The notes under the pieces: generated by a model
What the model saw: the letters and a program-made list of their open reading frames with translations, nothing else
What the model was told of the DNA's origin: nothing
Database searches by the model: none
Shown: in pieces, positions 1 through 64,000 of the stretch
Layout of the letters: every line of letters starts with the position of its first letter
Numbering within the stretch: the first letter of the stretch is position 1
NCBI GenBank assembly: GCA_902776835.1
Contig: CACYRK010000008.1
Coordinates: 1 to 64,000, forward strand
DNA from: an uncultured Bacteroidales bacterium
Lineage (GTDB): Bacteria; Bacteroidota; Bacteroidia; Bacteroidales; Muribaculaceae
Length of the DNA: 64,000 nucleotides
Direction of reading: 5' to 3'
Translations under genes and position numbers: made by a program

Positions 1-87
1 AAGATAATTTCAAATCCGGTGACTACCAAAAAGGCCTATAACAAACTGAATTTCAATAATTTCAAAGACCTATTTTATGATTTTTAG
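1..87 (+). CDS. C-terminal fragment of an unidentified gene (partial, left edge)
   Basis: Reading frame 1 is open from the first base to a TAG at 85-87, giving 28 residues rich in Asn, Lys and Phe and ending in DLFYDF. The gene would enter from outside the window. It is AT-richer than its neighbours. I do not recognise the protein. The heptamer tandem repeat that starts about 10 nt after this stop reads in the same sense, as it does after other genes here, which supports a real gene end. The fragment is short and could be a chance open frame. Confidence 0.35.
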   Translation, partial: KIISNPVTTKKAYNKLNFNNFKDLFYDF

Positions 88-97
88 TGGACACTAA

Positions 98-224
98 TGA
101 TGACAGATAACAGATGACAGATGACAGATGACAGATGACAGATGACGGATAACAGATAACGGAAACAGATGACGGATAACAGATAACGGAAACAGATGAC
201 GGATAACGGATAACGGATGACGGA
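98..224 (+). repeat. Heptamer tandem repeat (GATGACA/GATAACA/GATAACG units)
   Basis: About 18 consecutive copies of a 7-bp unit: several exact GATGACA copies, then GATGACG, GATAACA and GATAACG, interrupted twice by a 6-bp GAAACA. A higher-order block of about 27 bp (GATGACG, GATAACA, GATAACG, GAAACA) occurs twice. It begins about 10 nt after the stop of the left-edge gene and reads in its sense. The same unit, in minus-strand sense, recurs at 18676-18777 and 54328-54367. Confidence 0.9.
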
Positions 225-284
225 CCACAGATTAAACAAATTGAACATATAATGTACTGTTAAAGAATAAACTACGGATTAGCC

Positions 285-480
285 TGAGTCGCTTCGCGAG
301 AACCACGAAGTGCTCACGACCGAATGGGAGCCCGGAGGGCAAGCGAAGCGCAGTAAATCGAACAAATCTTAACAAAATCTCACATTGGCAGAAATAAAAA
401 ATTTTGTGGGATTTTGGACAGATTATGAGGGATTTACTGCGCGAAGCGCAACTCCCATGGGCGTGCCGGTTTGGGCATAA
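285..480. repeat. REP-like repeat region, inverted copy of 6655-6713
   Basis: Bases 301-357 are a near-perfect reverse complement of 6655-6713 (about two mismatches). The region also contains the small hairpin TGCGC-gaa-GCGCA at 438-450, and the words AACTCCC and CAAAATCTCACATTGGC, which recur at 6300-6950. No convincing gene lies between 88 and 528; it holds the heptamer repeat, this element and the terminator. Confidence 0.7.
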
Positions 481-508
481 AAAAAGCCCCGCGGGGCGGG
501 GCTTTTTT
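481..508. terminator. Bidirectional intrinsic terminator after the first C10 protease
   Basis: Perfect stem AGCCCCGC (485-492) with GCGGGGCT (496-503), loop GGG, flanked by an A-run on the left and a T-run on the right, so it can work in both directions. It lies about 21 nt beyond the minus-strand stop at 529. Confidence 0.9.
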
Positions 509-528
509 ATCAGGGGTAACCTTGGGGG

Positions 529-3500
529 TTACTTCATGATCTTCGCGACACGGCGAGTGCCATCGGTGTAACGTACCTCAACCATGTTCAGGCCGCTGAA
601 CGGCGTCATCGACGCCTGGCCATGCACATTGTAGTAAGTCACACTCTTCACGTTGCGACCAACAATCAACTCGTTGACGCCAGTAACTACATCACCGAGA
701 CTTTGCGGCACGCTGATTGCGTACGCAACCAGTCCACCATCATCACCGTCGGCACGACGAGGTGCGGTACTCTTGCCCACACTACCTGTTGCGGCTTCTT
801 TCTTCATTAACGCGATGAAGGAGTAGGCCTCATTCTGACTCAACGAACTCAAGTCATATCCATTTGTTTCCAAAAGTGAGCAATTAACGAAGAACTGACC
901 TTGCAGGTTAGCCTGGTTGTTGCCATTTTCATCCATAGCGGGCATAACGAACTTACTTCCGTCCCAAACAGCCCAGGTGATCCAAGCCACCTCCATAGGT
1001 TCGGGCTGCACGAAGAAGTAATCATTGTTGTGGACGCTGGAGGTCTGAGTGCCACGGAATGCAGCGGGGATGAACACGTTGTAAGCGTAGGCATTTGCCT
1101 CCGAAACCACAGGCACTGCAGTCAGTTTAATAGTGTGGTTCACATTGTCGGTGTAAACACCCTTCACTTTCGTCAGAAGGCTACCACCACTAATGCTGAA
1201 TGATCCAACCGAAATCGGCAGATACAAGGCAACCCAGTTACTCTGGTCGTAATTGGCTCCCTTAACGTTAGCGTCGGTGATACCCACCTCTGTATTTACA
1301 ATTTCATTGCCAATCTTATCCATATAGTCTATAGCACCATTGTTGACGTCACGACTGGCTTCCGCAAGCTTGTTGTCATCCTTGCATAACAACATTGCAC
1401 CACCCTCAACATCGAGAACCTTGACACAAGTCAAGTCACCATCCACGATGCTATAAGATTGGTTCTGTACACCGGTAGCCACCAGCTCAGCCAAGGTAAT
1501 TGGAGCCTCAGCCAGCGTGGTGAAGATAGTCGAAGCCGTCCAGTTGCTGGGGGCGATATCGTTCACGCCCTGCACCTGAACTTCATAAGTAGTCTCAGGA
1601 GTGAGGCCAGTAATCTGATGCTCAGTGTCATCAAGGTCATAGACATAATTCCACTCACCAAAACCAGAGTTGTAGATACCAAAGTCATCAATAAGCAGGT
1701 AGTTGCAATCTTCGCTGACATGGTGGATAGCAATATACCCAGACTGTCCTTCGTATTCACTCAAGTCAATGACAACTTGGTTCCATTCATTATTGGTGGG
1801 GGCAGTTGCCATTGCCTGAAGAGTGACCGTGAAGTTTCTTTCGGCATTATCTCTTGTTGATAACAGCACTTCGTAGCTGTCGGGCCACGACCCAGCAGTA
1901 CGCACCCAGAACGAAAGTTCTTTGCCAAATGTCACTTGCGGCGTAATCAGCCAGTTGTTAGCATTATATGCAACACTACTCCAACTCCAAGCACTTGCCA
2001 TATTACTTCCACTAACCGCATTCACACCTGTCAATTGGCCATTTGATGTAATAGTCCAACCATCGGTCTGCGGTGCTGTGCCATCGGTGTAGATAGTCCA
2101 GTTACCAAGTCCATTCTCAAAGTCATCGAAGAAAGCTATAGCATCCTCAGGATCCACATACTCACGGTAGCGCAGGTTCCACGTTTCGTTGTTCTCACCT
2201 TCGGTCCAGTCGACATCGGCGGTGGTTGCAGTCGGGTCGACGCTCACGATTTCGGGAACCCCAGGCAGACCTTCCATCGGTGTGCGGAACGCCACCTCGT
2301 AGATATCTCCACGATAACCACCAACCGCGACAAAGTAAATCTTGTTGGGATCAAGCTCAGCGGATTCGAGAACGTACTGGGTGTTTGCTGTGCCATAGGT
2401 CTGAACATCGAATGCGTTTTCAGCTTGAGTCAGTGTTCCGTCAGCCCCCTCAGTCATTTCATAAATCATGATAAACGAAGGATAATTGCTTGATGCGCCA
2501 GAATTGTTGTAGCCGTAGGACTTAACTTTAGTACAATTAGTTACAAAATACATTCCATAGAACATATATGTATTGGTAGTTGCAGCACTACTACTAGAGA
2601 CATTTGGCCCCAACATATATGCATAATCGCCATCTGCATCAGTCAGTTCATCACACTTAAAGTATTCATGACCAGCAAAAACGTCGGTGGCTGACCATTG
2701 GTGACCATACCAGTATGGATTACCATACTGATTAAGGCCGACCCATCCTTGGTTGCCTTCATCATAACCAATGTAAGCGATTGATGCCGGGACTGTTAAC
2801 CATGCGCTTAGTTCAGATGGATACACATCATACTTATATGGATTAGCGAAACTGCTACTGTACCAACCATCTGGTTCACCAATTGTTGCATATTTAGCGA
2901 TATCCAAATATTCACCTTGTGCTGCTCCCTTTTCAGCTACTGTTCCATAAAGGTTTACTGTCTGGCTTACGGTGCCGCTTGTGAGGGTCAATGTGCCGGT
3001 GTATGTTCCATACTCTTGTGGTGCAGTAAATGACACATTCACTGTTGCGCCACTTGATGCCATAGCATCAGACGCGCTGATAGTGGCAGGAGCGCTGAAC
3101 TCACCATTTGCACCAGTGATTGTAGCGGTAATGTCTTCGGATAACTTAACCCCCTTAAGAGTGAATGATTTTGTAACTGTCTCACCTTGATCAGCAGTAA
3201 AGCTGAGAGATGAAGGATCGGCTGTCAACGAAGGCAATGGAGTGGCAAATGCGATCTCATAAAGGTGAGTTCTTATCGTGCTTACAACAACCTTATAAAT
3301 CTTATTTGCTTCAAGATTATACGAAAGATTTACCGTTGCTGTTCTATTTGTACTACCATATTGGGTAGTAACAGTTTCAATCTGATTAAGATTCTCATCA
3401 ACCTGAGTAATTGCCATAGAACATCTATATGAATTACTCATATTGTTATTACTACTGTTTTTTCCATACAACTTGACCGCAGTGGTGTTAGTCACATAGA

Positions 3501-5877
3501 AAGTTATAGTTCTAACAGAGCCTGCTTGTGCATTAGTTGTATTGCCAAAATATTTAGCGGTTTTGGTTGTAAAGTAAACACTGCTACCTACAAATGGTGA
3601 AGATGCATTCCAAGTTTCATTACCATTTATATCGCCAGTATATGAAGAACTGGTTATCCACCTTTGAGGGCCATTTCCGTTAGCCGTTCCACTACTCTTT
3701 TCGTAGTTCCAACTAGCCCATGCACCATAAACTGGCAAAGTTAACCACCCCACACCATCAGCAGTGTTTTCAGTATATTTATAGAGGTTATCGAAATAAC
3801 CACCACGCCATCCAGCATCATCAATTGTGGCGTACTTGGCGATGTCGAGGTAGGCGTCGCTTGCGGTGCCGCCGTCGCTTGCCTCAGCGCTGAGAGGTAC
3901 GGTGATGGTTTCGGCGCCATTAGCAGCGATGGTTATTGAGCCGGTGTAGTCACCTTCCTCGGCAGCGTTGAAGGTCACGCCGATGTTGACCGGTGTGGTC
4001 TCGCTGATACTCGAACCCGGGATGGTGATCGAGCCAGATGCCGTGCGTGGTGCGCGAGCCGGAACACCATTTTTATTTGCCACACGCATGTTGTTGACCT
4101 GCGCACCCGCCATTTCGCGTGTAGACTCACACTTCACCATTTGGTTACGCGAATCAGCAAGTGCAACGTCATTCATCTTAACGGCACCCTTAGCCATGCT
4201 CATTGAGCGCTTCGGAGCATTGGCCGCGCCGGAACTCAGCGTGAACACGTTGTTCGGGTCGTCGAGTGTGACAGTGACATTGCCGGTGACGAAGCGACCA
4301 GTCAGGCTGATTGTCTTGGTCTCGGCCTTGCCAGGTTGGCCGTTGAACGAGAGGCTTGCACTGTTAACCATCAGGGTAGGTGTTGCAGCCTGTGCTGTGC
4401 CGTTGACAGCCACGGTCACGTTGTCGGCGCCGCTGCTGCTCAGCGTCAGCGTGGCGTTGGTGTTGCCTGCTGCCGTAGGAGCGTAGGTCACAGTGACGTT
4501 TACACCGTTGCTGCTCATAGCCTGCGATGCGGTGATGGTGGTAGGCGATACACTATAGATGCCAGAGCCGCTCTTGGCTATGGTGATGTTGCCAGTCAGG
4601 TTGGCACCCTTCACATTAATGGTCTGAGTGTAGGTCTGGCCCACATAACCGCTAAAGGTCAGGCTCGTGGGGTTAACGGTGATGCCAGGGCCGAGGGCAC
4701 CTGCCGGCGGCTCGATGCCGATAATCATGGCCTCGCCGTAATTGAACACATAAGAGCCGGATTGTCCAGTACTGCCAACGTTTGCAGTAAAGTTATGCAA
4801 GGTGCAATAGGCATTACCGCTACCGCTCCAACCCCAGTTCACGTAGTATTTGCCGTTGGCATCGCAACCAAACACGTTGAAGGCGTGACCTTCATTCGAA
4901 CTAGTGGATGCGAGATACTCGATGGGGCGGCCGGCTTGCAGTTCGGCCATCATGTAATTGTTCCATTGAGTATCTGTGTATGCCTGATTATAACCTGGGC
5001 GTCCCGTGGTGAGGGTGAGCAGTTGGGCATTGGTGTAGCCCATGTTGATAACCCCCTGGAGGATATCAGGGTCTGTGGCTCCGCTGGCATCGGTACTGTA
5101 TTGATAATTAGGGATTGCTTGGCCGGCGTAGCGCATCAGCCAAGCCACTGCATCTTTCTGTGCCGATGTGGAAGAGTAATTGGATGGTCCAGTGTACTCG
5201 TCGATGATGTTATCCCAATCGGCAGCTCTTTCCGACAGAGCAGGCGCGGCAAGATAAGATCCATAATAATCTGAAGAGGCTGGAATATAAGCACAAGCCG
5301 GGAATGTCTTAGGCCATTTCCACTTATAGTAGCACATAGCAAGCGAGGTAGCCGGGCAGCCAGTAACAGCATGGCGGCTGCCGCTGGTGGGACATTGGTT
5401 GTTGTACGGGGCGCTCTGATCCCAGTTGGCAGTCACCAGCGGGGGGATTGCCGTGGCATAACGGGGCACGTTAACCGGAGCGAGCGTGCCGGCCTTGATG
5501 CCGTCGATCTGGTATTTGTACTTGTTGAGCAACCATTGCATTGCGGGGGGGATGTTGTCGATATCCAAAGCGCCCTCGTCGCCATACATCAACACCTCGG
5601 GAGCCTGGTCGTCACCAGCGATGACTACGTAAGACTTCTCGGCATTAAAGATGTAATAGTCGACTGCGGTAGGCTTTGCCACCGAAGCCTCAGCCTTGAC
5701 AAGCGTGAGATTTGTCATGGCCTGAGCCTTCATCCTGCCCGAAACGACTTGCCCAGTCAGGAAGGACCGTGCCGCATTTTGTGCGGTGGTCACGTCGACG
5801 TCGGCCGCCTGCAACTGTGTGGCAAGACACAGCATCAGTGCAAGCGACGACATTTTCAAAAAGTTAATGAATCTCAT
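529..5877 (-). CDS. Secreted C10-family (streptopain-type) cysteine protease, giant multidomain
   Basis: A 1782-residue secreted protease. A signal peptide covers residues 1-24 (ends LQA). An inhibitory Spi-type prodomain (about 25-140) leads into a peptidase C10 domain (about 145-390) with catalytic Cys174 in GCPATS, His331 in EGHAFNVFG and the Trp-rich YYVNWGWSG strand. After it come beta-sandwich repeats (starting near 399, 505 and 886), two copies of an unrecognised module (about 673-876 and 987-1197), a fibronectin-III-like segment (from about 1206), a jelly-roll anchor domain starting FFDDFENGLGNW near 1250, a second FnIII segment, and a C-terminal domain with VTYYNVHGQ near 1746, resembling a type IX secretion sorting domain. 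The paralogue at 7019-11933 shares this architecture. Protease activity and surface attachment are inferred from family knowledge. The ATG at 5877 is followed by a good signal peptide. Confidence 0.92.
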   Translation of the reverse strand: MRFINFLKMSSLALMLCLATQLQAADVDVTTAQNAARSFLTGQVVSGRMKAQAMTNLTLVKAEASVAKPTAVDYYIFNAEKSYVVIAGDDQAPEVLMYGDEGALDIDNIPPAMQWLLNKYKYQIDGIKAGTLAPVNVPRYATAIPPLVTANWDQSAPYNNQCPTSGSRHAVTGCPATSLAMCYYKWKWPKTFPACAYIPASSDYYGSYLAAPALSERAADWDNIIDEYTGPSNYSSTSAQKDAVAWLMRYAGQAIPNYQYSTDASGATDPDILQGVINMGYTNAQLLTLTTGRPGYNQAYTDTQWNNYMMAELQAGRPIEYLASTSSNEGHAFNVFGCDANGKYYVNWGWSGSGNAYCTLHNFTANVGSTGQSGSYVFNYGEAMIIGIEPPAGALGPGITVNPTSLTFSGYVGQTYTQTINVKGANLTGNITIAKSGSGIYSVSPTTITASQAMSSNGVNVTVTYAPTAAGNTNATLTLSSSGADNVTVAVNGTAQAATPTLMVNSASLSFNGQPGKAETKTISLTGRFVTGNVTVTLDDPNNVFTLSSGAANAPKRSMSMAKGAVKMNDVALADSRNQMVKCESTREMAGAQVNNMRVANKNGVPARAPRTASGSITIPGSSISETTPVNIGVTFNAAEEGDYTGSITIAANGAETITVPLSAEASDGGTASDAYLDIAKYATIDDAGWRGGYFDNLYKYTENTADGVGWLTLPVYGAWASWNYEKSSGTANGNGPQRWITSSSYTGDINGNETWNASSPFVGSSVYFTTKTAKYFGNTTNAQAGSVRTITFYVTNTTAVKLYGKNSSNNNMSNSYRCSMAITQVDENLNQIETVTTQYGSTNRTATVNLSYNLEANKIYKVVVSTIRTHLYEIAFATPLPSLTADPSSLSFTADQGETVTKSFTLKGVKLSEDITATITGANGEFSAPATISASDAMASSGATVNVSFTAPQEYGTYTGTLTLTSGTVSQTVNLYGTVAEKGAAQGEYLDIAKYATIGEPDGWYSSSFANPYKYDVYPSELSAWLTVPASIAYIGYDEGNQGWVGLNQYGNPYWYGHQWSATDVFAGHEYFKCDELTDADGDYAYMLGPNVSSSSAATTNTYMFYGMYFVTNCTKVKSYGYNNSGASSNYPSFIMIYEMTEGADGTLTQAENAFDVQTYGTANTQYVLESAELDPNKIYFVAVGGYRGDIYEVAFRTPMEGLPGVPEIVSVDPTATTADVDWTEGENNETWNLRYREYVDPEDAIAFFDDFENGLGNWTIYTDGTAPQTDGWTITSNGQLTGVNAVSGSNMASAWSWSSVAYNANNWLITPQVTFGKELSFWVRTAGSWPDSYEVLLSTRDNAERNFTVTLQAMATAPTNNEWNQVVIDLSEYEGQSGYIAIHHVSEDCNYLLIDDFGIYNSGFGEWNYVYDLDDTEHQITGLTPETTYEVQVQGVNDIAPSNWTASTIFTTLAEAPITLAELVATGVQNQSYSIVDGDLTCVKVLDVEGGAMLLCKDDNKLAEASRDVNNGAIDYMDKIGNEIVNTEVGITDANVKGANYDQSNWVALYLPISVGSFSISGGSLLTKVKGVYTDNVNHTIKLTAVPVVSEANAYAYNVFIPAAFRGTQTSSVHNNDYFFVQPEPMEVAWITWAVWDGSKFVMPAMDENGNNQANLQGQFFVNCSLLETNGYDLSSLSQNEAYSFIALMKKEAATGSVGKSTAPRRADGDDGGLVAYAISVPQSLGDVVTGVNELIVGRNVKSVTYYNVHGQASMTPFSGLNMVEVRYTDGTRRVAKIMK

Positions 5878-5940
5878 AATTGTTAAAAAATAAAGTAATT
5901 GAAAATATGATTATTTTTTCATTATCTCGTCAAAAACCCG

Positions 5941-5991
5941 GGCCTTGCGGGGATTGCAAAGGCCAGATTAAATAACATTAATAATGTTATT
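5941..5991 (-). promoter_or_regulatory. Leader inverted repeats upstream of the first C10 protease
   Basis: Between the predicted promoter and the start codon lie a 21-bp palindrome, AATAACATTA (5971-5980) with TAATGTTATT (5982-5991), and nearer the gene an imperfect stem, GGCCTTGC (5941-5948) with GCAAAGGCC (5956-5964). They could be an operator and an mRNA hairpin. The role is inferred. Confidence 0.45.
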
Positions 5992-6042
5992 AATACACAA
6001 CATTTTTTCATATTAATAAAAATAACGAAACATATTAAACTA

Positions 6043-6072
6043 CAAATATAGGCATTTCGGATAAATAAACAA
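6043..6072 (-). promoter_or_regulatory. Predicted Bacteroidota promoter of the first C10 protease
   Basis: On the minus strand TATATTTG (6050-6043) matches the -7 box TAnnTTTG, with TTG (6072-6070) 19 nt upstream as the -33 box. It predicts a 5' leader of about 160 nt. The paralogue has the identical -7 box at 12085-12092. Confidence 0.6.
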
Positions 6073-6289
6073 GCATTTTGTTGATAAGTTGGTTAGTTTT
6101 AGATAAACCGGTTTGAAAAAATATTCATATAATGGCGGTTTAACACGTAACATAGTAAAGAAATGGCTGGCCATGGAATCAAATGACGCCCATGTGTGGT
6201 GTGGCAACCACACCCGTATAACCATTTTTGCCGCCATCACAACGGGTGAATTGTGTTATAGCACAGTGCACGTTGGCTCTTGAAATATA

Positions 6290-6930
6290 AAACCACGGAT
6301 TAATCTGATTCTTCTGATATTAACCACAAATTAAACAAATTGAAACAAATTATTTTTGCTCGATTTGGACTAATTCTGCTTGATGTCTTTCGCGTCAGCG
6401 AAACTCCCTCCACAGCAGAAAGGGCGTAAAGGGCACCCTGACGGGCGGAAATTATCAATAATAAAAATTTCACGACCTAATGAAAAACAATATTTTATTA
6501 GATTATGGACAGATTTTGAATGATTTCTGCACGAAGTGCACTCCCCTGTGGCTGATAAGGGGCGCCCTAACGGGCGGAAATCGAACAAAATCTTATCAAA
6601 ATCTCACATTGGCTGGATATAATTATTTTTGCTTGATTTGAATAGATTCTGCTTGATTTACTGCGCTTCGCTTGTCCTTCGGGCTCCCATTCGGTCGTGA
6701 GCACTTCGTGGTTCTTTCGCGTAGCGAAACTCCTTCCGCAGCAGAAAGGGCGCCCTAATGGGCGGAAATCGAACAAAATTGAAACAAAATCTCACATTGG
6801 CTGGATATAATTATTTTGCTTGATTTGGACAGATTTTGAATGATTTCTGCACGAAGTGCACTCCCTTGTGGCAGATAAGGGGCGCCCTAATGGGCGTGAG
6901 CACTTCGTGGTTTTGCGCGTTAGCGCACTA
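6290..6930. repeat. Array of REP-like hairpin repeats between the two proteases
   Basis: Two long direct repeats are visible. One (about 6505-6580 and 6829-6897) holds TGCAC-gaa-GTGCA, then ACTCCC, then a hairpin CGCCC-taac-GGGCG. The other (about 6573-6640 and 6767-6825) holds CAAAATCTCACATTGGCTGG. Other hairpins are TTCGC-gtca-GCGAA (6389-6402), TTCGC-gta-GCGAA (6716-6728) and TGCGC-gtta-GCGCA (6914-6927). Stem sequences differ but always pair. Short open frames here are repeat-derived. I see no gene between 5878 and 7018. Confidence 0.75.
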
Positions 6931-6950
6931 CCCTACCTTGTTGGGGGGAA

Positions 6951-6979
6951 AAAAAAGCCCCGCGGGGGCGGGGCTTTTT
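6951..6979. terminator. Intrinsic terminator after the second C10 protease
   Basis: Stem AGCCCCGC (6956-6963) with GCGGGGCT (6968-6975), A-run before and T-run after. It is nearly the same element as at 481-508, and lies about 40 nt beyond the minus-strand stop at 7019. Confidence 0.9.
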
Positions 6980-7018
6980 GGGGAGGTAACCGTAGTGGGT
7001 TACCTGGTGCGATTTGCG

Positions 7019-8119
7019 TTACTTAGCGCGGTTGACAAACTTGACAACGCGGTGAGTGCCGTCGGTGTAACGGACATCAACCATGTTCACGCCTTCGAAC
7101 GGGCTCATCGAAGCCTGGCCGTGGACGTTGTAGTAAGTCACGCTCTTCACGTCGCGACCGACCATCAGATCCTCAATCGAAGTGGGAACCTCAGGATTAG
7201 CGTCACCAACCTTCTCGAGGCCGTTCAGAGGATACACCATGTAGTCGCTCGGCGTGCCAACGATTTGGCGAGGAGCGTTAGATGCATCGATCTTTTGCAC
7301 GACACCGGTGAAGCGGTATACGAAGCCTTCCTCGAGGTCGCTCTCCGACACGGCGGGCGTGCCATCGTAGCGCGAGAAGTCGACTGCGAAGCCACCAACG
7401 AGGCTGTCGGTGCAGTAGTCGTCGTGGTTAGGAATTACGAACATGCCATCGGCAGCGCTCCACTTAGCCCAATCGACAGTCATAACCTCAACAGGCTTCG
7501 GAGTCATGAAGAAGAAGTTGGCATTGGTGCTGCCCGACTCTTGAGATATCGACATGAAGTTGCAAGGCACAAACACGTTGTAAGCATAAGTCTCGGCATC
7601 GCCGTCGGCAGCGGTAACTGCCTCGCTGAGTTCGATAGCGGGGTTCACGATGTCGTTGTAGACACCCTTAACGCCGTTGAGCGCTTTGCCAATCAGGTCA
7701 GCCTCGAAGCCATCCTCGCTGTGCAGGGCCACCCAGTTGCTCTGGTCGTAGTCACGATCCATGAGGTTTGCAACATCGCGCACATAGTCGATTTGGCCAG
7801 CCTCGGCAGCAAACGGATTGGCAAACTTGCCAGCATCCTTACAGTAGAGAGTCTTGCTGTCGCCCGACATGTAGACGGCGATGATGTCGCCATCGACGAT
7901 TTCGTAGTTCTCGCCCTGAACGCCAGTAGCCACCAGTGTAGCCAGGTCGATAGCATTCGATTGACCGAGCGTGGTGAACAGCGTCGAAGCAGTCCATTTG
8001 CTTGTGGCACCGGCAGCATCAACACCCTGAACCTGGACCTCGTAGGTGGTCTCAGGCGTGAGGTCGGTAATCGTGTAGTTAGTGTCGTCGAGATCGGCAA
8101 CGTCAACCCACGATGTCAT
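7019..8119 (-). pseudogene. Detached 3' part of the second C10 protease (FnIII and sorting-like domain)
   Basis: A 366-codon open frame that continues the 8103-11933 gene after a frameshift. It starts in the jelly-roll/FnIII junction (WVDVADLDDTNYTITDLTPE), matches the intact paralogue to the end, and carries the same C-terminal domain (VTYYNVHGQASMSPF). The ATG at 8119 lies within the overlap and has no signal peptide, so on its own it would not be exported. By comparison with the paralogue, about 52 bases, not a multiple of three, are missing at the junction, removing the YLLIDDFGI strand. It is probably not expressed usefully unless the frame is restored. Confidence 0.75.
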
Positions 8120-11100
8120 TCACATTGTGGTGAACGATAGCGAAGCGGCCCTGACCTTGATACTCGCTCAGGTCAAACTCATAAAGTTCGTATTCGGCGG
8201 TGGCAGTCTTGTCAGCACCCACCTGCACGAAGTCTTCGGGGTTGGTCGAATTGCCAGTGCATACATACACGCCAAACACCTCACCTGCATAATCTGCATC
8301 CTGGCCGCAAGCGTAGAACGAGAGTTTGCCGTCCAAGTTGACCACGGGCGAAATCAGCCAGTTGTCGGGATACAGGATTGTCTGTGTCTCCTTGTAGTAA
8401 CTTGCGCTGTACACGATACCGTAACCACTGTTAGCAGGCATAAGGCCTGTAGTGAGGCCTTCATTGTTGAAATAAGTCCAATTGTGTCCGTCGCCATCAA
8501 CGTCGACGAGGGTGAACTCGTTCAGTTGTGCAGCATCCTCGAAGTCCCAAGTCTTGGCAGTCTGCTCAACATAGGGACGATAACGGAGGTTCCACGACTC
8601 GTTGTTCTCGCCTTCAGTCCAAGCGACATCGGCCGTGGTAGCCGTGGGCTCTGCACTGACGATAGTGGGCTCGCCGATGACCGTAAGCGGGGTCTGGAAT
8701 GCGACCTCATAGAGGTCGGGATAAGTACCGCCGCCTTGCACTTGCACCATATAAATCTTAGATGCATCGAGTTCGTTCGAGGTAATAACCTCAACGCCCG
8801 ACACGCTGCTAACCTTAGTATCGACAGGCGAAGCGGCCGGTGTCACAGAACCGTCGGCATTCTCGGTGCACTCGTAGATTTTCAGAGTGGCCTTATAGCC
8901 GCTGGATGACACACCGCTGTCGTAAACCTTGACTTGCGTACAATTGGTGACGTTGAACGACATCGTGCCACTGCCGTAAATGGCACGGCCATTACCGCCG
9001 AAGTAGAAGGTATTGCCCTTGAAGATGTCGTTGGCAGCCCAAGTTGTGCTATAAGAACTCAGCGTCGTGGTAGAAATCCACTTCTGGTTTGCGACGGCTG
9101 AATAAGCACCGTAGGTCGACATCACGAGCCAGCCATAATCGCCATCTTCGACGAAATCGTAGATGGTTTGCATGCCAGTTACTGTTGCACCAGCCTCGTT
9201 GATAGTCTCGTATCTTGCGATGTTCAGGTAATCGTCGGTAGCATTGCCGCGCGGCGAACTCACACCAACCAGATTGACAGTAGCAGTCAAATCGCCACTG
9301 GTAATCGTAATGGTACCGGTGTAGGTCTGCTCCTCCTCGCTCGAGAAGGTCACGTTGAATTCGGTGCCATTGAGCACGTCGTTCACGTTGAGACTTGTAG
9401 CCGAAACCTCAAACACATTGTTCTCGTCGTTGAGAGTAATGGTGGCGTTCTCGGTTAACATTTTGCCGATTACACTGACTGTTGCAGTAGCGCTCTCGCC
9501 TGGCAATGCATGGATCGAGACATTATCCGGATTAGCCTTGATAGCAGGCACGTTGAGCGGAGTCTGGAAGCCAATCTCGTACAGTTTTGAATAGTCGTTG
9601 TAGACTCTTACCTTATAGATCTTGGTCTCGTCGAGAGTCTTCGAAGTGATGACCTCGTTAGAACTGTAGACCTGGCTTTGCTTGGTATCGACCGGCGTAG
9701 TGCCTACGGTGAGGGTACCGTCGGCATTCTCAGTGCACTCGTAGATCGTCATAATCAGAGGATAAGAAGGACTGCTGTTATACGCTAACTGACGCACTTG
9801 CGTACAGTTGGTCACGAAGAAGTCTTGATAATCCTCGGTCCAGTCAGCATAGCGGGCTGTACCATTGCCGAAGTAGTAGGAAGAACCGCTGAAGACGTCG
9901 CTTGCAGTCCAAGAGCCATTAGTATTCTTAATGGTGTTGGGATTGAACCACTTCTGCGTGTTGGCAGAGACGTTAACACCATAGTTGGAAACTGTGAGCC
10001 AAGCGCAACCGTCCATGGGATGCTCGGTGTACTTGTACAGGTTCTGGATGCTGCTGTCCCAGCCGGCATCGTCGATAGTCTCGTACTTAGCGATGTTCAG
10101 GTAAGGATCGCTTGCTGTGCCGCCGTCGTTGGCTTTACCAACAAGGTTAACCGTCACGCTCGGTGCGCCCGGGCTTGCGACAGTCACGGTGCCGCTGAAG
10201 TTACCCTCAACAGCGCTCATGAATGAAACGTCGACATTCACAGGCTCGGTCTCGCTGATGTTTGCCATCGGGATGGTGGTCTGAGCCAGGGTGAACACGC
10301 CATTAGCGTCGTTCAGCGTAAGTGTAACATCACCAGTGAGGAAGAGGCCCGTGATAGAAATCGGCAGAGTCTTGGTTGCCGACAGAGCGGCCATGAAGGT
10401 CATGTTCTCGGGCGATACCACCAGTGTGGGATTCTGAGGCAGTGCGGTGCCGTTGATGGGCACGGTAACAGTCTCAGCGCCTTCGCTGCTCAGCGTCAGC
10501 GTAGCAGTCGTCTCGCCATCGGTGGTAGGAGCGTAAGTCACGGTGATTGTGCCACCCTCGGTACCAAGCGAATTGGTGTCGATGCTGTAGCAGTTTGCAC
10601 CTGTGAGCGTAGCGGTGACGTTCTCAGTCAGGTTGTAAGCCTTGACGGTCAAGGTCTCGGTGTAAGTGCGGTTCACATAGCCATTGAAGGTCACTGCATC
10701 GGGCGAAGCGCTGATAGCGGGACCGAGAGCGCCAGCGGGCGGCTCGATGCCGATAATCATGGCCTCGCCGTATTTGAACACGTAAGAGCCCGATTGACCG
10801 GTGGCACCGGTAGAAGTGGTGAAGTTGTGCAGCGTGCAATAGCCGTTGCTGTCGCCACTCCAACCCCAGTTCACATAGTACTTACCACTAGCGTCGACGC
10901 CAAACACGTTAAACGCGTGGCCCGACACACTGTAGCCACTAATGTCATAAGCCAGATACTCGATGGGGCGGCCAGCCTGCAGCTCGGCAAGCATCCACTC
11001 GTTCCACTGAGCATCGGTATAATATTGCTCACTGTTAGAATAGCTATATCCCGATTCCACCAGATCGGTGAGCATGAGGTACTTAGCGTCGGTGTAGCCC

Positions 11101-11933
11101 ATGTTGAGCACACCCTGGTAAATCTCGGGGTCGTTAGCTCCACTGGCGCTGGTGCCATACATATAATCAGGAATACACTGTCCAGCATAGCGCATCAGCC
11201 ACGCCACAGCATTGGCTTGAGCTGAGGTGTAGGAAGTATTAGTGGGGCCGGTGTACTCATCGATGATGTTGTCCCAGTCGGCCTCGCGCTCGGGCAAAGC
11301 AGCAGCACTCAATCCACCAGAATTTGAGCCGTCGATTGCGGCACAAGCCGGGAAGGTCTTGGGCCATTTCCACTTGTAGTAGCACATACTCAGCGACGTT
11401 GCCGGGCAGCCGGTCACAGCATGGCGGCTACCGCTGGTGGGGCACTGGTTGTTGTAGGGCGCGCTTTGATCCCAGTTAGCGGTCACCAGGGGAGCGACCG
11501 GGGTGACGTTGGCCAGGCTGGGCACGTCGATAGGAGCACGTGTACCGGCCTTGATACCGTCGATCTGGAATTTGTACTTATTAAGCAGCCACTGCATTGC
11601 AGGGGGGATGTTGTCAACATCCAGAGCGCCATCAGTACCGTAAATCAAGATTTCAGGAACCTTGTCATCGCCAGCGACGACGACATACGATTTCTCGGTA
11701 TTGAAGATGTAGTAGTCGACCGCGGCGGGCTTTGCCACCGAAGCCTCGGCTTTGACAAGTTTAAGATTTGCCGCTGACTGGGCTTTCATCCTGCCAGCAA
11801 CCACTTGTCCGTTCAAGAATGACCTTGCCACATTTTGTGCGGCGGCCAAATCAACGTCGGCTGCCTGCAACTGTGTTGCACAACACAGTGCCAAAACAAA
11901 CGAGATTGATTTCAAGAATTTAACAAATCTCAT
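8103..11933 (-). CDS. Secreted C10-family cysteine protease, truncated by a frameshift
   Basis: 1276 residues: signal peptide 1-24, Spi-type prodomain, then peptidase C10 with Cys176 (GCPATS), His339 (SGHAFNVFG) and Trp356/Trp358 (YYVNWGWSG). These are followed by beta-sandwich repeats, two copies of the unrecognised module (about 608-789 and 903-1078), and a jelly-roll domain that stops early at NVNDIVG. Prodomain and catalytic domain are complete, so the product may still be an active secreted protease. It lacks the C-terminal sorting-like domain of its paralogue, so it may be released rather than anchored, or be nonfunctional. It is a tandem duplicate of the gene at 529-5877. An assembly or sequencing error at 8103-8119 is the main alternative. 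Confidence 0.85.
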   Translation of the reverse strand: MRFVKFLKSISFVLALCCATQLQAADVDLAAAQNVARSFLNGQVVAGRMKAQSAANLKLVKAEASVAKPAAVDYYIFNTEKSYVVVAGDDKVPEILIYGTDGALDVDNIPPAMQWLLNKYKFQIDGIKAGTRAPIDVPSLANVTPVAPLVTANWDQSAPYNNQCPTSGSRHAVTGCPATSLSMCYYKWKWPKTFPACAAIDGSNSGGLSAAALPEREADWDNIIDEYTGPTNTSYTSAQANAVAWLMRYAGQCIPDYMYGTSASGANDPEIYQGVLNMGYTDAKYLMLTDLVESGYSYSNSEQYYTDAQWNEWMLAELQAGRPIEYLAYDISGYSVSGHAFNVFGVDASGKYYVNWGWSGDSNGYCTLHNFTTSTGATGQSGSYVFKYGEAMIIGIEPPAGALGPAISASPDAVTFNGYVNRTYTETLTVKAYNLTENVTATLTGANCYSIDTNSLGTEGGTITVTYAPTTDGETTATLTLSSEGAETVTVPINGTALPQNPTLVVSPENMTFMAALSATKTLPISITGLFLTGDVTLTLNDANGVFTLAQTTIPMANISETEPVNVDVSFMSAVEGNFSGTVTVASPGAPSVTVNLVGKANDGGTASDPYLNIAKYETIDDAGWDSSIQNLYKYTEHPMDGCAWLTVSNYGVNVSANTQKWFNPNTIKNTNGSWTASDVFSGSSYYFGNGTARYADWTEDYQDFFVTNCTQVRQLAYNSSPSYPLIMTIYECTENADGTLTVGTTPVDTKQSQVYSSNEVITSKTLDETKIYKVRVYNDYSKLYEIGFQTPLNVPAIKANPDNVSIHALPGESATATVSVIGKMLTENATITLNDENNVFEVSATSLNVNDVLNGTEFNVTFSSEEEQTYTGTITITSGDLTATVNLVGVSSPRGNATDDYLNIARYETINEAGATVTGMQTIYDFVEDGDYGWLVMSTYGAYSAVANQKWISTTTLSSYSTTWAANDIFKGNTFYFGGNGRAIYGSGTMSFNVTNCTQVKVYDSGVSSSGYKATLKIYECTENADGSVTPAASPVDTKVSSVSGVEVITSNELDASKIYMVQVQGGGTYPDLYEVAFQTPLTVIGEPTIVSAEPTATTADVAWTEGENNESWNLRYRPYVEQTAKTWDFEDAAQLNEFTLVDVDGDGHNWTYFNNEGLTTGLMPANSGYGIVYSASYYKETQTILYPDNWLISPVVNLDGKLSFYACGQDADYAGEVFGVYVCTGNSTNPEDFVQVGADKTATAEYELYEFDLSEYQGQGRFAIVHHNVNDIVG

Positions 11934-12001
11934 AGTTAAACAATTAAATTAATATAATAAGAGGTTATTACATATCAAATTGAAACCTGCAACAATTCTA
12001 C

Positions 12002-12021
12002 TATTTGTACATATTTGTACA
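12002..12021. repeat. Perfect tandem decamer in the second protease leader
   Basis: TATTTGTACA occurs twice back to back, 70-90 nt upstream of the start codon and downstream of the predicted promoter. It could be a regulator-binding direct repeat. The rest of 11934-12426 holds the two divergent promoters and AT-rich DNA without a gene. Confidence 0.5.
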
Positions 12022-12084
12022 CAAAACCATCGATTTCATTACAGAAAACGAATACTGTGCGTACATTTTCAGTAAAATAATGTG

Positions 12085-12113
12085 CAAATATAATAAAAAG
12101 AAATTACTCCAAA
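12085..12113 (-). promoter_or_regulatory. Predicted promoter of the second C10 protease
   Basis: Minus-strand TATATTTG (12092-12085) matches the Bacteroidota -7 box and is identical to the box of the first protease. TTTG (12113-12110) lies 17 nt upstream, a slightly short spacing. It predicts a leader of about 145 nt. Confidence 0.5.
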
Positions 12114-12305
12114 AAATTTCTAAATAATTATTAACTATTTTTTACAAGAAGGGGATTTTTCGAGGGAAGAGACTATTGTTTTCAGTGATGATTATTGACA
12201 CAAAAATGCACGAAATCATGCATCCTTTAAGTCAACATTCCCACCCTCACACGAAATTTGACGATAGACTCATGATTTAAATAAAATAATGTGTAGTAGA
12301 TTTTA

Positions 12306-12332
12306 TTGGGTGGGAGATTTTTTGTAATTTTG
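12306..12332 (+). promoter_or_regulatory. Predicted promoter of nifJ
   Basis: TAATTTTG (12325-12332) fits the -7 box TAnnTTTG, and TTG (12306-12308) lies 16 nt upstream of it, a short spacing. The leader would be about 90 nt. Confidence 0.5.
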
Positions 12333-12426
12333 CAGAGTTTTTGGGCTGGCAAGGCCCGCATAGTTCGTATCGAATTAATTTTCAACAAAATAACTAATTA
12401 ATTTTTGGTTTAACCACAACTTACTT

Positions 12427-15400
12427 ATGAGTAAAGCAAAACAATTCATGACCTGTGATGGCAATCAAGCTGCCGCGCACATTAGCTACATGTTTACCGA
12501 GGTAGCAGCAATTTACCCCATCACACCGTCATCGACGATGGCTGAGCACGTCGACGAGTGGGCCGCCGCCGGCCGCAAGAACATCTTCGGCGAGACAGTA
12601 ATGGTTCAGGAAATGCAGAGCGAGGGCGGTGCCGCCGGTGCCGTTCACGGTTCGCTTCAGGCAGGTGCCTTGACAACGACCTACACGGCGTCGCAGGGCT
12701 TGCTGCTGATGATTCCTAACATGTACAAGATTGCTGGCGAGTTGCTGCCGGGCGTATTCCACGTATCGGCCCGCACCCTGGCATCACACACCCTGTGCAT
12801 CTTCGGCGACCACCAGGACGTTATGGCCACGCGCCAAACCGGCTTCGCCATGCTGTGCGAAGGCTCGGTGCAAGAGGTGATGGACCTCGCCGGCGTGGCA
12901 CACCTGAGTGCCATCAAGAGCCGCGTGCCGTTTGTCAACTTCTTCGACGGCTTCCGCACATCGCACGAGATTCAGAAAGTTGAGGCAATGGACATGGAAG
13001 ACCTGCGTCCGCTGCTCGACATGGACGCCGTGAACGAGTTCCGCCACCGCGCCATGAACCCCGACCGCCCCGTGACCCGCGGTACGGCCGAGAACCCCGA
13101 CGTGTTCTTCCAGCACCGTGAGTCGTGCAACGACTACTACAGCGCTGTTCCCGCCGTTGTAGAAGACTATATGAACAAAATCAACGAGATCACCGGCCGC
13201 AAGTATGGCCTGTTCACCTATTACGGTGCTCCCGACGCCGACCGCGTGATTATCGCCATGGGCTCGGTTACCGAGGCTATCCGCGAGACCATCGACCACC
13301 TGATGGCCAAGGGCGAGAAGGTGGGTCTGGTGGCTGTGCATCTGTATCGCCCGTTCTCGGCCAAGCACTTCCTTGCAGCCGTTCCCAGCAGCGCCAAGCG
13401 TATCGCTGTGCTCGACCGCACCAAGGAACCCGGCGCCAACGGCGAGCCCCTGTACCTCGACGTGAAGGACTGCTTCTACGGCGCTGAGAATGCCCCGCTG
13501 ATTGTGGGCGGACGCTATGGCTTAGGCTCGAAGGACACCACTCCGGCACAAATCCTGGCCGTGTATGAGAACCTGTCGCTGCCCATGCCCAAGAACCAGT
13601 TCACCATCGGCATCGAGGATGACGTGACGTTCACTTCGCTGCCCACGAAGGAAGAAATCGCCATGGGTGGCAAGGGTATCTTCCAAGCCAAGTTCTACGG
13701 CCTCGGCGCCGACGGTACCGTGGGTGCCAACAAGAACTCGGTGAAGATTATCGGCGACAACACCGACAAGTATTGCCAGGCTTACTTCTCGTATGACTCG
13801 AAGAAGTCGGGCGGCTTCACCTGCTCGCACCTGCGCTTTGGCGACGAGCCCATCCGCTCGACCTATCTGGTGACCACGCCCAACTTTGTGGCTTGCCACG
13901 TACAGGCTTACCTGCACATGTACGACGTGACCCGCGGTCTGCAGCGCGGTGGCACCTTCCTGCTGAACACTGTGTGGGAGGGCGACCAACTGGCAGCCAA
14001 CCTGCCCAACAAGGTGAAGAAATACTTTGCCGACAATGACATCAACGTGTACTATATCAACGCTACGAAGATTGCTCAGGAGATTGGCCTCGGCAACCGC
14101 ACCAACACCATCCTTCAGAGCGCATTCTTCCGCATCACCGAGGTGATTCCCGCTGAACTCGCCGTCGAGCAGATGAAGAAATTCATCGTTAAGAGTTACG
14201 GCCGCAAGGGCGAGGATGTGGTGAACAAGAACTACCAGGCCGTGGACCGCGGCGGTGAGTACCACAAACTCGCCATCGACCCCGCATGGAGTTCGCTGAG
14301 CGTTGAGAACACTATTGCCGACGATGCTCCTGCATTTGTCAACGATGTGGTTCGTCCCATCAACGGCCAGGACGGCGACCTGCTGCCCGTGTCGGCCTTC
14401 AAGGGTCGCGAGGACGGTACTTGGGACGCCGGTACAGCAGCCTACGAGAAGCGTGGTGTTGCCACCTTCGTTCCGGTGTGGAAAGCCGAGAACTGCATCC
14501 AGTGCAACAAGTGTGCTTACGTTTGTCCTCACGCTGCCATCCGTCCGTTCGTAATGAACGAGGCCGAGGCTGCCGCTTCACCATTTGCCGAGAGCGACAA
14601 GTTGCCGGCAATCGGTAAGGGTTTCGAGGGCATGAAGTTTGTCCAGGTTGTCGACGTGCTCGACTGTCTGGGTTGCGGCAACTGTGCCGATGTGTGCCCA
14701 GGCAAGAAGGGTGCAAAGGCCTTGGAGATGGTGCCGCTGATGGGCCACGAAGAGGACCAGAAACTCTGGGACTACGCTGTGAAGAACGTCACCAGCAAGC
14801 AACACCTTGTCGACACCAAACTCAACGTGAAGAATTCGCAGTTCGCTACGCCGCTGTTTGAGTTCTCGGGCGCTTGCTCGGGTTGCGGCGAGACTCCGTA
14901 CCTGAAACTGATCAGCCAACTGTTCGGCGACCGTGAGATGGTGGCCAACGCTACTGGCTGTAGTTCGATTTACTCGGCTTCGGTGCCCAGCACTCCGTAT
15001 CGCACCAACGAGAAGGGCCACGGTCCCGCATGGGCCAACTCGCTCTTCGAGGACTTCTGCGAGTTCGGTCTGGGTATGACCATCGCCGACGAGAAGATGC
15101 GTGCCCGCGTGACGGGCTTCGTCGAGGAGGCTCTGGCCGACGATGCCGTAGCCGCCGACGTGAAGGCTCTGTATCGCGAGTGGCTCGACAACCGCAACGA
15201 CGGTCCGCGCAGCCGCGAACTCGCCGACAAGATTTTGGCTGCCATCGAGCATAGCGACAACGAGGCCGACAAGCGCGTGAAGAACCTGGGTCAGTACCTG
15301 GTTAAGCGCTCGCAATGGATTGTGGGTGGCGACGGTGCCAGTTACGACATTGGCTTCGGCGGTCTGGACCACGTGATTGCTTCGGGCAAGAATGTGAACA

Positions 15401-15969
15401 TCCTGGTTATCGACACCGAGGTTTACAGCAACACCGGCGGTCAGGCATCGAAGGCCACTCCTATCGGTGCTATCGCCAAGTTTGCCGCTGCCGGCAAGCG
15501 CATCCGCAAGAAAGACCTGGGTCTGATTGCTTCGACTTATGGTTACGTGTACGTTGCTCAGGTGGCTATGGGCGCCGACAACGCACAGTGCCTGAAGGCC
15601 ATCCGCGAGGCCGAGGCTTACGACGGCCCGAGCGTGATCATCGCTTATGCACCGTGTATCAACCACGGTCTGAAGGCTGGCATGGGCAAGTCGCAAGCCG
15701 AGGAGGCCAAGGCTGTGTCGTGCGGCTACTGGCACCTGTGGCGCTATAACCCCATGCTGGAGGCTGAGGGCAAGAACCCCTTCACCCTCGACAGCAAGGA
15801 GCCCAATTGGGACGAGTTTGAGGACTTCCTCAAGGGCGAGGTACGCTACGCATCAGTGTTGAAGCAGTATCCCGACGAGGCCGAAGAACTGTTCAAGGCC
15901 GCTAAGGAGAACGCTTTATGGCGCTATAACAACTACCGACGCCTGGCTCAACAACAGTGGGGCGTTTAA
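12427..15969 (+). CDS. nifJ: Pyruvate:ferredoxin (flavodoxin) oxidoreductase
   Basis: A single-chain PFOR of 1180 residues, the usual family length. It oxidises pyruvate with CoA to acetyl-CoA and CO2, passing electrons to ferredoxin in the cytoplasm of anaerobes. Visible features: the N-terminal pyruvate-binding domain beginning MTCDGNQAAAHISYMFTEVA; two 4Fe-4S clusters of a ferredoxin insert (CIQCNKCAYVCP near 688, CLGCGNCADVCP near 745); the third-cluster cysteines starting CSGCGE near 815; and the thiamine diphosphate site (GGDGASYDIGFGG near 967, ending NTGGQ near 1001). It is probably monocistronic, with its own promoter and a strong terminator 10 nt after the stop. Codon use is GC-rich, typical of a highly expressed gene here. 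Confidence 0.98.
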   Translation: MSKAKQFMTCDGNQAAAHISYMFTEVAAIYPITPSSTMAEHVDEWAAAGRKNIFGETVMVQEMQSEGGAAGAVHGSLQAGALTTTYTASQGLLLMIPNMYKIAGELLPGVFHVSARTLASHTLCIFGDHQDVMATRQTGFAMLCEGSVQEVMDLAGVAHLSAIKSRVPFVNFFDGFRTSHEIQKVEAMDMEDLRPLLDMDAVNEFRHRAMNPDRPVTRGTAENPDVFFQHRESCNDYYSAVPAVVEDYMNKINEITGRKYGLFTYYGAPDADRVIIAMGSVTEAIRETIDHLMAKGEKVGLVAVHLYRPFSAKHFLAAVPSSAKRIAVLDRTKEPGANGEPLYLDVKDCFYGAENAPLIVGGRYGLGSKDTTPAQILAVYENLSLPMPKNQFTIGIEDDVTFTSLPTKEEIAMGGKGIFQAKFYGLGADGTVGANKNSVKIIGDNTDKYCQAYFSYDSKKSGGFTCSHLRFGDEPIRSTYLVTTPNFVACHVQAYLHMYDVTRGLQRGGTFLLNTVWEGDQLAANLPNKVKKYFADNDINVYYINATKIAQEIGLGNRTNTILQSAFFRITEVIPAELAVEQMKKFIVKSYGRKGEDVVNKNYQAVDRGGEYHKLAIDPAWSSLSVENTIADDAPAFVNDVVRPINGQDGDLLPVSAFKGREDGTWDAGTAAYEKRGVATFVPVWKAENCIQCNKCAYVCPHAAIRPFVMNEAEAAASPFAESDKLPAIGKGFEGMKFVQVVDVLDCLGCGNCADVCPGKKGAKALEMVPLMGHEEDQKLWDYAVKNVTSKQHLVDTKLNVKNSQFATPLFEFSGACSGCGETPYLKLISQLFGDREMVANATGCSSIYSASVPSTPYRTNEKGHGPAWANSLFEDFCEFGLGMTIADEKMRARVTGFVEEALADDAVAADVKALYREWLDNRNDGPRSRELADKILAAIEHSDNEADKRVKNLGQYLVKRSQWIVGGDGASYDIGFGGLDHVIASGKNVNILVIDTEVYSNTGGQASKATPIGAIAKFAAAGKRIRKKDLGLIASTYGYVYVAQVAMGADNAQCLKAIREAEAYDGPSVIIAYAPCINHGLKAGMGKSQAEEAKAVSCGYWHLWRYNPMLEAEGKNPFTLDSKEPNWDEFEDFLKGEVRYASVLKQYPDEAEELFKAAKENALWRYNNYRRLAQQQWGV

Positions 15970-15978
15970 TGAATAATT

Positions 15979-16012
15979 CAAGTGCCGGCTCAATCGCCGG
16001 CACTTGATGTTT
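15979..16012 (+). terminator. nifJ terminator
   Basis: Perfect stem CAAGTGCCGGC (15979-15989) with GCCGGCACTTG (15996-16006), loop TCAATC, followed by ATGTTTTC. The next gene starts 24 nt further on, so some read-through is possible. Confidence 0.85.
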
Positions 16013-16035
16013 TCTAACCATTTACATTTACATTA

Positions 16036-17106
16036 ATGAGCGAGAGTTTGTTCAGCGATTTGCAGCCGTTGTGCCAAAGCGAAGCGCAACCATTGGTGAT
16101 TGCCGGCCCATGCAGTGCCGAGAGCGAGGACCAGGTGCTCGCCACGGCGCGCGAGTTGAGCGCCGTGGGTGTGACTGTGTTTCGTGCCGGACTGTGGAAG
16201 CCTCGCACGTCACCGGGCAGTTTTGCCGGCGTGGGCGAGCGCGGCCTGTCGTGGCTACAGCGCGTGAAGCGAGAGACCGGTATGGCCATTGCCACCGAGG
16301 TTGCCACGGCACAACACGTGGCGGCAGCGCTCGACGCCGGCATCGACATGCTGTGGCTGGGAGCGCGCACAACAGCCAACCCCTTTGCCACGCAGGAAAT
16401 TGCCGATGCACTGGCAAGCCACCATGAGGTGGGCGTGCTGGTGAAAAACCCCGTCAATCCCGATGTGGAGTTGTGGCTGGGTGCGCTGCAACGCCTGTAT
16501 AACGCCGGCATGCGGCGACTTGGTGCCGTGCACCGTGGCTTCGACACCTATGGCATGGGGCGTCGCCTGTATCGCAACGAGCCACACTGGCACATCGCGC
16601 TAGAACTGATGCGGCGCTGCCCCACCCTGCCGTTGCTTCACGACCCGTCGCACCTGGGCGGCAAGCGCACTCTCGTGGCTACGCTGGCGCAACAAGCCAT
16701 GGACATGGGCTTCGACGGCCTGATGATTGAAGCACACTGCAATCCCGACTGCGCGCTGAGCGACGCAGCGCAGCAAATCACCCCCTCGGCACTGCGCGAC
16801 TTGCTTCAGGGGCTCATAATTCGGCGACCCGGCGAATCCACCGAGAGCCTTACCGCACTGCGCGAACTCATCGACAACTGCGACCGCGACCTGCTCGAAG
16901 CGCTGGCCAAACGCATGCAGGTGAGCCGCGAGATTGGCCAGTTTAAAAAGTCGCACAAGTTGCAAGTGGTGCAAACGGCACGCTTCGACGCCGTGCTGCA
17001 CGACCGGCTCATGCAAGCAAGCGAATTAGGTCTGAATCCCGACTTTATTAATAAGGTGATGCAGGCCATTCACGAGGAAAGCGTGCGACAGCAGTTAGAC
17101 CTATAG
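16036..17106 (+). CDS. Bifunctional DAHP synthase / chorismate mutase
   Basis: 356 residues. The N-terminal part (about 1-260) is a type I-beta DAHP synthase, condensing phosphoenolpyruvate with erythrose 4-phosphate at the entry to the shikimate pathway: GPCSAES at 24-30, KPRTSPGSF near 55, KNPVNPD near 143, and HDPSHLGGKR. The C-terminal part (about 270-356) is an AroQ-class chorismate mutase (LRELIDNCDRDLLEALAKR, then a REIG segment). This fusion, mutase at the C-terminus, is well known in Bacteroidota and lets prephenate-pathway signals control the synthase. ATG 16036 gives an N-terminus of normal length. It follows nifJ but a terminator lies between. It converges on the ribosomal protein operon. 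Confidence 0.95.
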   Translation: MSESLFSDLQPLCQSEAQPLVIAGPCSAESEDQVLATARELSAVGVTVFRAGLWKPRTSPGSFAGVGERGLSWLQRVKRETGMAIATEVATAQHVAAALDAGIDMLWLGARTTANPFATQEIADALASHHEVGVLVKNPVNPDVELWLGALQRLYNAGMRRLGAVHRGFDTYGMGRRLYRNEPHWHIALELMRRCPTLPLLHDPSHLGGKRTLVATLAQQAMDMGFDGLMIEAHCNPDCALSDAAQQITPSALRDLLQGLIIRRPGESTESLTALRELIDNCDRDLLEALAKRMQVSREIGQFKKSHKLQVVQTARFDAVLHDRLMQASELGLNPDFINKVMQAIHEESVRQQLDL

Positions 17107-17129
17107 CCGCCAGCAGGCCTATATATAGC

Positions 17130-17163
17130 AAAAATGAGGCGTGGCCCACAGGGGTCACGCCTC
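17130..17163 (-). terminator. Terminator of the rpsF-rpsR-rplI operon
   Basis: Stem GAGGCGTG (17136-17143) with CACGCCTC (17156-17163). On the minus strand it is followed by ATTTTTGC, a T-run. It lies about 50 nt beyond the rplI stop. Confidence 0.75.
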
Positions 17164-17211
17164 TTGCATGTAATATGACGAAAATTGTTTTATTGATGAA
17201 TCGTCATGAAT

Positions 17212-17733
17212 TTACTCAGCGGTCTGAGTAGTCTCGTCGACGGGAGCCTCGACGGTCACCTCGTCGTCAACGGGAGCCTCGACGGGAGCGTTCTCGGCGA
17301 CAACCTCAAATGGGATGTCGACGGCCACTTCCTTGTGCAAGCGCACAACAGCGACATACTTGCCAACTTGCTTCACGCTCTCCTTCACGGTGATGAGTTT
17401 GCGGTCGATCTTGTGACCAGCCTGCTCAAGAGCCTCGGCGATTTGGATGTTGCCAACCGAACCGTAGATAGTACCAGTCTCGCTCACCTTAGCGGCGATC
17501 TTCAGGCTCACGCCCTCGAGGGTAGCAGCAGCAGCCTCGGCGTCGGCTTTGATTTTCGCGATTTTGTGAGCGCGCTGGCGCATATTCTCAGCGTGCACCT
17601 TGAGTGCGCTGGGGGTTGCGAGGATAGCCTTACCAGTAGGGATAAGGTAGTTGCGGCCATAGCCGTTCTTCACTTCTACGACATCGTCCTTGTATCCAAG
17701 GTTAGCGATATCTTCTTTCAATATAATCTTCAT
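17212..17733 (-). CDS. rplI: 50S ribosomal protein L9
   Basis: 173 residues. The N-terminal rRNA-binding domain has the L9 signature (MKIILKEDIANLGYKDDVVEVKNGYGRNYLIP), followed by the long central helix and the C-terminal domain (GSVGNIQIAEAL, then VAVVRLHKEVAVDIPFEV). A tail from about residue 148 is acidic and rich in Val, Glu and Thr, an extension beyond the usual 148-150 residues that is common in Bacteroidota. It is the last gene of the operon, 26 nt after rpsR. ATG 17733 is preceded by AGGAGG. Confidence 0.98.
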   Translation of the reverse strand: MKIILKEDIANLGYKDDVVEVKNGYGRNYLIPTGKAILATPSALKVHAENMRQRAHKIAKIKADAEAAAATLEGVSLKIAAKVSETGTIYGSVGNIQIAEALEQAGHKIDRKLITVKESVKQVGKYVAVVRLHKEVAVDIPFEVVAENAPVEAPVDDEVTVEAPVDETTQTAE

Positions 17734-17759
17734 AGTGTCTTATTCCTCCTGTTTAATGG

Positions 17760-18023
17760 TTATTTCATCAAGTCGGTTACATAGGGCAGCAGGGCCAGAT
17801 GGCGAGCACGCTTGACGGCGCGAGCCACGCGGCGCTGGAACTTGAGCGAAGTGCCGGTGATGCGGCGGGGCAGGATTTTGCCTTGCTCGTTGAGGAACTT
17901 CTTCAAGAACTCGGGATCCTTGTAGTCAACGTACTTGATACCGCTGCGTTTGAAGCGGCAATATTTCTTCTTCTTAGTGTCGACCGACAGTGGAGTAAGA
18001 TAGCGAATTTCAGATTGTGCCAT
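17760..18023 (-). CDS. rpsR: 30S ribosomal protein S18
   Basis: 87 residues starting [11 protein letters not shown]. It pairs with S6 on the small subunit platform. The conserved core [28 protein letters not shown] and the basic C-terminal half are intact. I chose ATG 18023 because a strong Shine-Dalgarno (TGAGGAGGAA on the minus strand at 18040-18031) lies about 8 nt upstream. An upstream in-frame ATG at 18041 would add six residues and sit on that site. The gene is 21 nt after rpsF. Confidence 0.97.
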
Positions 18024-18044
18024 AATGTTTTTCCTCCTCAATGA

Positions 18045-18440
18045 TTATTCGTTAGTTTCTGTTTCGGCCTGCTCAGCCACGGGCTCTTCAGCAGGTTTCT
18101 CATCCTTGGCAGCCTTCTTCAGGTTGCGGCGCTTAATTGCATACTCGGCAGCATACTTGTCGAGGCGGAAGGTGTCGAACCGCAGCACACGCTCGTCGCG
18201 GCGATAGGCGGTCTCCAGGGTACGAACGATGGTGGGCTCACCATCAAACTCAATGAGAGTGTAGAATCCAGTCGATTTCTTCTGGATGTTGTAAGCAAGC
18301 TTACGCAGACCCCAGTTCTCCTCGTTGACGATGGTAGCACCAGCGTCGGTGAGAACGGTCTTGAATTTTTCTACCGCTTCCTTCATCTGTGCATCAGATA
18401 AAACGGGAGTTAAAATGAAAACGGTTTCGTAATGATTCAT
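18045..18440 (-). CDS. rpsF: 30S ribosomal protein S6
   Basis: 131 residues. It starts [18 protein letters not shown] and has the S6 fold elements ([19 protein letters not shown], then [18 protein letters not shown]). The C-terminal 25 residues are an acidic, Ala/Glu-rich tail. First gene of rpsF-rpsR-rplI, with a consensus promoter about 50 nt upstream. In many bacteria the S6-S18 pair binds its own leader; I do not see a leader motif clear enough to call. Confidence 0.97.
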
Positions 18441-18490
18441 AAAACGTTTAAAATTAATAAATTAATATTGTTGTGCTAAAAAAAGCGGTG

Positions 18491-18521
18491 CAAAGTTACA
18501 ACATTTTTCCCACACGGCAAA
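18491..18521 (-). promoter_or_regulatory. Promoter of the rpsF operon
   Basis: On the minus strand TTTG (18521-18518), a 19-nt gap, then TAACTTTG (18498-18491): an exact match to the Bacteroidota consensus. It predicts transcription starting near 18485 and a leader of about 45 nt. Confidence 0.8.
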
Positions 18522-18550
18522 GCCCCGCGCACAACTTTTTCTAAAAAAAA

Positions 18551-18620
18551 TGGAGCAATGGGGCAAATGGGGCAATGGGGCAAATGGGTTAAATGGGTGT
18601 TATGGGGCAAATGAGACAAA
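18551..18620. repeat. Degenerate 8-9-bp tandem repeat (ATGGGGCAA-type units)
   Basis: About seven units of the form ATGGGGCAA, ATGGGGCA or ATGGGTTAA. Related in the ATGGG core to the nonamer array at 24922-24988. It lies between the rpsF promoter and the heptamer array. No gene is seen in 18441-18797. Confidence 0.8.
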
Positions 18621-18675
18621 TTGTCACTATCACCCACCGGCAAGCAACAGCGGCACGTCGTGTGACGCGCCGCCA

Positions 18676-18777
18676 TCTGTTAACCATTATCTGTTATCTG
18701 TTATCTGTTATCTGTTATCTGTTATCTGTTAACTGTTATCTGTTATCTGTTAACTGTTATCTATAATCTGTAATCTT
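18676..18777 (-). repeat. Heptamer tandem repeat (AGATAAC units in minus-strand sense)
   Basis: About 14 units of TCTGTTA, with TCTGTTAAC and TCTATAA variants, in plus-strand terms. Read on the minus strand, as in the thioredoxin-like gene's transcript, it is GATAACA repeated, the same unit as at 98-224. It begins about 20 nt after the stop of the gene at 18798, separated from it by the 16-bp palindrome CAATGGCATGCCATTG (18779-18794). Confidence 0.92.
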
Positions 18778-18797
18778 TCAATGGCATGCCATTGAAC

Positions 18798-19286
18798 TCA
18801 CTTGCCGAGCATTTGATTGATGGCTTCGGTGATTTCGTCTTTCGGGTGAAGACCCACCATGCCATCAGGGGTGCCTTCCATCGGGCAGAAGATCAGCAAG
18901 GGGATGCTGCTCACGCCGAAGGCTTGTGCCAGCGGACGGTTTTCGTCCACGTCGATGCTGTAGAAGTCGACCTTTCCCGCATACTCCTTAGCGAGATCTT
19001 TGAGGATGGGGGCCAGTTGACGGCAGGGGCCACACCAGGTGGCGTTGAAGTCAATCACACAGGGTCGCTGACCTATGAATTTCCACTCGTCGGCATGCCA
19101 GTCGGCAACCAACTGTGCAAACTGGTCCATGTCGATGGCACGAACCTCGCCAACGGGGGCGGCGGCCATTTCGACATCTTGCGACTCGGCTTCAGGCAGT
19201 TGCTTTTGTTGCTCCTGTGCACAGGCAGCCAGGCTCACCAGCAGGGCAGCCAGGCTAAAAATCAGTTTTGAAAAATTGTGTTTCAT
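18798..19286 (-). CDS. Thioredoxin-family lipoprotein
   Basis: 162 residues. A lipoprotein signal peptide ends in LAAC with Cys22 as the lipidation site. A linker to about residue 50 leads into a thioredoxin domain with the active site WCGPC (84-88) and the cis-proline segment VSSIPLLIF near 127. Probably a periplasmic or membrane-attached thiol-disulphide reductase. It follows the DUF4301 gene on the same strand; the 35-nt gap is filled by a heptamer repeat running up to the ATG. ATG 19286 is chosen because it opens directly into the signal peptide. Confidence 0.93.
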   Translation of the reverse strand: MKHNFSKLIFSLAALLVSLAACAQEQQKQLPEAESQDVEMAAAPVGEVRAIDMDQFAQLVADWHADEWKFIGQRPCVIDFNATWCGPCRQLAPILKDLAKEYAGKVDFYSIDVDENRPLAQAFGVSSIPLLIFCPMEGTPDGMVGLHPKDEITEAINQMLGK

Positions 19287-19321
19287 ATCTTTAATCTATA
19301 ATCTATAATCTTTAATCTAAA
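19287..19321 (-). repeat. Intercistronic heptamer repeat filling a 35-nt gap
   Basis: Five units of ATCTTTA or ATCTATA (plus-strand terms). In minus-strand sense it runs from the TGA stop of the DUF4301 gene to the ATG of the thioredoxin gene, with nothing else in the gap. A ribosome binding site of the Shine-Dalgarno type is not visible. Confidence 0.9.
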
Positions 19322-20836
19322 TCATTGGTGCTGAGGGCGCAGCAGGTCGTTGACAGTCTTCACGGGGTTGAAAGTCTCGATGGGCACCTCAACGAAGACG
19401 GTGTTCCAATCGCTCATCGAGCCGTTCCACAGTCCGGGCAACTCGAGCGCCTTGATTTCCACGCCGTCCTTCGACTTGTTGCTGATTAAGCCGGTGTCGG
19501 GGTCGACAAACTGCTTGAGGTCGAACTTCTCGCCCTTGTAGTCCTTGATGTAGCACACCAGGTCCACCGGGTTGAAGTGCGTGCCGCTGTTCATCATCTC
19601 CACGGCGCGCGCGTCGTCGGGATTGATTTGTGCCGCCTCGAGCACCTGCGGCGAGTAACTGCCGTCGGGATTGTAGGCCAGGTACGGTCCTCCACCCGGC
19701 TCACCCTCGTTGCGCACCATGCCACACACCCTGATGGGGCGGTTGAGTTTACGGCGCAGGTAAGCGGCGAGTTCTTCGCTGCTCATGGTTGCTGTGGCAG
19801 GCGAGTGTGTGAACAGGTCGCGCTCGACAAAGGCGAGCATCGCCTTCAGGTCGGCCTCAGAGACATTGCCGGCGTCGAGACGACGCAGGTTCTTGGCAAT
19901 TTCGCGCTGCAAGTACACCAGGTATCCGGCAATCAACTTCTTATATCGCGTGGTGACGTTGCGCAAGCGCGAAGGCACCACGTTGTCGATGTTCTTGACA
20001 AAAATCACGTCGGCATCGCGCTCATTGAGGTTCTCGATGAGAGCGCCATGTCCGGCGGGGCGGAAGAGCAGGTTGCCGTTGGCGTCGCGATACGGGGTGT
20101 TATCGGTGTTGACGGCAATGGTGTCGGTCGACGCTTTCTGCTCGCTCATGGTGACGTTGTAGGTCACGCCCCACACCTTCTGCATAAAGGGCACCTTAGC
20201 GGCAAGCAGTTTCTCAAACTCACGGCGATGCTCGGGCGAGACGGTGAAGTGGAGGTTGACACGGCGGTTGCGGTCGGCGGCATATTGTGCGCCCTCCTCG
20301 AGGTGTTCCTCGACGGGGGTGTGCACCGAGCCGCCCGCTGCGCGGTGGAACTTAAGCAAGCCCTTGGGCAGCGCGCCATAGTTCAGGCCTTTGGCGTCAA
20401 GCAGAGCCCGTGCCACATCGGCGTGGCGCTTGTCGGCCATAAGGTCGTCGATGTTTTTGCTATAAAGTTCAACACAAGCCTTATTGAGCAGCGGGAAAAA
20501 GGCGAAATTCTTGATGTGAGCAAAGAAAGCCTCCTCGAATGGCGTCGACGGCTCATTCCTGCCCGAGTTGACAAAGGCAAACAAATCCTTGAACATGCGG
20601 CTGGCCGCGCCCGAAGCCGGCACAAACTTCTCGATTGTTCCGGTAAATTCCTTCCACAAACGCAGGCATTGAGTAGCCTTCTTGTCGTCGAGGCGCACGA
20701 TGCCGTTTTCTACGGTGGCCACTGCCTCGATTTTTAGCGCTGGGAAGCCGGCGGCGAAACGCTTCAATTGAGCGTCGATGGTCGACTCGGTGATTCCCTT
20801 TGCCTCGATGAGTTTTAAATCGTCTTGATTCAGCAT
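19322..20836 (-). CDS. DUF4301 family protein
   Basis: 504 residues, cytoplasmic with no signal peptide or membrane segment. It matches the DUF4301 family of Bacteroidota; the N-terminal third has FVPASGAASRMFK (about 72-84) and the middle has LFRPAGHGALIENLNERDAD. The glycine-rich N-terminal motif and the GHGALIENLN segment recall sugar-nucleotidyltransferase folds, but this is only a resemblance and no function is established. It has its own promoter-like -7 box at 20923-20930 and shares a heptamer-filled gap with the downstream thioredoxin gene, so the two may be co-transcribed. It diverges from the relA gene. Confidence 0.88.
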   Translation of the reverse strand: MLNQDDLKLIEAKGITESTIDAQLKRFAAGFPALKIEAVATVENGIVRLDDKKATQCLRLWKEFTGTIEKFVPASGAASRMFKDLFAFVNSGRNEPSTPFEEAFFAHIKNFAFFPLLNKACVELYSKNIDDLMADKRHADVARALLDAKGLNYGALPKGLLKFHRAAGGSVHTPVEEHLEEGAQYAADRNRRVNLHFTVSPEHRREFEKLLAAKVPFMQKVWGVTYNVTMSEQKASTDTIAVNTDNTPYRDANGNLLFRPAGHGALIENLNERDADVIFVKNIDNVVPSRLRNVTTRYKKLIAGYLVYLQREIAKNLRRLDAGNVSEADLKAMLAFVERDLFTHSPATATMSSEELAAYLRRKLNRPIRVCGMVRNEGEPGGGPYLAYNPDGSYSPQVLEAAQINPDDARAVEMMNSGTHFNPVDLVCYIKDYKGEKFDLKQFVDPDTGLISNKSKDGVEIKALELPGLWNGSMSDWNTVFVEVPIETFNPVKTVNDLLRPQHQ

Positions 20837-20922
20837 ATTACCTCCTTATCTTTAGTTGCGTTGGATATAAGGTGAGTGATGCGCTCGTTTAGCATGTAAA
20901 ACATCACCCGCCAAAAATTTTT

Positions 20923-20930
20923 CAAAGTTA
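20923..20930 (-). promoter_or_regulatory. -7 box of the DUF4301 gene promoter
   Basis: Minus-strand TAACTTTG, an exact match to TAnnTTTG, about 90 nt upstream of the start codon. The -33 box is not clear. Confidence 0.5.
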
Positions 20931-21005
20931 CACAATTTGAGCGAATAAGTTTGCAAGATTTGCAATATTTTTCTAATTTCGCATTGATTTTGTGAATTTC
21001 GAAGC

Positions 21006-23228
21006 ATGGACAATGCATATTTCACCCCCGAAGAGCGCCTCGAAGTGATATCGATGGTCAAGGAATTGCTCACCCGCCATGCCGGCTTGCTACAACCCGG
21101 CGATGCCCGTCGTGTGCACGACCTTACCGTGCGCGGCATTGAGAGTGGCAAACTTGGCCGCTATGCCAACGGTTTGAATCCTGTGTTGCGCCACCTGAGC
21201 ACCGCCACCCTGCTCACGCGTCACATCAGCCCCGACCGCAACATGGTCATCGCCACGCTGCTCTACCAACTGTGTCGCCACGACGTGGTGAGCATCGACG
21301 AGGTGACCCGCGACTTCGGCGAGGACATAGCCGTGCTAATTGGCGGCCTGAAGCGCGTGGCACTGCTTTACTCGAAGCACGCCCAGGTGCAGGACGACAA
21401 CTACCACAAGTTGCACCTGGCATTCGCACAGGACATTCGCGTGATCATAATCATGATTGTCGACCGCATGGCACTGATGCGAAAAATCAACCACCACCCC
21501 GACGAAGACTTTGTGCGACAAATCTCGCTTGAGTCACGCTATCTCTATGCCCCGTTGGCTCACCGATTAGGACTTTATCAGATTAAATCGGAACTTGAAG
21601 ACCTGTCGCTTAAATACTTGAACCGCAAGGTTTACACACAAATTGCGCAGAAACTAAACGAGACTAAAATCGAGCGCGACAAGTACGTTAACGACTTTAT
21701 TGAGCCTATACGCCGCGCGCTGCTCGACGCTGGGCTGAAATTTGAGATTAAGGGCCGCACCAAGTCAATCAACTCCATTTGGAACAAAATGAAGACCAAG
21801 GACGTGGACCTGAACGGTATCTACGACCTCTTCGCCATACGCATCATCCTGGACTCAGCGCCCGAGGCCGAGAAGCGCGACTGCTGGGTGACATACTCGA
21901 TTGTCACCGACATCTATACGGCCAACACATCGCGCATGCGCGACTGGATTACCATCCCTAAGAGCAACGGCTACGAGTCGCTTCACACCACGGTCATCGG
22001 CCCCGACGACAAGTGGGTGGAGGTGCAGATACGCACTCAGCGCATGGACGAGATTGCCGAGCGCGGCCTGGCGGCGCACTGGAAATACAAGGGCATCAAG
22101 AGCGAGGGCGACCTCGACGTGTGGATGAACAGCGTTCGGGAGGTGCTGGAAACGGGCAGCGAAGGCCAGATGGAACTGATGCGCAAAGTTCAGCGCAACG
22201 TCTACGACAAGGAAGTGTTTGTGTTCACCCCTCGCGGCGACCTGTTCAAACTTCCTCAAGGTGCCACGGTGCTCGATTTTGCCTTCGCCATCCACACGCG
22301 CGTGGGCTGCACCTGCATTGGCGCAACAGTTGACGGGAAAAACCAGCGCATCAACTATCGCCTGAAAAACGGCGACACGGTGGAAGTGCTTACCGCGTCG
22401 ACCCAGGTACCGCGCCAGGACTGGCTCAACATCGTGGCCACCAGCAAAGCACGCACAAAAATTCGCCAAGCGCTCAACGAGACACAGGTGCGCATGGCCA
22501 ACATGGGCCGCGAGCAGTTGCAACGCCGCTTCCGCAACCGCAAGATTGACTACGACGAGGGCGTCGTGACCCGCCTGCTCAAACCGTTAGGCTACAAGAC
22601 GCTGACCGAGTTTTTCGTCGCCATTCACGAGGGGGCGCTCGATGTTAACACCATCGTGGAGCGCTACGAGGCGCAGGTCGAGCGGCAAAACGAGCCCACA
22701 AGCGCCCTACCCCACGGCACGGCACAAGACTTTGTGCTGCACCAGCGCGAGCCGGCCGAGAGCGAGCACACCAACGACGACATCCTGGTTATCGGCAACA
22801 ACGTGAAGGGCATCAACTACAAACTGTCGCGCTGCTGCAACCCCATCTATGGCGACAAAATAGTGGGCTTCATCGCCAGCGACGGCGCCATAAAGATTCA
22901 CCGTGCCGACTGCGGCAATGTGCGCCACCTTATCAGCAAATACCCCTACCGCATGATTAAGACCAAATGGTCGGGGAAAATTGGGGCGCAATTTGCCGCC
23001 ACACTGCGTGTAGTGGGCAAGGACGACATTGGCATTGTGTCGAACATCACATCGGTTGTCAACAAAACCGACAACACGTCGCTTCGCTCAATATCCATCA
23101 ATAGCCACAACGGCATGTTTGAGGGATTTATGGTACTGGGTATCAGTTCGTTGAACTCACTTGACGACCTAATTAAGAAAATCAGCCAACTGCGTGGTGT
23201 CAAAGAAGTGACCCGCGCCAGCCACTGA
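21006..23228 (+). CDS. RelA/SpoT-type (p)ppGpp synthetase with degenerate hydrolase domain
   Basis: 740 residues with the full long-RSH layout: N-terminal HD region (about 20-200), synthetase (about 235-370; GRTKSINSIWNKM, then GYESLHTTVIGP and VEVQIRT), TGS (from about 397, VFVFTPRGDLFKLP), a Cys-rich zinc-finger-like segment (SRCCNPIYGD) and a C-terminal ACT domain (from about 666). In the HD region the normal ALLHD is ATLLYQ (Y87-Q88) and the LADRLHN motif is IVDRMAL. The metal-binding His-Asp pair is therefore missing while the synthetase motifs are intact. I infer a synthetase-only stringent-response enzyme and expect a separate hydrolase elsewhere in the genome. ATG 21006 gives the conventional N-terminus. 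Confidence 0.95.
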   Translation: MDNAYFTPEERLEVISMVKELLTRHAGLLQPGDARRVHDLTVRGIESGKLGRYANGLNPVLRHLSTATLLTRHISPDRNMVIATLLYQLCRHDVVSIDEVTRDFGEDIAVLIGGLKRVALLYSKHAQVQDDNYHKLHLAFAQDIRVIIIMIVDRMALMRKINHHPDEDFVRQISLESRYLYAPLAHRLGLYQIKSELEDLSLKYLNRKVYTQIAQKLNETKIERDKYVNDFIEPIRRALLDAGLKFEIKGRTKSINSIWNKMKTKDVDLNGIYDLFAIRIILDSAPEAEKRDCWVTYSIVTDIYTANTSRMRDWITIPKSNGYESLHTTVIGPDDKWVEVQIRTQRMDEIAERGLAAHWKYKGIKSEGDLDVWMNSVREVLETGSEGQMELMRKVQRNVYDKEVFVFTPRGDLFKLPQGATVLDFAFAIHTRVGCTCIGATVDGKNQRINYRLKNGDTVEVLTASTQVPRQDWLNIVATSKARTKIRQALNETQVRMANMGREQLQRRFRNRKIDYDEGVVTRLLKPLGYKTLTEFFVAIHEGALDVNTIVERYEAQVERQNEPTSALPHGTAQDFVLHQREPAESEHTNDDILVIGNNVKGINYKLSRCCNPIYGDKIVGFIASDGAIKIHRADCGNVRHLISKYPYRMIKTKWSGKIGAQFAATLRVVGKDDIGIVSNITSVVNKTDNTSLRSISINSHNGMFEGFMVLGISSLNSLDDLIKKISQLRGVKEVTRASH

Positions 23229-23251
23229 AGAAAGTTTTGTCAATCAAATTA

Positions 23252-23281
23252 TTGACAATTCACTATCTTTCACTACATTTG
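23252..23281 (+). promoter_or_regulatory. Promoter of the BspA-like gene
   Basis: TTG (23252-23254), a gap of 19, then TACATTTG (23274-23281). Consensus Bacteroidota promoter, 28 nt before the start codon. Confidence 0.75.
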
Positions 23282-23309
23282 CACATTAATACTAATAAAT
23301 ACCGCAATC

Positions 23310-24914
23310 ATGAAACATCTAATCAAAATCATCAGCGTTCTGCTGCTAATGGCCACGGCAAGCACAGCAATGGCGTATGACTTCATGGTCGACGATTTGG
23401 CCTACAGTATCAATGACGACGGCACAACGGCCACCGTTACGTGGACCGTCTATAACAACTATGGCAACTACAGTGAACTGACTGAGGCCAACATTCCACC
23501 TAGCGTGACGCACAATGGCACCACCTACAGCGTGACGGCGATCGCCGAGTGCGCATTCGAATACGCCACGTCGCTGACCTCGGTCACCATTCCCTCCAGC
23601 GTTACCACCATCGGTGATTGGGCTTTCGCCGGTTGCCGCAAACTCACCGGTGCGGTAATACCGCGCTCGGTGACCACAGTGGGCTACGACGCCTTTATCA
23701 TGTGCCCGGCCCTTAACAGCCTGGCTGTTGAGGCCGGAAATCCGCTCTACGACTCGCGCGACGGCTGCAACGCCATCATCAGCACCGCCGACAACACGCT
23801 GCTCGTCGGCTGCAACAGCACCGTTATCCCCACCGGAGTGACGATGATTGGCGAGGACGCCTTCTACGGCAGCGGCATCACCGCCATCGACATCCCCAGC
23901 ACGGTGACGAAGATCGACCTGCTGGCGTTCTACGAGTCCATGGCGCTCACCACCGTGCGCATCCCAGCCTCGGTGGTCGAAATCGGCAAATACGCATTTC
24001 AGCGATGCAGCGCTCTTGAAAGCATCACCATCGACAGCGCAAACCCTGTCTACGACTCGCGCGACAATTGCAACGCCATCATCAGCACCGAAACCAACAC
24101 CATGCTCTACGGCAGCAACAACACGGTAATCCCCAACACGGTGACAAGAATAGGTGAATTCTGCTTCTCGACGATGAAAAACCTGAAATCACTGTACATT
24201 CCCGCCAGCGTCGAGTCTATTGGCTGGAGCATAGCGTCCAACTGCCCAAGCCTGGAAAGCATCGTGGTCGACGAGAACAACCCCTACAACTATTCGTCGC
24301 CCGATGGTTGCAACGCCATCATCTACGCCGATAGATATCTGTTGGTAGGCTGCAAAAACACCATTGTTCCCCAAAGCGTGACTAATATTTACTCTTACGC
24401 CTTCAGCGGATGCACCGGCCTCACCGAACTCACCCTGCCCGAGGGCAACAATGATTTCCAGATTGGCTACGCAGCCTTCAGCAACTGCACCAGCCTGCGT
24501 CGGATCAACATCCCGTCGACCACTACCACTATCAGCGACTACGCATTCATTGATTGCACCGCTCTGGAGAGAATAACGAGCGGTATTAGCGACGTGAGTG
24601 CCGTGACGATGGGCAACTACGTATTCTACAACGTGCCCACGAGCACATGCATCCTCGAGGTGCCGGCCGGCACAGTTGAGATGTACCGCAACGCTCAATA
24701 TTGGAAAAACTTTACCAACATCGTTGAGCATGTCGACGGTCTTCCCGGTGATGTGGACGGCAGCGGCGAAGTCGACGGCAATGACCTGAATACGCTCATC
24801 AACATCATCCTGGGCAAGGCCGACGCCAGCAATTACAACGCCAACGTGGATGGCCAGGGCGGCGTCGACGGCAGCGACATCAACGCCCTAATCAACATCC
24901 TGCTGGGGAAATAG
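23310..24914 (+). CDS. BspA-like leucine-rich repeat surface protein with C-terminal dockerin-like domain
   Basis: 534 residues. The signal peptide ends at about residue 22 (TAMA). From about 60 to 460 there are LRR_5 (BspA/Treponema-type) repeats, each with the ITSVTIPSSVTTIGDWAF pattern, interrupted by a repeated insert NPLYDSRDGCNAIIS or similar. The last 60 residues form a two-loop dockerin-like domain (GDVDGSGEVDGNDLNTLIN and NVDGQGGVDGSDINALIN) ending exactly in ILLGK. BspA proteins typically mediate adhesion or binding of host ligands; the dockerin could attach the protein to a cohesin partner. The Big_2 protein at 31224-33839 has the same tail. A nonamer repeat array starts directly after the stop. 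Confidence 0.93.
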   Translation: MKHLIKIISVLLLMATASTAMAYDFMVDDLAYSINDDGTTATVTWTVYNNYGNYSELTEANIPPSVTHNGTTYSVTAIAECAFEYATSLTSVTIPSSVTTIGDWAFAGCRKLTGAVIPRSVTTVGYDAFIMCPALNSLAVEAGNPLYDSRDGCNAIISTADNTLLVGCNSTVIPTGVTMIGEDAFYGSGITAIDIPSTVTKIDLLAFYESMALTTVRIPASVVEIGKYAFQRCSALESITIDSANPVYDSRDNCNAIISTETNTMLYGSNNTVIPNTVTRIGEFCFSTMKNLKSLYIPASVESIGWSIASNCPSLESIVVDENNPYNYSSPDGCNAIIYADRYLLVGCKNTIVPQSVTNIYSYAFSGCTGLTELTLPEGNNDFQIGYAAFSNCTSLRRINIPSTTTTISDYAFIDCTALERITSGISDVSAVTMGNYVFYNVPTSTCILEVPAGTVEMYRNAQYWKNFTNIVEHVDGLPGDVDGSGEVDGNDLNTLINIILGKADASNYNANVDGQGGVDGSDINALINILLGK

Positions 24915-24921
24915 TGGATAG

Positions 24922-24988
24922 AATGGGTCTAATGGGTCTAATGGGACTAATGGGACCCATTCGCCTCATTTGACCCATTGGACCCATA
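24922..24988 (+). repeat. Nonamer tandem repeat (AATGGGTCT) with inverted copies
   Basis: Four consecutive copies of AATGGGTCT or AATGGGACT starting 7 nt after the BspA-like stop codon, followed by three words in the opposite orientation (ACCCATT and similar). The transcript could fold on itself, so this may serve as a 3'-end hairpin for the gene. Confidence 0.85.
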
Positions 24989-25009
24989 TCATTTAACAAT
25001 CACACCAGC

Positions 25010-25558
25010 ATGAACACCTTTCTAAAGCAAAAGGGAGATTATAAGAAACTTGTCGTTTACCAGAAGGCAGAATGCCTTTATGACATCACGTTCTATTTTG
25101 CTCATCATTATCTGTCGAAAGGCGACCGCACAATCGACCAGATGATTCAGGCCGCCCGCAGTGGGAAGCAGAATATTGCCGAGAGCAGTGCAGCATCATC
25201 CACGTCGAGTGAGACAGAGTTAAAACTGATGAACGTGGCACGTGCCAGTTTCCAAGAATTGCTTGCTGACTATGAGGATTATCTACGAGTTCGCGGGTTG
25301 GAACAATGGCAAGTTGATGACCCACGGAGCCACCGAACTCGCGAAGTCGGTAAAGAGCATAACGACAGTGCATTCTACCGTGACGCCATAGCCAAAACCT
25401 CTGATGCCACCATCGCCAATATCGCCATAACAATGTTACACCAAGAGGACTACCTGCTTCGCAAACTTATTGAGCGGTTGCAAGCCGACTTTGTGAAAGA
25501 AGGTGGTATAAGAGAAAAAATGTTTCAAGCACGCAAAAACTACCGCGACAACCACTGA
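25010..25558 (+). CDS. Four-helix-bundle protein (S23/Avd-like family, suffix-domain type)
   Basis: 182 residues, helical and cytoplasmic. It has the family pattern YKKLVVYQKAECLYDITFYF, then RTIDQMIQAARSGKQNIAES, then ELKLMNVARASFQELLADYE, with a C-terminal extension typical of the subfamily described as four-helix-bundle suffix-domain proteins. Relatives include the S23 proteins found in 23S rRNA intervening sequences and the Avd accessory protein of diversity-generating retroelements. No reverse transcriptase, template repeat or rRNA gene lies in this window, so neither role is supported here and the function is unknown. It starts 22 nt after the nonamer repeat array that follows the BspA-like gene. 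Confidence 0.85.
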   Translation: MNTFLKQKGDYKKLVVYQKAECLYDITFYFAHHYLSKGDRTIDQMIQAARSGKQNIAESSAASSTSSETELKLMNVARASFQELLADYEDYLRVRGLEQWQVDDPRSHRTREVGKEHNDSAFYRDAIAKTSDATIANIAITMLHQEDYLLRKLIERLQADFVKEGGIREKMFQARKNYRDNH

Positions 25559-25623
25559 TTGCTATCCCAATGAGAGGCCTATGAACAGTTTTATTGGACA
25601 GCAAAAAATCTATAATATTGAAA

Positions 25624-26262
25624 TTACAGGTAGGGATTGAAGTCGCGCTCGTGGGCTACGGTAGTTGTGGGGCCGTGGCCGCTGTAAAGCAGGGTGTTAG
25701 GCGGGAGGGTGAGGATTTCGCGCTCGATGCTCTCGATGAGCGTCTCGTAGTTTCCTCCGGGCAGGTCGGTGCGACCTATGCTGCCCAAGAACACGCTGTC
25801 GCCGGTAAACACTAGTTGGCTCTCCGGAGCATAGAAAGCAAGGCCGCCCTGGGAGTGTCCGGGCATAGCGAGCACATGCAGCGGCTCGTTGTCGAACTGA
25901 AGCACGTCGCCATGCTTGAGCACGCGGTCGAGTTTAACTGACTGAGTGTCGATTTTAAGATTGAACATCGAGGCCTGCAATGAGAGGTTCGACAAATACA
26001 TCTTGTCGTCGTCGCTGCCCATCACCGGCGCGCCATACTTTTTTGCAAGCCAATTGGCGCCTGTGATATGGTCGACGTGACCATGGCTAAGCAGTATCAT
26101 CTTCAACGTCAGGTTGTTGTCGGTCAGGAACTGCTCAATTTGTTCGTTCTCTTCAGGCTTCATCATTCCTGGGTCGATAATAATGGCATTACGAGTATCC
26201 TCGTGATAAGCGATGTGAATGTTCTCGCCAAAAAGCCATGTGGTAATAGTGTGGACTTTCAT
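25624..26262 (-). CDS. MBL-fold metallo-hydrolase (glyoxalase II-like)
   Basis: 212 residues, cytoplasmic. The zinc-binding signature HGHVDH is at residues 60-65, with further ligands in MPGHSQGG (about 132-139) and FTGDSVFLG, and a C-terminal YSGHGPTT. The pattern fits the YcbL/glyoxalase II-like group that hydrolyses thioesters such as S-lactoylglutathione, though substrate cannot be read from sequence. Its ATG overlaps the rsmG stop as ATGA, so the two are probably translationally coupled. It is the last gene of a DUF3298-rsmG-MBL operon. Confidence 0.93.
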   Translation of the reverse strand: MKVHTITTWLFGENIHIAYHEDTRNAIIIDPGMMKPEENEQIEQFLTDNNLTLKMILLSHGHVDHITGANWLAKKYGAPVMGSDDDKMYLSNLSLQASMFNLKIDTQSVKLDRVLKHGDVLQFDNEPLHVLAMPGHSQGGLAFYAPESQLVFTGDSVFLGSIGRTDLPGGNYETLIESIEREILTLPPNTLLYSGHGPTTTVAHERDFNPYL

Positions 26263-26879
26263 AATGGTAAATAAACTATTTTTTTGGTTTCAAAATACTC
26301 TTCAGTAAAATAGTTTTTGATGTCGTCGACGAGCACCTGCTTGGCATAGCGCTTGAGTTCGTCGCGCAGGTCGCCGCCCTTCAGGCACAGCAGTCCGTTA
26401 GGCACGGCGTTATGCGACTCGCGCGCTATCAGGCGTTTCACCAGTGGCACCATGTCGTCGAGGGGCATGACGGCGCGGCTCACAACAAAGTCGTAGTTGC
26501 CTTTTACCTCGGCCACGTCGCCATGCTGGATGGTGACGTTGTCGAGCCCCAATTGCGTGGCGATATCCTGTGCCACACGCAGTTTCTTACCGATGCGGTC
26601 GACCAGATGGAAGGTCACCTCAGGATAATAGATTGCCAACGGAATGGCGGGAAAACCGCCGCCGGTGCCCAAGTCGAGCACACGAGTGCCTGGCAAGAAA
26701 TGCACAAACTTTGCCAATGCCAACGAGTGCAGCACATGATTGACCTCGAGGTTGTCGATGTCCTTGCGCGAGATGACATTGATTTTTGCGTTCCACTCGG
26801 GATAAAGCGTGGCAAGCATGTCGAATTGCTCACGCTGCCGCTCGGTAAGTTCCGGGAAATAATGGTTTACAGTATTCAT
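26259..26879 (-). CDS. rsmG: 16S rRNA (guanine527-N7)-methyltransferase
   Basis: 206 residues. The SAM-binding site is VLDLGTGGGFPAIPLAIYYP (about 68-87), followed by HLVDRIGKKLRV and the VSRAVMPL segment, all characteristic of RsmG (GidB). It methylates N7 of G527 in 16S rRNA, a modification linked to streptomycin sensitivity. Length is normal. It lies 9 nt after the DUF3298 lipoprotein gene and overlaps the next gene by 4 bases. Confidence 0.97.
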   Translation of the reverse strand: MNTVNHYFPELTERQREQFDMLATLYPEWNAKINVISRKDIDNLEVNHVLHSLALAKFVHFLPGTRVLDLGTGGGFPAIPLAIYYPEVTFHLVDRIGKKLRVAQDIATQLGLDNVTIQHGDVAEVKGNYDFVVSRAVMPLDDMVPLVKRLIARESHNAVPNGLLCLKGGDLRDELKRYAKQVLVDDIKNYFTEEYFETKKIVYLPL

Positions 26880-26888
26880 GACAAAAAG

Positions 26889-27746
26889 TCATTTCAGACG
26901 TGAAGCGATGGTATTGTCGCGCAAAAACGGCTGGAGCGTCTCCCAGTCAAGCATTATCTCTGGCTCGCCGACGGCGTCAACCGCCAGTTCGCTCGGCAGG
27001 TAACTCCACGTCACGCCCTTCGGGTCGATATAGAAATTTGACGACACTGCCAGGTTGTCGATGTTGAAGTAGCCCAAATCGTTAAGTTCATCGTTGGTAG
27101 CCACCTTATTCTGCTCGAGCAGTCGCGTGCGCAGCGCCTGAGTGACATCGGTGAGGGCATCGTCGCGCAAGAGGGCATGCAAGTCGACGGCCGCCATCTT
27201 GTCGAGGTCTATATTATAATAGGTGTGCGATACCGAGGTCACGCGGTCGTTCTTTTTCACAACAAACACCTTGCACAGAGTGAGCAGGAGGTTGGCATTG
27301 TAGTGCACATTGACGGTAGCCACGGTGTGGTAACTGTAGATTGGCGTTGTGTCGTCGAATTCGTCGATAGGCTCGGCGGCAGCCTGTCCGTCGGGCGTAT
27401 CGAGTTGATGAAGCGAGTTGGTCACCATTGCCTGCATGGCATCGTCGAGCCGTAAAGTGTCGCCGCCGTCGACTATCAATGAGGCAAACAACTGCTGCAA
27501 CTTAGCCGTGGTGGCTTTGTCGCCAAAATGCTTGGGGTAATTGACTGTGGCATCGGCAATGATTTCACACTTCATGCCATTGGCTTTGACAAAACGCGTG
27601 GTGTCGCTCACCCGCTTGGTGGCAAAAGCGACAGTATCAGCACTGTTGGCATCGCCGCCAGCACCATTTCCGCACGCCGTCATCACACTGACTACCAACA
27701 AAATAAGAAATACAATCGGTATAAATTGGAGATTTACACGTTTCAT
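26889..27746 (-). CDS. DUF3298 (RsiV-like) lipoprotein
   Basis: 285 residues. Lipoprotein signal peptide MKRVNLQFIPIVFLILLVVS with the lipobox MTAC (Cys25). The rest is periplasmic: the central YHTVATVNVHYNANLLLTLCK and YYNIDLDKMAAVDLHALLRD, and the C-terminal FYIDPKGVTWSYLPSELA with the aromatic pattern of DUF3298/DUF4163 proteins. Relatives include the lysozyme-sensing anti-sigma factor RsiV, but no transmembrane anti-sigma segment is present here. An upstream in-frame ATG would add 45 residues and hide the signal peptide, so I use ATG 27746. A near-consensus -7 box (TAACTTTA) lies about 20 nt upstream. Confidence 0.82.
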   Translation of the reverse strand: MKRVNLQFIPIVFLILLVVSVMTACGNGAGGDANSADTVAFATKRVSDTTRFVKANGMKCEIIADATVNYPKHFGDKATTAKLQQLFASLIVDGGDTLRLDDAMQAMVTNSLHQLDTPDGQAAAEPIDEFDDTTPIYSYHTVATVNVHYNANLLLTLCKVFVVKKNDRVTSVSHTYYNIDLDKMAAVDLHALLRDDALTDVTQALRTRLLEQNKVATNDELNDLGYFNIDNLAVSSNFYIDPKGVTWSYLPSELAVDAVGEPEIMLDWETLQPFLRDNTIASRLK

Positions 27747-27847
27747 AGTAAGTGAATTTTTGTGTAAAGTTACAAAAAATATGCCATTCAGAAAACTACT
27801 CAGGTGTGAAAAGCAGAAAAATTGTGGGGTGATTGTAGGAAATTTCT

Positions 27848-27855
27848 TATTTTTG
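27848..27855 (+). promoter_or_regulatory. -7 box of the cvfB-like gene
   Basis: TATTTTTG fits TAnnTTTG, only 15 nt before the start codon at 27871. The transcript would be almost leaderless, which also argues against the longer open frame that starts at 27541. Confidence 0.55.
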
Positions 27856-27870
27856 CAAAAAATTTGGAGT

Positions 27871-28710
27871 ATGATAAACATTGGAGAATATAACGAGTTG
27901 ACAATTGGGCGCGAGACCGACTTTGGCTACTATCTGAACGACGGCGAAGAGAACGAGGTGCTACTGCCGCAACGCTACATCACCGATGCAATGCACCTTG
28001 GCGACCGTGTGCGCGTGTTTGTGTACAACGACAGCGAGGGTCGTCCTGTGGCCACCACCGAGACTCCGGTGGCTGTAGTCGGCGATTTTGCGCTGATGCG
28101 CGTGAAGGCAGTGAATCCCGTCGGCGCGTTCTTGGATTGGGGCCTGACTGCGAAGGACCTGTTGGTGCCGTTTCGCGAGCAGCGTGTCGACATGCGAGCC
28201 GGTCGCAGTTATATTGTGCGGGTATATCTCGACGAGGCTTCGAACCGCGTGGTGGCGAGCGCCAAACTCGACCGTTTTCTGGCTCGCGAGGCCGCTCCCT
28301 ACCCCACCGGCAAGCGCGTGGAGGTGCTGATTGTGCAGCACAATGAACTGGGCTATCGCGTGATTGTCGACAACCGCTATTGGGGCATGCTCTACCAGAA
28401 CCAACTGTTTCGCAGCGTGAACATCGGTGAACGCCACCCGGCCTACGTGCGTCAGGTGCGCGACGACGGCAAGATTGACCTCACGCTGGAGAAGGTGGTG
28501 CGACTGCGCGTCGACAACCTGTCGCATCGCGTGCTGGACTACATGCGTGAGCATGGCGGCACACTGTCGCTTGGCGACAAGTCGAGCCCCGAGGAAATCA
28601 CGGCGGCATTTCAGTGCAGCAAGAAAGACTTCAAGCGCACGCTGGGCCAACTCTACAAGCAGCAACTCATCGTCAAAGGCGACGACGGCCGCTGGATAGT
28701 GGCCGAGTAA
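27871..28710 (+). CDS. S1-like RNA-binding protein, CvfB family
   Basis: 279 residues, the usual CvfB length. It carries several small S1-like domains (GEYNELTIGRETDFGYYLNDG, then VGAFLDWGLTAKDLLVP and YVRQVRDDGKIDLTLE) and a C-terminal winged-helix-like segment (ALLSLGDKSSPEEITAAF-type region, about 225-279). In Staphylococcus CvfB is an RNA-binding virulence regulator; the role in Bacteroidota is not established. I place the start at ATG 27871, since upstream codons in this frame lie antisense to the DUF3298 gene. It is divergent from that gene. Confidence 0.9.
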   Translation: MINIGEYNELTIGRETDFGYYLNDGEENEVLLPQRYITDAMHLGDRVRVFVYNDSEGRPVATTETPVAVVGDFALMRVKAVNPVGAFLDWGLTAKDLLVPFREQRVDMRAGRSYIVRVYLDEASNRVVASAKLDRFLAREAAPYPTGKRVEVLIVQHNELGYRVIVDNRYWGMLYQNQLFRSVNIGERHPAYVRQVRDDGKIDLTLEKVVRLRVDNLSHRVLDYMREHGGTLSLGDKSSPEEITAAFQCSKKDFKRTLGQLYKQQLIVKGDDGRWIVAE

Positions 28711-28762
28711 GCCTGCCAAGAATCACATGACGGCACTATGCCGCAAGCCACATGCGAATAAC

Positions 28763-28796
28763 AAAAAAAGCCGGGCATAAGCCGACTTTTTTTGCT
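28763..28796. terminator. Bidirectional terminator between cvfB-like and rubredoxin genes
   Basis: A7-G and CTTTTTTT arms flank a short CGG/CCG stem with one mismatch and loop GCATAAG. It sits between convergent genes. Confidence 0.7.
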
Positions 28797-28809
28797 TTGT
28801 GAAGTGTGA

Positions 28810-28971
28810 TTAGTCTTCAGGAGAGAAATCTTCCTTGCCTACGCCGCACAGGGGGCACTTGTAATCGGCGGGGAGATCCTCAAACGCGGTTCCGGCGGGA
28901 ATGTTGCCGTCGGGGTCGCCAGCGGCCGGGTCATAGACGTAGCCGCACACGTTGCAAACGTACTTTTTCAT
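28810..28971 (-). CDS. Rubredoxin
   Basis: 53 residues, the usual rubredoxin length. The iron site has Cys6, Cys9 (CNVCG), Cys39 and Cys42 (CPLCG). The central [20 protein letters not shown] segment is classic. It is a small one-electron carrier of anaerobic oxidative-stress or redox pathways, acting in the cytoplasm. ATG 28971 gives [10 protein letters not shown]; an upstream in-frame start would add 16 unrelated residues. Confidence 0.97.
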
Positions 28972-29053
28972 AAATTTCAATTGATTATTCTGATTAATAA
29001 TGAAACCCGAATCGGGCAAATGGTTTTCTTTTTAGTCTTCACTGCCATTGAAC

Positions 29054-29608
29054 TTATGGCAAACCGAATCGCTCCACCATAGCGTCGAGGCGCTGAATTG
29101 AAGCCGGCCCGAAGCGTTGCAGTTTTTCGCGTATCACCTCGATGGATCGCGGCGGCTCACCGAGGTGGTTCTTGCTGAAGAACTTGTCGGCATAGCACAC
29201 AAGCATTTCCTCGACAGTAATAGGCAGATAGTCGCGTGCAGGAATGGGCAGATGCTGGGTCAGCACATCGTCGCGCGTGATGCCGGTGCCGATATGGCAC
29301 TCGCTCACCCTCGCGTGGCGAGGCAGATGCTCGGCAAGCAGAATCTCGGCACCGATGATGCCATGCATGATATATGGCTCAGTGCCGTGGCAATGAATGT
29401 TTGGCGCGTTGACGCGACACACCCCGATGTCGTGAAGCATCGCTGCCTCGTAGACAAAGTCGGTGTCGACCGCCTCGCCGCGCTCAATCAGTCGCTCGGC
29501 AAAAGTACAGGCCAATTCGGCCACCGCACGACTGTGGGTGATGAGCACGCTATGCAATTCGATGGCAGGGTCGACATACTTGTCGATGATTCTGTTATAG
29601 TCAAGCAT
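29054..29608 (-). CDS. HD-domain phosphohydrolase
   Basis: 184 residues, cytoplasmic. Conserved metal ligands are His25 (HSRAVA), His59-Asp60 (MLHDIG), His74/His82 (HCHGTEPYIMHG) and the YADKFFSKNH segment near 139. This arrangement is the HDIG-type superfamily of uncharacterised phosphohydrolases acting on nucleotides or phosphomonoesters; the substrate is unknown. It follows ilvE, but a hairpin lies between, so it may be expressed at a lower level than ilvE. Confidence 0.88.
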   Translation of the reverse strand: MLDYNRIIDKYVDPAIELHSVLITHSRAVAELACTFAERLIERGEAVDTDFVYEAAMLHDIGVCRVNAPNIHCHGTEPYIMHGIIGAEILLAEHLPRHARVSECHIGTGITRDDVLTQHLPIPARDYLPITVEEMLVCYADKFFSKNHLGEPPRSIEVIREKLQRFGPASIQRLDAMVERFGLP

Positions 29609-29625
29609 AAAGCGGAGAGATACAA

Positions 29626-29657
29626 CAAGTGCCAGAGCACGAATGCCCTGGCACTTG
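29626..29657 (-). terminator. Hairpin between ilvE and the HD-domain gene
   Basis: Perfect stem CAAGTGCCAG (29626-29635) with CTGGCACTTG (29648-29657). On the minus strand it is followed by TTGTTGTAT, a weak T-tract. It may partially terminate ilvE transcription. Confidence 0.6.
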
Positions 29658-29666
29658 AGTTAATGA

Positions 29667-30704
29667 TTACTTGTCGAACTCAATGATAGTGTTCCAATTG
29701 TGCTTGTCCTCGGCGCGGCCATACTGAATGTCGCGCAGGGCGTTGTAAAGTTTGGTGACCATGGGGCCGGGCTTACCGTCGGTGGTGAGCACATAGGTGT
29801 GGTTAGCACCCTCGTCAAAGATTTCGCTCAACGGTGTGCACACGGCAGCGGTTCCGCACTCAGCAGCCTCGTCGACCTCGGCAAGTTCCTCAACGGGGAT
29901 GGGTCGGCATTCCACCTCCATGCCCAGATCAGCAGCCAGGGTCTGCAAACTCATATTGGTGATTGACGGCAGGATCGAGCCGCTCTTGGGCGTGATGTAC
30001 TTGTTGCCCTTGATGGCGAAGAAGTTTGCCGGACCGCACTCGTCGAGATATTTCTTCTCCTTGGGGTCGAGGAAGAGAGCCGCCGAGAAGCCGTTGGCCT
30101 TGGCCTTTGCCGTGGCGGCCATACCGCAGGCATAGTTGCCGCCCACTTTCCAGCGTCCGGTGCCCAGAGGCGCAGCACGGTCAAATTCGCGATAGATAGC
30201 CACCTTGGTGGGCTTGAAGCCGTCCTTGAAGTACGGTCCCACTGGGGTGACGAAGATAATAAACGTATACTCAGTTGCGGGGTTGACACCCACGCGCGGC
30301 GTGATACCAATTTCCAGGGGGCGCAGATACAGCGAACTGCCACTCTCATAAGGCGGCACAAAACGCTCGTTGAGTTTGATGACCATGGTAGCCATCTTCA
30401 TGAAGAGGTCCTCGGGAACGGGTTCCATCTTGATACCCATTGCGCTGTCGCGTAAGCGCTTGGCGTTGTCGCGGGGACGGAACAGACGCACCTTGCCGTC
30501 GACACCGCGGAAAGCCTTCAGGCCTTCGAAGATTTCCTGACCGTAGTGCAGGCACGAAGCAGCCATGTGCAATGTGATGTTTTCATCTTCGCACACCTCA
30601 ATTTCGCCCCACTTTCCGTCCTTGAAAGTGCAACGCACGTTGTAGTCAGTTTTCATGTAGGAGAACGTTAAATTGCTCCAATCGATTTTCTCATTACTTG
30701 TCAT
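29667..30704 (-). CDS. ilvE: Branched-chain amino acid aminotransferase
   Basis: 345 residues, PLP fold type IV. It transfers the amino group between glutamate and the branched-chain 2-oxo acids, the last step of Leu, Ile and Val synthesis. The catalytic lysine is in WKVGGNYACG near residue 184. Other family landmarks are SLYLRPLEIG, then LDECGPANFFAIKG and SITNMSLQTLAADLG. Length fits the BCAT II-like group. It has no ilv or leu genes beside it here. The gap of 54 nt upstream to the mini sorting-domain gene allows co-transcription. Confidence 0.97.
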   Translation of the reverse strand: MTSNEKIDWSNLTFSYMKTDYNVRCTFKDGKWGEIEVCEDENITLHMAASCLHYGQEIFEGLKAFRGVDGKVRLFRPRDNAKRLRDSAMGIKMEPVPEDLFMKMATMVIKLNERFVPPYESGSSLYLRPLEIGITPRVGVNPATEYTFIIFVTPVGPYFKDGFKPTKVAIYREFDRAAPLGTGRWKVGGNYACGMAATAKAKANGFSAALFLDPKEKKYLDECGPANFFAIKGNKYITPKSGSILPSITNMSLQTLAADLGMEVECRPIPVEELAEVDEAAECGTAAVCTPLSEIFDEGANHTYVLTTDGKPGPMVTKLYNALRDIQYGRAEDKHNWNTIIEFDK

Positions 30705-30758
30705 AATGTCAAAATAGTATTATTGGTTAATTATTCATAAATATCACTTTTGATGTTG

Positions 30759-31088
30759 TCACAGGGCGACTTTTTGCGTGAGGTTGCCAATCTTCACGAT
30801 GTAGATTCCGCGTGAGCCAATCTTGAGTTCGTGGGTACCCGGGGTGAGCGTGGCTTGCGACACGTTCTGGCCGAGTATGGTAAACACACGCACCGCGATG
30901 CGCCGAGGGGTCTTGATGTAAATCACACCATTATAGCCATATATCTCTATTCCATCGGTTACTCGCGGGTCGGTGAGACTGCGTTTTGGGATGTCGCGAT
31001 TGGTCTCGCGCCATTGCAATTGCCCGTAGGCCACATTGCCCAGCGTAAGCGCCAACATCACGATTGCTATCTTCAAAAACATTCTCAT
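30759..31088 (-). CDS. Mini-protein: signal peptide plus type IX-like sorting domain
   Basis: 109 residues. After a signal peptide (about 1-22, ending VAYG) there is only one recognisable unit, IYIKTPRRIAVRVFTILGQ followed by PGTHELKIGSRGIYIVKIG, the beta-sandwich pattern of the T9SS type A (Por) C-terminal domain. No effector domain is present. It may be a stand-alone sorting-like protein, a remnant of a larger protein, or a periplasmic protein of the same fold. A consensus promoter 25 nt upstream supports expression. ATG 31088 or 31082 are both possible starts; I use the first after the promoter. Confidence 0.75.
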   Translation of the reverse strand: MRMFLKIAIVMLALTLGNVAYGQLQWRETNRDIPKRSLTDPRVTDGIEIYGYNGVIYIKTPRRIAVRVFTILGQNVSQATLTPGTHELKIGSRGIYIVKIGNLTQKVAL

Positions 31089-31112
31089 CGTCACAGTCGC
31101 TAATCCAATCTG

Positions 31113-31143
31113 CAAAGTTACAGTTTTTTTTTCACAAGCGCAA
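31113..31143 (-). promoter_or_regulatory. Promoter of the mini sorting-domain gene
   Basis: Minus-strand TTG (31143-31141), 20-nt gap, TAACTTTG (31120-31113). Consensus match. Confidence 0.7.
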
Positions 31144-31162
31144 CACCCTCCACAAAAAAAGC

Positions 31163-31199
31163 AAAAAGCACATGCAGCGATTGCCACATGTGCTTTTTT
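31163..31199 (-). terminator. Terminator of the Big_2 repeat protein gene
   Basis: Stem AAAAAGCACATG (31163-31174) with CATGTGCTTTTT (31187-31198). On the minus strand a T-run follows. It begins 25 nt after the stop at 31224. Confidence 0.85.
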
Positions 31200-31223
31200 G
31201 TTTAAACCTATCAGGCCGACTTA

Positions 31224-33839
31224 TTACTCATCTTTGCCTAGAAGGATGTTGATTTCGTCGTTGATGTCCGAGCCGTTTATCTCGTCATCCTCGTGCACGT
31301 TAGCGCGGCCGTCATAGTTGTCGGCGCTATCCTTGCCCAGAATGATATTGATGAGAATGTTCAGGTCGGCACCATTGACCTCGCCGTCGTTGTTTACATC
31401 ACCACGCTTGTAGACGCGGATGTTGCAAGTGGCAGTCAGGTTGCTGCCATCGGCGGTGGTTGCGGTAATCACGGCATCGCCGCCCTTAACAGCGGTCACC
31501 AGGCCGTTCTCGTCGACAGTTGCGATAGTCTCGTCGCTGGTGCTCCAAGTCACGTCGCCATTGGTAACATTCTCGGGAAGCACGGTAGCCTCGAGTTGCA
31601 GAGTCTGACCCTTGTACATGAATGCGCTGGTCTCGTTCAGTTCGATGCTGGTGGCGAGAATCGGGTTGACAGTGATGGCGCAGGTAGCGCTCAGTTCGCT
31701 GCCATCGGTGGTAGTGGCGGTGATGGTCACGTTGCCGGGGGCAACGGCGGTCACCAGACCGTTCTCAACCGTTGCGATGGCCTCGTCGCTCGAAGTCCAA
31801 GCCAGGTCGTCGCTGGTCACGTTCTCAGGAAGAACGGTAGCGGTGAGTTGCAGAGTCTCGCCGATGTTCATCGTAGCCTCGGTCTTGTCGAGAGCGATGC
31901 TCTCAGCAAGAATCGGGTTGACGGTGATAGCGCAAGTGGCAGTCAGTTCGGTGCCGTCGGCAGTGGTGGCGGTGATGGTCACGTTGCCTACTGCGAGGGC
32001 GGTAACCAGACCGTTCTCAACCGTTGCGATAGCCTCGTCGCTGGTGCTCCAGGTCACGTCGCCGTTGGTGACGTTCTCAGGAAGCACGGTAGCGGTAAGT
32101 TGCAGAGTCTCGCCGATAAGCATAGTGGCCTCGGTCTTATCGAGAGCAATGCTTGTAGCCACGATCGGGTTGACAGTGATTGCGCAGGTGGCAGTCAGTT
32201 CGGTGCCGTCGGCAGTGGTGGCGGTGATGGTCACGTTGCCTACTGCGAGGGCAGTCACCAGACCGTTCTCAACCGTTGCGATAGCCTCGTCGCTGGTGCT
32301 CCAGGTCACGTCGCCGTTGGTGACATTCTCGGGAAGCACGGTAGCGGTGAGTTGCAGAGTCTCGCCAATGAGCATAGTTGCCTCGGTCTTGTCGAGAGCG
32401 ATGCTTGTAGCCACGATCGGGTTGACCGTGATTGCACAAGTGGCAGTCAGTTCGGTGCCGTCGGCAGTGGTGGCGGTAATGGTCACATTGCCTACTGCGA
32501 GGGCAGTCACCAGACCGTTTTCAACCGTTGCGATAGCCTCGTCGCTGGTGCTCCAGGTCACATCGCCGTTGGTAACGTTCTCGGGAAGCACGGTAGCGGT
32601 GAGTTGCAGAGTCTCGCCGATGAGCATAGCAGCCTCGGTCTTGTCGAGGGTGATGCTTGTAGCCACAATCGGGTTGACCGTGATGGCGCAAGTGGCAGTC
32701 AGTTCGGTGCCGTCGGCAGTAGTGGCGGTGATAGTTACGTTGCCTACTGCAAGGGCGGTCACCAGACCGTTCTCGTCGACAGTTGCGATGGTGGCATCGC
32801 TGGTGCTCCAGGTCACGTCGCCGTTAGCAACATTCTCAGGAAGCACGGTAGCGGTGAGTTGCAGAGTCTCGCCGATGAGCATCGTGGCCTCGGTCTTGTC
32901 GAGGGTGATGCTTGTAGCCACAATTGGGTTGACCGTGATGGCGCAGGTGGCAGTCAGTTCGGTGCCGTCGGCAGTGGTGGCGGTGATGGTCACATTGCCT
33001 ACTGCGAGGGCGGTAACCAGACCGTTCTCGTCGACAGTTGCGATGGTGGCATCGCTGGTGCTCCAGGTCACGTCGCCGTTGGTAACGTCGGCAGGAAGAA
33101 CAGTTGCATTAAGTTGCAGCGTCTCACCTACGGTCATCGTTGCCTCGGTCTTGTCGAGGGCAATACTTGCGGCATTGCGGATGATGTTGATGTTGAAGAT
33201 GTCGGTGGTGTTGTAGTAGAATGCCGAAGGCTCATCAGCCATGACAAACTTAACAGCACTCATCGGCATGTCGAGTGTGGTGCCCGGCGTAAGGCTTGCA
33301 TCGGCCTTCAGCGTAATCAGGGCATACTCAAACTTGCCGGTAGGATAGGCATGCATCATGTCGGCGTTCACAAGTCCATAGCCGAGTACACGCAGCGTGT
33401 GCGATGCTTCGACGTAGTTACCTGTGACGCTAATGTCGGCATACACCGTACCAGCGTCCTCAAATTGCAGTTCCGAGCCGCGAATTGTGCTTACGACCGA
33501 GATGCCTTCGGGCAAAACCAGGTCGAAGTAAACGACGCGGGGACAGCACTCATCACGATAAGAAGCCATCACCGAGGTGTCGAAATAAACCGGCACCGTG
33601 ACGTTCTCACCGGGTTGCACAACAATCTCATCAATAGATAATGGATTTGTGCTAAGGTCGGTGCGTGTTTCGGCCGCAGCGGCCTTAGCACGCAAGCTCA
33701 CCCGATTGTTCGAGAGAGCTTCGGCCTCACTCAGGTAGCGGTCGAACGTAGCACGGTCGACCAACTGAGCCGAGGCAACCAGGCCAATCAGCATGAAAGC
33801 GACGGCCATGATTCTCTTCGGTGTGTACAAATACTTCAT
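31224..33839 (-). CDS. Secreted Big_2 repeat protein with cohesin-like N-terminus and dockerin-like tail
   Basis: 871 residues. Signal peptide to about residue 24 (VASA). Residues about 70-225 (VVQPGENVTVPVYF to the FVMADEPSAFYY region) have the length and pattern of a cohesin-like beta-sandwich, which I infer without a search. Seven Big_2 (Ig-like) repeats of 79-80 residues follow, each like SIALDKTEATMLIGETLQL, then LPENVTNGDVTWSTSD. The last 65 residues are a two-loop dockerin-like domain (GDVNNDGEVNGADLNILIN, then EINGSDINDEINILLG). Repeats 3-5 are near identical at DNA level. It would be a surface adhesin or scaffold. It is divergent from the DUF4855 gene. Confidence 0.9.
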   Translation of the reverse strand: MKYLYTPKRIMAVAFMLIGLVASAQLVDRATFDRYLSEAEALSNNRVSLRAKAAAAETRTDLSTNPLSIDEIVVQPGENVTVPVYFDTSVMASYRDECCPRVVYFDLVLPEGISVVSTIRGSELQFEDAGTVYADISVTGNYVEASHTLRVLGYGLVNADMMHAYPTGKFEYALITLKADASLTPGTTLDMPMSAVKFVMADEPSAFYYNTTDIFNINIIRNAASIALDKTEATMTVGETLQLNATVLPADVTNGDVTWSTSDATIATVDENGLVTALAVGNVTITATTADGTELTATCAITVNPIVATSITLDKTEATMLIGETLQLTATVLPENVANGDVTWSTSDATIATVDENGLVTALAVGNVTITATTADGTELTATCAITVNPIVATSITLDKTEAAMLIGETLQLTATVLPENVTNGDVTWSTSDEAIATVENGLVTALAVGNVTITATTADGTELTATCAITVNPIVATSIALDKTEATMLIGETLQLTATVLPENVTNGDVTWSTSDEAIATVENGLVTALAVGNVTITATTADGTELTATCAITVNPIVATSIALDKTEATMLIGETLQLTATVLPENVTNGDVTWSTSDEAIATVENGLVTALAVGNVTITATTADGTELTATCAITVNPILAESIALDKTEATMNIGETLQLTATVLPENVTSDDLAWTSSDEAIATVENGLVTAVAPGNVTITATTTDGSELSATCAITVNPILATSIELNETSAFMYKGQTLQLEATVLPENVTNGDVTWSTSDETIATVDENGLVTAVKGGDAVITATTADGSNLTATCNIRVYKRGDVNNDGEVNGADLNILINIILGKDSADNYDGRANVHEDDEINGSDINDEINILLGKDE
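31660..33150 (-). repeat. Tandem 237-240-bp repeats encoding Big_2 domains
   Basis: Seven direct repeats within the gene. The central copies differ at only a few positions, so unequal recombination could change the copy number. The open frames on the opposite strand here are mirror artefacts of the repeats. Confidence 0.9.
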
Positions 33840-33949
33840 ATAAAATTATTAAAGAATATGTTATTTCTCTCGTAAAATTCGCGCCAAGCGCCTGCAGCAT
33901 AAAGCATTATCGAAAAAAGCCACTGCGGAGCAAGTCGTGAAATAGCCAA

Positions 33950-33957
33950 CAAAATTA
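33950..33957 (-). promoter_or_regulatory. Possible -7 box of the Big_2 protein gene
   Basis: Minus-strand TAATTTTG fits TAnnTTTG, about 110 nt before the start. The -33 box is not clear. The remainder of 33840-34214 is AT-rich and shows no gene. Confidence 0.4.
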
Positions 33958-34155
33958 ATAATAAAATCTGGATAATCCGCACAATCGGCTTATCTTTTTA
34001 CGAAAAATGTAACATGGGGCATGAAAGCGGCAAAATATCGTCTAAAAAACGCCATCAACACCACGATTCCTGCTATCTTGTCGCCAAAAATCCCCGACCA
34101 ATTTTTCAGCAACATTTTTATATAAAGAAGTGCGAGAAAAAATGGGTTTCAGGTG

Positions 34156-34184
34156 TTGATTTCACAGTTTTTTGTGTACCTTTG
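34156..34184 (+). promoter_or_regulatory. Promoter of the DUF4855 gene
   Basis: TTG (34156-34158), gap of 18, TACCTTTG (34177-34184). The start codon is 31 nt downstream. Confidence 0.65.
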
Positions 34185-34214
34185 TGGCATTGAAAAACCA
34201 ACAACGCAAAAACG

Positions 34215-35387
34215 ATGAAACACTACCGATTATTATGGGCGCTGCTTGCCCTGTTGGCATGCCTGCCGGCAAGCGGCCAAATAAGGGCCTCACGAGGCGC
34301 ATACCCCACCAACTACGTCAATGACGTGGTGCTGATGTATTATGGCGCAAGTTGGCGCATGAAGTGGACTCCCGAGCAGGTGGAGCCATTAGTGATGCAC
34401 ACCTTTGTAGACGGCCATAAAGACTGGATGTTTCCGGGCTTCCTGTTTCTTGAATTCCAGAATAACGAGAAAAGATTTTTCAACTACCACACCGATAAAG
34501 ACACTGAACTCAACAGTGCGCGCCGTGAAGACTGGCTGTGGCTACAAGACCGCCTCTTCGCCAAGGGCAAGGACCTGGACGGCCTCAACACGGCTGTGGG
34601 CAACGCCATCAAGCAGTTGGGAACTCCACCATTCCGCCACAAAGTGATTGTTAACGTGCCAACCCCAATCATTGGCCACAAGAGTTGGGGCACATTGAAC
34701 GGCAAAAAAATGAACTTCAGCAAAACAGCCGACCGCATTGCCGCCGCCAAGTGGTATATCGACACATTTATCGAGCGCTACAACCAACAGGGCTTCAAAA
34801 ACATTGACCTCGATGGTTTTTACTGGTGCGACGAGTGGATTGGCGAAAACGACGATGAGTTGGTGAAAACAGTGGCTAATTACATCCACTCTAAAAACAT
34901 GCACTTCTACTGGATTCCGTTCTTTAATTCGAGGCGCGCTTCGCAGTGGCAAGAATTCGGTTTCGATATCGCCTACCTGCAACCCGGTCACTTCTTCCAC
35001 CCTAATGTTGCCGACTCACGACTGGACGAAGCATGCCAGCGAGCCCGCAATTGGGGCATGGGCTTGGAGATGGAGTTCGACAAGCGCTATTTCACAAAAC
35101 GTAATCAGTATCAAAAGCGTTTCCCGGCATATATCGACGCTTTCGAGCGCAATGGCGTGTGGGAGAATTCGGCCATAGCCTACTATGTTGAAAACAATGC
35201 AGTTAACCTGTTTGCCGCCGACACCACCCGCGTTAGCGACAAGCGCGTGATGGACCGCATGGCCCAGCACATTGCCGACCGCAACCGCACATTCCATGCG
35301 ACACCAGCCACCACACAACCCAGCACCGAGCCGTCGACCTCTGGCAAGCCGCTCGACTGGCGTGACCCGGAATACTGGCACTTCTAA
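34215..35387 (+). CDS. DUF4855 family secreted protein
   Basis: 390 residues. Signal peptide to about residue 22 (PASG). The mature part matches the DUF4855 family (VVLMYYGASWRMKWTPEQVEP, then DLDGFYWCDEW and YLQPGHFFHP). The FYW...DEW and LDGFYW patterns with acidic residues at strand ends recall a TIM-barrel glycoside hydrolase, but no catalytic residues are established. It has its own promoter and converges on the capsule operon, separated by a strong hairpin. A role in glycan processing is a guess. Confidence 0.85.
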   Translation: MKHYRLLWALLALLACLPASGQIRASRGAYPTNYVNDVVLMYYGASWRMKWTPEQVEPLVMHTFVDGHKDWMFPGFLFLEFQNNEKRFFNYHTDKDTELNSARREDWLWLQDRLFAKGKDLDGLNTAVGNAIKQLGTPPFRHKVIVNVPTPIIGHKSWGTLNGKKMNFSKTADRIAAAKWYIDTFIERYNQQGFKNIDLDGFYWCDEWIGENDDELVKTVANYIHSKNMHFYWIPFFNSRRASQWQEFGFDIAYLQPGHFFHPNVADSRLDEACQRARNWGMGLEMEFDKRYFTKRNQYQKRFPAYIDAFERNGVWENSAIAYYVENNAVNLFAADTTRVSDKRVMDRMAQHIADRNRTFHATPATTQPSTEPSTSGKPLDWRDPEYWHF

Positions 35388-35412
35388 TCGAGCCTCATAA
35401 CGAGTAAATGCC

Positions 35413-35449
35413 GCGGGGCCGCACTATCACAGCGATAATGCGGCCCCGC
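35413..35449. terminator. Terminator hairpin between DUF4855 gene and the capsule operon
   Basis: Perfect stem GCGGGGCCGCA (35413-35423) with TGCGGCCCCGC (35439-35449), with an inner TATC/GATA pairing. There is no T-run; the hairpin is very strong. It ends both converging transcripts. Confidence 0.75.
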
Positions 35450-35464
35450 AGCCATGTGTGGCAA

Positions 35465-36541
35465 TCACGTGTCAGCCCTTAGCATTGATTGATAAAGGGC
35501 CTCGAGGGATGTTGCCACTGCATCAGGGAAGTATTGCTTGCTCAGGTGTCTCGAGCGCTCGCCCTGTTCAGCCACCGCCTTGCGATTGTCGATATAATGC
35601 TTGATTGCCGCAGCCATGGCGGCTTTATCGCCCGGGGTGAACAGGCTTCCATTCACGTCCTGATCGACTACGGAGGGAATACCGCCAATCGTAGTGGAAA
35701 TTATTGGCATGCCATACGACATTGCCTCGAGGATGGAGATTGGCAGGCCTTCGATGTAACTTGGCAGGATGTTAATGTGGCACTGGTTGAGCAACTGGTC
35801 CTTGCGTTCGTTCTCAATCCACCCTTCGAAGACCACCATGCTGCTTAAATTGCGCTCTTCAATCATGGTGCGCAGGCGCTCGTCCTGTCCGCGTCCGCAA
35901 ATGTGAAGCACCACCTTTCCATCGAATTCGTCGCGATGCTCATCGAAGCACTCAACCATATCGAAGACCCCCTTCTCGTCCTTGATGTCGCCCATAAAGA
36001 GCAAGTGCAACGGCCCAGTAGCCGAACGAGGCTCACCGCTGAGGTGCGGCTCGGCGATGATGTTATTGATTACCACAATGTTTTTGTGGCCTACGGTATC
36101 GCGATAGAACGGCACATGAAGTTGAGACAGCACGATGAGCACGTCGCACTTGAGCAGCATACGCTTCACAAAGTCGGGGTCCTCATGGTAATAGTCGATA
36201 AACGCCCCTGCGTGGATGTGCATCACCACCTTTCGGCCAAACAGCCGTGCAATGCGCACAAATATGGCCTTGCGGCGAAAACTCACGCGGGCTGCAGTGT
36301 GGATGTGCACGATACTCAACTGGCGGTCGGTGCCCAGTTTCCACATGCATTTTGCAATAGCCTGGAACAGGCAGAGCAGTTTGCGCCACTTGGATGTGCG
36401 GACAAGAGTGGTGCAAATGTAGTTGAAAACCGGGAAGATGTATTTATAGTAAGAATAGATTACCTGCGACACTCCGCCAGTTGGCGGAAGATGTTGCACA
36501 CCCACTGTGAGCACTCGCCGAGCGATATCCTTGCTAATCAT
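35465..36541 (-). CDS. Glycosyltransferase, GT4 family
   Basis: 358 residues, GT-B fold. N-terminal acceptor domain (VGVQHLPPTGGVSQVIYSYY) and C-terminal donor domain with FMGDIKDEKGVFDMVE and the family motif EGLPISILEAMSYGMPIIST (about 265-285). It probably adds one sugar to the lipid-linked repeat unit on the cytoplasmic face. Last gene of the capsule operon (upxY to GT4), 31 nt after the WecG-type gene. The specific sugar cannot be told. Confidence 0.93.
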   Translation of the reverse strand: MISKDIARRVLTVGVQHLPPTGGVSQVIYSYYKYIFPVFNYICTTLVRTSKWRKLLCLFQAIAKCMWKLGTDRQLSIVHIHTAARVSFRRKAIFVRIARLFGRKVVMHIHAGAFIDYYHEDPDFVKRMLLKCDVLIVLSQLHVPFYRDTVGHKNIVVINNIIAEPHLSGEPRSATGPLHLLFMGDIKDEKGVFDMVECFDEHRDEFDGKVVLHICGRGQDERLRTMIEERNLSSMVVFEGWIENERKDQLLNQCHINILPSYIEGLPISILEAMSYGMPIISTTIGGIPSVVDQDVNGSLFTPGDKAAMAAAIKHYIDNRKAVAEQGERSRHLSKQYFPDAVATSLEALYQSMLRADT

Positions 36542-36572
36542 ACTATTTTAATGCCGGTTGTTTTATATGCCA

Positions 36573-37310
36573 CTAAATGCGGTGGAACAACAATCGCAAG
36601 GCAAACTTGCCGATAGGAATCAAGCGCTTGAATCGCTTGGGGTTTTTCACAAAGCGATGCAGGAATTCCAGGTTGTGGTCGAGCCACCATTGTGGTGCTC
36701 GCTCTACATTTCCGGAGTACACGTCGAAACTGCCGCCCAAACCCTGGTATATGGCCTGATGGCGTGCCTGCATGTCGCTCATAAGCAGTTCCTGACGTGG
36801 CGACCCCATGGCGACAAACACCACATCGGGCCTCAGGCTCACCACCTCATCAATGACCGCTTGACGGTCGGCATCGTCTTTCAGGTAGCCGTTGCGATAG
36901 CCCACAATGTTCAGGTCGGGAAACTCGGTGCGCAGTTTGTTCACCGTCTGTTCAATAACTTCCTGCTTGCTCCCCAGCAAATAGAACGAGTGCGAGTCAT
37001 GAAAGCGATTGATGATATTAAGCCACAACTCACAACCGGGGATTTTCGGCACGTCGCCGCAGCCCTTTTGTTTGAGTGCTTTCACGGCCCCCACCCCATC
37101 GCTGTATCCGATATTGCTGTTGATGATGCCACGTGTTGTGGGCGTGGAATTGACAATTTTCTCGGCATTGATGGCCACCAGTATGCGCTTGCGGCGGTCG
37201 GCGGCATCTATCAAGTCGTCGACCGACTTGAAAGGATAGATATTCACGCCACACACCTCTACGGGTGTGATATCTTCAAAACTATTTTGTAAACTATTGT
37301 TACTCTCCAT
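36573..37310 (-). CDS. WecG/TagA/CpsF-family glycosyltransferase (GT26)
   Basis: 245 residues from ATG 37310; a GTG at 37331 that overlaps the previous stop would add seven. It has the GT26 signature: VNSTPTTRGIINSNIGYSDG with the catalytic-type YSDG acidic residue, then KIPGCELWLNII and VVFVAMGSPRQELL. WecG transfers ManNAcA to undecaprenyl-PP-GlcNAc in enterobacterial common antigen; TagA adds ManNAc in teichoic acid linkage. The wecC-type gene in this operon makes the ManNAcA donor, so a ManNAcA transferase is the best guess. No Shine-Dalgarno is obvious. Confidence 0.9.
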   Translation of the reverse strand: MESNNSLQNSFEDITPVEVCGVNIYPFKSVDDLIDAADRRKRILVAINAEKIVNSTPTTRGIINSNIGYSDGVGAVKALKQKGCGDVPKIPGCELWLNIINRFHDSHSFYLLGSKQEVIEQTVNKLRTEFPDLNIVGYRNGYLKDDADRQAVIDEVVSLRPDVVFVAMGSPRQELLMSDMQARHQAIYQGLGGSFDVYSGNVERAPQWWLDHNLEFLHRFVKNPKRFKRLIPIGKFALRLLFHRI

Positions 37311-37330
37311 TCTTTGTACTCTCAAATTCA

Positions 37331-38065
37331 CTATTTAAGACGACGCTTTAGAGCGGCAATCTTTCGGGCCCACGACAGCGGGAAAAGGTCCCTAATCCAG
37401 TAATAAAACTTTTGTTTGCGGGGCATCCAACTGTTGGCATAATGGTGCATTGAATAAGAGTTAGAAGTAAAAGGTATATTCTGGTCAATGGTTTGGCGCG
37501 GTGCGAAATAGTCAGCGGGATAGATTGTTACCCCATCAATCTGCTGTACCTCGTTAATCGACTGCAGTCCCTTGCTATATAGCAAGTCGCTGGTTATCTT
37601 TACTATGGTGACAAACACGTCGCCATCGTGCAAGGTAAAGTCGCGGCCGTGGTACAAATTCATCAGTTCACCGAAAAGCGGGTTCCCAGCCTCGCAAGCC
37701 AGGCCCAAACCGGGATTCACATTAAGGCGGTCGCCCGATTTGTAGATGTAATTCTCACTGCCCAAGAATGCTCCCTGATCGATAATCCCCTGCATGGGCT
37801 TGAGCACCTCGACATCGGTGTCGAAATACACGCCACCATAATTATACGCTATCCAGAACCGTGCATAGTCGCTCACAAAGGCGTATTTTCCTGCCTTGTA
37901 GGCCTGCTCGGTGTAAGGAATCATGTTCACGTCGAAGTTGTCCTCGTTCCACTCCTTGATTTCATAATCAGGAAGATACTTCCGCCATGACTCAATGCAT
38001 TTGTGAGCGAGTTTGGGCAATGGATTACACCCGAACCAACAATAATGTATTACCTTGGGAATCAT
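37331..38065 (-). CDS. Capsular polysaccharide glycosyltransferase, GT32 type
   Basis: 244 residues. It starts MIPKVIHYCWFG, typical of the Gly_transf_sug DXD family, with the DXD at Asp82-Thr-Asp84 (GGVYFDTDVE) binding a sugar nucleotide through a divalent metal. Probable mannosyl- or galactosyltransferase of the repeat unit. Its ATG overlaps the previous stop as TAATG, so it is coupled to the wzy-like gene. Confidence 0.92.
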   Translation of the reverse strand: MIPKVIHYCWFGCNPLPKLAHKCIESWRKYLPDYEIKEWNEDNFDVNMIPYTEQAYKAGKYAFVSDYARFWIAYNYGGVYFDTDVEVLKPMQGIIDQGAFLGSENYIYKSGDRLNVNPGLGLACEAGNPLFGELMNLYHGRDFTLHDGDVFVTIVKITSDLLYSKGLQSINEVQQIDGVTIYPADYFAPRQTIDQNIPFTSNSYSMHHYANSWMPRKQKFYYWIRDLFPLSWARKIAALKRRLK

Positions 38066-39435
38066 TATGACTTTTGCGTTGTAAGGGAATTGTTCACTAT
38101 AGGCCGATCAGGCAAGACAAATCGCATCATCATTATTGGAACCAACCAGAAAAATGATGAGGCTATATAAGAATAAGTGGTTGATATCATCGTCAGGTTG
38201 ACAAACAAATATATCCAAAATCCTGACAGAGGGCCACCGCGTATATTCCTGTAGAAGTACCAAATTGCAGGCACGAAGATGAAGAATACATATATTGCCG
38301 TTCCCACATAACCGAATCGCAAGAACAGCACAGCCCAGGCAATGTCGCCGGTATCGATTTGTGTCACACCACCGGACCTTCCGCGACGTTTACGCAAACC
38401 AATTCGGAACAGTTTCTGTTTCAAGTCGGATTCTTGCACGCTACCGATGCCAAAAATCACATACTGCGTCTTGGTGTTGATGTATTGCATGCGCTCGGCA
38501 AGCAGCAGCACACGGAATGAAAAGTTTCCCTCGACAGTGGCATTCTCACGTTTCAATGACGTAACATCTTCTTGAGCATCATTGAAGCGTTTGTTCAGTT
38601 TATTATCGGTGGTAAAGACCACGACCACGGCGAGTAAAGCCAAAGTCATGTAAAACATCTTTTTGAAACTGATTTTCTTGTCAACGATAAACAAGATGAC
38701 GATAGTCACCACCACATACGTCACGAAATAAGAGCGAGACGCACTCAACAACATGTTAGTCAAAATTATGGCAACACCAGTCCATTTTATCAATCCCTTT
38801 CGAGTAAAATAGTTGCTCAGAAGCAGTGTGTAGGCCAACAATGTGTGAATCCACGGGACTGATGCACGTGCTGACTCGCCAATGGTAATGCGACGCGCAC
38901 CGGTAAATGATGTTTCGGTAAGGTACTCAATGCTTAACAAGAACGAAAACACTACAGATATAACCACAATACCCTTCAGCACTTTTTCCACTTCCCTGGT
39001 GTTAAGGTACTTTACAAACCATAGCATACCCAAGCACAACCAATTGCGAAAAACCTTGATGATTGATAATACGGCTACATTGTTTACCATTAAGTCGACC
39101 GACGATGATATCAAGAAGAACACAAAGAACATTATCACACCACGCTTAATCGTACGTAAAGACGTGTCGACAGCACGCGCACGCCTACCCAAAAGCACGA
39201 GAACCAGCAGGAAAAGCAGAAGCAATCCCACATCGTCATACTGATGCTTTATTACAAATTCTGAAGTGTTGACTCCAACAAATGAGAAGGACTCAAAGAA
39301 CAGCAGAATTATAACAACCACCGAAGCAATACGGTTTCGCATCAGCTGTATTAGTGCAATAAATATTAATATGATCTCCATCATGTCTATACCGTAAACA
39401 TCACAACCATAAATGGTAAATAGAATATTATTCAC
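38065..39435 (-). CDS. O-antigen polymerase/ligase-like membrane protein (Wzy-like)
   Basis: 456 residues with about 11 hydrophobic membrane segments and a long periplasmic loop (about 290-345, NKLNRRFND through TQIDTGDIAW), the layout of Wzy/WaaL proteins. The motif ASRSYFVTYVVV near 230 is part of the family core. It polymerises or ligates lipid-linked oligosaccharides at the periplasmic face. It overlaps wzx by 8 nt and GT32 by 1. Membership is clear from topology; whether polymerase or ligase is not. Confidence 0.85.
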   Translation of the reverse strand: MNNILFTIYGCDVYGIDMMEIILIFIALIQLMRNRIASVVVIILLFFESFSFVGVNTSEFVIKHQYDDVGLLLLFLLVLVLLGRRARAVDTSLRTIKRGVIMFFVFFLISSSVDLMVNNVAVLSIIKVFRNWLCLGMLWFVKYLNTREVEKVLKGIVVISVVFSFLLSIEYLTETSFTGARRITIGESARASVPWIHTLLAYTLLLSNYFTRKGLIKWTGVAIILTNMLLSASRSYFVTYVVVTIVILFIVDKKISFKKMFYMTLALLAVVVVFTTDNKLNKRFNDAQEDVTSLKRENATVEGNFSFRVLLLAERMQYINTKTQYVIFGIGSVQESDLKQKLFRIGLRKRRGRSGGVTQIDTGDIAWAVLFLRFGYVGTAIYVFFIFVPAIWYFYRNIRGGPLSGFWIYLFVNLTMISTTYSYIASSFFWLVPIMMMRFVLPDRPIVNNSLTTQKS

Positions 39436-40750
39436 GTATAGTAATTTTAATGTATATGTATTGGATTATTGCATGCCAAATGTAAGAAATTAATACTGCC
39501 AGGGCAGCCCCTGAGGCTCCCCAGCCATTCTTCAAGAAATAATATGTAAAACCTATGGCCACAATGGCCCACAGGACGTTGAACACAAGCCATTGCCACA
39601 TGCGCGCCAAACTGGAGATGGCAATGCCGAGCACCTGCGACATTGTGTTGAACACACAAGCGATTGCGAGTAGCACCAGCGGCATTGAGTCGTTAAAGCC
39701 ACTGCCGTAAAGCGAGACGATAAAGTCTTTTCCTACAATCACCACAAGAGCCACTTCGGCAGCAATGGCGGCGTTGATGGTCAAGGTCCAATTGAGGATT
39801 TTCCTGAACTTGCGCACGTTTTTGCTTCCCTCACTCGAAAGGATGGGCAGCAATATTTGCGACACGGCTACCGGGATAAAGAGCACCAATGTGCGCCAAT
39901 GGTCGGCAACCGCATAGTCGGCCTGCGCTTCAAAGTCGACAAATCGCACCAACAACAGACGGATAATCCAGAACGTGGGCGCGGCGAGCAAGGTAGAGAA
40001 CAGAGCGGGCAAGAAATAACTGAAAAAAAGTTTCAAATCACCCTTGCGGATGTACTCCCGGCGCAACGGTATCTTAAAGCGCTTAAGGTCGACTCCAACC
40101 GAGCGCAAGTTGAATAGAGTCAAGAACAGGAAACCAACACCATATCCCGCCACGGCACCAAGCAGTCCATAGAAGTAAGCCCCAGCCATCACCAGCGCCG
40201 ACTGCACAAAGTTAGACACAATCAGGTTGAGGGCACGGGCCTTGAAATCCTCAAACCCCGCGAGGACACCGTCTTGAGCGGTGTTTATCACCACGATAAA
40301 CATCACTATTGCCGAAAGTTTGATCATCGGCACCAGCGATGGTGTTTCAAGCAGCCCTATCGACAGTTCCTCGGCAAGGACATACATGAGTACGGCAAGA
40401 ACAAGAGCCAGGCCAACAGCAAAATAATTGGTGAGCAAATAGATAGATGCTGTACGCTCGCGGTTGTTGTTGCGGAACTCGGCGATATACTTTGTTGCCG
40501 CCATTGCCAGGCCACCGCCGCCTATCACCACAAAGTTGCTGATTGTCGACTTCACCATCTCATATTGGCCATAAAGTTCCTTTCCCAGGAAGCGCGCACA
40601 ATAGATTCCGGCAATCATCACCATGGCTTTAGCCATGACCGAACAGAAGAAATTCCACGCCGATCCGCTCACAAAGCGCTTGGCGATGTCATGGCTGCGG
40701 ACCAGTTCAATCAACTGCTGGAATTTCGACGTTTTTGTTTCGACCGTCAT
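39428..40750 (-). CDS. Oligosaccharide flippase (Wzx-like)
   Basis: 440 residues, about 12-14 membrane segments, polysaccharide biosynthesis (PST/MATE-like) family. The start VSGSAWNFFCSVMAKAMVMIAG and the GGGGLAMAATKYIAEFRNN motif are typical. It moves undecaprenyl-linked units across the inner membrane. It overlaps the epsG-like gene by 4 nt and the wzy-like gene by 8 nt, so the three are translated together. Confidence 0.92.
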   Translation of the reverse strand: MTVETKTSKFQQLIELVRSHDIAKRFVSGSAWNFFCSVMAKAMVMIAGIYCARFLGKELYGQYEMVKSTISNFVVIGGGGLAMAATKYIAEFRNNNRERTASIYLLTNYFAVGLALVLAVLMYVLAEELSIGLLETPSLVPMIKLSAIVMFIVVINTAQDGVLAGFEDFKARALNLIVSNFVQSALVMAGAYFYGLLGAVAGYGVGFLFLTLFNLRSVGVDLKRFKIPLRREYIRKGDLKLFFSYFLPALFSTLLAAPTFWIIRLLLVRFVDFEAQADYAVADHWRTLVLFIPVAVSQILLPILSSEGSKNVRKFRKILNWTLTINAAIAAEVALVVIVGKDFIVSLYGSGFNDSMPLVLLAIACVFNTMSQVLGIAISSLARMWQWLVFNVLWAIVAIGFTYYFLKNGWGASGAALAVLISYIWHAIIQYIYIKITIRE

Positions 40751-41913
40751 TGCATGAAGAAGAAGTTATACAGCACCACCTTTGCCGGCATGCCTTCGGG
40801 CAACATCCACACCTTAATCACATTGATAAGCACATAGGACAGCATCGGCACCGCACCAATCGCCAGCGGCAAGAATTTTTTCTCCCTATATAAATATGTA
40901 AAGGTGTAACCCAGCAAAATCAGGAGGAAGATGTAACTAAAGTCACAGGGCCTAACCAGGAATAAATTAGTGTTCACAAAGAGGTTCTCGTAACACACTC
41001 CCACGAAGGCGATGGTGAAGATTATGGGCAGGAACTTGTCGTCGCTGAACATGCGCCGCACCTGCGGGAAGAACCACAGCGCAAACACATGGGTAAAGAC
41101 TGCGATACAGTGCAAGAAACCCCAGTTCAGATAATTGAACTCGAGATTCAGCAACGGCGTGAGCATGTAGTCGTACTTGGCATACACCGCCAGCATAATC
41201 GGCTTGAGTGGCCTGAGGATGACTATCCAGTAAGGCAGCAAACCCAAAACGATGCACACGACAAGTGCTATAACGTAAGTGCGCCGACTCAGCGAGGCGA
41301 GCTTGCCAAACGGCAGCCAATAGATGAGCACCAGCAGCATTGCTGATTTGTGAAGTGTCATGGCAAGGGCCACAAACACCATAAACAACAAAAACGACAC
41401 AAAGTTGCGTCGTTCAATCAGAGGCAGTGTGAGCAACATCAGGCACGCAATGGTCCACTGGCGCATGAAGGTGAGGTAGTTGATGGAATACGGTCCAAGT
41501 AACAGCAGCACCATCACCCAAGGTAAGACAAACTTGCGATGCCTGAGAGTGAAAAAGATGGCGGCCACCTGCATCAGCGCCCAAAAAGCGAAGTAGAAAG
41601 CGTAATGCGCCTTAATGGCCGCAAAGGCTTTTGTCACCAGAAGGAAACCCGGCTCGAAATCGGGACGCAAGAACTTGCCGTGCTCAATCAGGTAGGCATA
41701 TTGCTGCATGTACATCTCATGGTCATAGCCAGTGTGGTAACGCAATGCCATGAACAGCGTTACCAAGCCCATCGAGCACAGAAACTCCCAATTGAGGAAT
41801 CCCAGTGTGCCACGGCCATCTAGCACACGACGTTCTTCGCGGGCATAAGCATGCCAAGCGAGTAAGAACAGAACTATCGCGGTTAAATAATAGGCAGCGA
41901 TGCTGGTGACCAT
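40747..41913 (-). CDS. EpsG-family membrane protein
   Basis: 388 residues, about 10-12 membrane segments, with the EpsG-type N-terminal region LVTLFMALRYHTGYDHEMY (about 50-70) and the LTFMRQWTIACLML pattern. EpsG proteins are polymerase-like components of exopolysaccharide loci. Together with the wzy-like gene it gives two candidate polymerase genes in the operon; either one may be a ligase. It lies about 65 nt after a hairpin separating it from wecC. Confidence 0.87.
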   Translation of the reverse strand: MVTSIAAYYLTAIVLFLLAWHAYAREERRVLDGRGTLGFLNWEFLCSMGLVTLFMALRYHTGYDHEMYMQQYAYLIEHGKFLRPDFEPGFLLVTKAFAAIKAHYAFYFAFWALMQVAAIFFTLRHRKFVLPWVMVLLLLGPYSINYLTFMRQWTIACLMLLTLPLIERRNFVSFLLFMVFVALAMTLHKSAMLLVLIYWLPFGKLASLSRRTYVIALVVCIVLGLLPYWIVILRPLKPIMLAVYAKYDYMLTPLLNLEFNYLNWGFLHCIAVFTHVFALWFFPQVRRMFSDDKFLPIIFTIAFVGVCYENLFVNTNLFLVRPCDFSYIFLLILLGYTFTYLYREKKFLPLAIGAVPMLSYVLINVIKVWMLPEGMPAKVVLYNFFFMQ

Positions 41914-41940
41914 GCTACACTGTATGTGTCGTCACAAATT

Positions 41941-41972
41941 GAGGCATGAGCGCGCGATGTGGCTCATGCCTC
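41941..41972 (-). terminator. Strong hairpin inside the capsule operon, after wecC-like gene
   Basis: Perfect stem GAGGCATGAG (41941-41950) with CTCATGCCTC (41963-41972). On the minus strand the following sequence (AATTTGTGAC) is only weakly T-rich. The operon continues through it. Confidence 0.6.
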
Positions 41973-41978
41973 GTGAGG

Positions 41979-43184
41979 TCATTTCTTGTAAATGCCGCAA
42001 AAGTCGAGGATAACCTTCTCGTCGGTCCACGGCAGAGTCTTAAACTGGTTGTGCGCAGTGAGGAAGACCACTATGTCGGCCTTCTCATAAGCCACTTGAT
42101 AATCAGTCAACTTGAACACCTTGTGTTCAGTTATGTTAGGTTCAACGACCATGATATCGGCGTTGTTGCAACTTTGCATCACCTCGGTGGTGATACGCTT
42201 AGCCGGCGACTCGCGCAGGTCGTCAATGTTGGGCTTGAAAGCCAGTCCCATCATAGCCACGCGTGGCTTGCGCTGGTTTTTGAGTTCAAACTCGAGCATG
42301 GTGTTTTTCACCTTTTCGGCACACCACTGCGCTTTGTAATTGTTGATTTCACGCGCTTTGCCGATAATCATGGCCTCGCGCGGGAATGCCGATGTGAGGA
42401 AATAGGGATCGACTGCGATGCAGTGTCCACCCACGCCGCATCCGGGCTGCAAGATGTTGACCCTAGGATGCTTGTTTGCCAGGTTGATGAGTTCCCACAC
42501 GTTGATGCCGGCCTTGTCGCAAATCAGCGACAGTTCGTTGGCAAAGGCTATCTGAACGTCGCGACTGGAGTTCTCGGTAAGTTTGCACATTTCTGCCGTG
42601 CGGCAGTTGGTCTCATGCAGCGTACCCTCAACAAACTTCGAGTAGAAGTCAATGGCAGCCTTGGTCGACTCCTGGTCGATGCCTCCAATCACGCGGTCGT
42701 TGTTTACCAACTCATAAATCACGTTACCCGGCAACACACGCTCAGGGCAATAGGCGATGCGCAGGGTGCCCTTAAGGTCGGGGCGAGCGGTGAAAATCAT
42801 GTCGGCCATCTTCTCGGTGGTACCCACTGGCGAAGTCGACTCAATCACGTAGAGGTCTCCGGCCTTGAGCAGGGGTATCAAAGTGCGCGTTGCCGCTTCG
42901 ACATAAGAGATATCGGGCTCGTGGTCGCGCTTGAATGGCGTAGGCACAACAATTAAGTAAGTATCACATTGCTCGGGCTTCGACGTGGCGCGCAGTGAGC
43001 CATTGTCGACAACCTCCTTGAGCATTGTTTCAAGACCCGGTTCTACGATGTGCAGTTTTCCGTTATTTGTCATCTCGACTACAGCGGGATTCACATCCAC
43101 ACCCACAACCTCTATACCATGCTTGGCAGCGATAATTGCGGTGGGAAGCCCGATGTAGCCCAATCCCATAAAACAAGCTTTCAT
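41979..43184 (-). CDS. wecC: UDP-N-acetyl-D-mannosamine dehydrogenase
   Basis: 401 residues. NAD-binding Rossmann site GLGYIG at 7-12; NAD(P)+ oxidises UDP-ManNAc to UDP-ManNAcA. It has the dehydrogenase domain with the catalytic cysteine region GCGVGGHC near 250-257, the AEMCKLTENSSRDVQIA motif and the C-terminal MMGLAFKPNIDDLRESPA. Best match is WecC over UDP-glucose dehydrogenase, because of the overall pattern and the WecG partner. WecB, the epimerase supplying UDP-ManNAc, is not in the window. A strong hairpin lies on either side. Confidence 0.88.
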   Translation of the reverse strand: MKACFMGLGYIGLPTAIIAAKHGIEVVGVDVNPAVVEMTNNGKLHIVEPGLETMLKEVVDNGSLRATSKPEQCDTYLIVVPTPFKRDHEPDISYVEAATRTLIPLLKAGDLYVIESTSPVGTTEKMADMIFTARPDLKGTLRIAYCPERVLPGNVIYELVNNDRVIGGIDQESTKAAIDFYSKFVEGTLHETNCRTAEMCKLTENSSRDVQIAFANELSLICDKAGINVWELINLANKHPRVNILQPGCGVGGHCIAVDPYFLTSAFPREAMIIGKAREINNYKAQWCAEKVKNTMLEFELKNQRKPRVAMMGLAFKPNIDDLRESPAKRITTEVMQSCNNADIMVVEPNITEHKVFKLTDYQVAYEKADIVVFLTAHNQFKTLPWTDEKVILDFCGIYKK

Positions 43185-43260
43185 TTAAGTTATGATGTTG
43201 TTATAATTATTATTATTTACGTTTATTATGAATGATTGATTTTGATTCTCTTTTCGGCCC

Positions 43261-43304
43261 GCACGTGGCAGTTGCTCTTTTTGTGGTCAGGCAACTGCCA
43301 CGTG
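43261..43304 (-). terminator. Strong hairpin inside the capsule operon, after wzc
   Basis: Perfect 14-bp stem, GCACGTGGCAGTTG (43261-43274) with CAACTGCCACGTG (43292-43304). No T-run follows on the minus strand, so it is a pause or mRNA-processing hairpin rather than a classic terminator. It lies 23 nt after the wzc stop. Confidence 0.6.
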
Positions 43305-43326
43305 ATGGGCGCCGCTTCTCAATGAA

Positions 43327-45759
43327 TCAATACAGAGAGCGGTAATAATTGTCGGCATAGCCGTAACGGTGGTAGCCGTAGCCGTTGTATTCGTCGTACG
43401 TACCGTTGAGGATGAGCGTGAGGTTCTTGTAGCGCTTCTCGGTGTAGTTACGCTCCAAGTCGACGAGGTTCGACTTCTCGAAGAGACCCGAACGGACGAC
43501 GAAGATTGTCATGTCGCACAACTTGTTGATAATCGATGCGTCGGCCACGATCTCCAGTGGCGGGCAGTCGATGAACACATAGTCGTAACGCTCACGCATT
43601 TGGCTAAGCATCATCTCCAGACGGTTGTTGTAGAGCAACTCGGTGGGGTTGGGAGGTGTAGTTCCCACGCCTATCACATCGAGGTTCTCATTGATTGAGC
43701 CCTTGACCATGATTTCGTCCAAGTTGTCGATGTGCTCGCTCAAGAAGTCACTGATACCCAGGTCGGGCGAATTGACAAATGCCGACAGCGACCCCTTGCG
43801 TAAGTCCATATCGATAAGCAGCACGCGCTTGCCCTTGATAGCGAAACTAGTTGCAAGGTTGGCACTGATGAAGGTCTTACCCGAACCGGCATAGGCCGAG
43901 GTGAGCATGATGACCTTGCAGCGGTTCTCCTTACCCGAAACAAACTCGAGGTTGGTACGCACCACACGGAATGCCTCGTTGATGGCGTTTCCGCTACGTT
44001 CCTTGACGACAATCTCGCGCACCTCTTTACGCTTGTTGAACAAGCCCAACAAGCCTTTGCGCTTGCGGTACGACAGTGGAATCTCGCCAATGAACGGCAG
44101 TGTGAGCGACTCGAGGTCTTTGCGTGTATGCACCTTGGTATCGAGTGTGTTAATCAAGAAGATGATAAGCAGCGGCATAATAAGTCCGAGGACCAGAGCC
44201 ACAAGCAAGACATTGAACTTGACGGGTTTTGCCGGGCGCTTGCTGCCACGCGGCGGGTTGAGCATCTTGGTGTTATAGGCGGTGAATGCCTTGGAGAGTT
44301 GCGTCTCCTCGCGTTTTTGCAGCAAGAACAAGTAGAGTTGCTCCTTCACCTTCTGCTGACGCTCGACGGTGAGGATATATTTGGCCTGAGTGGGGTTAGA
44401 ACTGATTTGGCCCTGCGTCACCGACGAACTTGCTCGCAAGTCGCCGATGCGTCCCTTCAGCGTAACAATCACATTGTCGACCGAGGCAATGATTGCCTGG
44501 CGCATCGAGTTCAGACTCTCGTCGAGTTCTTGCACGAGGGGGTTATTCTCATTACTGTTGGCCACGAGGCTGTTGCGCTGCATCACCTTCTCGTTGTACA
44601 TGTTGATTTGCTGCGGTATTGCGGCACCTTCAATACCTGTGTTGGTGGGCAAGATGCGGTGCTTGTCGCCCGAAGCGAGTTGACTGCGCACATGGTTTGC
44701 CATGAGCAGTTGGTTGTTCAGGTCGAGTAACTGTGCACTATTGGATTCGGCCTTGTGCATGGCAATATTCGCCGCCAAGTTGATGTCAGGAACCTGGTTG
44801 GCACTCTTGAATCCGGCAATGCTCTCGTCCACGTTGCCCAGTTCATTCTGGATTTGCCGCAATTCTTCGTCGATGAAGTTCGATGTGCTGGTGGCCTGCT
44901 TGTTGATGTCCTCGACCCACTTCTTGTTGTACACGTCGTAGAGTGTGTAGAGGATGTCATCGGCAAGTTCAGGCGACATGTTAATGATTTTCAAGTCGAT
45001 AACAGAGGCACGGTCGTCATTAAGTTCGGCAATCAGTCCGGCGGAATAAGCCTCGGCCTTGTCGGTAATGGGCGCGTGATGTACTTGGATTGCTGCGTCA
45101 ACCTTGCCAACATAGTAATCTGAGGGCGTGATAAGCACCTTACCCACAGGTGTTAGCGACATTACGTTGAGTTTAAGTCGCAACGCCTTTTTAGCCGCTT
45201 CAGAGCGTGTCTTGGTGTCATCCTCATCGAGGTGGTTAAGTGCTCCACCAGAAAAGTTGGTACACAACACCTCATTGTTATCGAGCAACTTCATGGTGAA
45301 TGAGGCGTGTTCCTCGGGGTCGACATCAGGCATCACAACGTTAACGGGTAACGTCTTGCCGTAAAGCACCACGGGATGGAAGGTGCCATCCATCACGTAG
45401 ACCATGTCGAGGTGAAGCGTTTTCACCACTTCCATCATGTAAGACGGCGACTTGAAAGTGATTATCTCGTTGTGCAGGTTGGTATTGTCGATGTTGAATC
45501 CCACATCGGAAAACTTACCGAAGTCGCTGGAGAGCGAACTGCTGTTTTTCTGGTCCTTGATCAGCACTGAACATTGGCGCAAGTACTGCTTAGGGGTTGT
45601 CAGGATATACAGAGCCGCAAGACCCAAAGCCAGAATAAGTGAGATTACAAACCAGTACCAGTTTGACACGCACAAGTGGATGAGTTCCTTAAAGTCAATC
45701 GACTCATGCTCATCGGCTTGTTGCACCTTAGGTGATGCATTATAGATTTCTTCGGCCAT
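43327..45759 (-). CDS. wzc: Polysaccharide co-polymerase and tyrosine autokinase (Wzc)
   Basis: 810 residues. N-terminal Wzz chain-length domain with two membrane segments (about 35-55 and 500-520) and periplasmic coiled coil between. The cytoplasmic BY-kinase domain has Walker A' TSAYAGSGKTF near 623, Walker A LLIDMDLRKG near 650 and FIDCPP near 726. The C-terminus is a tyrosine cluster: nine Tyr in the last 23 residues. Autophosphorylation there controls polymer length and export with Wza. It follows wza by 9 nt in the operon. Confidence 0.96.
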   Translation of the reverse strand: MAEEIYNASPKVQQADEHESIDFKELIHLCVSNWYWFVISLILALGLAALYILTTPKQYLRQCSVLIKDQKNSSSLSSDFGKFSDVGFNIDNTNLHNEIITFKSPSYMMEVVKTLHLDMVYVMDGTFHPVVLYGKTLPVNVVMPDVDPEEHASFTMKLLDNNEVLCTNFSGGALNHLDEDDTKTRSEAAKKALRLKLNVMSLTPVGKVLITPSDYYVGKVDAAIQVHHAPITDKAEAYSAGLIAELNDDRASVIDLKIINMSPELADDILYTLYDVYNKKWVEDINKQATSTSNFIDEELRQIQNELGNVDESIAGFKSANQVPDINLAANIAMHKAESNSAQLLDLNNQLLMANHVRSQLASGDKHRILPTNTGIEGAAIPQQINMYNEKVMQRNSLVANSNENNPLVQELDESLNSMRQAIIASVDNVIVTLKGRIGDLRASSSVTQGQISSNPTQAKYILTVERQQKVKEQLYLFLLQKREETQLSKAFTAYNTKMLNPPRGSKRPAKPVKFNVLLVALVLGLIMPLLIIFLINTLDTKVHTRKDLESLTLPFIGEIPLSYRKRKGLLGLFNKRKEVREIVVKERSGNAINEAFRVVRTNLEFVSGKENRCKVIMLTSAYAGSGKTFISANLATSFAIKGKRVLLIDMDLRKGSLSAFVNSPDLGISDFLSEHIDNLDEIMVKGSINENLDVIGVGTTPPNPTELLYNNRLEMMLSQMRERYDYVFIDCPPLEIVADASIINKLCDMTIFVVRSGLFEKSNLVDLERNYTEKRYKNLTLILNGTYDEYNGYGYHRYGYADNYYRSLY

Positions 45760-45768
45760 AGTTAGTAA

Positions 45769-46563
45769 TTATTTGAAGATAAGTACTGCGAGCGACATGG
45801 TGAACGACGCCACCGACACCCAAAGTGACGGGTTGGCGAGCGAGTTGCCCAGTGGCGTTGCCTCGCGGGCACGGCGCTCATTGGGCTCGACGTACACGAT
45901 ATCCTCTTGTTTCAGATAGAAAGCAGGTGAGTTGTAAAGGCTTGCGGCATTCGACAGGTCGATGCGATAAGTCATCTGCTTGCCGTTTTCCTCGCGCATC
46001 ACCAGCACGTTGTCGCGCTTACCGTAGATGGTGAGGTCGCCGGCGCGGCTCAGCGCGTCGAGCAGCGTGGTCTTGTCGTGGTCGATGAGGAAACGACCGG
46101 GCGTCTTCACCTCGCCCATTACCGAGAAGTAGAGGTCGAGGAAGTCGACAGTCACCGTAGCATCCTTGAGCAGATCTTGGGTGACGAGTTGGGTGCGGAT
46201 AGTCTCAGCGATTTCGGCACGTGTCATGTCGGCGATGTGCAACTTGCCCAAGATGGGGAACTGGATGTCGCCGTTCTCATCGACCTTGTAACTGGCAATA
46301 CGCGAATTGCCCAGCGTTGCCGACGAGGTAGATGTCTCGTAGTGCCCCACGATGGGAAGGTTATACAGATAAGCCAATTGAGGATTCTTGCTGCTGACAA
46401 GAATCGACAATTTGTCACCCGGTTGTGCCTTCACCACCCGGGCCGGTTGCATCTGAATCACTTCGCCCGACTGCACGTCTTGGAAGTAGCCCACCTTTTC
46501 GGTGGTACAGCCCGACATGATGAGTAATGCCGCTGCTGCAACGATTAGTTTCTTGATTTTCAT
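45769..46563 (-). CDS. wza: Outer-membrane polysaccharide export lipoprotein (Wza)
   Basis: 264 residues. Lipoprotein signal peptide with Cys19 (MSGC). A polysaccharide export domain (GDKLSILVSSKNPQLAY, about 53-70) is followed by an SLBB domain (FSVMGEVKTPGRFLI, about 150-165) and a C-terminal helix (SVASFTMSLAVLIF) able to cross the outer membrane. Forms the export channel working with Wzc. It is shorter than the E. coli Wza, as is usual in Bacteroidota. Confidence 0.95.
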   Translation of the reverse strand: MKIKKLIVAAAALLIMSGCTTEKVGYFQDVQSGEVIQMQPARVVKAQPGDKLSILVSSKNPQLAYLYNLPIVGHYETSTSSATLGNSRIASYKVDENGDIQFPILGKLHIADMTRAEIAETIRTQLVTQDLLKDATVTVDFLDLYFSVMGEVKTPGRFLIDHDKTTLLDALSRAGDLTIYGKRDNVLVMREENGKQMTYRIDLSNAASLYNSPAFYLKQEDIVYVEPNERRAREATPLGNSLANPSLWVSVASFTMSLAVLIFK

Positions 46564-46622
46564 TATCGTAAATTTTATAATTTTATTCTTTGTAGAATGC
46601 TTTTTGTCAGATGATGAGCGCG

Positions 46623-47216
46623 TCAGGGTTTCACGTATTCGAGAGTGTCGGGCTCCAAATAGTCGAAAGCCACTGCAATCACGTTTTGTATTGCCACCAC
46701 CACGCGCTTGTTGCGCTTGCCTTGTACCTTTGTGAGCACCCCCTCGAGGCCATCGAATGGCCCGCCGTGGATTCTCACGCGTGCGCCCTTTGTGAGGTTG
46801 ACCGACCCGGGCTCGAGGAAGAGCAGTTGGCTGTCGTAAGTGTTTGCCACCTGGATGAAGTCATCCATCTGCTTGTCAGGCACCACGATTGGCACGCGTT
46901 TTCCCTGACTCACGGTGGTCATGTACTGCAGGAATGGCACCTTGGCCTTGAAGGCCTGGAGGACCGACTTTTCACACCTGACGAAGAGCAGATTGTGAAT
47001 CACTGGCTCCATGAGTTTCACCCTCCTGCCGCGCAACTGCTTGACCACATTATGCATGGGGATGAAAGTCTCGATCCCGCTGGCATCAAGCAAGTCCTTC
47101 GCCTTGAGTTCGCGCCGGAATGTCGCCCGCATGGCGTACCATTGCTTTTGCTCTTCGGCCTCGTCGATTTTCGTGTCGTGACCGAGGTTTGTGACTTGTG
47201 GGTCGGTAGTTGCCAT
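46623..47216 (-). CDS. UpxY-type transcription antiterminator (NusG-like)
   Basis: 197 residues. The N-terminal NGN domain (EQKQWYAMRATFRRELKAKDLL, about 22-43) and C-terminal KOW motif (GARVRIHGGPFDGLEGVLTKVQG, about 141-165). UpxY proteins are encoded first in Bacteroides capsule operons and prevent premature termination of their own operon by binding RNA polymerase at the leader. Here it heads the ten-gene operon, and the two strong hairpins downstream are natural targets. A UpxZ partner is not present. Confidence 0.93.
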   Translation of the reverse strand: MATTDPQVTNLGHDTKIDEAEEQKQWYAMRATFRRELKAKDLLDASGIETFIPMHNVVKQLRGRRVKLMEPVIHNLLFVRCEKSVLQAFKAKVPFLQYMTTVSQGKRVPIVVPDKQMDDFIQVANTYDSQLLFLEPGSVNLTKGARVRIHGGPFDGLEGVLTKVQGKRNKRVVVAIQNVIAVAFDYLEPDTLEYVKP

Positions 47217-47343
47217 AATTTCGCGTCAGCCCATAATTTTGGTGTTTTGGGAGCGACACAACGTGTTGACTCTCAATTAATTGCATAGCAACGGAATGTA
47301 ATTCCGCGCGTTTACACCCCCAAAACAAAGGGTATAAGACATG
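47217..47343 (-). promoter_or_regulatory. Leader of the capsule operon
   Basis: The predicted transcript runs from about 47338 to the upxY start: a leader of about 120 nt. It contains a short hairpin, CGGAAT (47292-47297) with ATTCCG (47301-47306), near the expected ops-like target of UpxY. This is a guess by position. Nothing else is visible in 47345-47562. Confidence 0.4.
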
Positions 47344-47374
47344 CAAAATTAATCAAAAATTTGGAACTACGCAA
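47344..47374 (-). promoter_or_regulatory. Promoter of the capsule operon
   Basis: Minus-strand TTG (47374-47372), gap of 20, TAATTTTG (47351-47344). Consensus match. I see no flanking inverted repeats marking an invertible promoter of the kind known for other Bacteroides capsules. Confidence 0.65.
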
Positions 47375-47562
47375 TTTTTTTCGACATCTCGAAAAAACTT
47401 CTGACCTGCGCAAGGGCTTTTCACACTTGATTTTGAACGTAAAACGCTACATGATATATTTATGCTATAGCACTGATTGACAGCATTTAGCGCCAACGCA
47501 TAATCGACTCACAAAATATCATTTCGCTGTGTGCCGACTCATATTTCATTTTGTAACAATGA

Positions 47563-47599
47563 TAAAAAAAGATGCCCAGGCTGTTCGCCCAGGCATCTT
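47563..47599 (-). terminator. groL terminator
   Basis: Outer stem AAGATGCC (47568-47575) with GGCATCTT (47592-47599) and an inner GGC/GCC pairing. On the minus strand it is followed by seven T. It lies about 45 nt after the groL stop. Confidence 0.85.
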
Positions 47600-47641
47600 G
47601 TCGGTAGCGCCAGTGATTGGCGCGCTGTATGTGATGATTTT

Positions 47642-49306
<1,665 letters not shown>

Positions 49307-49368
49307 CTATTGTGCGATATTCGCAACAGGTTGATTTTATGTTTTTTTAAAGAGTGGTTTTTATAGTG

Positions 49369-49638
49369 TTACTCAATCACTGCCAAAACGTCGCTTTGAC
49401 GCATCATCAGCAGTTTCTCGCCGTCGATTTCAATCTCGGTTCCGGCATATTTTCCATAAAGAACGGTGTCGCCAGTCTTGAGGATCATTTCCTCGTCCTT
49501 GGTGCCACCACCCACGGCTCTAACGATGCCTTTCAATGGTTTTTCCTTTGCGCTGTCGGGGATGATGATGCCGCCGACGATTTCCTCTGCTTTAGCCGGT
49601 TCGATAAGAACGCGGTCACTTAATGGTTTGATTGTCAT
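49369..49638 (-). CDS. groS: Co-chaperonin GroES
   Basis: 89 residues, the usual 10-kDa GroES. It begins MTIKPLSDRVLIEPAKAEE, contains the mobile loop (GGIIIPDSAKEKPLKGIV) and ends DVLAVIE. It caps GroEL. First gene of groS-groL. The promoter is not clearly identifiable; a loose -7-like TACTTTG lies near 49700 on the minus strand. Confidence 0.98.
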   Translation of the reverse strand: MTIKPLSDRVLIEPAKAEEIVGGIIIPDSAKEKPLKGIVRAVGGGTKDEEMILKTGDTVLYGKYAGTEIEIDGEKLLMMRQSDVLAVIE

Positions 49639-49839
49639 AATTGAATAGTATTTTAATGTGTTAATGATTCCAACTATTGGCCTCGAAAGCCACTGCCAAA
49701 GTATGCAAACTTCATTCCACAGCCCATTTTTGCGCCGCGCTTTGCCACATTGTCACCATTGCCGACAATGTGTCACCCCACCCTGCCCCCAATCCTCAAA
49801 ATCCGAGTGAAAACAACAAGTCACAATGGGGATAAAGTC

Positions 49840-49903
49840 CTTAGAGCCCCTAGAGATTCTATATTTCCTAGAGATTCTAGAGCCCCTAGAGATTCTAGAG
49901 GTC
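49840..49903 (-). repeat. Nonamer tandem repeat (CTAGAATCT units)
   Basis: Seven or so 9-bp words such as CTAGAGATT and CTAGAGCCC in plus-strand terms; in minus-strand sense CTAGAATCT. Related to the array at 61294-61345 (CTAGAACCT). It lies downstream of the tRNA-Arg terminator. The rest of 49639-49955 has no gene. Confidence 0.85.
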
Positions 49904-49920
49904 ATAGGTGGATAGACAAA

Positions 49921-49954
49921 AAAAGCGAGGAATCGTTGAGAATTCCTCGCTTTT
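49921..49954 (-). terminator. tRNA-Arg terminator
   Basis: Stem AAAAGCGAGGAAT (49921-49933) with ATTCCTCGCTTTT (49942-49954), perfect, with a T-run after it on the minus strand. It starts 1 nt after the tRNA 3' end. Confidence 0.9.
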
Positions 49955-49955
49955 G

Positions 49956-50029
49956 TGACCCCTACAGGATTCAAACCTGTAACCTTTTGATCCGTAGTCA
50001 AACACTCTATTCAATTGAGCTAAGGGGCC
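49956..50029 (-). tRNA. tRNA-Arg (anticodon ACG)
   Basis: Reads GGCCCCTTAGCTCAATTGAA at its 5' end on the minus strand and folds as a cloverleaf. The acceptor stem pairs GGCCCCT with AGGGGTC (one G-U). The anticodon stem is TTTGA/TCAAA around CTACGGA, so the anticodon is ACG; the T-arm is CAGG-TTTGAAT-CCTG. Discriminator A; no encoded CCA. Position 34 is presumably deaminated to inosine. A consensus promoter and a terminator flank it. Confidence 0.95.
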
Positions 50030-50051
50030 AACGTTTTTCGTTTTGCGACTG

Positions 50052-50083
50052 CAAAGTTACTGCTAATTGTTGAGGTGACCAAA
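50052..50083 (-). promoter_or_regulatory. tRNA-Arg promoter
   Basis: Minus-strand TTTG (50083-50080), 20-nt gap, TAACTTTG (50059-50052). It starts about 20 nt before the tRNA. An exact consensus. Confidence 0.8.
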
Positions 50084-50147
50084 CTTTTTTGCTGTTTTTT
50101 TTCAAAAAAATTTCGACCCGAAATGCATCACCCTGCAATACAGCGTG

Positions 50148-50351
50148 TTACAGCAGCCACGTTGCAATGGCCCAAACAATGAAAATTACCAGCGCAATGA
50201 CGGTGGGAACCAACAACGGCTTGTAATCGACAATGTACAGACCCTGCTTGGGCACGTCGACCGGCTCAGCGGGCTGGTCGGCAACAGCCATTTTCTTCTC
50301 GTCGAACACCTCCATGGGCTGCTCGTCCTCGGTGTATAATGTTGCTTTCAT
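50148..50351 (-). CDS. Small single-pass membrane protein
   Basis: 67 residues: an acidic N-terminal half (MKATLYTEDEQPMEVFDEKK) and one C-terminal membrane helix of about 20 residues (LVPTVIALVIFIVWAIATWLL). No domain is recognised. The coding style is normal, a -7 box TAATTTTG (50385-50378 on the minus strand) sits just upstream, and it lies alone between the tRNA and a divergent gene. Role unknown; a tail-anchored regulatory peptide is one possibility. Confidence 0.7.
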   Translation of the reverse strand: MKATLYTEDEQPMEVFDEKKMAVADQPAEPVDVPKQGLYIVDYKPLLVPTVIALVIFIVWAIATWLL

Positions 50352-50377
50352 GCTTTATGTGTTTTTGTTTCGATTGG

Positions 50378-50385
50378 CAAAATTA
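50378..50385 (-). promoter_or_regulatory. -7 box of the small membrane protein gene
   Basis: Minus-strand TAATTTTG, 27 nt before the start codon. The -33 box is not clear. Confidence 0.45.
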
Positions 50386-50448
50386 CATAAAAATTGCCAC
50401 CTGCGCAACAACTGGCCTGTTTTCCGTCAAAAAAATGTTTTCAGTTTC

Positions 50449-50480
50449 TTTTGCTCGGCTCTCGATTTGTCGTAACTTTG
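50449..50480 (+). promoter_or_regulatory. Promoter of the ATP-grasp-like gene
   Basis: TTTTG (50449-50453), 19-nt gap, TAACTTTG (50473-50480). The ATG at 50486 is only 6 nt beyond the -7 box, so the transcript is nearly leaderless or starts at the codon. Confidence 0.65.
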
Positions 50481-50485
50481 CCGTT

Positions 50486-51574
50486 ATGAAGAGAAGTGTG
50501 TATTGGTTCAATCCGGGCAACGACCTGGCGCTGGCTCACGGCGGCGTGGGCTATACCGCCCCACCCCACGCTCGCGCCATGCAACGGGACCTGCAACTGT
50601 TGCCGGCTTGGCTGGCGGCTCCTGGCGACATGGTCATTGCCGACGACCGGCGGTGGCAACGCTGGCTCGACGAGCACGGCCTCGACGTGACGGTGGTCAC
50701 CGCGGCCGACCTCCCTGGCCTCACCGATGTCGCTTACCGCCCCTGGGGATGGAGCGTCGACGCTCGCCACGCCTTGCTCAAGATGGGCGCCCAACCAGAG
50801 TTGCTGCCCAGCGATGCCGACTTGTGTCGCTGGCGCGACTTGGCACACCGCCGCACCACCATAGCCATGCACCGCATCATCACCGCTGAGTTGGGAACAT
50901 TGTGGCCAGAGCCGGTAGAACTGGGCACGCTCGACGCTGTGCTGGCATGGGCTCATGAGCATGCCGGCGGCTACGTCAAGGAGCCGTGGAGTGGCAGCGG
51001 CCGCGGCGTGTACCGCGCCCTGGATGCCGACGGCAACGACTTTGTGCAACGCATGCGCGGCGCGCTGCAGCGGCAAGGCTCACTGCTGTGCGAGACGGCG
51101 CTGGACCGCGTGATGGATTTCGCCGTGGAGTTTCGCTGCGACGACGAGGGCTTGCGCGTGACGGGCTACTCGGTGTTTCAAAGTGACTTTCACCTGCAAT
51201 ATAACGGTGGCACCGTGGCCTCGGCTCTGCAACTTCACGACATGATTACGGCGCGCTACCCGCGACTCGACATGGTGGTAGATGCTGTGCGCCGTGCCCT
51301 CGACCGATGCATCACACCTTATTATAATGGCGATATAGGGGTGGACATGCTGCTGTACCGCGATGGCGACAGCGTGGGCATCGACGCATGCGTGGAGGTG
51401 AATCTGCGCACCACCATGGGCATGGTGGCCGGGGCGCTGGGCGAACGCCACGGCATGCGTGGACGCTTTATGATACAGCGAACGCCATGCCTCGATGACA
51501 CAGCGTTGACACCCATTGAAGGCAGCACCACGCATTGTGCAGTGCTATATCCTGATTTACAAGGTCTTAAGTAG
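50486..51574 (+). CDS. ATP-grasp-like protein of unknown function
   Basis: 362 residues, cytoplasmic. Start at ATG 50486 (MKRSVYWFNPGNDLALAHG), since upstream codons cross the promoter. The N-terminal half begins with a conserved WFNPGNDLAL motif. The C-terminal half has features like an ATP-grasp fold: a lysine-glycine loop GYVKEPWSGSGRGV near 173 and an acidic metal-binding pattern IDACVEVNLRTTMG near 312. I recognise it as a Bacteroidota conserved type but no reaction is known. It overlaps the convergent maf gene by 18 bases at its 3' end. Confidence 0.75.
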   Translation: MKRSVYWFNPGNDLALAHGGVGYTAPPHARAMQRDLQLLPAWLAAPGDMVIADDRRWQRWLDEHGLDVTVVTAADLPGLTDVAYRPWGWSVDARHALLKMGAQPELLPSDADLCRWRDLAHRRTTIAMHRIITAELGTLWPEPVELGTLDAVLAWAHEHAGGYVKEPWSGSGRGVYRALDADGNDFVQRMRGALQRQGSLLCETALDRVMDFAVEFRCDDEGLRVTGYSVFQSDFHLQYNGGTVASALQLHDMITARYPRLDMVVDAVRRALDRCITPYYNGDIGVDMLLYRDGDSVGIDACVEVNLRTTMGMVAGALGERHGMRGRFMIQRTPCLDDTALTPIEGSTTHCAVLYPDLQGLK

Positions 51575-52138
51575 TGAGTAAAGACGTTGCACGGGCAGAC
51601 CCATCACGTTATAGAAACTGCCTGTGATGCCTTTCACGCCGATGAAGCCTATCCACTCCTGTATGCCGTAGGCCCCAGCCTTATCCATAGGTTTGTAGCG
51701 GGTGACGTAATAGTCGATTTCGTCGTCGGTGAGGTTGTCGAACTCTACAGCGCTCACCGCGCTGAACGACTGCATGCCCTGGCTTGTGGTCACGCTTACC
51801 CCGGTCACCACATGGTGCACCTGACCTGAGAGGTGCCGCAGCATCGTGCGTGCCTGCTCGGCATCATGAGGCTTGCCGAGGACCTCGTCACCGAGGATAA
51901 CCACGGTGTCAGCCGTGATAAGCAACTCATTGGGAGCCAAGGAATAAGCCTTTGCCTTCACTTGCGACACATACTCAGCCACCTGCATTGCCGGCAGCCC
52001 CGGTGGTGGCGTCTCATCGATGCCCGGCAGGGTCTCCACTCGGAAGTCCACGCCCAACTCACTCAACAACTCGCGTCGGCGCGGCGAATTGCTTGCCAGC
52101 ACCACATCGTATTTCTTTAAATTGTCCAGCATAATCAC
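51557..52138 (-). CDS. maf: Maf-family nucleotide pyrophosphatase
   Basis: 193 residues. Signature ASNSPRRRELL at the N-terminus (15-25) and the catalytic aspartate in TADTVV near 73, plus LSGQVHHVVTGVSV. Maf/YhdE proteins hydrolyse dTTP, UTP or modified nucleotides, preventing their use in DNA or RNA. Two ATGs (first and third codons) are equally likely. The stop overlaps the convergent ATP-grasp-like gene. Last gene of the DUF2520-KdsC-maf operon, 7 nt after the HAD gene. Confidence 0.95.
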   Translation of the reverse strand: MIMLDNLKKYDVVLASNSPRRRELLSELGVDFRVETLPGIDETPPPGLPAMQVAEYVSQVKAKAYSLAPNELLITADTVVILGDEVLGKPHDAEQARTMLRHLSGQVHHVVTGVSVTTSQGMQSFSAVSAVEFDNLTDDEIDYYVTRYKPMDKAGAYGIQEWIGFIGVKGITGSFYNVMGLPVQRLYSLLKTL

Positions 52139-52145
52139 TCAGTTT

Positions 52146-52676
52146 TTACCATGAAAATGAGCGCGTGTCGTCGCCGCCCGCATTAAGCCACATGCCTTGC
52201 GCCTTCATCACTTGCTCGAGCACGTGTCGCGCCACCCCATGGCCACCGTCGCACGGGGTCACATAACGCGCCGCGGCAATCACCTCGGGGACAGCATCGG
52301 CCGGCGCAATGGGCAGTCCGGCGGCCGCCATCACCTGCAGGTCGGGGATGTCGTCGCCCACATAGGCCACCTGTTCGGGAGTGAGGCCCGTTTCTTTCAG
52401 CCACTGCAGAAACACTGGCAGTTTCATGCCCGCGCCCTGATAGATGCGCTGCACGCCCAGCCCCTCGAAGCGCACACGCACCGCCGTGGTGGCGGCGCCG
52501 GTGATGATGGCGAGTTGCAGGCCGTGTTTCACAGCCAACTGCAAGGCGTAGCCATCCTTGATGTTCACCATGCGCATCGGCTCACCGCTTACGTGCAGCG
52601 GAATCGTCGACGGCGACAGCACGCCATCCACATCGAACGCTATACCGCGAATCTTGGTCAAATCGTAATCTATCAT
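52146..52676 (-). CDS. HAD-family KdsC-like phosphatase
   Basis: 176 residues from ATG 52676. Motif I FDVDGVLS (Asp15, Asp17), motif II AIITG, a lysine in GAGMKLPV, and motif IV YVGDDIPDLQVM, as in 3-deoxy-D-manno-octulosonate 8-phosphate phosphatase, which dephosphorylates Kdo8P in lipid A core synthesis. The longer open frame (to 52994) is antisense read-through of the DUF2520 gene and is rejected. It lies 10 nt after the DUF2520 gene. Confidence 0.9.
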   Translation of the reverse strand: MIDYDLTKIRGIAFDVDGVLSPSTIPLHVSGEPMRMVNIKDGYALQLAVKHGLQLAIITGAATTAVRVRFEGLGVQRIYQGAGMKLPVFLQWLKETGLTPEQVAYVGDDIPDLQVMAAAGLPIAPADAVPEVIAAARYVTPCDGGHGVARHVLEQVMKAQGMWLNAGGDDTRSFSW

Positions 52677-52686
52677 AAATAATGGT

Positions 52687-53469
52687 TTACTTCGGTTTTG
52701 TGTTGTGATGATTGAGGATGCTGCGGCTGAGCAGGTCGTAGATTTCGCGCTCATTGCCTGAGAGCGACGCGAGGTGGTCGGCGATAATGCCGCGGTCGCC
52801 ACGAGCGGCAGGCCCGGTTTGCGACTGCTCGGGTGTGAGCGTGTCGAGTTTCGACACCATGGTGCGAATAAGCGGCAACATGGCGTCGAAGGGTATGTCG
52901 GCCCGCTGCAGCACATCATCGGCGAGGGTAAACATATGGTTGGCAAAGTTGCAAGCGAAGACGGCCGCGATGTGCAACTGTCGGCGGCGTGCACTGTCGG
53001 CTGTCATCACATGGTCGGTAATCATGGCGGCAAGTTGGCCAACTGCCTGCTCGTCGGCCGGCGAGGTTGCCTCGACGAAGGCGTAGACATGGCTCATGTC
53101 CTCGACGCGCTCGCGCGAGAACGACTGCAGCGGCCACATTACCGCCGCATGGCGACGCCGACCTTCGAAGACACTCAGCGGCGTAGAGCCCGATGTGTGA
53201 ACCCACAGCGCTCCGTTGTCGGGCACCAGGCTGAGCACTTCAGCAATGGCATCGTCGGTAACCATGACGAGGTAAGCATCGGCATTGAGGTCGAGCGCGC
53301 CGAGGTTGTCGACGATGTTGTCACATCCCACGCGGGCTGCCAAACGCTGGGCGTTGGCGAGCGTGCGACTAAAGATTTGCACTATCTCCACGTGGTCGCG
53401 CAGCGCGAGTGCCATACTGGTGGCCACCCCACCCGACCCGATGATTACTACTCGTTTTTTGCGTTTCAT
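52687..53469 (-). CDS. DUF2520 domain Rossmann-fold protein
   Basis: 260 residues. N-terminal nucleotide-binding motif VVIIGSGGVATSMA (6-19), then a domain matching the pattern of DUF2520 (MWPLQSFSRERVED, then AVFACNFANHMFTLADDVLQ). It resembles oxidoreductases such as ketopantoate reductase-like proteins; substrate unknown. ATG 53469 opens straight into the Rossmann fold; the upstream part of the frame (to 53604) has no such signal. First gene of a three-gene operon. Confidence 0.88.
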   Translation of the reverse strand: MKRKKRVVIIGSGGVATSMALALRDHVEIVQIFSRTLANAQRLAARVGCDNIVDNLGALDLNADAYLVMVTDDAIAEVLSLVPDNGALWVHTSGSTPLSVFEGRRRHAAVMWPLQSFSRERVEDMSHVYAFVEATSPADEQAVGQLAAMITDHVMTADSARRRQLHIAAVFACNFANHMFTLADDVLQRADIPFDAMLPLIRTMVSKLDTLTPEQSQTGPAARGDRGIIADHLASLSGNEREIYDLLSRSILNHHNTKPK

Positions 53470-53513
53470 AAGCACAAAATTATAGAAAATTCCCAATATT
53501 GGCAAGGTTTTTG

Positions 53514-53521
53514 TATCTTTG
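53514..53521 (+). promoter_or_regulatory. -7 box of the secreted hypothetical gene
   Basis: TATCTTTG fits TAnnTTTG, 22 nt before ATG 53543. The -33 box is not clear. Confidence 0.5.
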
Positions 53522-53542
53522 CACGGAAAAAACACAACTGCA

Positions 53543-54232
53543 ATGAATCGCTTCTTTAAACATATTGCACTTGCCATCGTGATGGCGACAGCCGTCACCG
53601 CCATGGCCGAAGACGCAATAGTGTATCACGCACGCCACGACACACTGTATATCTACAGTTCGTGGGAGTCGGTAATGGCCATGTCGCCCGATATGGGGCT
53701 GACCAACCCCATGTACGAGGTGTTCACTCCTTGGGACCTTGACATCTCAAGTCCCGACCGTCGCTTCGACAAATACCTCGAAGAGGCGGTGGCGGTATCG
53801 TTTGGCGACAGCCTGTGGTATATATCGCCCATGTGGCTTCAAAAGAACTTCAAGGGCGACAGCAAACGCATCGATTTCTGGGCCCCGTTTTACTTCACGA
53901 GCAAGACGGCTTTTATCCAGCATCCCGACTATGTGCTCATGGACCCCAACGACAATGCCAGGGAATATGTCATTGAATTTGGCGGTGATTTGTACTCCCC
54001 CAACGAGATTCCAGCGCAATACTACCTGCTGGACTTCAGCGACCACAAGGTTAAGAAGGTGAACAACAAGGTGATGAGCCAATTACTGGAAGATGCCGGC
54101 TACCGCGACTTGCTCATGCTCTACGAGGGCATGAAAAACTACAAGAAGACGAAGATTATCAACGACTACTTCCTGCGCTACTTGATGCGCGCCGTCGACG
54201 ACCCCATGGTGCCGCCCATCCCGCAAAAGTAA
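53543..54232 (+). CDS. Secreted hypothetical protein
   Basis: 229 residues. The signal peptide runs to about residue 22 (ends TAMA). The mature part (EDAIVYHARHDTLYIYSSWESV, then the conserved-looking FWAPFYFTSKTAFIQHPDYV and FSDHKVKKVNNKVMSQLLED) has no domain I recognise. It lies divergent from the DUF2520 gene and 3' of its own promoter. ATG 53543 is the first after the -7 box; an in-frame ATG at 53519 lies within the box itself. A hairpin follows the stop. Confidence 0.75.
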   Translation: MNRFFKHIALAIVMATAVTAMAEDAIVYHARHDTLYIYSSWESVMAMSPDMGLTNPMYEVFTPWDLDISSPDRRFDKYLEEAVAVSFGDSLWYISPMWLQKNFKGDSKRIDFWAPFYFTSKTAFIQHPDYVLMDPNDNAREYVIEFGGDLYSPNEIPAQYYLLDFSDHKVKKVNNKVMSQLLEDAGYRDLLMLYEGMKNYKKTKIINDYFLRYLMRAVDDPMVPPIPQK

Positions 54233-54249
54233 CACCACAATAAACAAAG

Positions 54250-54281
54250 CGCCCCCCGCAGTTCCGAAACTGCGAGGGGCG
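54250..54281. terminator. Hairpin between the secreted hypothetical gene and the ROK gene
   Basis: Stem CGCCCC..CCGCAGTT with AACTGCG..AGGGGCG around loop CCGA, in the convergent intergenic region. It is followed by the heptamer repeat at 54328-54367. A T-run is weak. Confidence 0.55.
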
Positions 54282-54327
54282 TCATCTATAATCTAAAATC
54301 AATAAATCAACAATTTACAAATCCCAA

Positions 54328-54367
54328 AACTGTTAACTGTTATCTGTTAACTGTTATCTATAATCTG
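54328..54367 (-). repeat. Heptamer tandem repeat after the ROK glucokinase gene
   Basis: Five to six units of ACTGTTA, ATCTGTTA or TCTATAA in plus-strand terms. In minus-strand sense it starts 5 nt after the stop of the glucokinase gene and reads GATAACA-like, as at 18676-18777. Confidence 0.85.
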
Positions 54368-54371
54368 GAAT

Positions 54372-55334
54372 TTACTCTTTAACTTCCCAGCCGAGTGCCG
54401 AAGCGCCGAGGATGGCAGCGTCGGCTTCCTTCATCTGGCTGAAGATGATTTTGGCCTTTCCGCGGAAAATCGACATCACATTTTTGTCGTAGGCTTCCTG
54501 GATGGGCTTCATAATCAGGTCGCCGCTCTTAGCGAGTCCGCCAAAGATCACAAATGCCTCAGGGCTTGAGAATGCGGTGAAGTCGGCCAGTGCCTCACCC
54601 AGAATGGTGCCGGTGTAGTCGAAGATTTCCTTAGCAAGTTTGTCGCCAGCCATTGCTGCGTCGTAGACGTCCTTGCTGGTGATGCTGTCGGGGTCGAGTT
54701 CACGCAGTTTGCTCTTGTCCTTGCGAATGTCGAGGAACTCACGTGCAGTGCGTGCCACGCCCGTAGCCGAGCAGTAAGCCTCGAGGCAACCGGTGCGCCC
54801 GCAGCCGCAGGTGCGGCCATTGTTGCGCTTCACCGTTACGTGGCCCAACTCACCGGCAAAGCCGTCGTGGCCGTAGACCATCTGACCGTTAATCACGATA
54901 CCGCTACCCACACCAGTGCCAAGGGTAATCATGATGAAGTCCTTCATACCGCGGGCGGCGCCATAGGTCATCTCGCCGATGGCGGCGGCGTTGGCGTCGT
55001 TGGTGATGATGCACGGAATGCCAAATTTCTTTGTCACGATGTCGGCCAGGGGTATTGGCGTAGGCCACGGCAGGTTCACGCCGTCCTCGATGACGCCAGT
55101 ATAGTAATTGGCGTTGGGGGCGCCGATGCCGATGCCGTTGATTTTGTCCTCAGCACCCACGGCATCCATGATGCGTGTGATTTCGGTGTAGAGTTCATCG
55201 ATGTAATCGTCGATGTTGCTGTGCTTAGCGGTCTTGATTGAATCGCTTGCGATCACGTTGCCACGTGCGTCCACAATACCGAAGGCGGTGTTAGTTCCGC
55301 CCATGTCGATACCTATTACATAAGGTTTTGCCAT
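54372..55334 (-). CDS. ROK-family glucokinase
   Basis: 320 residues. Nucleotide-binding GIDMGGTNTAFGI (9-21), the catalytic region NDANAAAIGE near 124, and a zinc site CGCGRTGCLEAYCSA near 180-195. ROK kinases phosphorylate glucose or related hexoses at C6 with ATP; glucose is most likely here, since the sequence pattern fits the NagC-like glucokinase subfamily. Its promoter TAAATTTG (55396-55389 on the minus strand) has a TTTG box 20 nt upstream (55420-55417). The ORF starts at ATG 55334. Confidence 0.93.
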   Translation of the reverse strand: MAKPYVIGIDMGGTNTAFGIVDARGNVIASDSIKTAKHSNIDDYIDELYTEITRIMDAVGAEDKINGIGIGAPNANYYTGVIEDGVNLPWPTPIPLADIVTKKFGIPCIITNDANAAAIGEMTYGAARGMKDFIMITLGTGVGSGIVINGQMVYGHDGFAGELGHVTVKRNNGRTCGCGRTGCLEAYCSATGVARTAREFLDIRKDKSKLRELDPDSITSKDVYDAAMAGDKLAKEIFDYTGTILGEALADFTAFSSPEAFVIFGGLAKSGDLIMKPIQEAYDKNVMSIFRGKAKIIFSQMKEADAAILGASALGWEVKE

Positions 55335-55388
55335 GATATTTACTGTTGTTTATAAGTTATGAAAATGATGAATTGTCGTATTAACCCA

Positions 55389-55420
55389 CAAATTTAGTCA
55401 TTTAGCGGCTGAAATGCAAA
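55389..55420 (-). promoter_or_regulatory. Promoter of the ROK glucokinase gene
   Basis: Minus-strand TTTG (55420-55417), 20-nt gap, TAAATTTG (55396-55389). An exact consensus. Confidence 0.75.
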
Positions 55421-55445
55421 TAATGCTTACAAATTTCAGCATTTT

Positions 55446-57842
55446 TTAGAATTTACATGACAAGCGCACGTTGATTTGGCGGCGTGTGAGGTAGTTGGGC
55501 ACAGCATACTGGATGTGATTCACGTCGGTGACCCAGTAGTAACTGCTCACGTTCGAGATGTCGAACAGGTTGAACACGTCAACGCCTATCCATGCCTCCT
55601 TGAAGTGGCTCAGGAAACCGTCGCTGGGCTTGTGCTCCTGCCCGACGAGCATATACGACAGGCCCATGTCGGCACGCTTGTAGGCCGGCTGCCGGAAGTA
55701 GGACTGGGCGCGTGTCATGCGCGGTGCCGTGGTGGGCATACCATCGCTCAAAATTGCCTTGAGGCTAAACTTCAGGCGAGGGATGCTGGGGAAATAATCG
55801 GTGAAGAACAACGCGAAACTGTAGCGCTGGTCGGTTGGGCGAGGCACCTTCACGCCGTCCATGTCTTCCTGGGTCTTCATCAGCGAGAAACTAATCCACG
55901 AGTCGGTTCCCTCGACAAACTGTCCGAAGAGTTTGAAATCAAAGCCAGCGATGTAGCCCTTCGACCCGTTGACGCCGGTGTACACCACCTTCAGGTTGTC
56001 GACCTCGTAGGGAATAAGGTTCGAGAGGTTTTTGTAATAGAGTTCGGCAGTGACTTTGAACGGCCTGTCGAGCGCGCGGAACGAGTAGTCGCCACCCAGG
56101 ATGGCATGGATGCTTCGCTGGCTCTTAATGTCCTTGTTCAGGTCGATATATGCGTTGCCGATTGAGTCGAATCGCTCGTAACGGTATTCCTTGTAGAATG
56201 GCGCCTGGTAATACACGCCTCCTGCCAGACGCAGCGAGAAGCGGTTGTTGCGCTCGGGCACGAAGCCTACGCTGAATCGCGGCGAGAACAGCGTCTCACC
56301 ATTGAAGTCCCAGTGCGACACACGCACTCCGGCGTTGATTGACCACATGCCGGCGCTGGTCATCACCTTGTAGGTGTCCTGCAGATATGCGGCAAAGCGC
56401 GTGGTGTTCAGGTCGTGGCTCGACGTCTGGCTGTACACCAGATTCACCTCACCGGGCAAATGCGGCAGCGAATATCCGGCCGAATCGCGCCACTCCCACT
56501 CGCGCGAGCGGTCGTAGATGTTTTCGCGGCGCATCGTCACGCCATACGACAGATTGTGATTGCTAAGGCCTGTGGTGCCCTTGAGACTCAAGTCGTAGAC
56601 ATTGAGTTTCAATCGGTTACGGGCGTGCTCATGATACTTACCCACGCCCAACTCGCCACCGATGCCCTCTTCGCCGCCCGTGCCAGCCTCGTCGAGCCAA
56701 TACTCGCCGTGGATGTCGTACGACACCAACTCGTTGGTCTGATAGCCCGAGCCCTGCAGGGTGAACGCGGTGCCCTTGTTCAGGCGGTACTCCATCGACA
56801 GCGCGCCGAAGAACGTCTGGAACTTGTCCTTCTCATGGCCGTCGAAGTAGACCATAAACGACTTGGCGTTGGTGCTGGTGCCGAAACTCGTCTCGCGATT
56901 GACGGGCGTAAAGCGGTAGTCGTTCATCGATATGTTGCCCAGGAACGAGAGTTTGAACTTCTCGGAGGGCTTGAACACGAGGTGTGTTTGATAATCGAAG
57001 TATTGCGGGTCATATTCGCCCTTGCTCTCGAGCGAGCCCATGAGCGAAGAGTTGCGTTTGTAACGGAATCCGTGCAACTGCGCGAAGGAGTTACTGTTTG
57101 TGCCAATGGCGAGGCTGCCGCCCTGCATGCTTGCTGCTATCGAGCCTTCGAAAGCCTGCGGCTCGCGGTAGGTAATGTCGAGTGCGCTCGACATCTTGTC
57201 GGCATACTCGGCATTAAAGCCACCTGTCGAGAACGTCACACCCCCAACCATGTCGGGGTTGATGATACTCAGGCCCTCCTGCTGACCGGAACTGATGAGT
57301 TGCGGGCGATAGACCTCTATACCGTTGATATACACGCTATTCTCGTCGTAACTACCGCCGCGCACCATGTATTGCGAACTCATCTCGTTTTTCGTGGTCA
57401 CACCCGCCATGGTGGTGAGCACGGCTTCCACGCTGCCACCGCTGGCATCGGGGGTAATTTTGATTGCGTCCACATCGATGCTCTGCATGGTGTTGGTTTG
57501 CTTTTTGTACTCGGTCACCTCAAGTTCGGTGAGTTCATGCGTCTTCTTGTAGAGTTTGGGACTGAGCGAGATGGTGCCTGTGGGCTTGAGCAACTGGCGT
57601 GTGACGGTGCTGTAGCCGATACACGAAAACTCCACCATGATGGTGTCGGCCGGAGCGACTGAGAGTTCGTAGTAGCCGTTGATGTCGGTGTTCACACCGA
57701 TGTTGGTGCCTAAAATGCGAACCGTAGCAAACTCTACGGGGCTATCCTGCTCGTCGTAGACCTTACCCGAGATGCGCACTTGCGCAGCAAGTTGCCCCAC
57801 AGCAAGCGCCGCCAGGAGCAATAATGTGATATAATGTTTCAT
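55446..57842 (-). CDS. TonB-dependent receptor with CarboxypepD-regulatory-like N-terminus
   Basis: 798 residues. Signal peptide to about residue 20 (AAQ). A CarboxypepD_reg-like domain (VRISGKVYDEQDSPVEFATV, about 22-110) and a plug domain (DVDAIKITPDASGGSVEAVL, then TMAGVTTKNEMSSQYMVRGG) precede a 22-strand-type barrel ending RLSCKF with the terminal aromatic. No SusD partner lies next to it, so it is not a SusCD pair, and the substrate is unknown. It could take up iron chelates, cobalamin or peptides using the TonB system at 61.4-64 kb. The start is ATG 57842. Confidence 0.92.
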   Translation of the reverse strand: MKHYITLLLLAALAVGQLAAQVRISGKVYDEQDSPVEFATVRILGTNIGVNTDINGYYELSVAPADTIMVEFSCIGYSTVTRQLLKPTGTISLSPKLYKKTHELTELEVTEYKKQTNTMQSIDVDAIKITPDASGGSVEAVLTTMAGVTTKNEMSSQYMVRGGSYDENSVYINGIEVYRPQLISSGQQEGLSIINPDMVGGVTFSTGGFNAEYADKMSSALDITYREPQAFEGSIAASMQGGSLAIGTNSNSFAQLHGFRYKRNSSLMGSLESKGEYDPQYFDYQTHLVFKPSEKFKLSFLGNISMNDYRFTPVNRETSFGTSTNAKSFMVYFDGHEKDKFQTFFGALSMEYRLNKGTAFTLQGSGYQTNELVSYDIHGEYWLDEAGTGGEEGIGGELGVGKYHEHARNRLKLNVYDLSLKGTTGLSNHNLSYGVTMRRENIYDRSREWEWRDSAGYSLPHLPGEVNLVYSQTSSHDLNTTRFAAYLQDTYKVMTSAGMWSINAGVRVSHWDFNGETLFSPRFSVGFVPERNNRFSLRLAGGVYYQAPFYKEYRYERFDSIGNAYIDLNKDIKSQRSIHAILGGDYSFRALDRPFKVTAELYYKNLSNLIPYEVDNLKVVYTGVNGSKGYIAGFDFKLFGQFVEGTDSWISFSLMKTQEDMDGVKVPRPTDQRYSFALFFTDYFPSIPRLKFSLKAILSDGMPTTAPRMTRAQSYFRQPAYKRADMGLSYMLVGQEHKPSDGFLSHFKEAWIGVDVFNLFDISNVSSYYWVTDVNHIQYAVPNYLTRRQINVRLSCKF

Positions 57843-57962
57843 ACAATCTTCTTCGCTATGTCGTTGCGTGCGCGCAACGCGCGTGCGTCACACACATAGT
57901 ATATAACGAAATGCGAGGGCTTTGCAGTATATAAGCGAGTGAGTTTTTTACCTAACACACAA

Positions 57963-57995
57963 TGTGGGCAAGACGCGCCATGCATCTTGCCCACA
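57963..57995 (-). terminator. Terminator of the TPR gene
   Basis: Perfect stem TGTGGGCAAGA (57963-57973) with TCTTGCCCACA (57985-57995), followed on the minus strand by TTGTGTGTTAGG. Confidence 0.7.
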
Positions 57996-58021
57996 AGTGA
58001 TTGCGATGTTTCAGTTTTCTA

Positions 58022-59638
58022 TTACTTGTCGAACTGCTGGATGAACTCCTTCAGCGACTGGTTGTCGGGCTCAATGGCAAGCCATTTCTTGAACACTGCC
58101 ACCGCGTCGGCCATGCGCTTGTTGTTCACATAGTAGGTACCCACATAACTGTAAGCAACAGGCAGATAAGCCGTGAGTTCGTCGCGATTGGGGCTGGTCT
58201 CGACCACCTGAGCCAGGCGCAGGTAGGTGTCGACAGCGTTTCCAGCGTTAGTGTCGGTGTCCTTCTCGCGCTCGATGAGAGCCTTGCGATAGAGGTAAGC
58301 GATGTTGTTGGCGTCCTTGCCGAGAGCCTCGTTGATGTAGTCGAGGCCACCGTTCAGAGCCAGGGTCTTCTCCTCACCGTTCAGTTTCTTTGCGTTCTGG
58401 AAGTACACGTCGGCCATGTCGTAGAGGTCGTCAGCACCACGGTTGGTAGCGTCAAGCACCTTCTGTCCGTAGGTGAGAGCCTTGTTGAAATCGCCGGCTG
58501 CCGATGCACTCTTAGCCAGACCACGAATCAGGTCGAGGTTGCTGGGATCGAGTTGCACAGCCTTGTCGTAAGCAGCCATGGCACCTGCAGCGTCGCCAAT
58601 GTTGTCGAGAGCACGAGCGTAGAACACGTAGTCGTTAGCCTCGAAGTTGCCACCGGCATCAGCAAACAGACTTCTACCAGCCTCAGCGGCGTCGTTCCAA
58701 TCCTTGGCAGCGGCGAAGCCGTAGAGTGCCAAGCGGTCGGCTACCACCCGATAGGGGTCGCCAGCGGAAAGCGTGCCTTTGAGTTTCTGAGCCATTTCGG
58801 CGCACTTGGCATACTCGCCTGCTGCAAGCAGCAACTGGCAGTAGCGTGCCTCGTCCTTGGGGAAGTGGTTCTTGGTACCCGAGATGTAAGAGCCATAGCG
58901 CTGAGCGGCCTTGGCGAGTTTACCACCCTCATACAACTTCTCAGCGAGTTGGCGCTGCACGAGAGCCGAGTTGGGAGCCTTGTCGATAATCTCCTCGAGG
59001 CGATCCAGAGCGTAGTCGGGATTCTCCTTGTAGTAGGTATCGGCGTACTTCACATAAGCCTCGATGTTGGCAGGATCGAGAGTGTAAGCAAGTTCGTAGT
59101 TACCGGCTGCATCGCCCCAGCGCATCTGGTCGGTGTACTGGTCGGCCTCGAAGATATAACTGTCGGGGTCGTTCTGGTTGTACTTACGCGCCTGCTTTAT
59201 GCATTTTTCGATATCCTTGGCGTAGGTAGCGGGGTTCGCGTTATAGTAAGCGCGAGCGATAGCCACCTCGAGTTTGGCGTCCTTCTTGGAAAGTTTGCGT
59301 GCCTGGTCGAAGAGTTTCTTGGCATCGCCACCGGCCTTGAGTGCGAGAGCGCCCTGACCCACGTAGTTGTAGGGATAGTTGGGCGATGCTGCGACACCCT
59401 TGTCGAAGTACGACTTTGCCAGAGCGTTGTCTTTCTGCTGCAGCGCAATCATACCCAGATAGTAGTAAGCCTCGCTCTTGTTAGTTGAGGCATCGTCAAG
59501 GTTGCGCTCGAGCAGCACGCGTGCGTTCTCGTAGTCGGCAATCTTGTAGAACTCAATACCATCTTTGTAGCCCTGAGCCATCATGCTCAGGGAAGCACCT
59601 GCAATGAGCAGAGTTGCGATAAAGAATTTTGCTTTCAT
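58022..59638 (-). CDS. Secreted tetratricopeptide repeat protein
   Basis: 538 residues. Signal peptide ends about residue 21 (MMAQ). About ten TPR-like helical repeats follow, for example KSEAYYYLGMIALQQKDNALAKSYF and ANIEAYVKYADTYYKENPDYAL and ASNLDLIRGLAKSASAAGDFNKALTYGQKVL. Periplasmic scaffold or peptide-binding role, unspecific. In many Bacteroidota a TPR gene follows the pstS-like/tonB cluster, as here. Confidence 0.85.
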   Translation of the reverse strand: MKAKFFIATLLIAGASLSMMAQGYKDGIEFYKIADYENARVLLERNLDDASTNKSEAYYYLGMIALQQKDNALAKSYFDKGVAASPNYPYNYVGQGALALKAGGDAKKLFDQARKLSKKDAKLEVAIARAYYNANPATYAKDIEKCIKQARKYNQNDPDSYIFEADQYTDQMRWGDAAGNYELAYTLDPANIEAYVKYADTYYKENPDYALDRLEEIIDKAPNSALVQRQLAEKLYEGGKLAKAAQRYGSYISGTKNHFPKDEARYCQLLLAAGEYAKCAEMAQKLKGTLSAGDPYRVVADRLALYGFAAAKDWNDAAEAGRSLFADAGGNFEANDYVFYARALDNIGDAAGAMAAYDKAVQLDPSNLDLIRGLAKSASAAGDFNKALTYGQKVLDATNRGADDLYDMADVYFQNAKKLNGEEKTLALNGGLDYINEALGKDANNIAYLYRKALIEREKDTDTNAGNAVDTYLRLAQVVETSPNRDELTAYLPVAYSYVGTYYVNNKRMADAVAVFKKWLAIEPDNQSLKEFIQQFDK

Positions 59639-59866
59639 TGTCTTAAGATTTAAAATATTATTTTTTCCAGTTTATTCTCTCGCGTTGATGGCAAGGTGGC
59701 AAATTCCGTGCCCGTCGCGCGGGCGGCATTACACTTTACCATCATTTTAACGTTTACGGCAGCAATTTGTTGCCTGGAGCGTTATTTTTCCTCTTAGATG
59801 CAACAGGGGCCCCGCGGTTTAATGCCCAGAGGCAATTTCATCAAAAAATTTGCCTCTCAACCCCAA

Positions 59867-59897
59867 ATCTATAATCTATAATCTATAATCTATAATC
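59867..59897 (-). repeat. Heptamer tandem repeat (GATTATA) starting at the pstS-like stop
   Basis: About four and a half perfect units (ATCTATA in plus-strand terms). In minus-strand sense it begins on the base right after the TGA of the PstS-like gene (59898-59900), with no gap. A stem formed by AGAGGCAATTT (59828-59838) and AAATTTGCCTCT (59846-59857) lies beyond it. No gene lies between it and the TPR start at 59638. Confidence 0.92.
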
Positions 59898-60914
59898 TCA
59901 GTATGTTTCCACCATGCGCACCGGCTCGGCTGCGGGCAGCACGCCGGTTTGCAGGATAATCTTCTGCCCTATCACTCCGGTGAGGAATGAGAAGAATCCG
60001 TGGTCGAGCGTTCCGCTGGCCGATGCGTCGATAGCCCATACTACCCGCACGAGGGGATACTCGCCGTTGTTGATGTAGTACTGGTAGGGCTTGCGCGGCT
60101 GCAACTGGTCGTCGGCACGCACCGGCATCACCTTGATGCGGTCGGTGAACTCGATTGCCGAGGGGTCGTTGTTGGCGTTGAGTTGCTCCACACGTTCGTC
60201 GACACTCATGGCCTTGCCACCCATGTCGGCGGTAATCCAACTCACGCCGATGAAGCCGATGGCGTTTTTGTGGGCCTCGACAGCCTTAAACACGTCCTCG
60301 GTCGATTTCTGTGCGAATACGTTGTCGCCGAACTTCTGTCCGGGCTCCAACATCTTGCTCTGCATGTAGTTGATAATCCCGCAGCCATTGCTCTCGAAGA
60401 CAATCTCGATGTCCTTGTCGCGCAAGGCCTTGGTGGGGGTTATCTCGCTCCATTTCTTGAACTTACCCGAGAAAATCTCGCGCAGGTCGCCCATCGAGAG
60501 TTGGTCGATGTCGTTGTCTTTGTTGACGATGATTGCCACAGCATCAACGGCAATCTTGCGCGAGCGGTGTGCGCGGTTTTGCAACTGCAACTTCTCACGC
60601 TGGGCGTCGGTGAGGTCGCGCGATGTGATGATCAGGTCGACCTTGCGTTTCAGCAGCGAGTCGAGGGCGTCGGCCTCGGGCTGATAGCGGCACAGGATGC
60701 TCGCATCGGGATAGGTGTACTCAAAGACCTCTATTTCCTGGTCGAGCACATTCTGGAACGACTCGTCGCAGATAATCACGGCAGTGCCGCTGGTGCTGGA
60801 GTTGGTCGACTGCTTGTTGTTGCAGGCTGCCAGCAGCACGACGGCTGCCAGCAGCACGACGGCTGCCAGCAGTGCCAGATAGTGGAGTTTATGTGTCATA
60901 ACGCTATTGTGCAT
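59898..60914 (-). CDS. PstS-like phosphate-binding lipoprotein
   Basis: 338 residues from ATG 60914; ATG 60899 would remove the first five. The signal peptide has a duplicated LLAAVV, then the lipobox LLAAC (Cys 26 counted from the shorter start, 31 from the longer). The mature domain is a PBP-like type II fold (TAVIICDESFQNVLDQEIEVF, then YQPEADALDSLLKRKVDLII and KIAVDAVAIIVNKDN, SMGDLREIFSGKFKKWSEI). No pstCAB transporter genes are adjacent; in Bacteroidota such proteins are often found beside TonB-ExbD clusters. Follows the 80-aa membrane gene. Confidence 0.88.
   Translation of the reverse strand: MHNSVMTHKLHYLALLAAVVLLAAVVLLAACNNKQSTNSSTSGTAVIICDESFQNVLDQEIEVFEYTYPDASILCRYQPEADALDSLLKRKVDLIITSRDLTDAQREKLQLQNRAHRSRKIAVDAVAIIVNKDNDIDQLSMGDLREIFSGKFKKWSEITPTKALRDKDIEIVFESNGCGIINYMQSKMLEPGQKFGDNVFAQKSTEDVFKAVEAHKNAIGFIGVSWITADMGGKAMSVDERVEQLNANNDPSAIEFTDRIKVMPVRADDQLQPRKPYQYYINNGEYPLVRVVWAIDASASGTLDHGFFSFLTGVIGQKIILQTGVLPAAEPVRMVETY
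60825..60872 (-). repeat. 18-bp direct duplication inside the signal peptide of the PstS-like gene
   Basis: GGCTGCCAGCAGCACGAC occurs twice (60825-60842, 60843-60860) and a third partial copy (GGCTGCCAGCAG, 60861-60872) follows. It encodes LLAAVV twice and then LLAAC, in frame. Copy-number change would lengthen or shorten the hydrophobic core by six residues. Confidence 0.9.
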
Positions 60915-60936
60915 CGTTTAGTGTTTCACATCATTA

Positions 60937-61179
60937 TCACTCACGCGCGTGCCCGCCACGATAGAAGTCGCTGCCCTTGATCAGGCGGTAGCCGCGGTAC
61001 ACTCCGTAGAGGGCGAGAATCACCACCAGCGCCCAGCGCATCAGTTGCCAGGTGGGTGCTGTCGACCACTCGAAGAAGTTGGATGCCAGCAAGTAAGCCA
61101 TGCCCAGGTAGACGCACACCATGAAGATGCCGAATACCAAGCGCAGAATGCCGACGATGCGTGAGCCGTTGTTTTGCAT
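60937..61179 (-). CDS. Small two-pass membrane protein
   Basis: 80 residues from ATG 61179 (MQNNGSRIVG). The frame could begin at a TTG at 61203, but that lies on the promoter. Two membrane segments (ILRLVFGIFMVCVYLGMAYLL and LMRWALVVILALYGVYRGY) and a basic C-terminal tail RGYRLIKGSDFYRGGHARE. No recognised domain. It stands 22 nt before the PstS-like gene with its own consensus promoter, so the two probably share a transcript. Confidence 0.8.
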   Translation of the reverse strand: MQNNGSRIVGILRLVFGIFMVCVYLGMAYLLASNFFEWSTAPTWQLMRWALVVILALYGVYRGYRLIKGSDFYRGGHARE

Positions 61180-61200
61180 TGTTGAGAAATTATTGACTGA

Positions 61201-61231
61201 CAAAGTTACGGAATTTCGAGAAATAACACAA
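61201..61231 (-). promoter_or_regulatory. Promoter of the small membrane protein and pstS-like genes
   Basis: Minus-strand TTG (61231-61229), 20-nt gap, TAACTTTG (61208-61201). Confidence 0.7.
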
Positions 61232-61293
61232 TGAAAAGGGCACTTTTGTTTTCATTTTTATGATAATTAACGCAATGCAGGGGGTTATTCTCT

Positions 61294-61345
61294 GGAGGTT
61301 CTAGTGATTCTAGAGGTTCAAGAGGTTCTAGAGGTTCTAGGGTTT
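61294..61345 (-). repeat. Nonamer tandem repeat (CTAGAACCT units in minus-strand sense)
   Basis: Five to six units of AGGTTCTAG in plus-strand terms. It lies beyond the tonB terminator, so in the 3' flank of tonB, and matches the unit at 49840-49903 except at one base. Confidence 0.88.
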
Positions 61346-61375
61346 ATAGGGGGGAGGGGGCTTGGAATATTACAA

Positions 61376-61407
61376 AGGCTGCGGGGCAGTTGCCTGCTCC
61401 GCAGCCT
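61376..61407 (-). terminator. tonB terminator
   Basis: Stem AGGCTGCGGGGCA (61376-61388) with TGCTCCGCAGCCT (61395-61407), one G-T pair, followed on the minus strand by TTGTAATATT. It ends the exbB-exbD-exbD-tonB operon. Confidence 0.8.
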
Positions 61408-61455
61408 GTATTGGGTGACGGCGTGCCGTGAGGCCGCCTGATCACTTGCTAGAAA

Positions 61456-62328
61456 TTAGTTGGTACCCTGCAGTTTGAAGGTCACGGGGAGGGTGTACCA
61501 CACGTTCACAGCCTGGCCATTCTGACGTCCGGGGACGAACTTAGGCAGGCTCTTGCAAACGCGCACGGCCTCACGGTCGAGGTCTTTGTCGACCGAACGA
61601 ACGACCTTCACTTCACCCACTTGACCTGTCTTGGTCACCACAAACTGTACGACCACGCGGCCCTGAACGTTGTTCTCCTGGGCCATGGTGGGATACTGGA
61701 TGTGCGAACTGAGCCACTTCATCAGTGCGGCATCGCCACCGGGGAAGGTAGGCATCTGCTCCACCGACTTGAAGACTTCTTCCTTTTCAGGTTTCTTCTC
61801 TTCTTTCTTGGGCTCGGGTACATCAATCTTCACCTGCTTGTTGAGGTTCTCCAGAGCAGCGCGGTTGGTGTTGTCACTCTCGACGTTCTTGGCGGTAAAT
61901 ACCTCCTCGGTCTTCTCGAGTTCTGTTTGTGACTTGGGTTCCTCCTTCACCTTCTCGTCGGCGACGATGGCAAGTTCGGTCACCTTCTGCTGAGCGATTT
62001 CCTGCTCGGGCTCAATTTCAGGTTTCTTCTCTTCGATAATGGTTTGTTCTTCCTCCTTCTCTTCCTCTTTTTGTTCAGAGAGGTCGAGTTGCACTTGTTG
62101 CTGACGTGCTTCCTCGGCGAGGCGCTGTTGCTCACGATACTCGTTGTACTTTGCCAAACCGAAAGCACCGGCAGCGACAATCAGCAGGCCGATGATAGTG
62201 TAAAACACAGCCTTGTTGTGACGCTTGGGGGATTCCAAACGCATCTCATATGCGCCAAATTCCTTGTTTTTTCCTTCAAATACAAGGTCGCACCATTCTT
62301 TTGATGTTAGATCTACATACTGTGCCAT
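61456..62328 (-). CDS. tonB: TonB energy transducer
   Basis: 290 residues. It starts with the Bacteroidota-type cytoplasmic head DLTSKEWCDLVFEGKNKEFGAY, followed by one membrane segment (AVFYTIIGLLIVAAGAFGL, about 41-59), a long Glu/Lys/Pro-rich periplasmic linker (about 75-190), and a TonB_C domain (FPGGDAALMKWLSSHIQYP, ending VWYTLPVTFKLQG). It transfers proton-motive force from ExbB/ExbD to outer-membrane receptors. Last gene of the cluster. Confidence 0.95.
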   Translation of the reverse strand: MAQYVDLTSKEWCDLVFEGKNKEFGAYEMRLESPKRHNKAVFYTIIGLLIVAAGAFGLAKYNEYREQQRLAEEARQQQVQLDLSEQKEEEKEEEQTIIEEKKPEIEPEQEIAQQKVTELAIVADEKVKEEPKSQTELEKTEEVFTAKNVESDNTNRAALENLNKQVKIDVPEPKKEEKKPEKEEVFKSVEQMPTFPGGDAALMKWLSSHIQYPTMAQENNVQGRVVVQFVVTKTGQVGEVKVVRSVDKDLDREAVRVCKSLPKFVPGRQNGQAVNVWYTLPVTFKLQGTN

Positions 62329-62375
62329 AGTTGTAATCTTTTTAAAGGTTCATAAAATAGCTCTACACACCAAAA

Positions 62376-63053
62376 TCACTTGCGCGTACTCAGGTCGACA
62401 CCCAATCCCTTGAGCAGCGTCGAGTCGGCGGCGCTCAGGGTCTCGATACGCCAACGCGAAATGTTGTTGATCTGCATCTCATCGAGCACTGCCACGACGT
62501 CGGCGTAACTTGCTTGCTTGGTGGGCTTGATCATGACAACAGGTCGCTTGAGGTTGCTATCGTCCTGAATTTTAGCACGTTTCTCATTATACTCATCTTC
62601 GCTAATCTCACCCTTGCGCCAACGCTCTTTCTCCTTATCGATAAGGTCGATAGCGGCTTTGTTGCGCTCGCGGAAGATATAACGCAGAGTTCCATCACCC
62701 GTTCCCTTCATGTTGGACTCCTTCATGTTTGGAGCGGCCAGGTCGGCCTGTCCATCATAATAGTAGAACTTCGACTTGTCCAGGTCACTCATCATGATCT
62801 CCTTGCCCTCGACCGTGGCTTTCTTGAGGCCGCCATCGACGATGATGGTTAGAGCCTCGCTCTGCTTAGCCTGCTCTTGGTCTTGCTGCTCAACCTTTTC
62901 GTTGGTAGGCAGTGCCACCGAAAGCGTCTGGCTCTTGATCATGGTCGTACAGAGCATGAAGAACGTGATAAGAAGCATGTTCATATCAACCATAGGAGTG
63001 AAGTCGATACGGGTATCGAATTTCTTTTGACGACTTAATTCTTTCTTTGCCAT
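62376..63053 (-). CDS. ExbD-type biopolymer transport protein (second copy)
   Basis: 225 residues. N-terminal membrane helix with the conserved Asp23 (TPMVDMNMLLITFFML) and a periplasmic ExbD domain with an inserted stretch. Subunit of the proton channel driving TonB. It starts 3 nt after the upstream exbD gene. The two ExbD proteins are paralogues, an arrangement common in Bacteroidota. Confidence 0.94.
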   Translation of the reverse strand: MAKKELSRQKKFDTRIDFTPMVDMNMLLITFFMLCTTMIKSQTLSVALPTNEKVEQQDQEQAKQSEALTIIVDGGLKKATVEGKEIMMSDLDKSKFYYYDGQADLAAPNMKESNMKGTGDGTLRYIFRERNKAAIDLIDKEKERWRKGEISEDEYNEKRAKIQDDSNLKRPVVMIKPTKQASYADVVAVLDEMQINNISRWRIETLSAADSTLLKGLGVDLSTRK

Positions 63054-63056
63054 ATC

Positions 63057-63743
63057 TTATTCCTCCTTCTTTAATGCGGTCATCAGGCTGAACTTGTTCA
63101 TCTTGATGGTCTGCAGGTTGTTCATCACCACTTGCACACGCTCGTAGGGAGTTCCTGCATCCGCCTTGATTGCTATACCAGTACCTTTTTTCATGTCATC
63201 GGCTGCGCCGGCGTCCTCGAGAGCATCGTACACGGCCTGAACCCAGATTTGGAATTCAGTGGGTCGTGTGAGATCGAAGTTTTCCTCGATGGGAATGCCA
63301 GCCGTCTTCAGTGCTTTGTCGCGCTCATCCACAGGCATATCGAGCCATTTTGTCATATTTGAGATGGGCACACCGAAAGCGTTGGACTTGCGGAAGGCCT
63401 CGACGTGCTTGGCGGTAAGGTTAACCTTGTTGGTGTGAGTTGCGTTGTACTTAGCCACTGCTTTTTTGAGCACGGCTTCGCGCAGGTCCTCACTCTTGAG
63501 GGTTGAATCCTTAGTACCGAGCAACTCCAGGTACACCTTGCCGTCTTGAGCGACGAGTACCGACATCAGTTTCGAGTCGGGCACCTTCTTTTCGCTCACC
63601 GAAGGCGGTGTGATCACCTGTACGGGCTCTTTCTGCAGGAATGTCGATGTCAACATGAAGAAAGTCAACAGAAGCACCGTCACATCGCTCATGGCGGTCA
63701 TGTCGATGCGGGTTTCTTTTTTCTTAATTTTGACTTTTCCCAT
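63057..63743 (-). CDS. ExbD-type biopolymer transport protein (first copy)
   Basis: 228 residues. Membrane helix with the conserved aspartate (Asp19 in AMSDVTVLLLTFFML), followed by a periplasmic domain longer than E. coli ExbD (141 residues). It works with ExbB. Lies between exbB and the second exbD gene; its start ATG 63743 follows 57 nt after the exbB stop. Confidence 0.94.
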   Translation of the reverse strand: MGKVKIKKKETRIDMTAMSDVTVLLLTFFMLTSTFLQKEPVQVITPPSVSEKKVPDSKLMSVLVAQDGKVYLELLGTKDSTLKSEDLREAVLKKAVAKYNATHTNKVNLTAKHVEAFRKSNAFGVPISNMTKWLDMPVDERDKALKTAGIPIEENFDLTRPTEFQIWVQAVYDALEDAGAADDMKKGTGIAIKADAGTPYERVQVVMNNLQTIKMNKFSLMTALKKEE

Positions 63744-63800
63744 ATTACTTACAACTTAAATCGTTTGTTGATTTGATGATTTTTTGTCGCTACAGTTTAA

Positions 63801-64000
63801 TTAGTGAGTAGCAGCGAAGGTAGAAACGATTGAGAAACCAAGTTCGTCGATAGCATAGGTCATGTTATCGATCTTGTTGGTGAAGAAGTTATAAGAAATA
63901 AGGGCGAGAGCAGCAGTTGCGATACCGAAGGCGGTGTTCACAAGTGCCTCAGAAATACCAGTTGACAGTTCGGTCGAGTCGGGAGCACCCGATTGTGCCA
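63801..64000 (-). CDS. exbB: ExbB/TolQ-type proton channel protein (partial, right edge)
   Basis: Only the C-terminal 65 residues are in the window. They contain the conserved ELSTGISEALVNTAFGI motif (the family's transmembrane segment 3 entry) and the following membrane helix (ATAALALISYNFF), ending AATH. The gene continues beyond the right edge. First gene, in this direction, of exbB-exbD-exbD-tonB. Confidence 0.9.
   Translation of the reverse strand, partial: AQSGAPDSTELSTGISEALVNTAFGIATAALALISYNFFTNKIDNMTYAIDELGFSIVSTFAATH

What the first reader, a model, noticed from the sequence alone, without database searches (positions are those of the whole stretch)
18676..18777. Heptamer tandem repeats, always in one sense, directly after stop codons
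Seen directly: 7-bp tandem repeats related to GATAACA, GATGACA or GATTATA occur at 98-224, 18676-18777, 19287-19321, 54328-54367 and 59867-59897. At each place a gene ends within 0-21 nt, and the repeat reads GATWACA-like in the transcript sense of that gene (plus strand for the left-edge gene, minus strand for the other four). Five of five consistent orientations makes chance unlikely. It suggests a 3'-UTR function such as RNA-binding protein sites, RNA stability or transcription pausing, or a repeat-spreading mechanism that targets gene ends. I do not recognise it as a described element.
Basis: seen in the sequence. Interest (0 to 1): 0.8.

Follow-up and report, generated by a model that had tools for sequence, protein, structure and literature searches.

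The report
Seven-base repeat arrays after genes
This gut-bacterium genome has about 56 runs of a seven-letter DNA repeat, most of them starting right after a gene's stop signal and reading the same way as that gene, a newly seen variant of a little-studied class of bacterial seven-base repeats that may come from copying errors or may act at RNA ends.

Summary
All five window arrays exist, and the genome holds about 56 GATDAYA arrays (reversed-pattern control 0). All those examined are noncoding. 41 of 51 begin within 35 nt of the stop of a same-sense gene (13.6 expected for random place and orientation). Sense:antisense is 42:9 (p=3e-6), so the rule is strong but not absolute. (ii) The GATAACA expansion is lineage-specific, yet 7-bp repeats with other units are the commonest noncoding tandem repeats in the congeners sampled. 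(iii) Intrinsic terminators, where found, lie beyond the array, so it sits in the predicted 3'UTR. It best fits the known intergenic heptameric repeats of Xanthomonas/Nostoc (same ORF-proximal polarity) and TAACTGA repeats of Beggiatoaceae. I favour a mutational origin (slippage plus template switching at gene ends) over an RNA-binding function; units differ between species, and no retroelement template or target-site duplication was found. The hairpin-array junction is the new, unexplained part.

The parts
99..222 (+). GATAACA/GATGACA/GATGACG array, 16 recognised units, after the left-edge gene (stop TAG at 85-87)
   Evidence: small stem TTAGTGGACACTAA spans the stop
18675..18776 (-). heptamer array (GATTACA, GATTATA, then GATAACA with GTTAACA), the reported array
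18777..18796 (-). stop-side hairpin TTCAATGG-CATG-CCATTGAA between the thioredoxin-like gene's stop (18798-18800) and the array
18646..18677 (-). 14-bp GC-rich hairpin at the far end of the array, terminator-like but without a clear T tract
18798..19286 (-). thioredoxin-like gene that ends before the reported array
19287..19321 (-). GATTATA/GATTAAA array filling the gap between the 504-aa gene's stop (19322-19324) and the thioredoxin-like gene's ATG (19286)
54328..54367 (-). GATAACA/GTTAACA/GATTATA array after the ROK-family kinase gene (stop 54372-54374); terminator about 90 nt further on
59867..59897 (-). GATTATA x4 array touching the stop (59898-59900) of a PstS-like gene

Best explanation
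The arrays are a lineage-specific family of intergenic heptanucleotide simple-sequence repeats that accumulate in the 3' untranslated stretch of genes. Shown: the 5' end of an array is pinned to a gene boundary, nearly always the stop codon of a same-sense gene, in many cases through a hairpin that ends at the first unit; the 3' end is free and runs towards the terminator or the next gene. Inferred: arrays are seeded at gene ends by template switching during replication or repair. The new strand snaps back and copies the end of the gene (the inverted copy), or starts from the stop codon itself, which belongs to the unit in some arrays; it then copies heptamers and grows by slippage in 7-nt steps. 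A seeded unit reaches other gene ends by ectopic copying, helped by microhomology between the stop codon and stop-containing units, and in the dockerin-type family by duplication of the gene end. Orientation and position would then reflect how arrays start and where growth is tolerated, not a dedicated protein that reads GAUAACA.
For: Period 7 is the commonest noncoding tandem period in this genome's stretches, in congeners and in other Bacteroidales while units differ. The expansion is confined to this lineage: 196 four-unit hits against at most 4 in 36 congeners, and the orthologous gene end in a relative carries a different heptamer. Hairpins end at the array start in 46% versus 3% of controls, many 3' arms being inverted copies of the gene's own end. 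With d<=2 the stop codon tends to lie in register with the array (partly a selection effect). Outside this genome, sense units hold a stop in 35 of 38 cases, 9:0 where the orientations differ. Known precedent with the same polarity (PMC4692102), which cites polymerase slippage as the reason for 7-nt units.
Against: Slippage alone does not explain one unit at many unrelated loci; a copying step in trans is required and was not seen. The limited alphabet (positions 4 and 6 vary, the rest are kept) could reflect constraint. Near-perfect stems of about 20 bp could be maintained by selection. In this genome the stop-in-unit bias is weak (10:7). No strain pair showing an empty site was available.
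Confidence: 0.55

Rival explanations
1. A functional 3'-UTR element: the stop-side hairpin plus an unstructured AU-rich array acts at the RNA level, for example shielding the message from 3' exonucleases, binding an RNA-binding protein at 7-nt spacing, or setting transcript ends.
For: Sense orientation and 3'-UTR position; strong hairpins next to the array; at the reported site the array is an unpaired linker between two hairpins; units conserved at five of seven positions.
Against: Present in one lineage only; congeners' same gene ends lack it or have other units; flanking genes are of mixed function; nine antisense cases; no Rfam family at the arrays.
Confidence: 0.25
2. Back-up stops: a 7-nt unit that contains a stop codon gives stops in all three frames, so arrays are kept as fail-safe terminators of translation.
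For: Outside this genome sense units carry a stop in 35 of 38 cases, 9:0 where the orientations differ.
Against: In this genome 7 of 33 arrays have a sense unit without a stop, against 10 with a stop in the sense only; GATTACA, which has no stop, is common while GATAGCA, which would keep one, was not among the 40 commonest units. A stop lying in register can also come from arrays starting at stop codons.
Confidence: 0.07
3. A mobile element or telomerase-like reverse transcriptase writes the heptamers onto hairpin-ended gene 3' ends.
For: One unit at many unlinked loci; hairpin then array, as if a 3' end were extended; internal 5'-to-3' polarity of units. DRT10 reverse transcriptases do make 9-nt tandem-repeat DNA from an RNA template (PMC12632851).
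Against: The only two reverse transcriptases found are retron-type (III-A and VI-like), and the fetched DNA around them holds no heptamer template. No target-site duplication. Only 7 contigs in a collection of 2.9 million viral contigs carry GATWACA arrays. Hairpin sequences differ from locus to locus. No dedicated transposase search was made.
Confidence: 0.08

Closest known systems
GGGAATC / GGGGA(C/T)T heptameric repeats of Xanthomonas and Nostoc (PMC4692102)
   Different: G-rich and G-quadruplex-forming there, AT-rich here; here a hairpin copying the gene end often precedes the array; sense bias is stronger here.
TAACTGA direct repeats of Beggiatoaceae, cyanobacteria and five Bacteroidetes (PMC4679880)
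   Same: 7-bp unit one base from GATAACA after rotation (GATAACT), many intergenic sets, patchy across lineages, forward units hold stop codons in all frames.
   Different: In the Beggiatoaceae genome mostly just upstream of start codons; related heptamers rare there, while here four variants are mixed; no hairpin junction reported.
STRR heptanucleotides of filamentous cyanobacteria (PMC2670836; Mazel 1990 from own knowledge)
   [quoted passage not shown] function unknown.
   Different: Other units; no systematic sense-after-stop rule known to me.
REP/BIME 3'-UTR palindromes of enterobacteria (own knowledge)
   Same: Stem-loops after stop codons that can protect messages; dispersed.
   Different: REPs share one palindrome sequence linked to a RAYT transposase; here each hairpin copies its own gene and is followed by heptamers.

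Membership tests
Intergenic heptameric SSR class (Xanthomonas/Nostoc type) | tandem 7-bp units, intergenic, dispersed over the genome | tested here: met
   about 56 arrays on many contigs, all 56 in the fetched stretches noncoding
Intergenic heptameric SSR class (Xanthomonas/Nostoc type) | closer to the 5' neighbouring ORF, rare between divergent ORFs | tested here: met
   41 of 51 within 35 nt of a sense stop; one divergent call of 56, probably a missed gene
Intergenic heptameric SSR class (Xanthomonas/Nostoc type) | G-rich, G-quadruplex-forming unit | tested here: not met
   units GATAACA/GATTATA/GATTACA/GATGACA
TAACTGA repeats | unit TAACTGA | tested here: not met
   unit GATDAYA; GATAACT not among the 40 commonest units
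TAACTGA repeats | sets mostly just upstream of start codons | tested here: not met
   anchored to stops; some short gaps are filled from stop to start
DRT10-type tandem-repeat synthesis | DRT10 reverse transcriptase with template RNA | tested here: not met
   only two retron-type RTs, no template nearby; genome is 97.6% complete
Transposable element | target-site duplication at the insert | tested here: not met
   no flanking direct repeat of 6+ nt apart from two T-rich runs
REP/RAYT elements | one conserved palindrome and a RAYT transposase | tested here: inconclusive
   palindromes differ at each locus; RAYT gene not searched for

The most novel reading that the evidence does not exclude
A dedicated activity extends snapped-back gene 3' ends with a species-specific heptamer, telomere-like: first an inverted copy of the coding tail, then GATTATA, then GATAACA units, so gene ends across these Bacteroidales are 'capped' by a directed repeat-writing process.
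Probability: 0.07. Interest if true: 0.9.

Novelty: new variant of a known kind. Interest (0 to 1): 0.46.

Why it matters
PMC4692102 says heptameric repeats are over-represented among bacterial SSRs, with little detailed study and no known role. Here a genus whose sampled members carry their own heptamers gives an evolutionary series, a fixed anchor (stop codon, often with a hairpin) and a strong polarity. The inverted copy of the coding tail at the junction points to template switching as the starting event. Together these make the open question of how such repeats arise and spread testable by comparing strains.

Tried and rejected
Retron or telomerase-like reverse transcriptase as writer: searched, no template found. 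Phage-borne element: 7 viral contigs carry the pattern (loci not examined further). Transposition: no target-site duplications. Known structured RNA: only a tRNA in the window. Intrinsic-terminator role of the stop hairpin: no T tract, and no terminator was scored between stop and array while six lie beyond it. Selection for stops in all frames: weak in this genome. Hairpin junction as a rule for all congeners: pooled 7 of 41 versus 55 of 604 controls, p=0.10; one genome, G025, 4 of 8, was picked after the fact. The exact heptamer string gave no hit in the paper library.

Full report
1. Observation. TRF confirms all five arrays at the stated places and the flanking sequence confirms the stops. 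The window lies in G000, a 3.09-Mb, 53-contig genome; the nearest relatives of a window protein in the named collection are Muribaculaceae and other Bacteroidales MAGs at 70-75% identity. Three tandem units of GATDAYR occur 252 times against 0 for the reversed pattern. Array-start patterns give about 56 separate arrays.

2. Position and orientation. I fetched 40 stretches around arrays and called genes with a simple codon-usage caller, so single calls can be wrong. All 56 arrays found in these stretches and the window are outside genes, although noncoding DNA is only 17% of them. Between co-directional genes 34 are sense-after-stop and 9 antisense (p=1.7e-4). Between convergent genes 8 of 8 scored arrays follow the sense of the nearer stop. 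41 of 51 begin within 35 nt of a sense stop, where random place and orientation give 13.6 (maximum 24 of 5000 permutations) and random orientation at the real places 22.6. Pfam matches show that several antisense neighbours are real genes, such as formyl transferase and glycerate kinase; in 6 of 9 antisense cases it is again the array's 5' end that is nearer a gene.

3. Anatomy. In 19 of 41 sense arrays a stem scoring 6 or more Watson-Crick pairs ends within a few bases of the first unit, against 3% of control gene ends at the same offsets and 3% of shuffles; p=6e-14, or 6e-9 without the dockerin-type paralogs. Often the stem spans the stop codon, its 5' arm being the last codons of the gene and its 3' arm their reverse complement: ATCAATCTAATTCTTGGCAA-TTGAT-TTGCCAAGGATTAGATTGAT in L033 (z=-9.6), GGAATATGAGTGATAAT...ATTATCACTCATATTCC in L045 (z=-6.4). 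Among nine paralogous dockerin-type gene ends the 3' arms fit their own genes better than permuted partners as a set, though three individual arms fit a paralog slightly better. Gene ends of the same kind in other genomes carry no array and as a rule no such stem; L172 has a long hairpin without an array. In a genome-wide search of this genome 5 of 11 such ends have a full array and one a trace; two array-less ends (L156, L159) have short stop-spanning stems, so a hairpin can exist without an array. Inside arrays 342 of 474 in-step heptamers are GATAACA, GATTATA, GATTACA or GATGACA; GATTATA leads at the 5' end (30 of 57 first units) and declines towards the 3' end. Terminators were scored beyond 6 arrays and never between stop and array. 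At the reported site the array is mostly an unpaired linker between an 8-bp stop-side hairpin and a 14-bp GC-rich hairpin.

4. Relatives. Four-unit arrays of this family occur at most 4 times in any of 36 congeners, against 196 here; one genome of another family in the order has 36 hits, mainly GATTATG. At the thioredoxin locus relatives have no GATAACA array, but L071 has TAGTTGA/TAGTTAA heptamers at the same stop. Unit-agnostic scans show period 7 to be the commonest noncoding period in this genome's stretches (54 arrays; biased by how they were chosen), in sampled congeners (61) and in other Bacteroidales (30), with units that differ by genome: AGTTAAG, GATTAGA, GAGTTTA, AATTCAT, GTGCATT. 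GATTAGA arrays occur in 18 of 101 genomes of the genus. In several congeners the array runs through the stop codon in register. Outside this genome sense units next to a stop hold a stop codon in 35 of 38 cases, 9:0 where the two orientations differ.

5. Mechanism. Unit length is conserved while sequence is not, which argues for a copying process rather than a sequence-read signal. The junction (inverted copy of the gene end, or the stop codon itself, then heptamers) looks like template switching followed by slippage. That step is inferred; no strain pair was available to see it happen. Copying in trans is required to explain one unit family at about 56 loci. Writers were sought: the two reverse transcriptases are retron-type with no matching template in the fetched DNA, and there are no target-site duplications. 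An RNA role of hairpin plus array remains possible and is the main rival.

6. Known relatives. PMC4692102 describes intergenic heptameric repeats in Xanthomonas and Nostoc with the same closeness to the 5' neighbouring ORF and the same polarity, and cites the view that a 7-nt unit reflects the DNA segment held by the polymerase. PMC4679880 describes TAACTGA arrays, one base from GATAACA after rotation, in the main genome set before start codons. PMC2670836 summarises cyanobacterial 7-bp STRRs. The present arrays belong to this broad kind by unit size and position but fail defining sequence or position features of each named family; the hairpin junction is the new part.

Noticed in passing
window 18548-18621, 24922-24987, 49842-49900, 61291-61344: Intergenic 9-bp tandem arrays (AAATGGGGC, AATGGGTCT with its inverse GACCCATTC, CTAGAGATT, TCTAGAGGT); a second repeat class, period 9, also common in relatives.
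   Followed up: partly
L033 7586-7616, L055 8971-9144 and 11066-11111, L252 1266-1394: A second heptamer family, TGCATTG/TGCATTA, often just 3' of GATAACA arrays and also in congeners G008 and G010.
   Followed up: partly
L062 14303 and 4010; L049 6973: In some tandem gene pairs the last heptamer supplies the next gene's start codon (GATAATG, GATTATG).
   Followed up: no
L033, L037, L039, L045, L048, L054, L057, L059, L061, L067: Genes ending in a dockerin-like tail (G.DGNDLNKLINIILGK*) are strongly over-represented among array-bearing genes of this genome.
   Followed up: partly
L256 (G007 C57): 17 heptamer arrays in one 20-kb stretch of a congener, mostly AGTTAAG-type.
   Followed up: no
L189 and L190: Two retron-type reverse transcriptases (III-A-like and VI-like) in this genome.
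   Followed up: yes
window 31492-33169: 252-bp tandem repeats, 6.6 copies, inside an 871-aa coding sequence on the minus strand.
   Followed up: no
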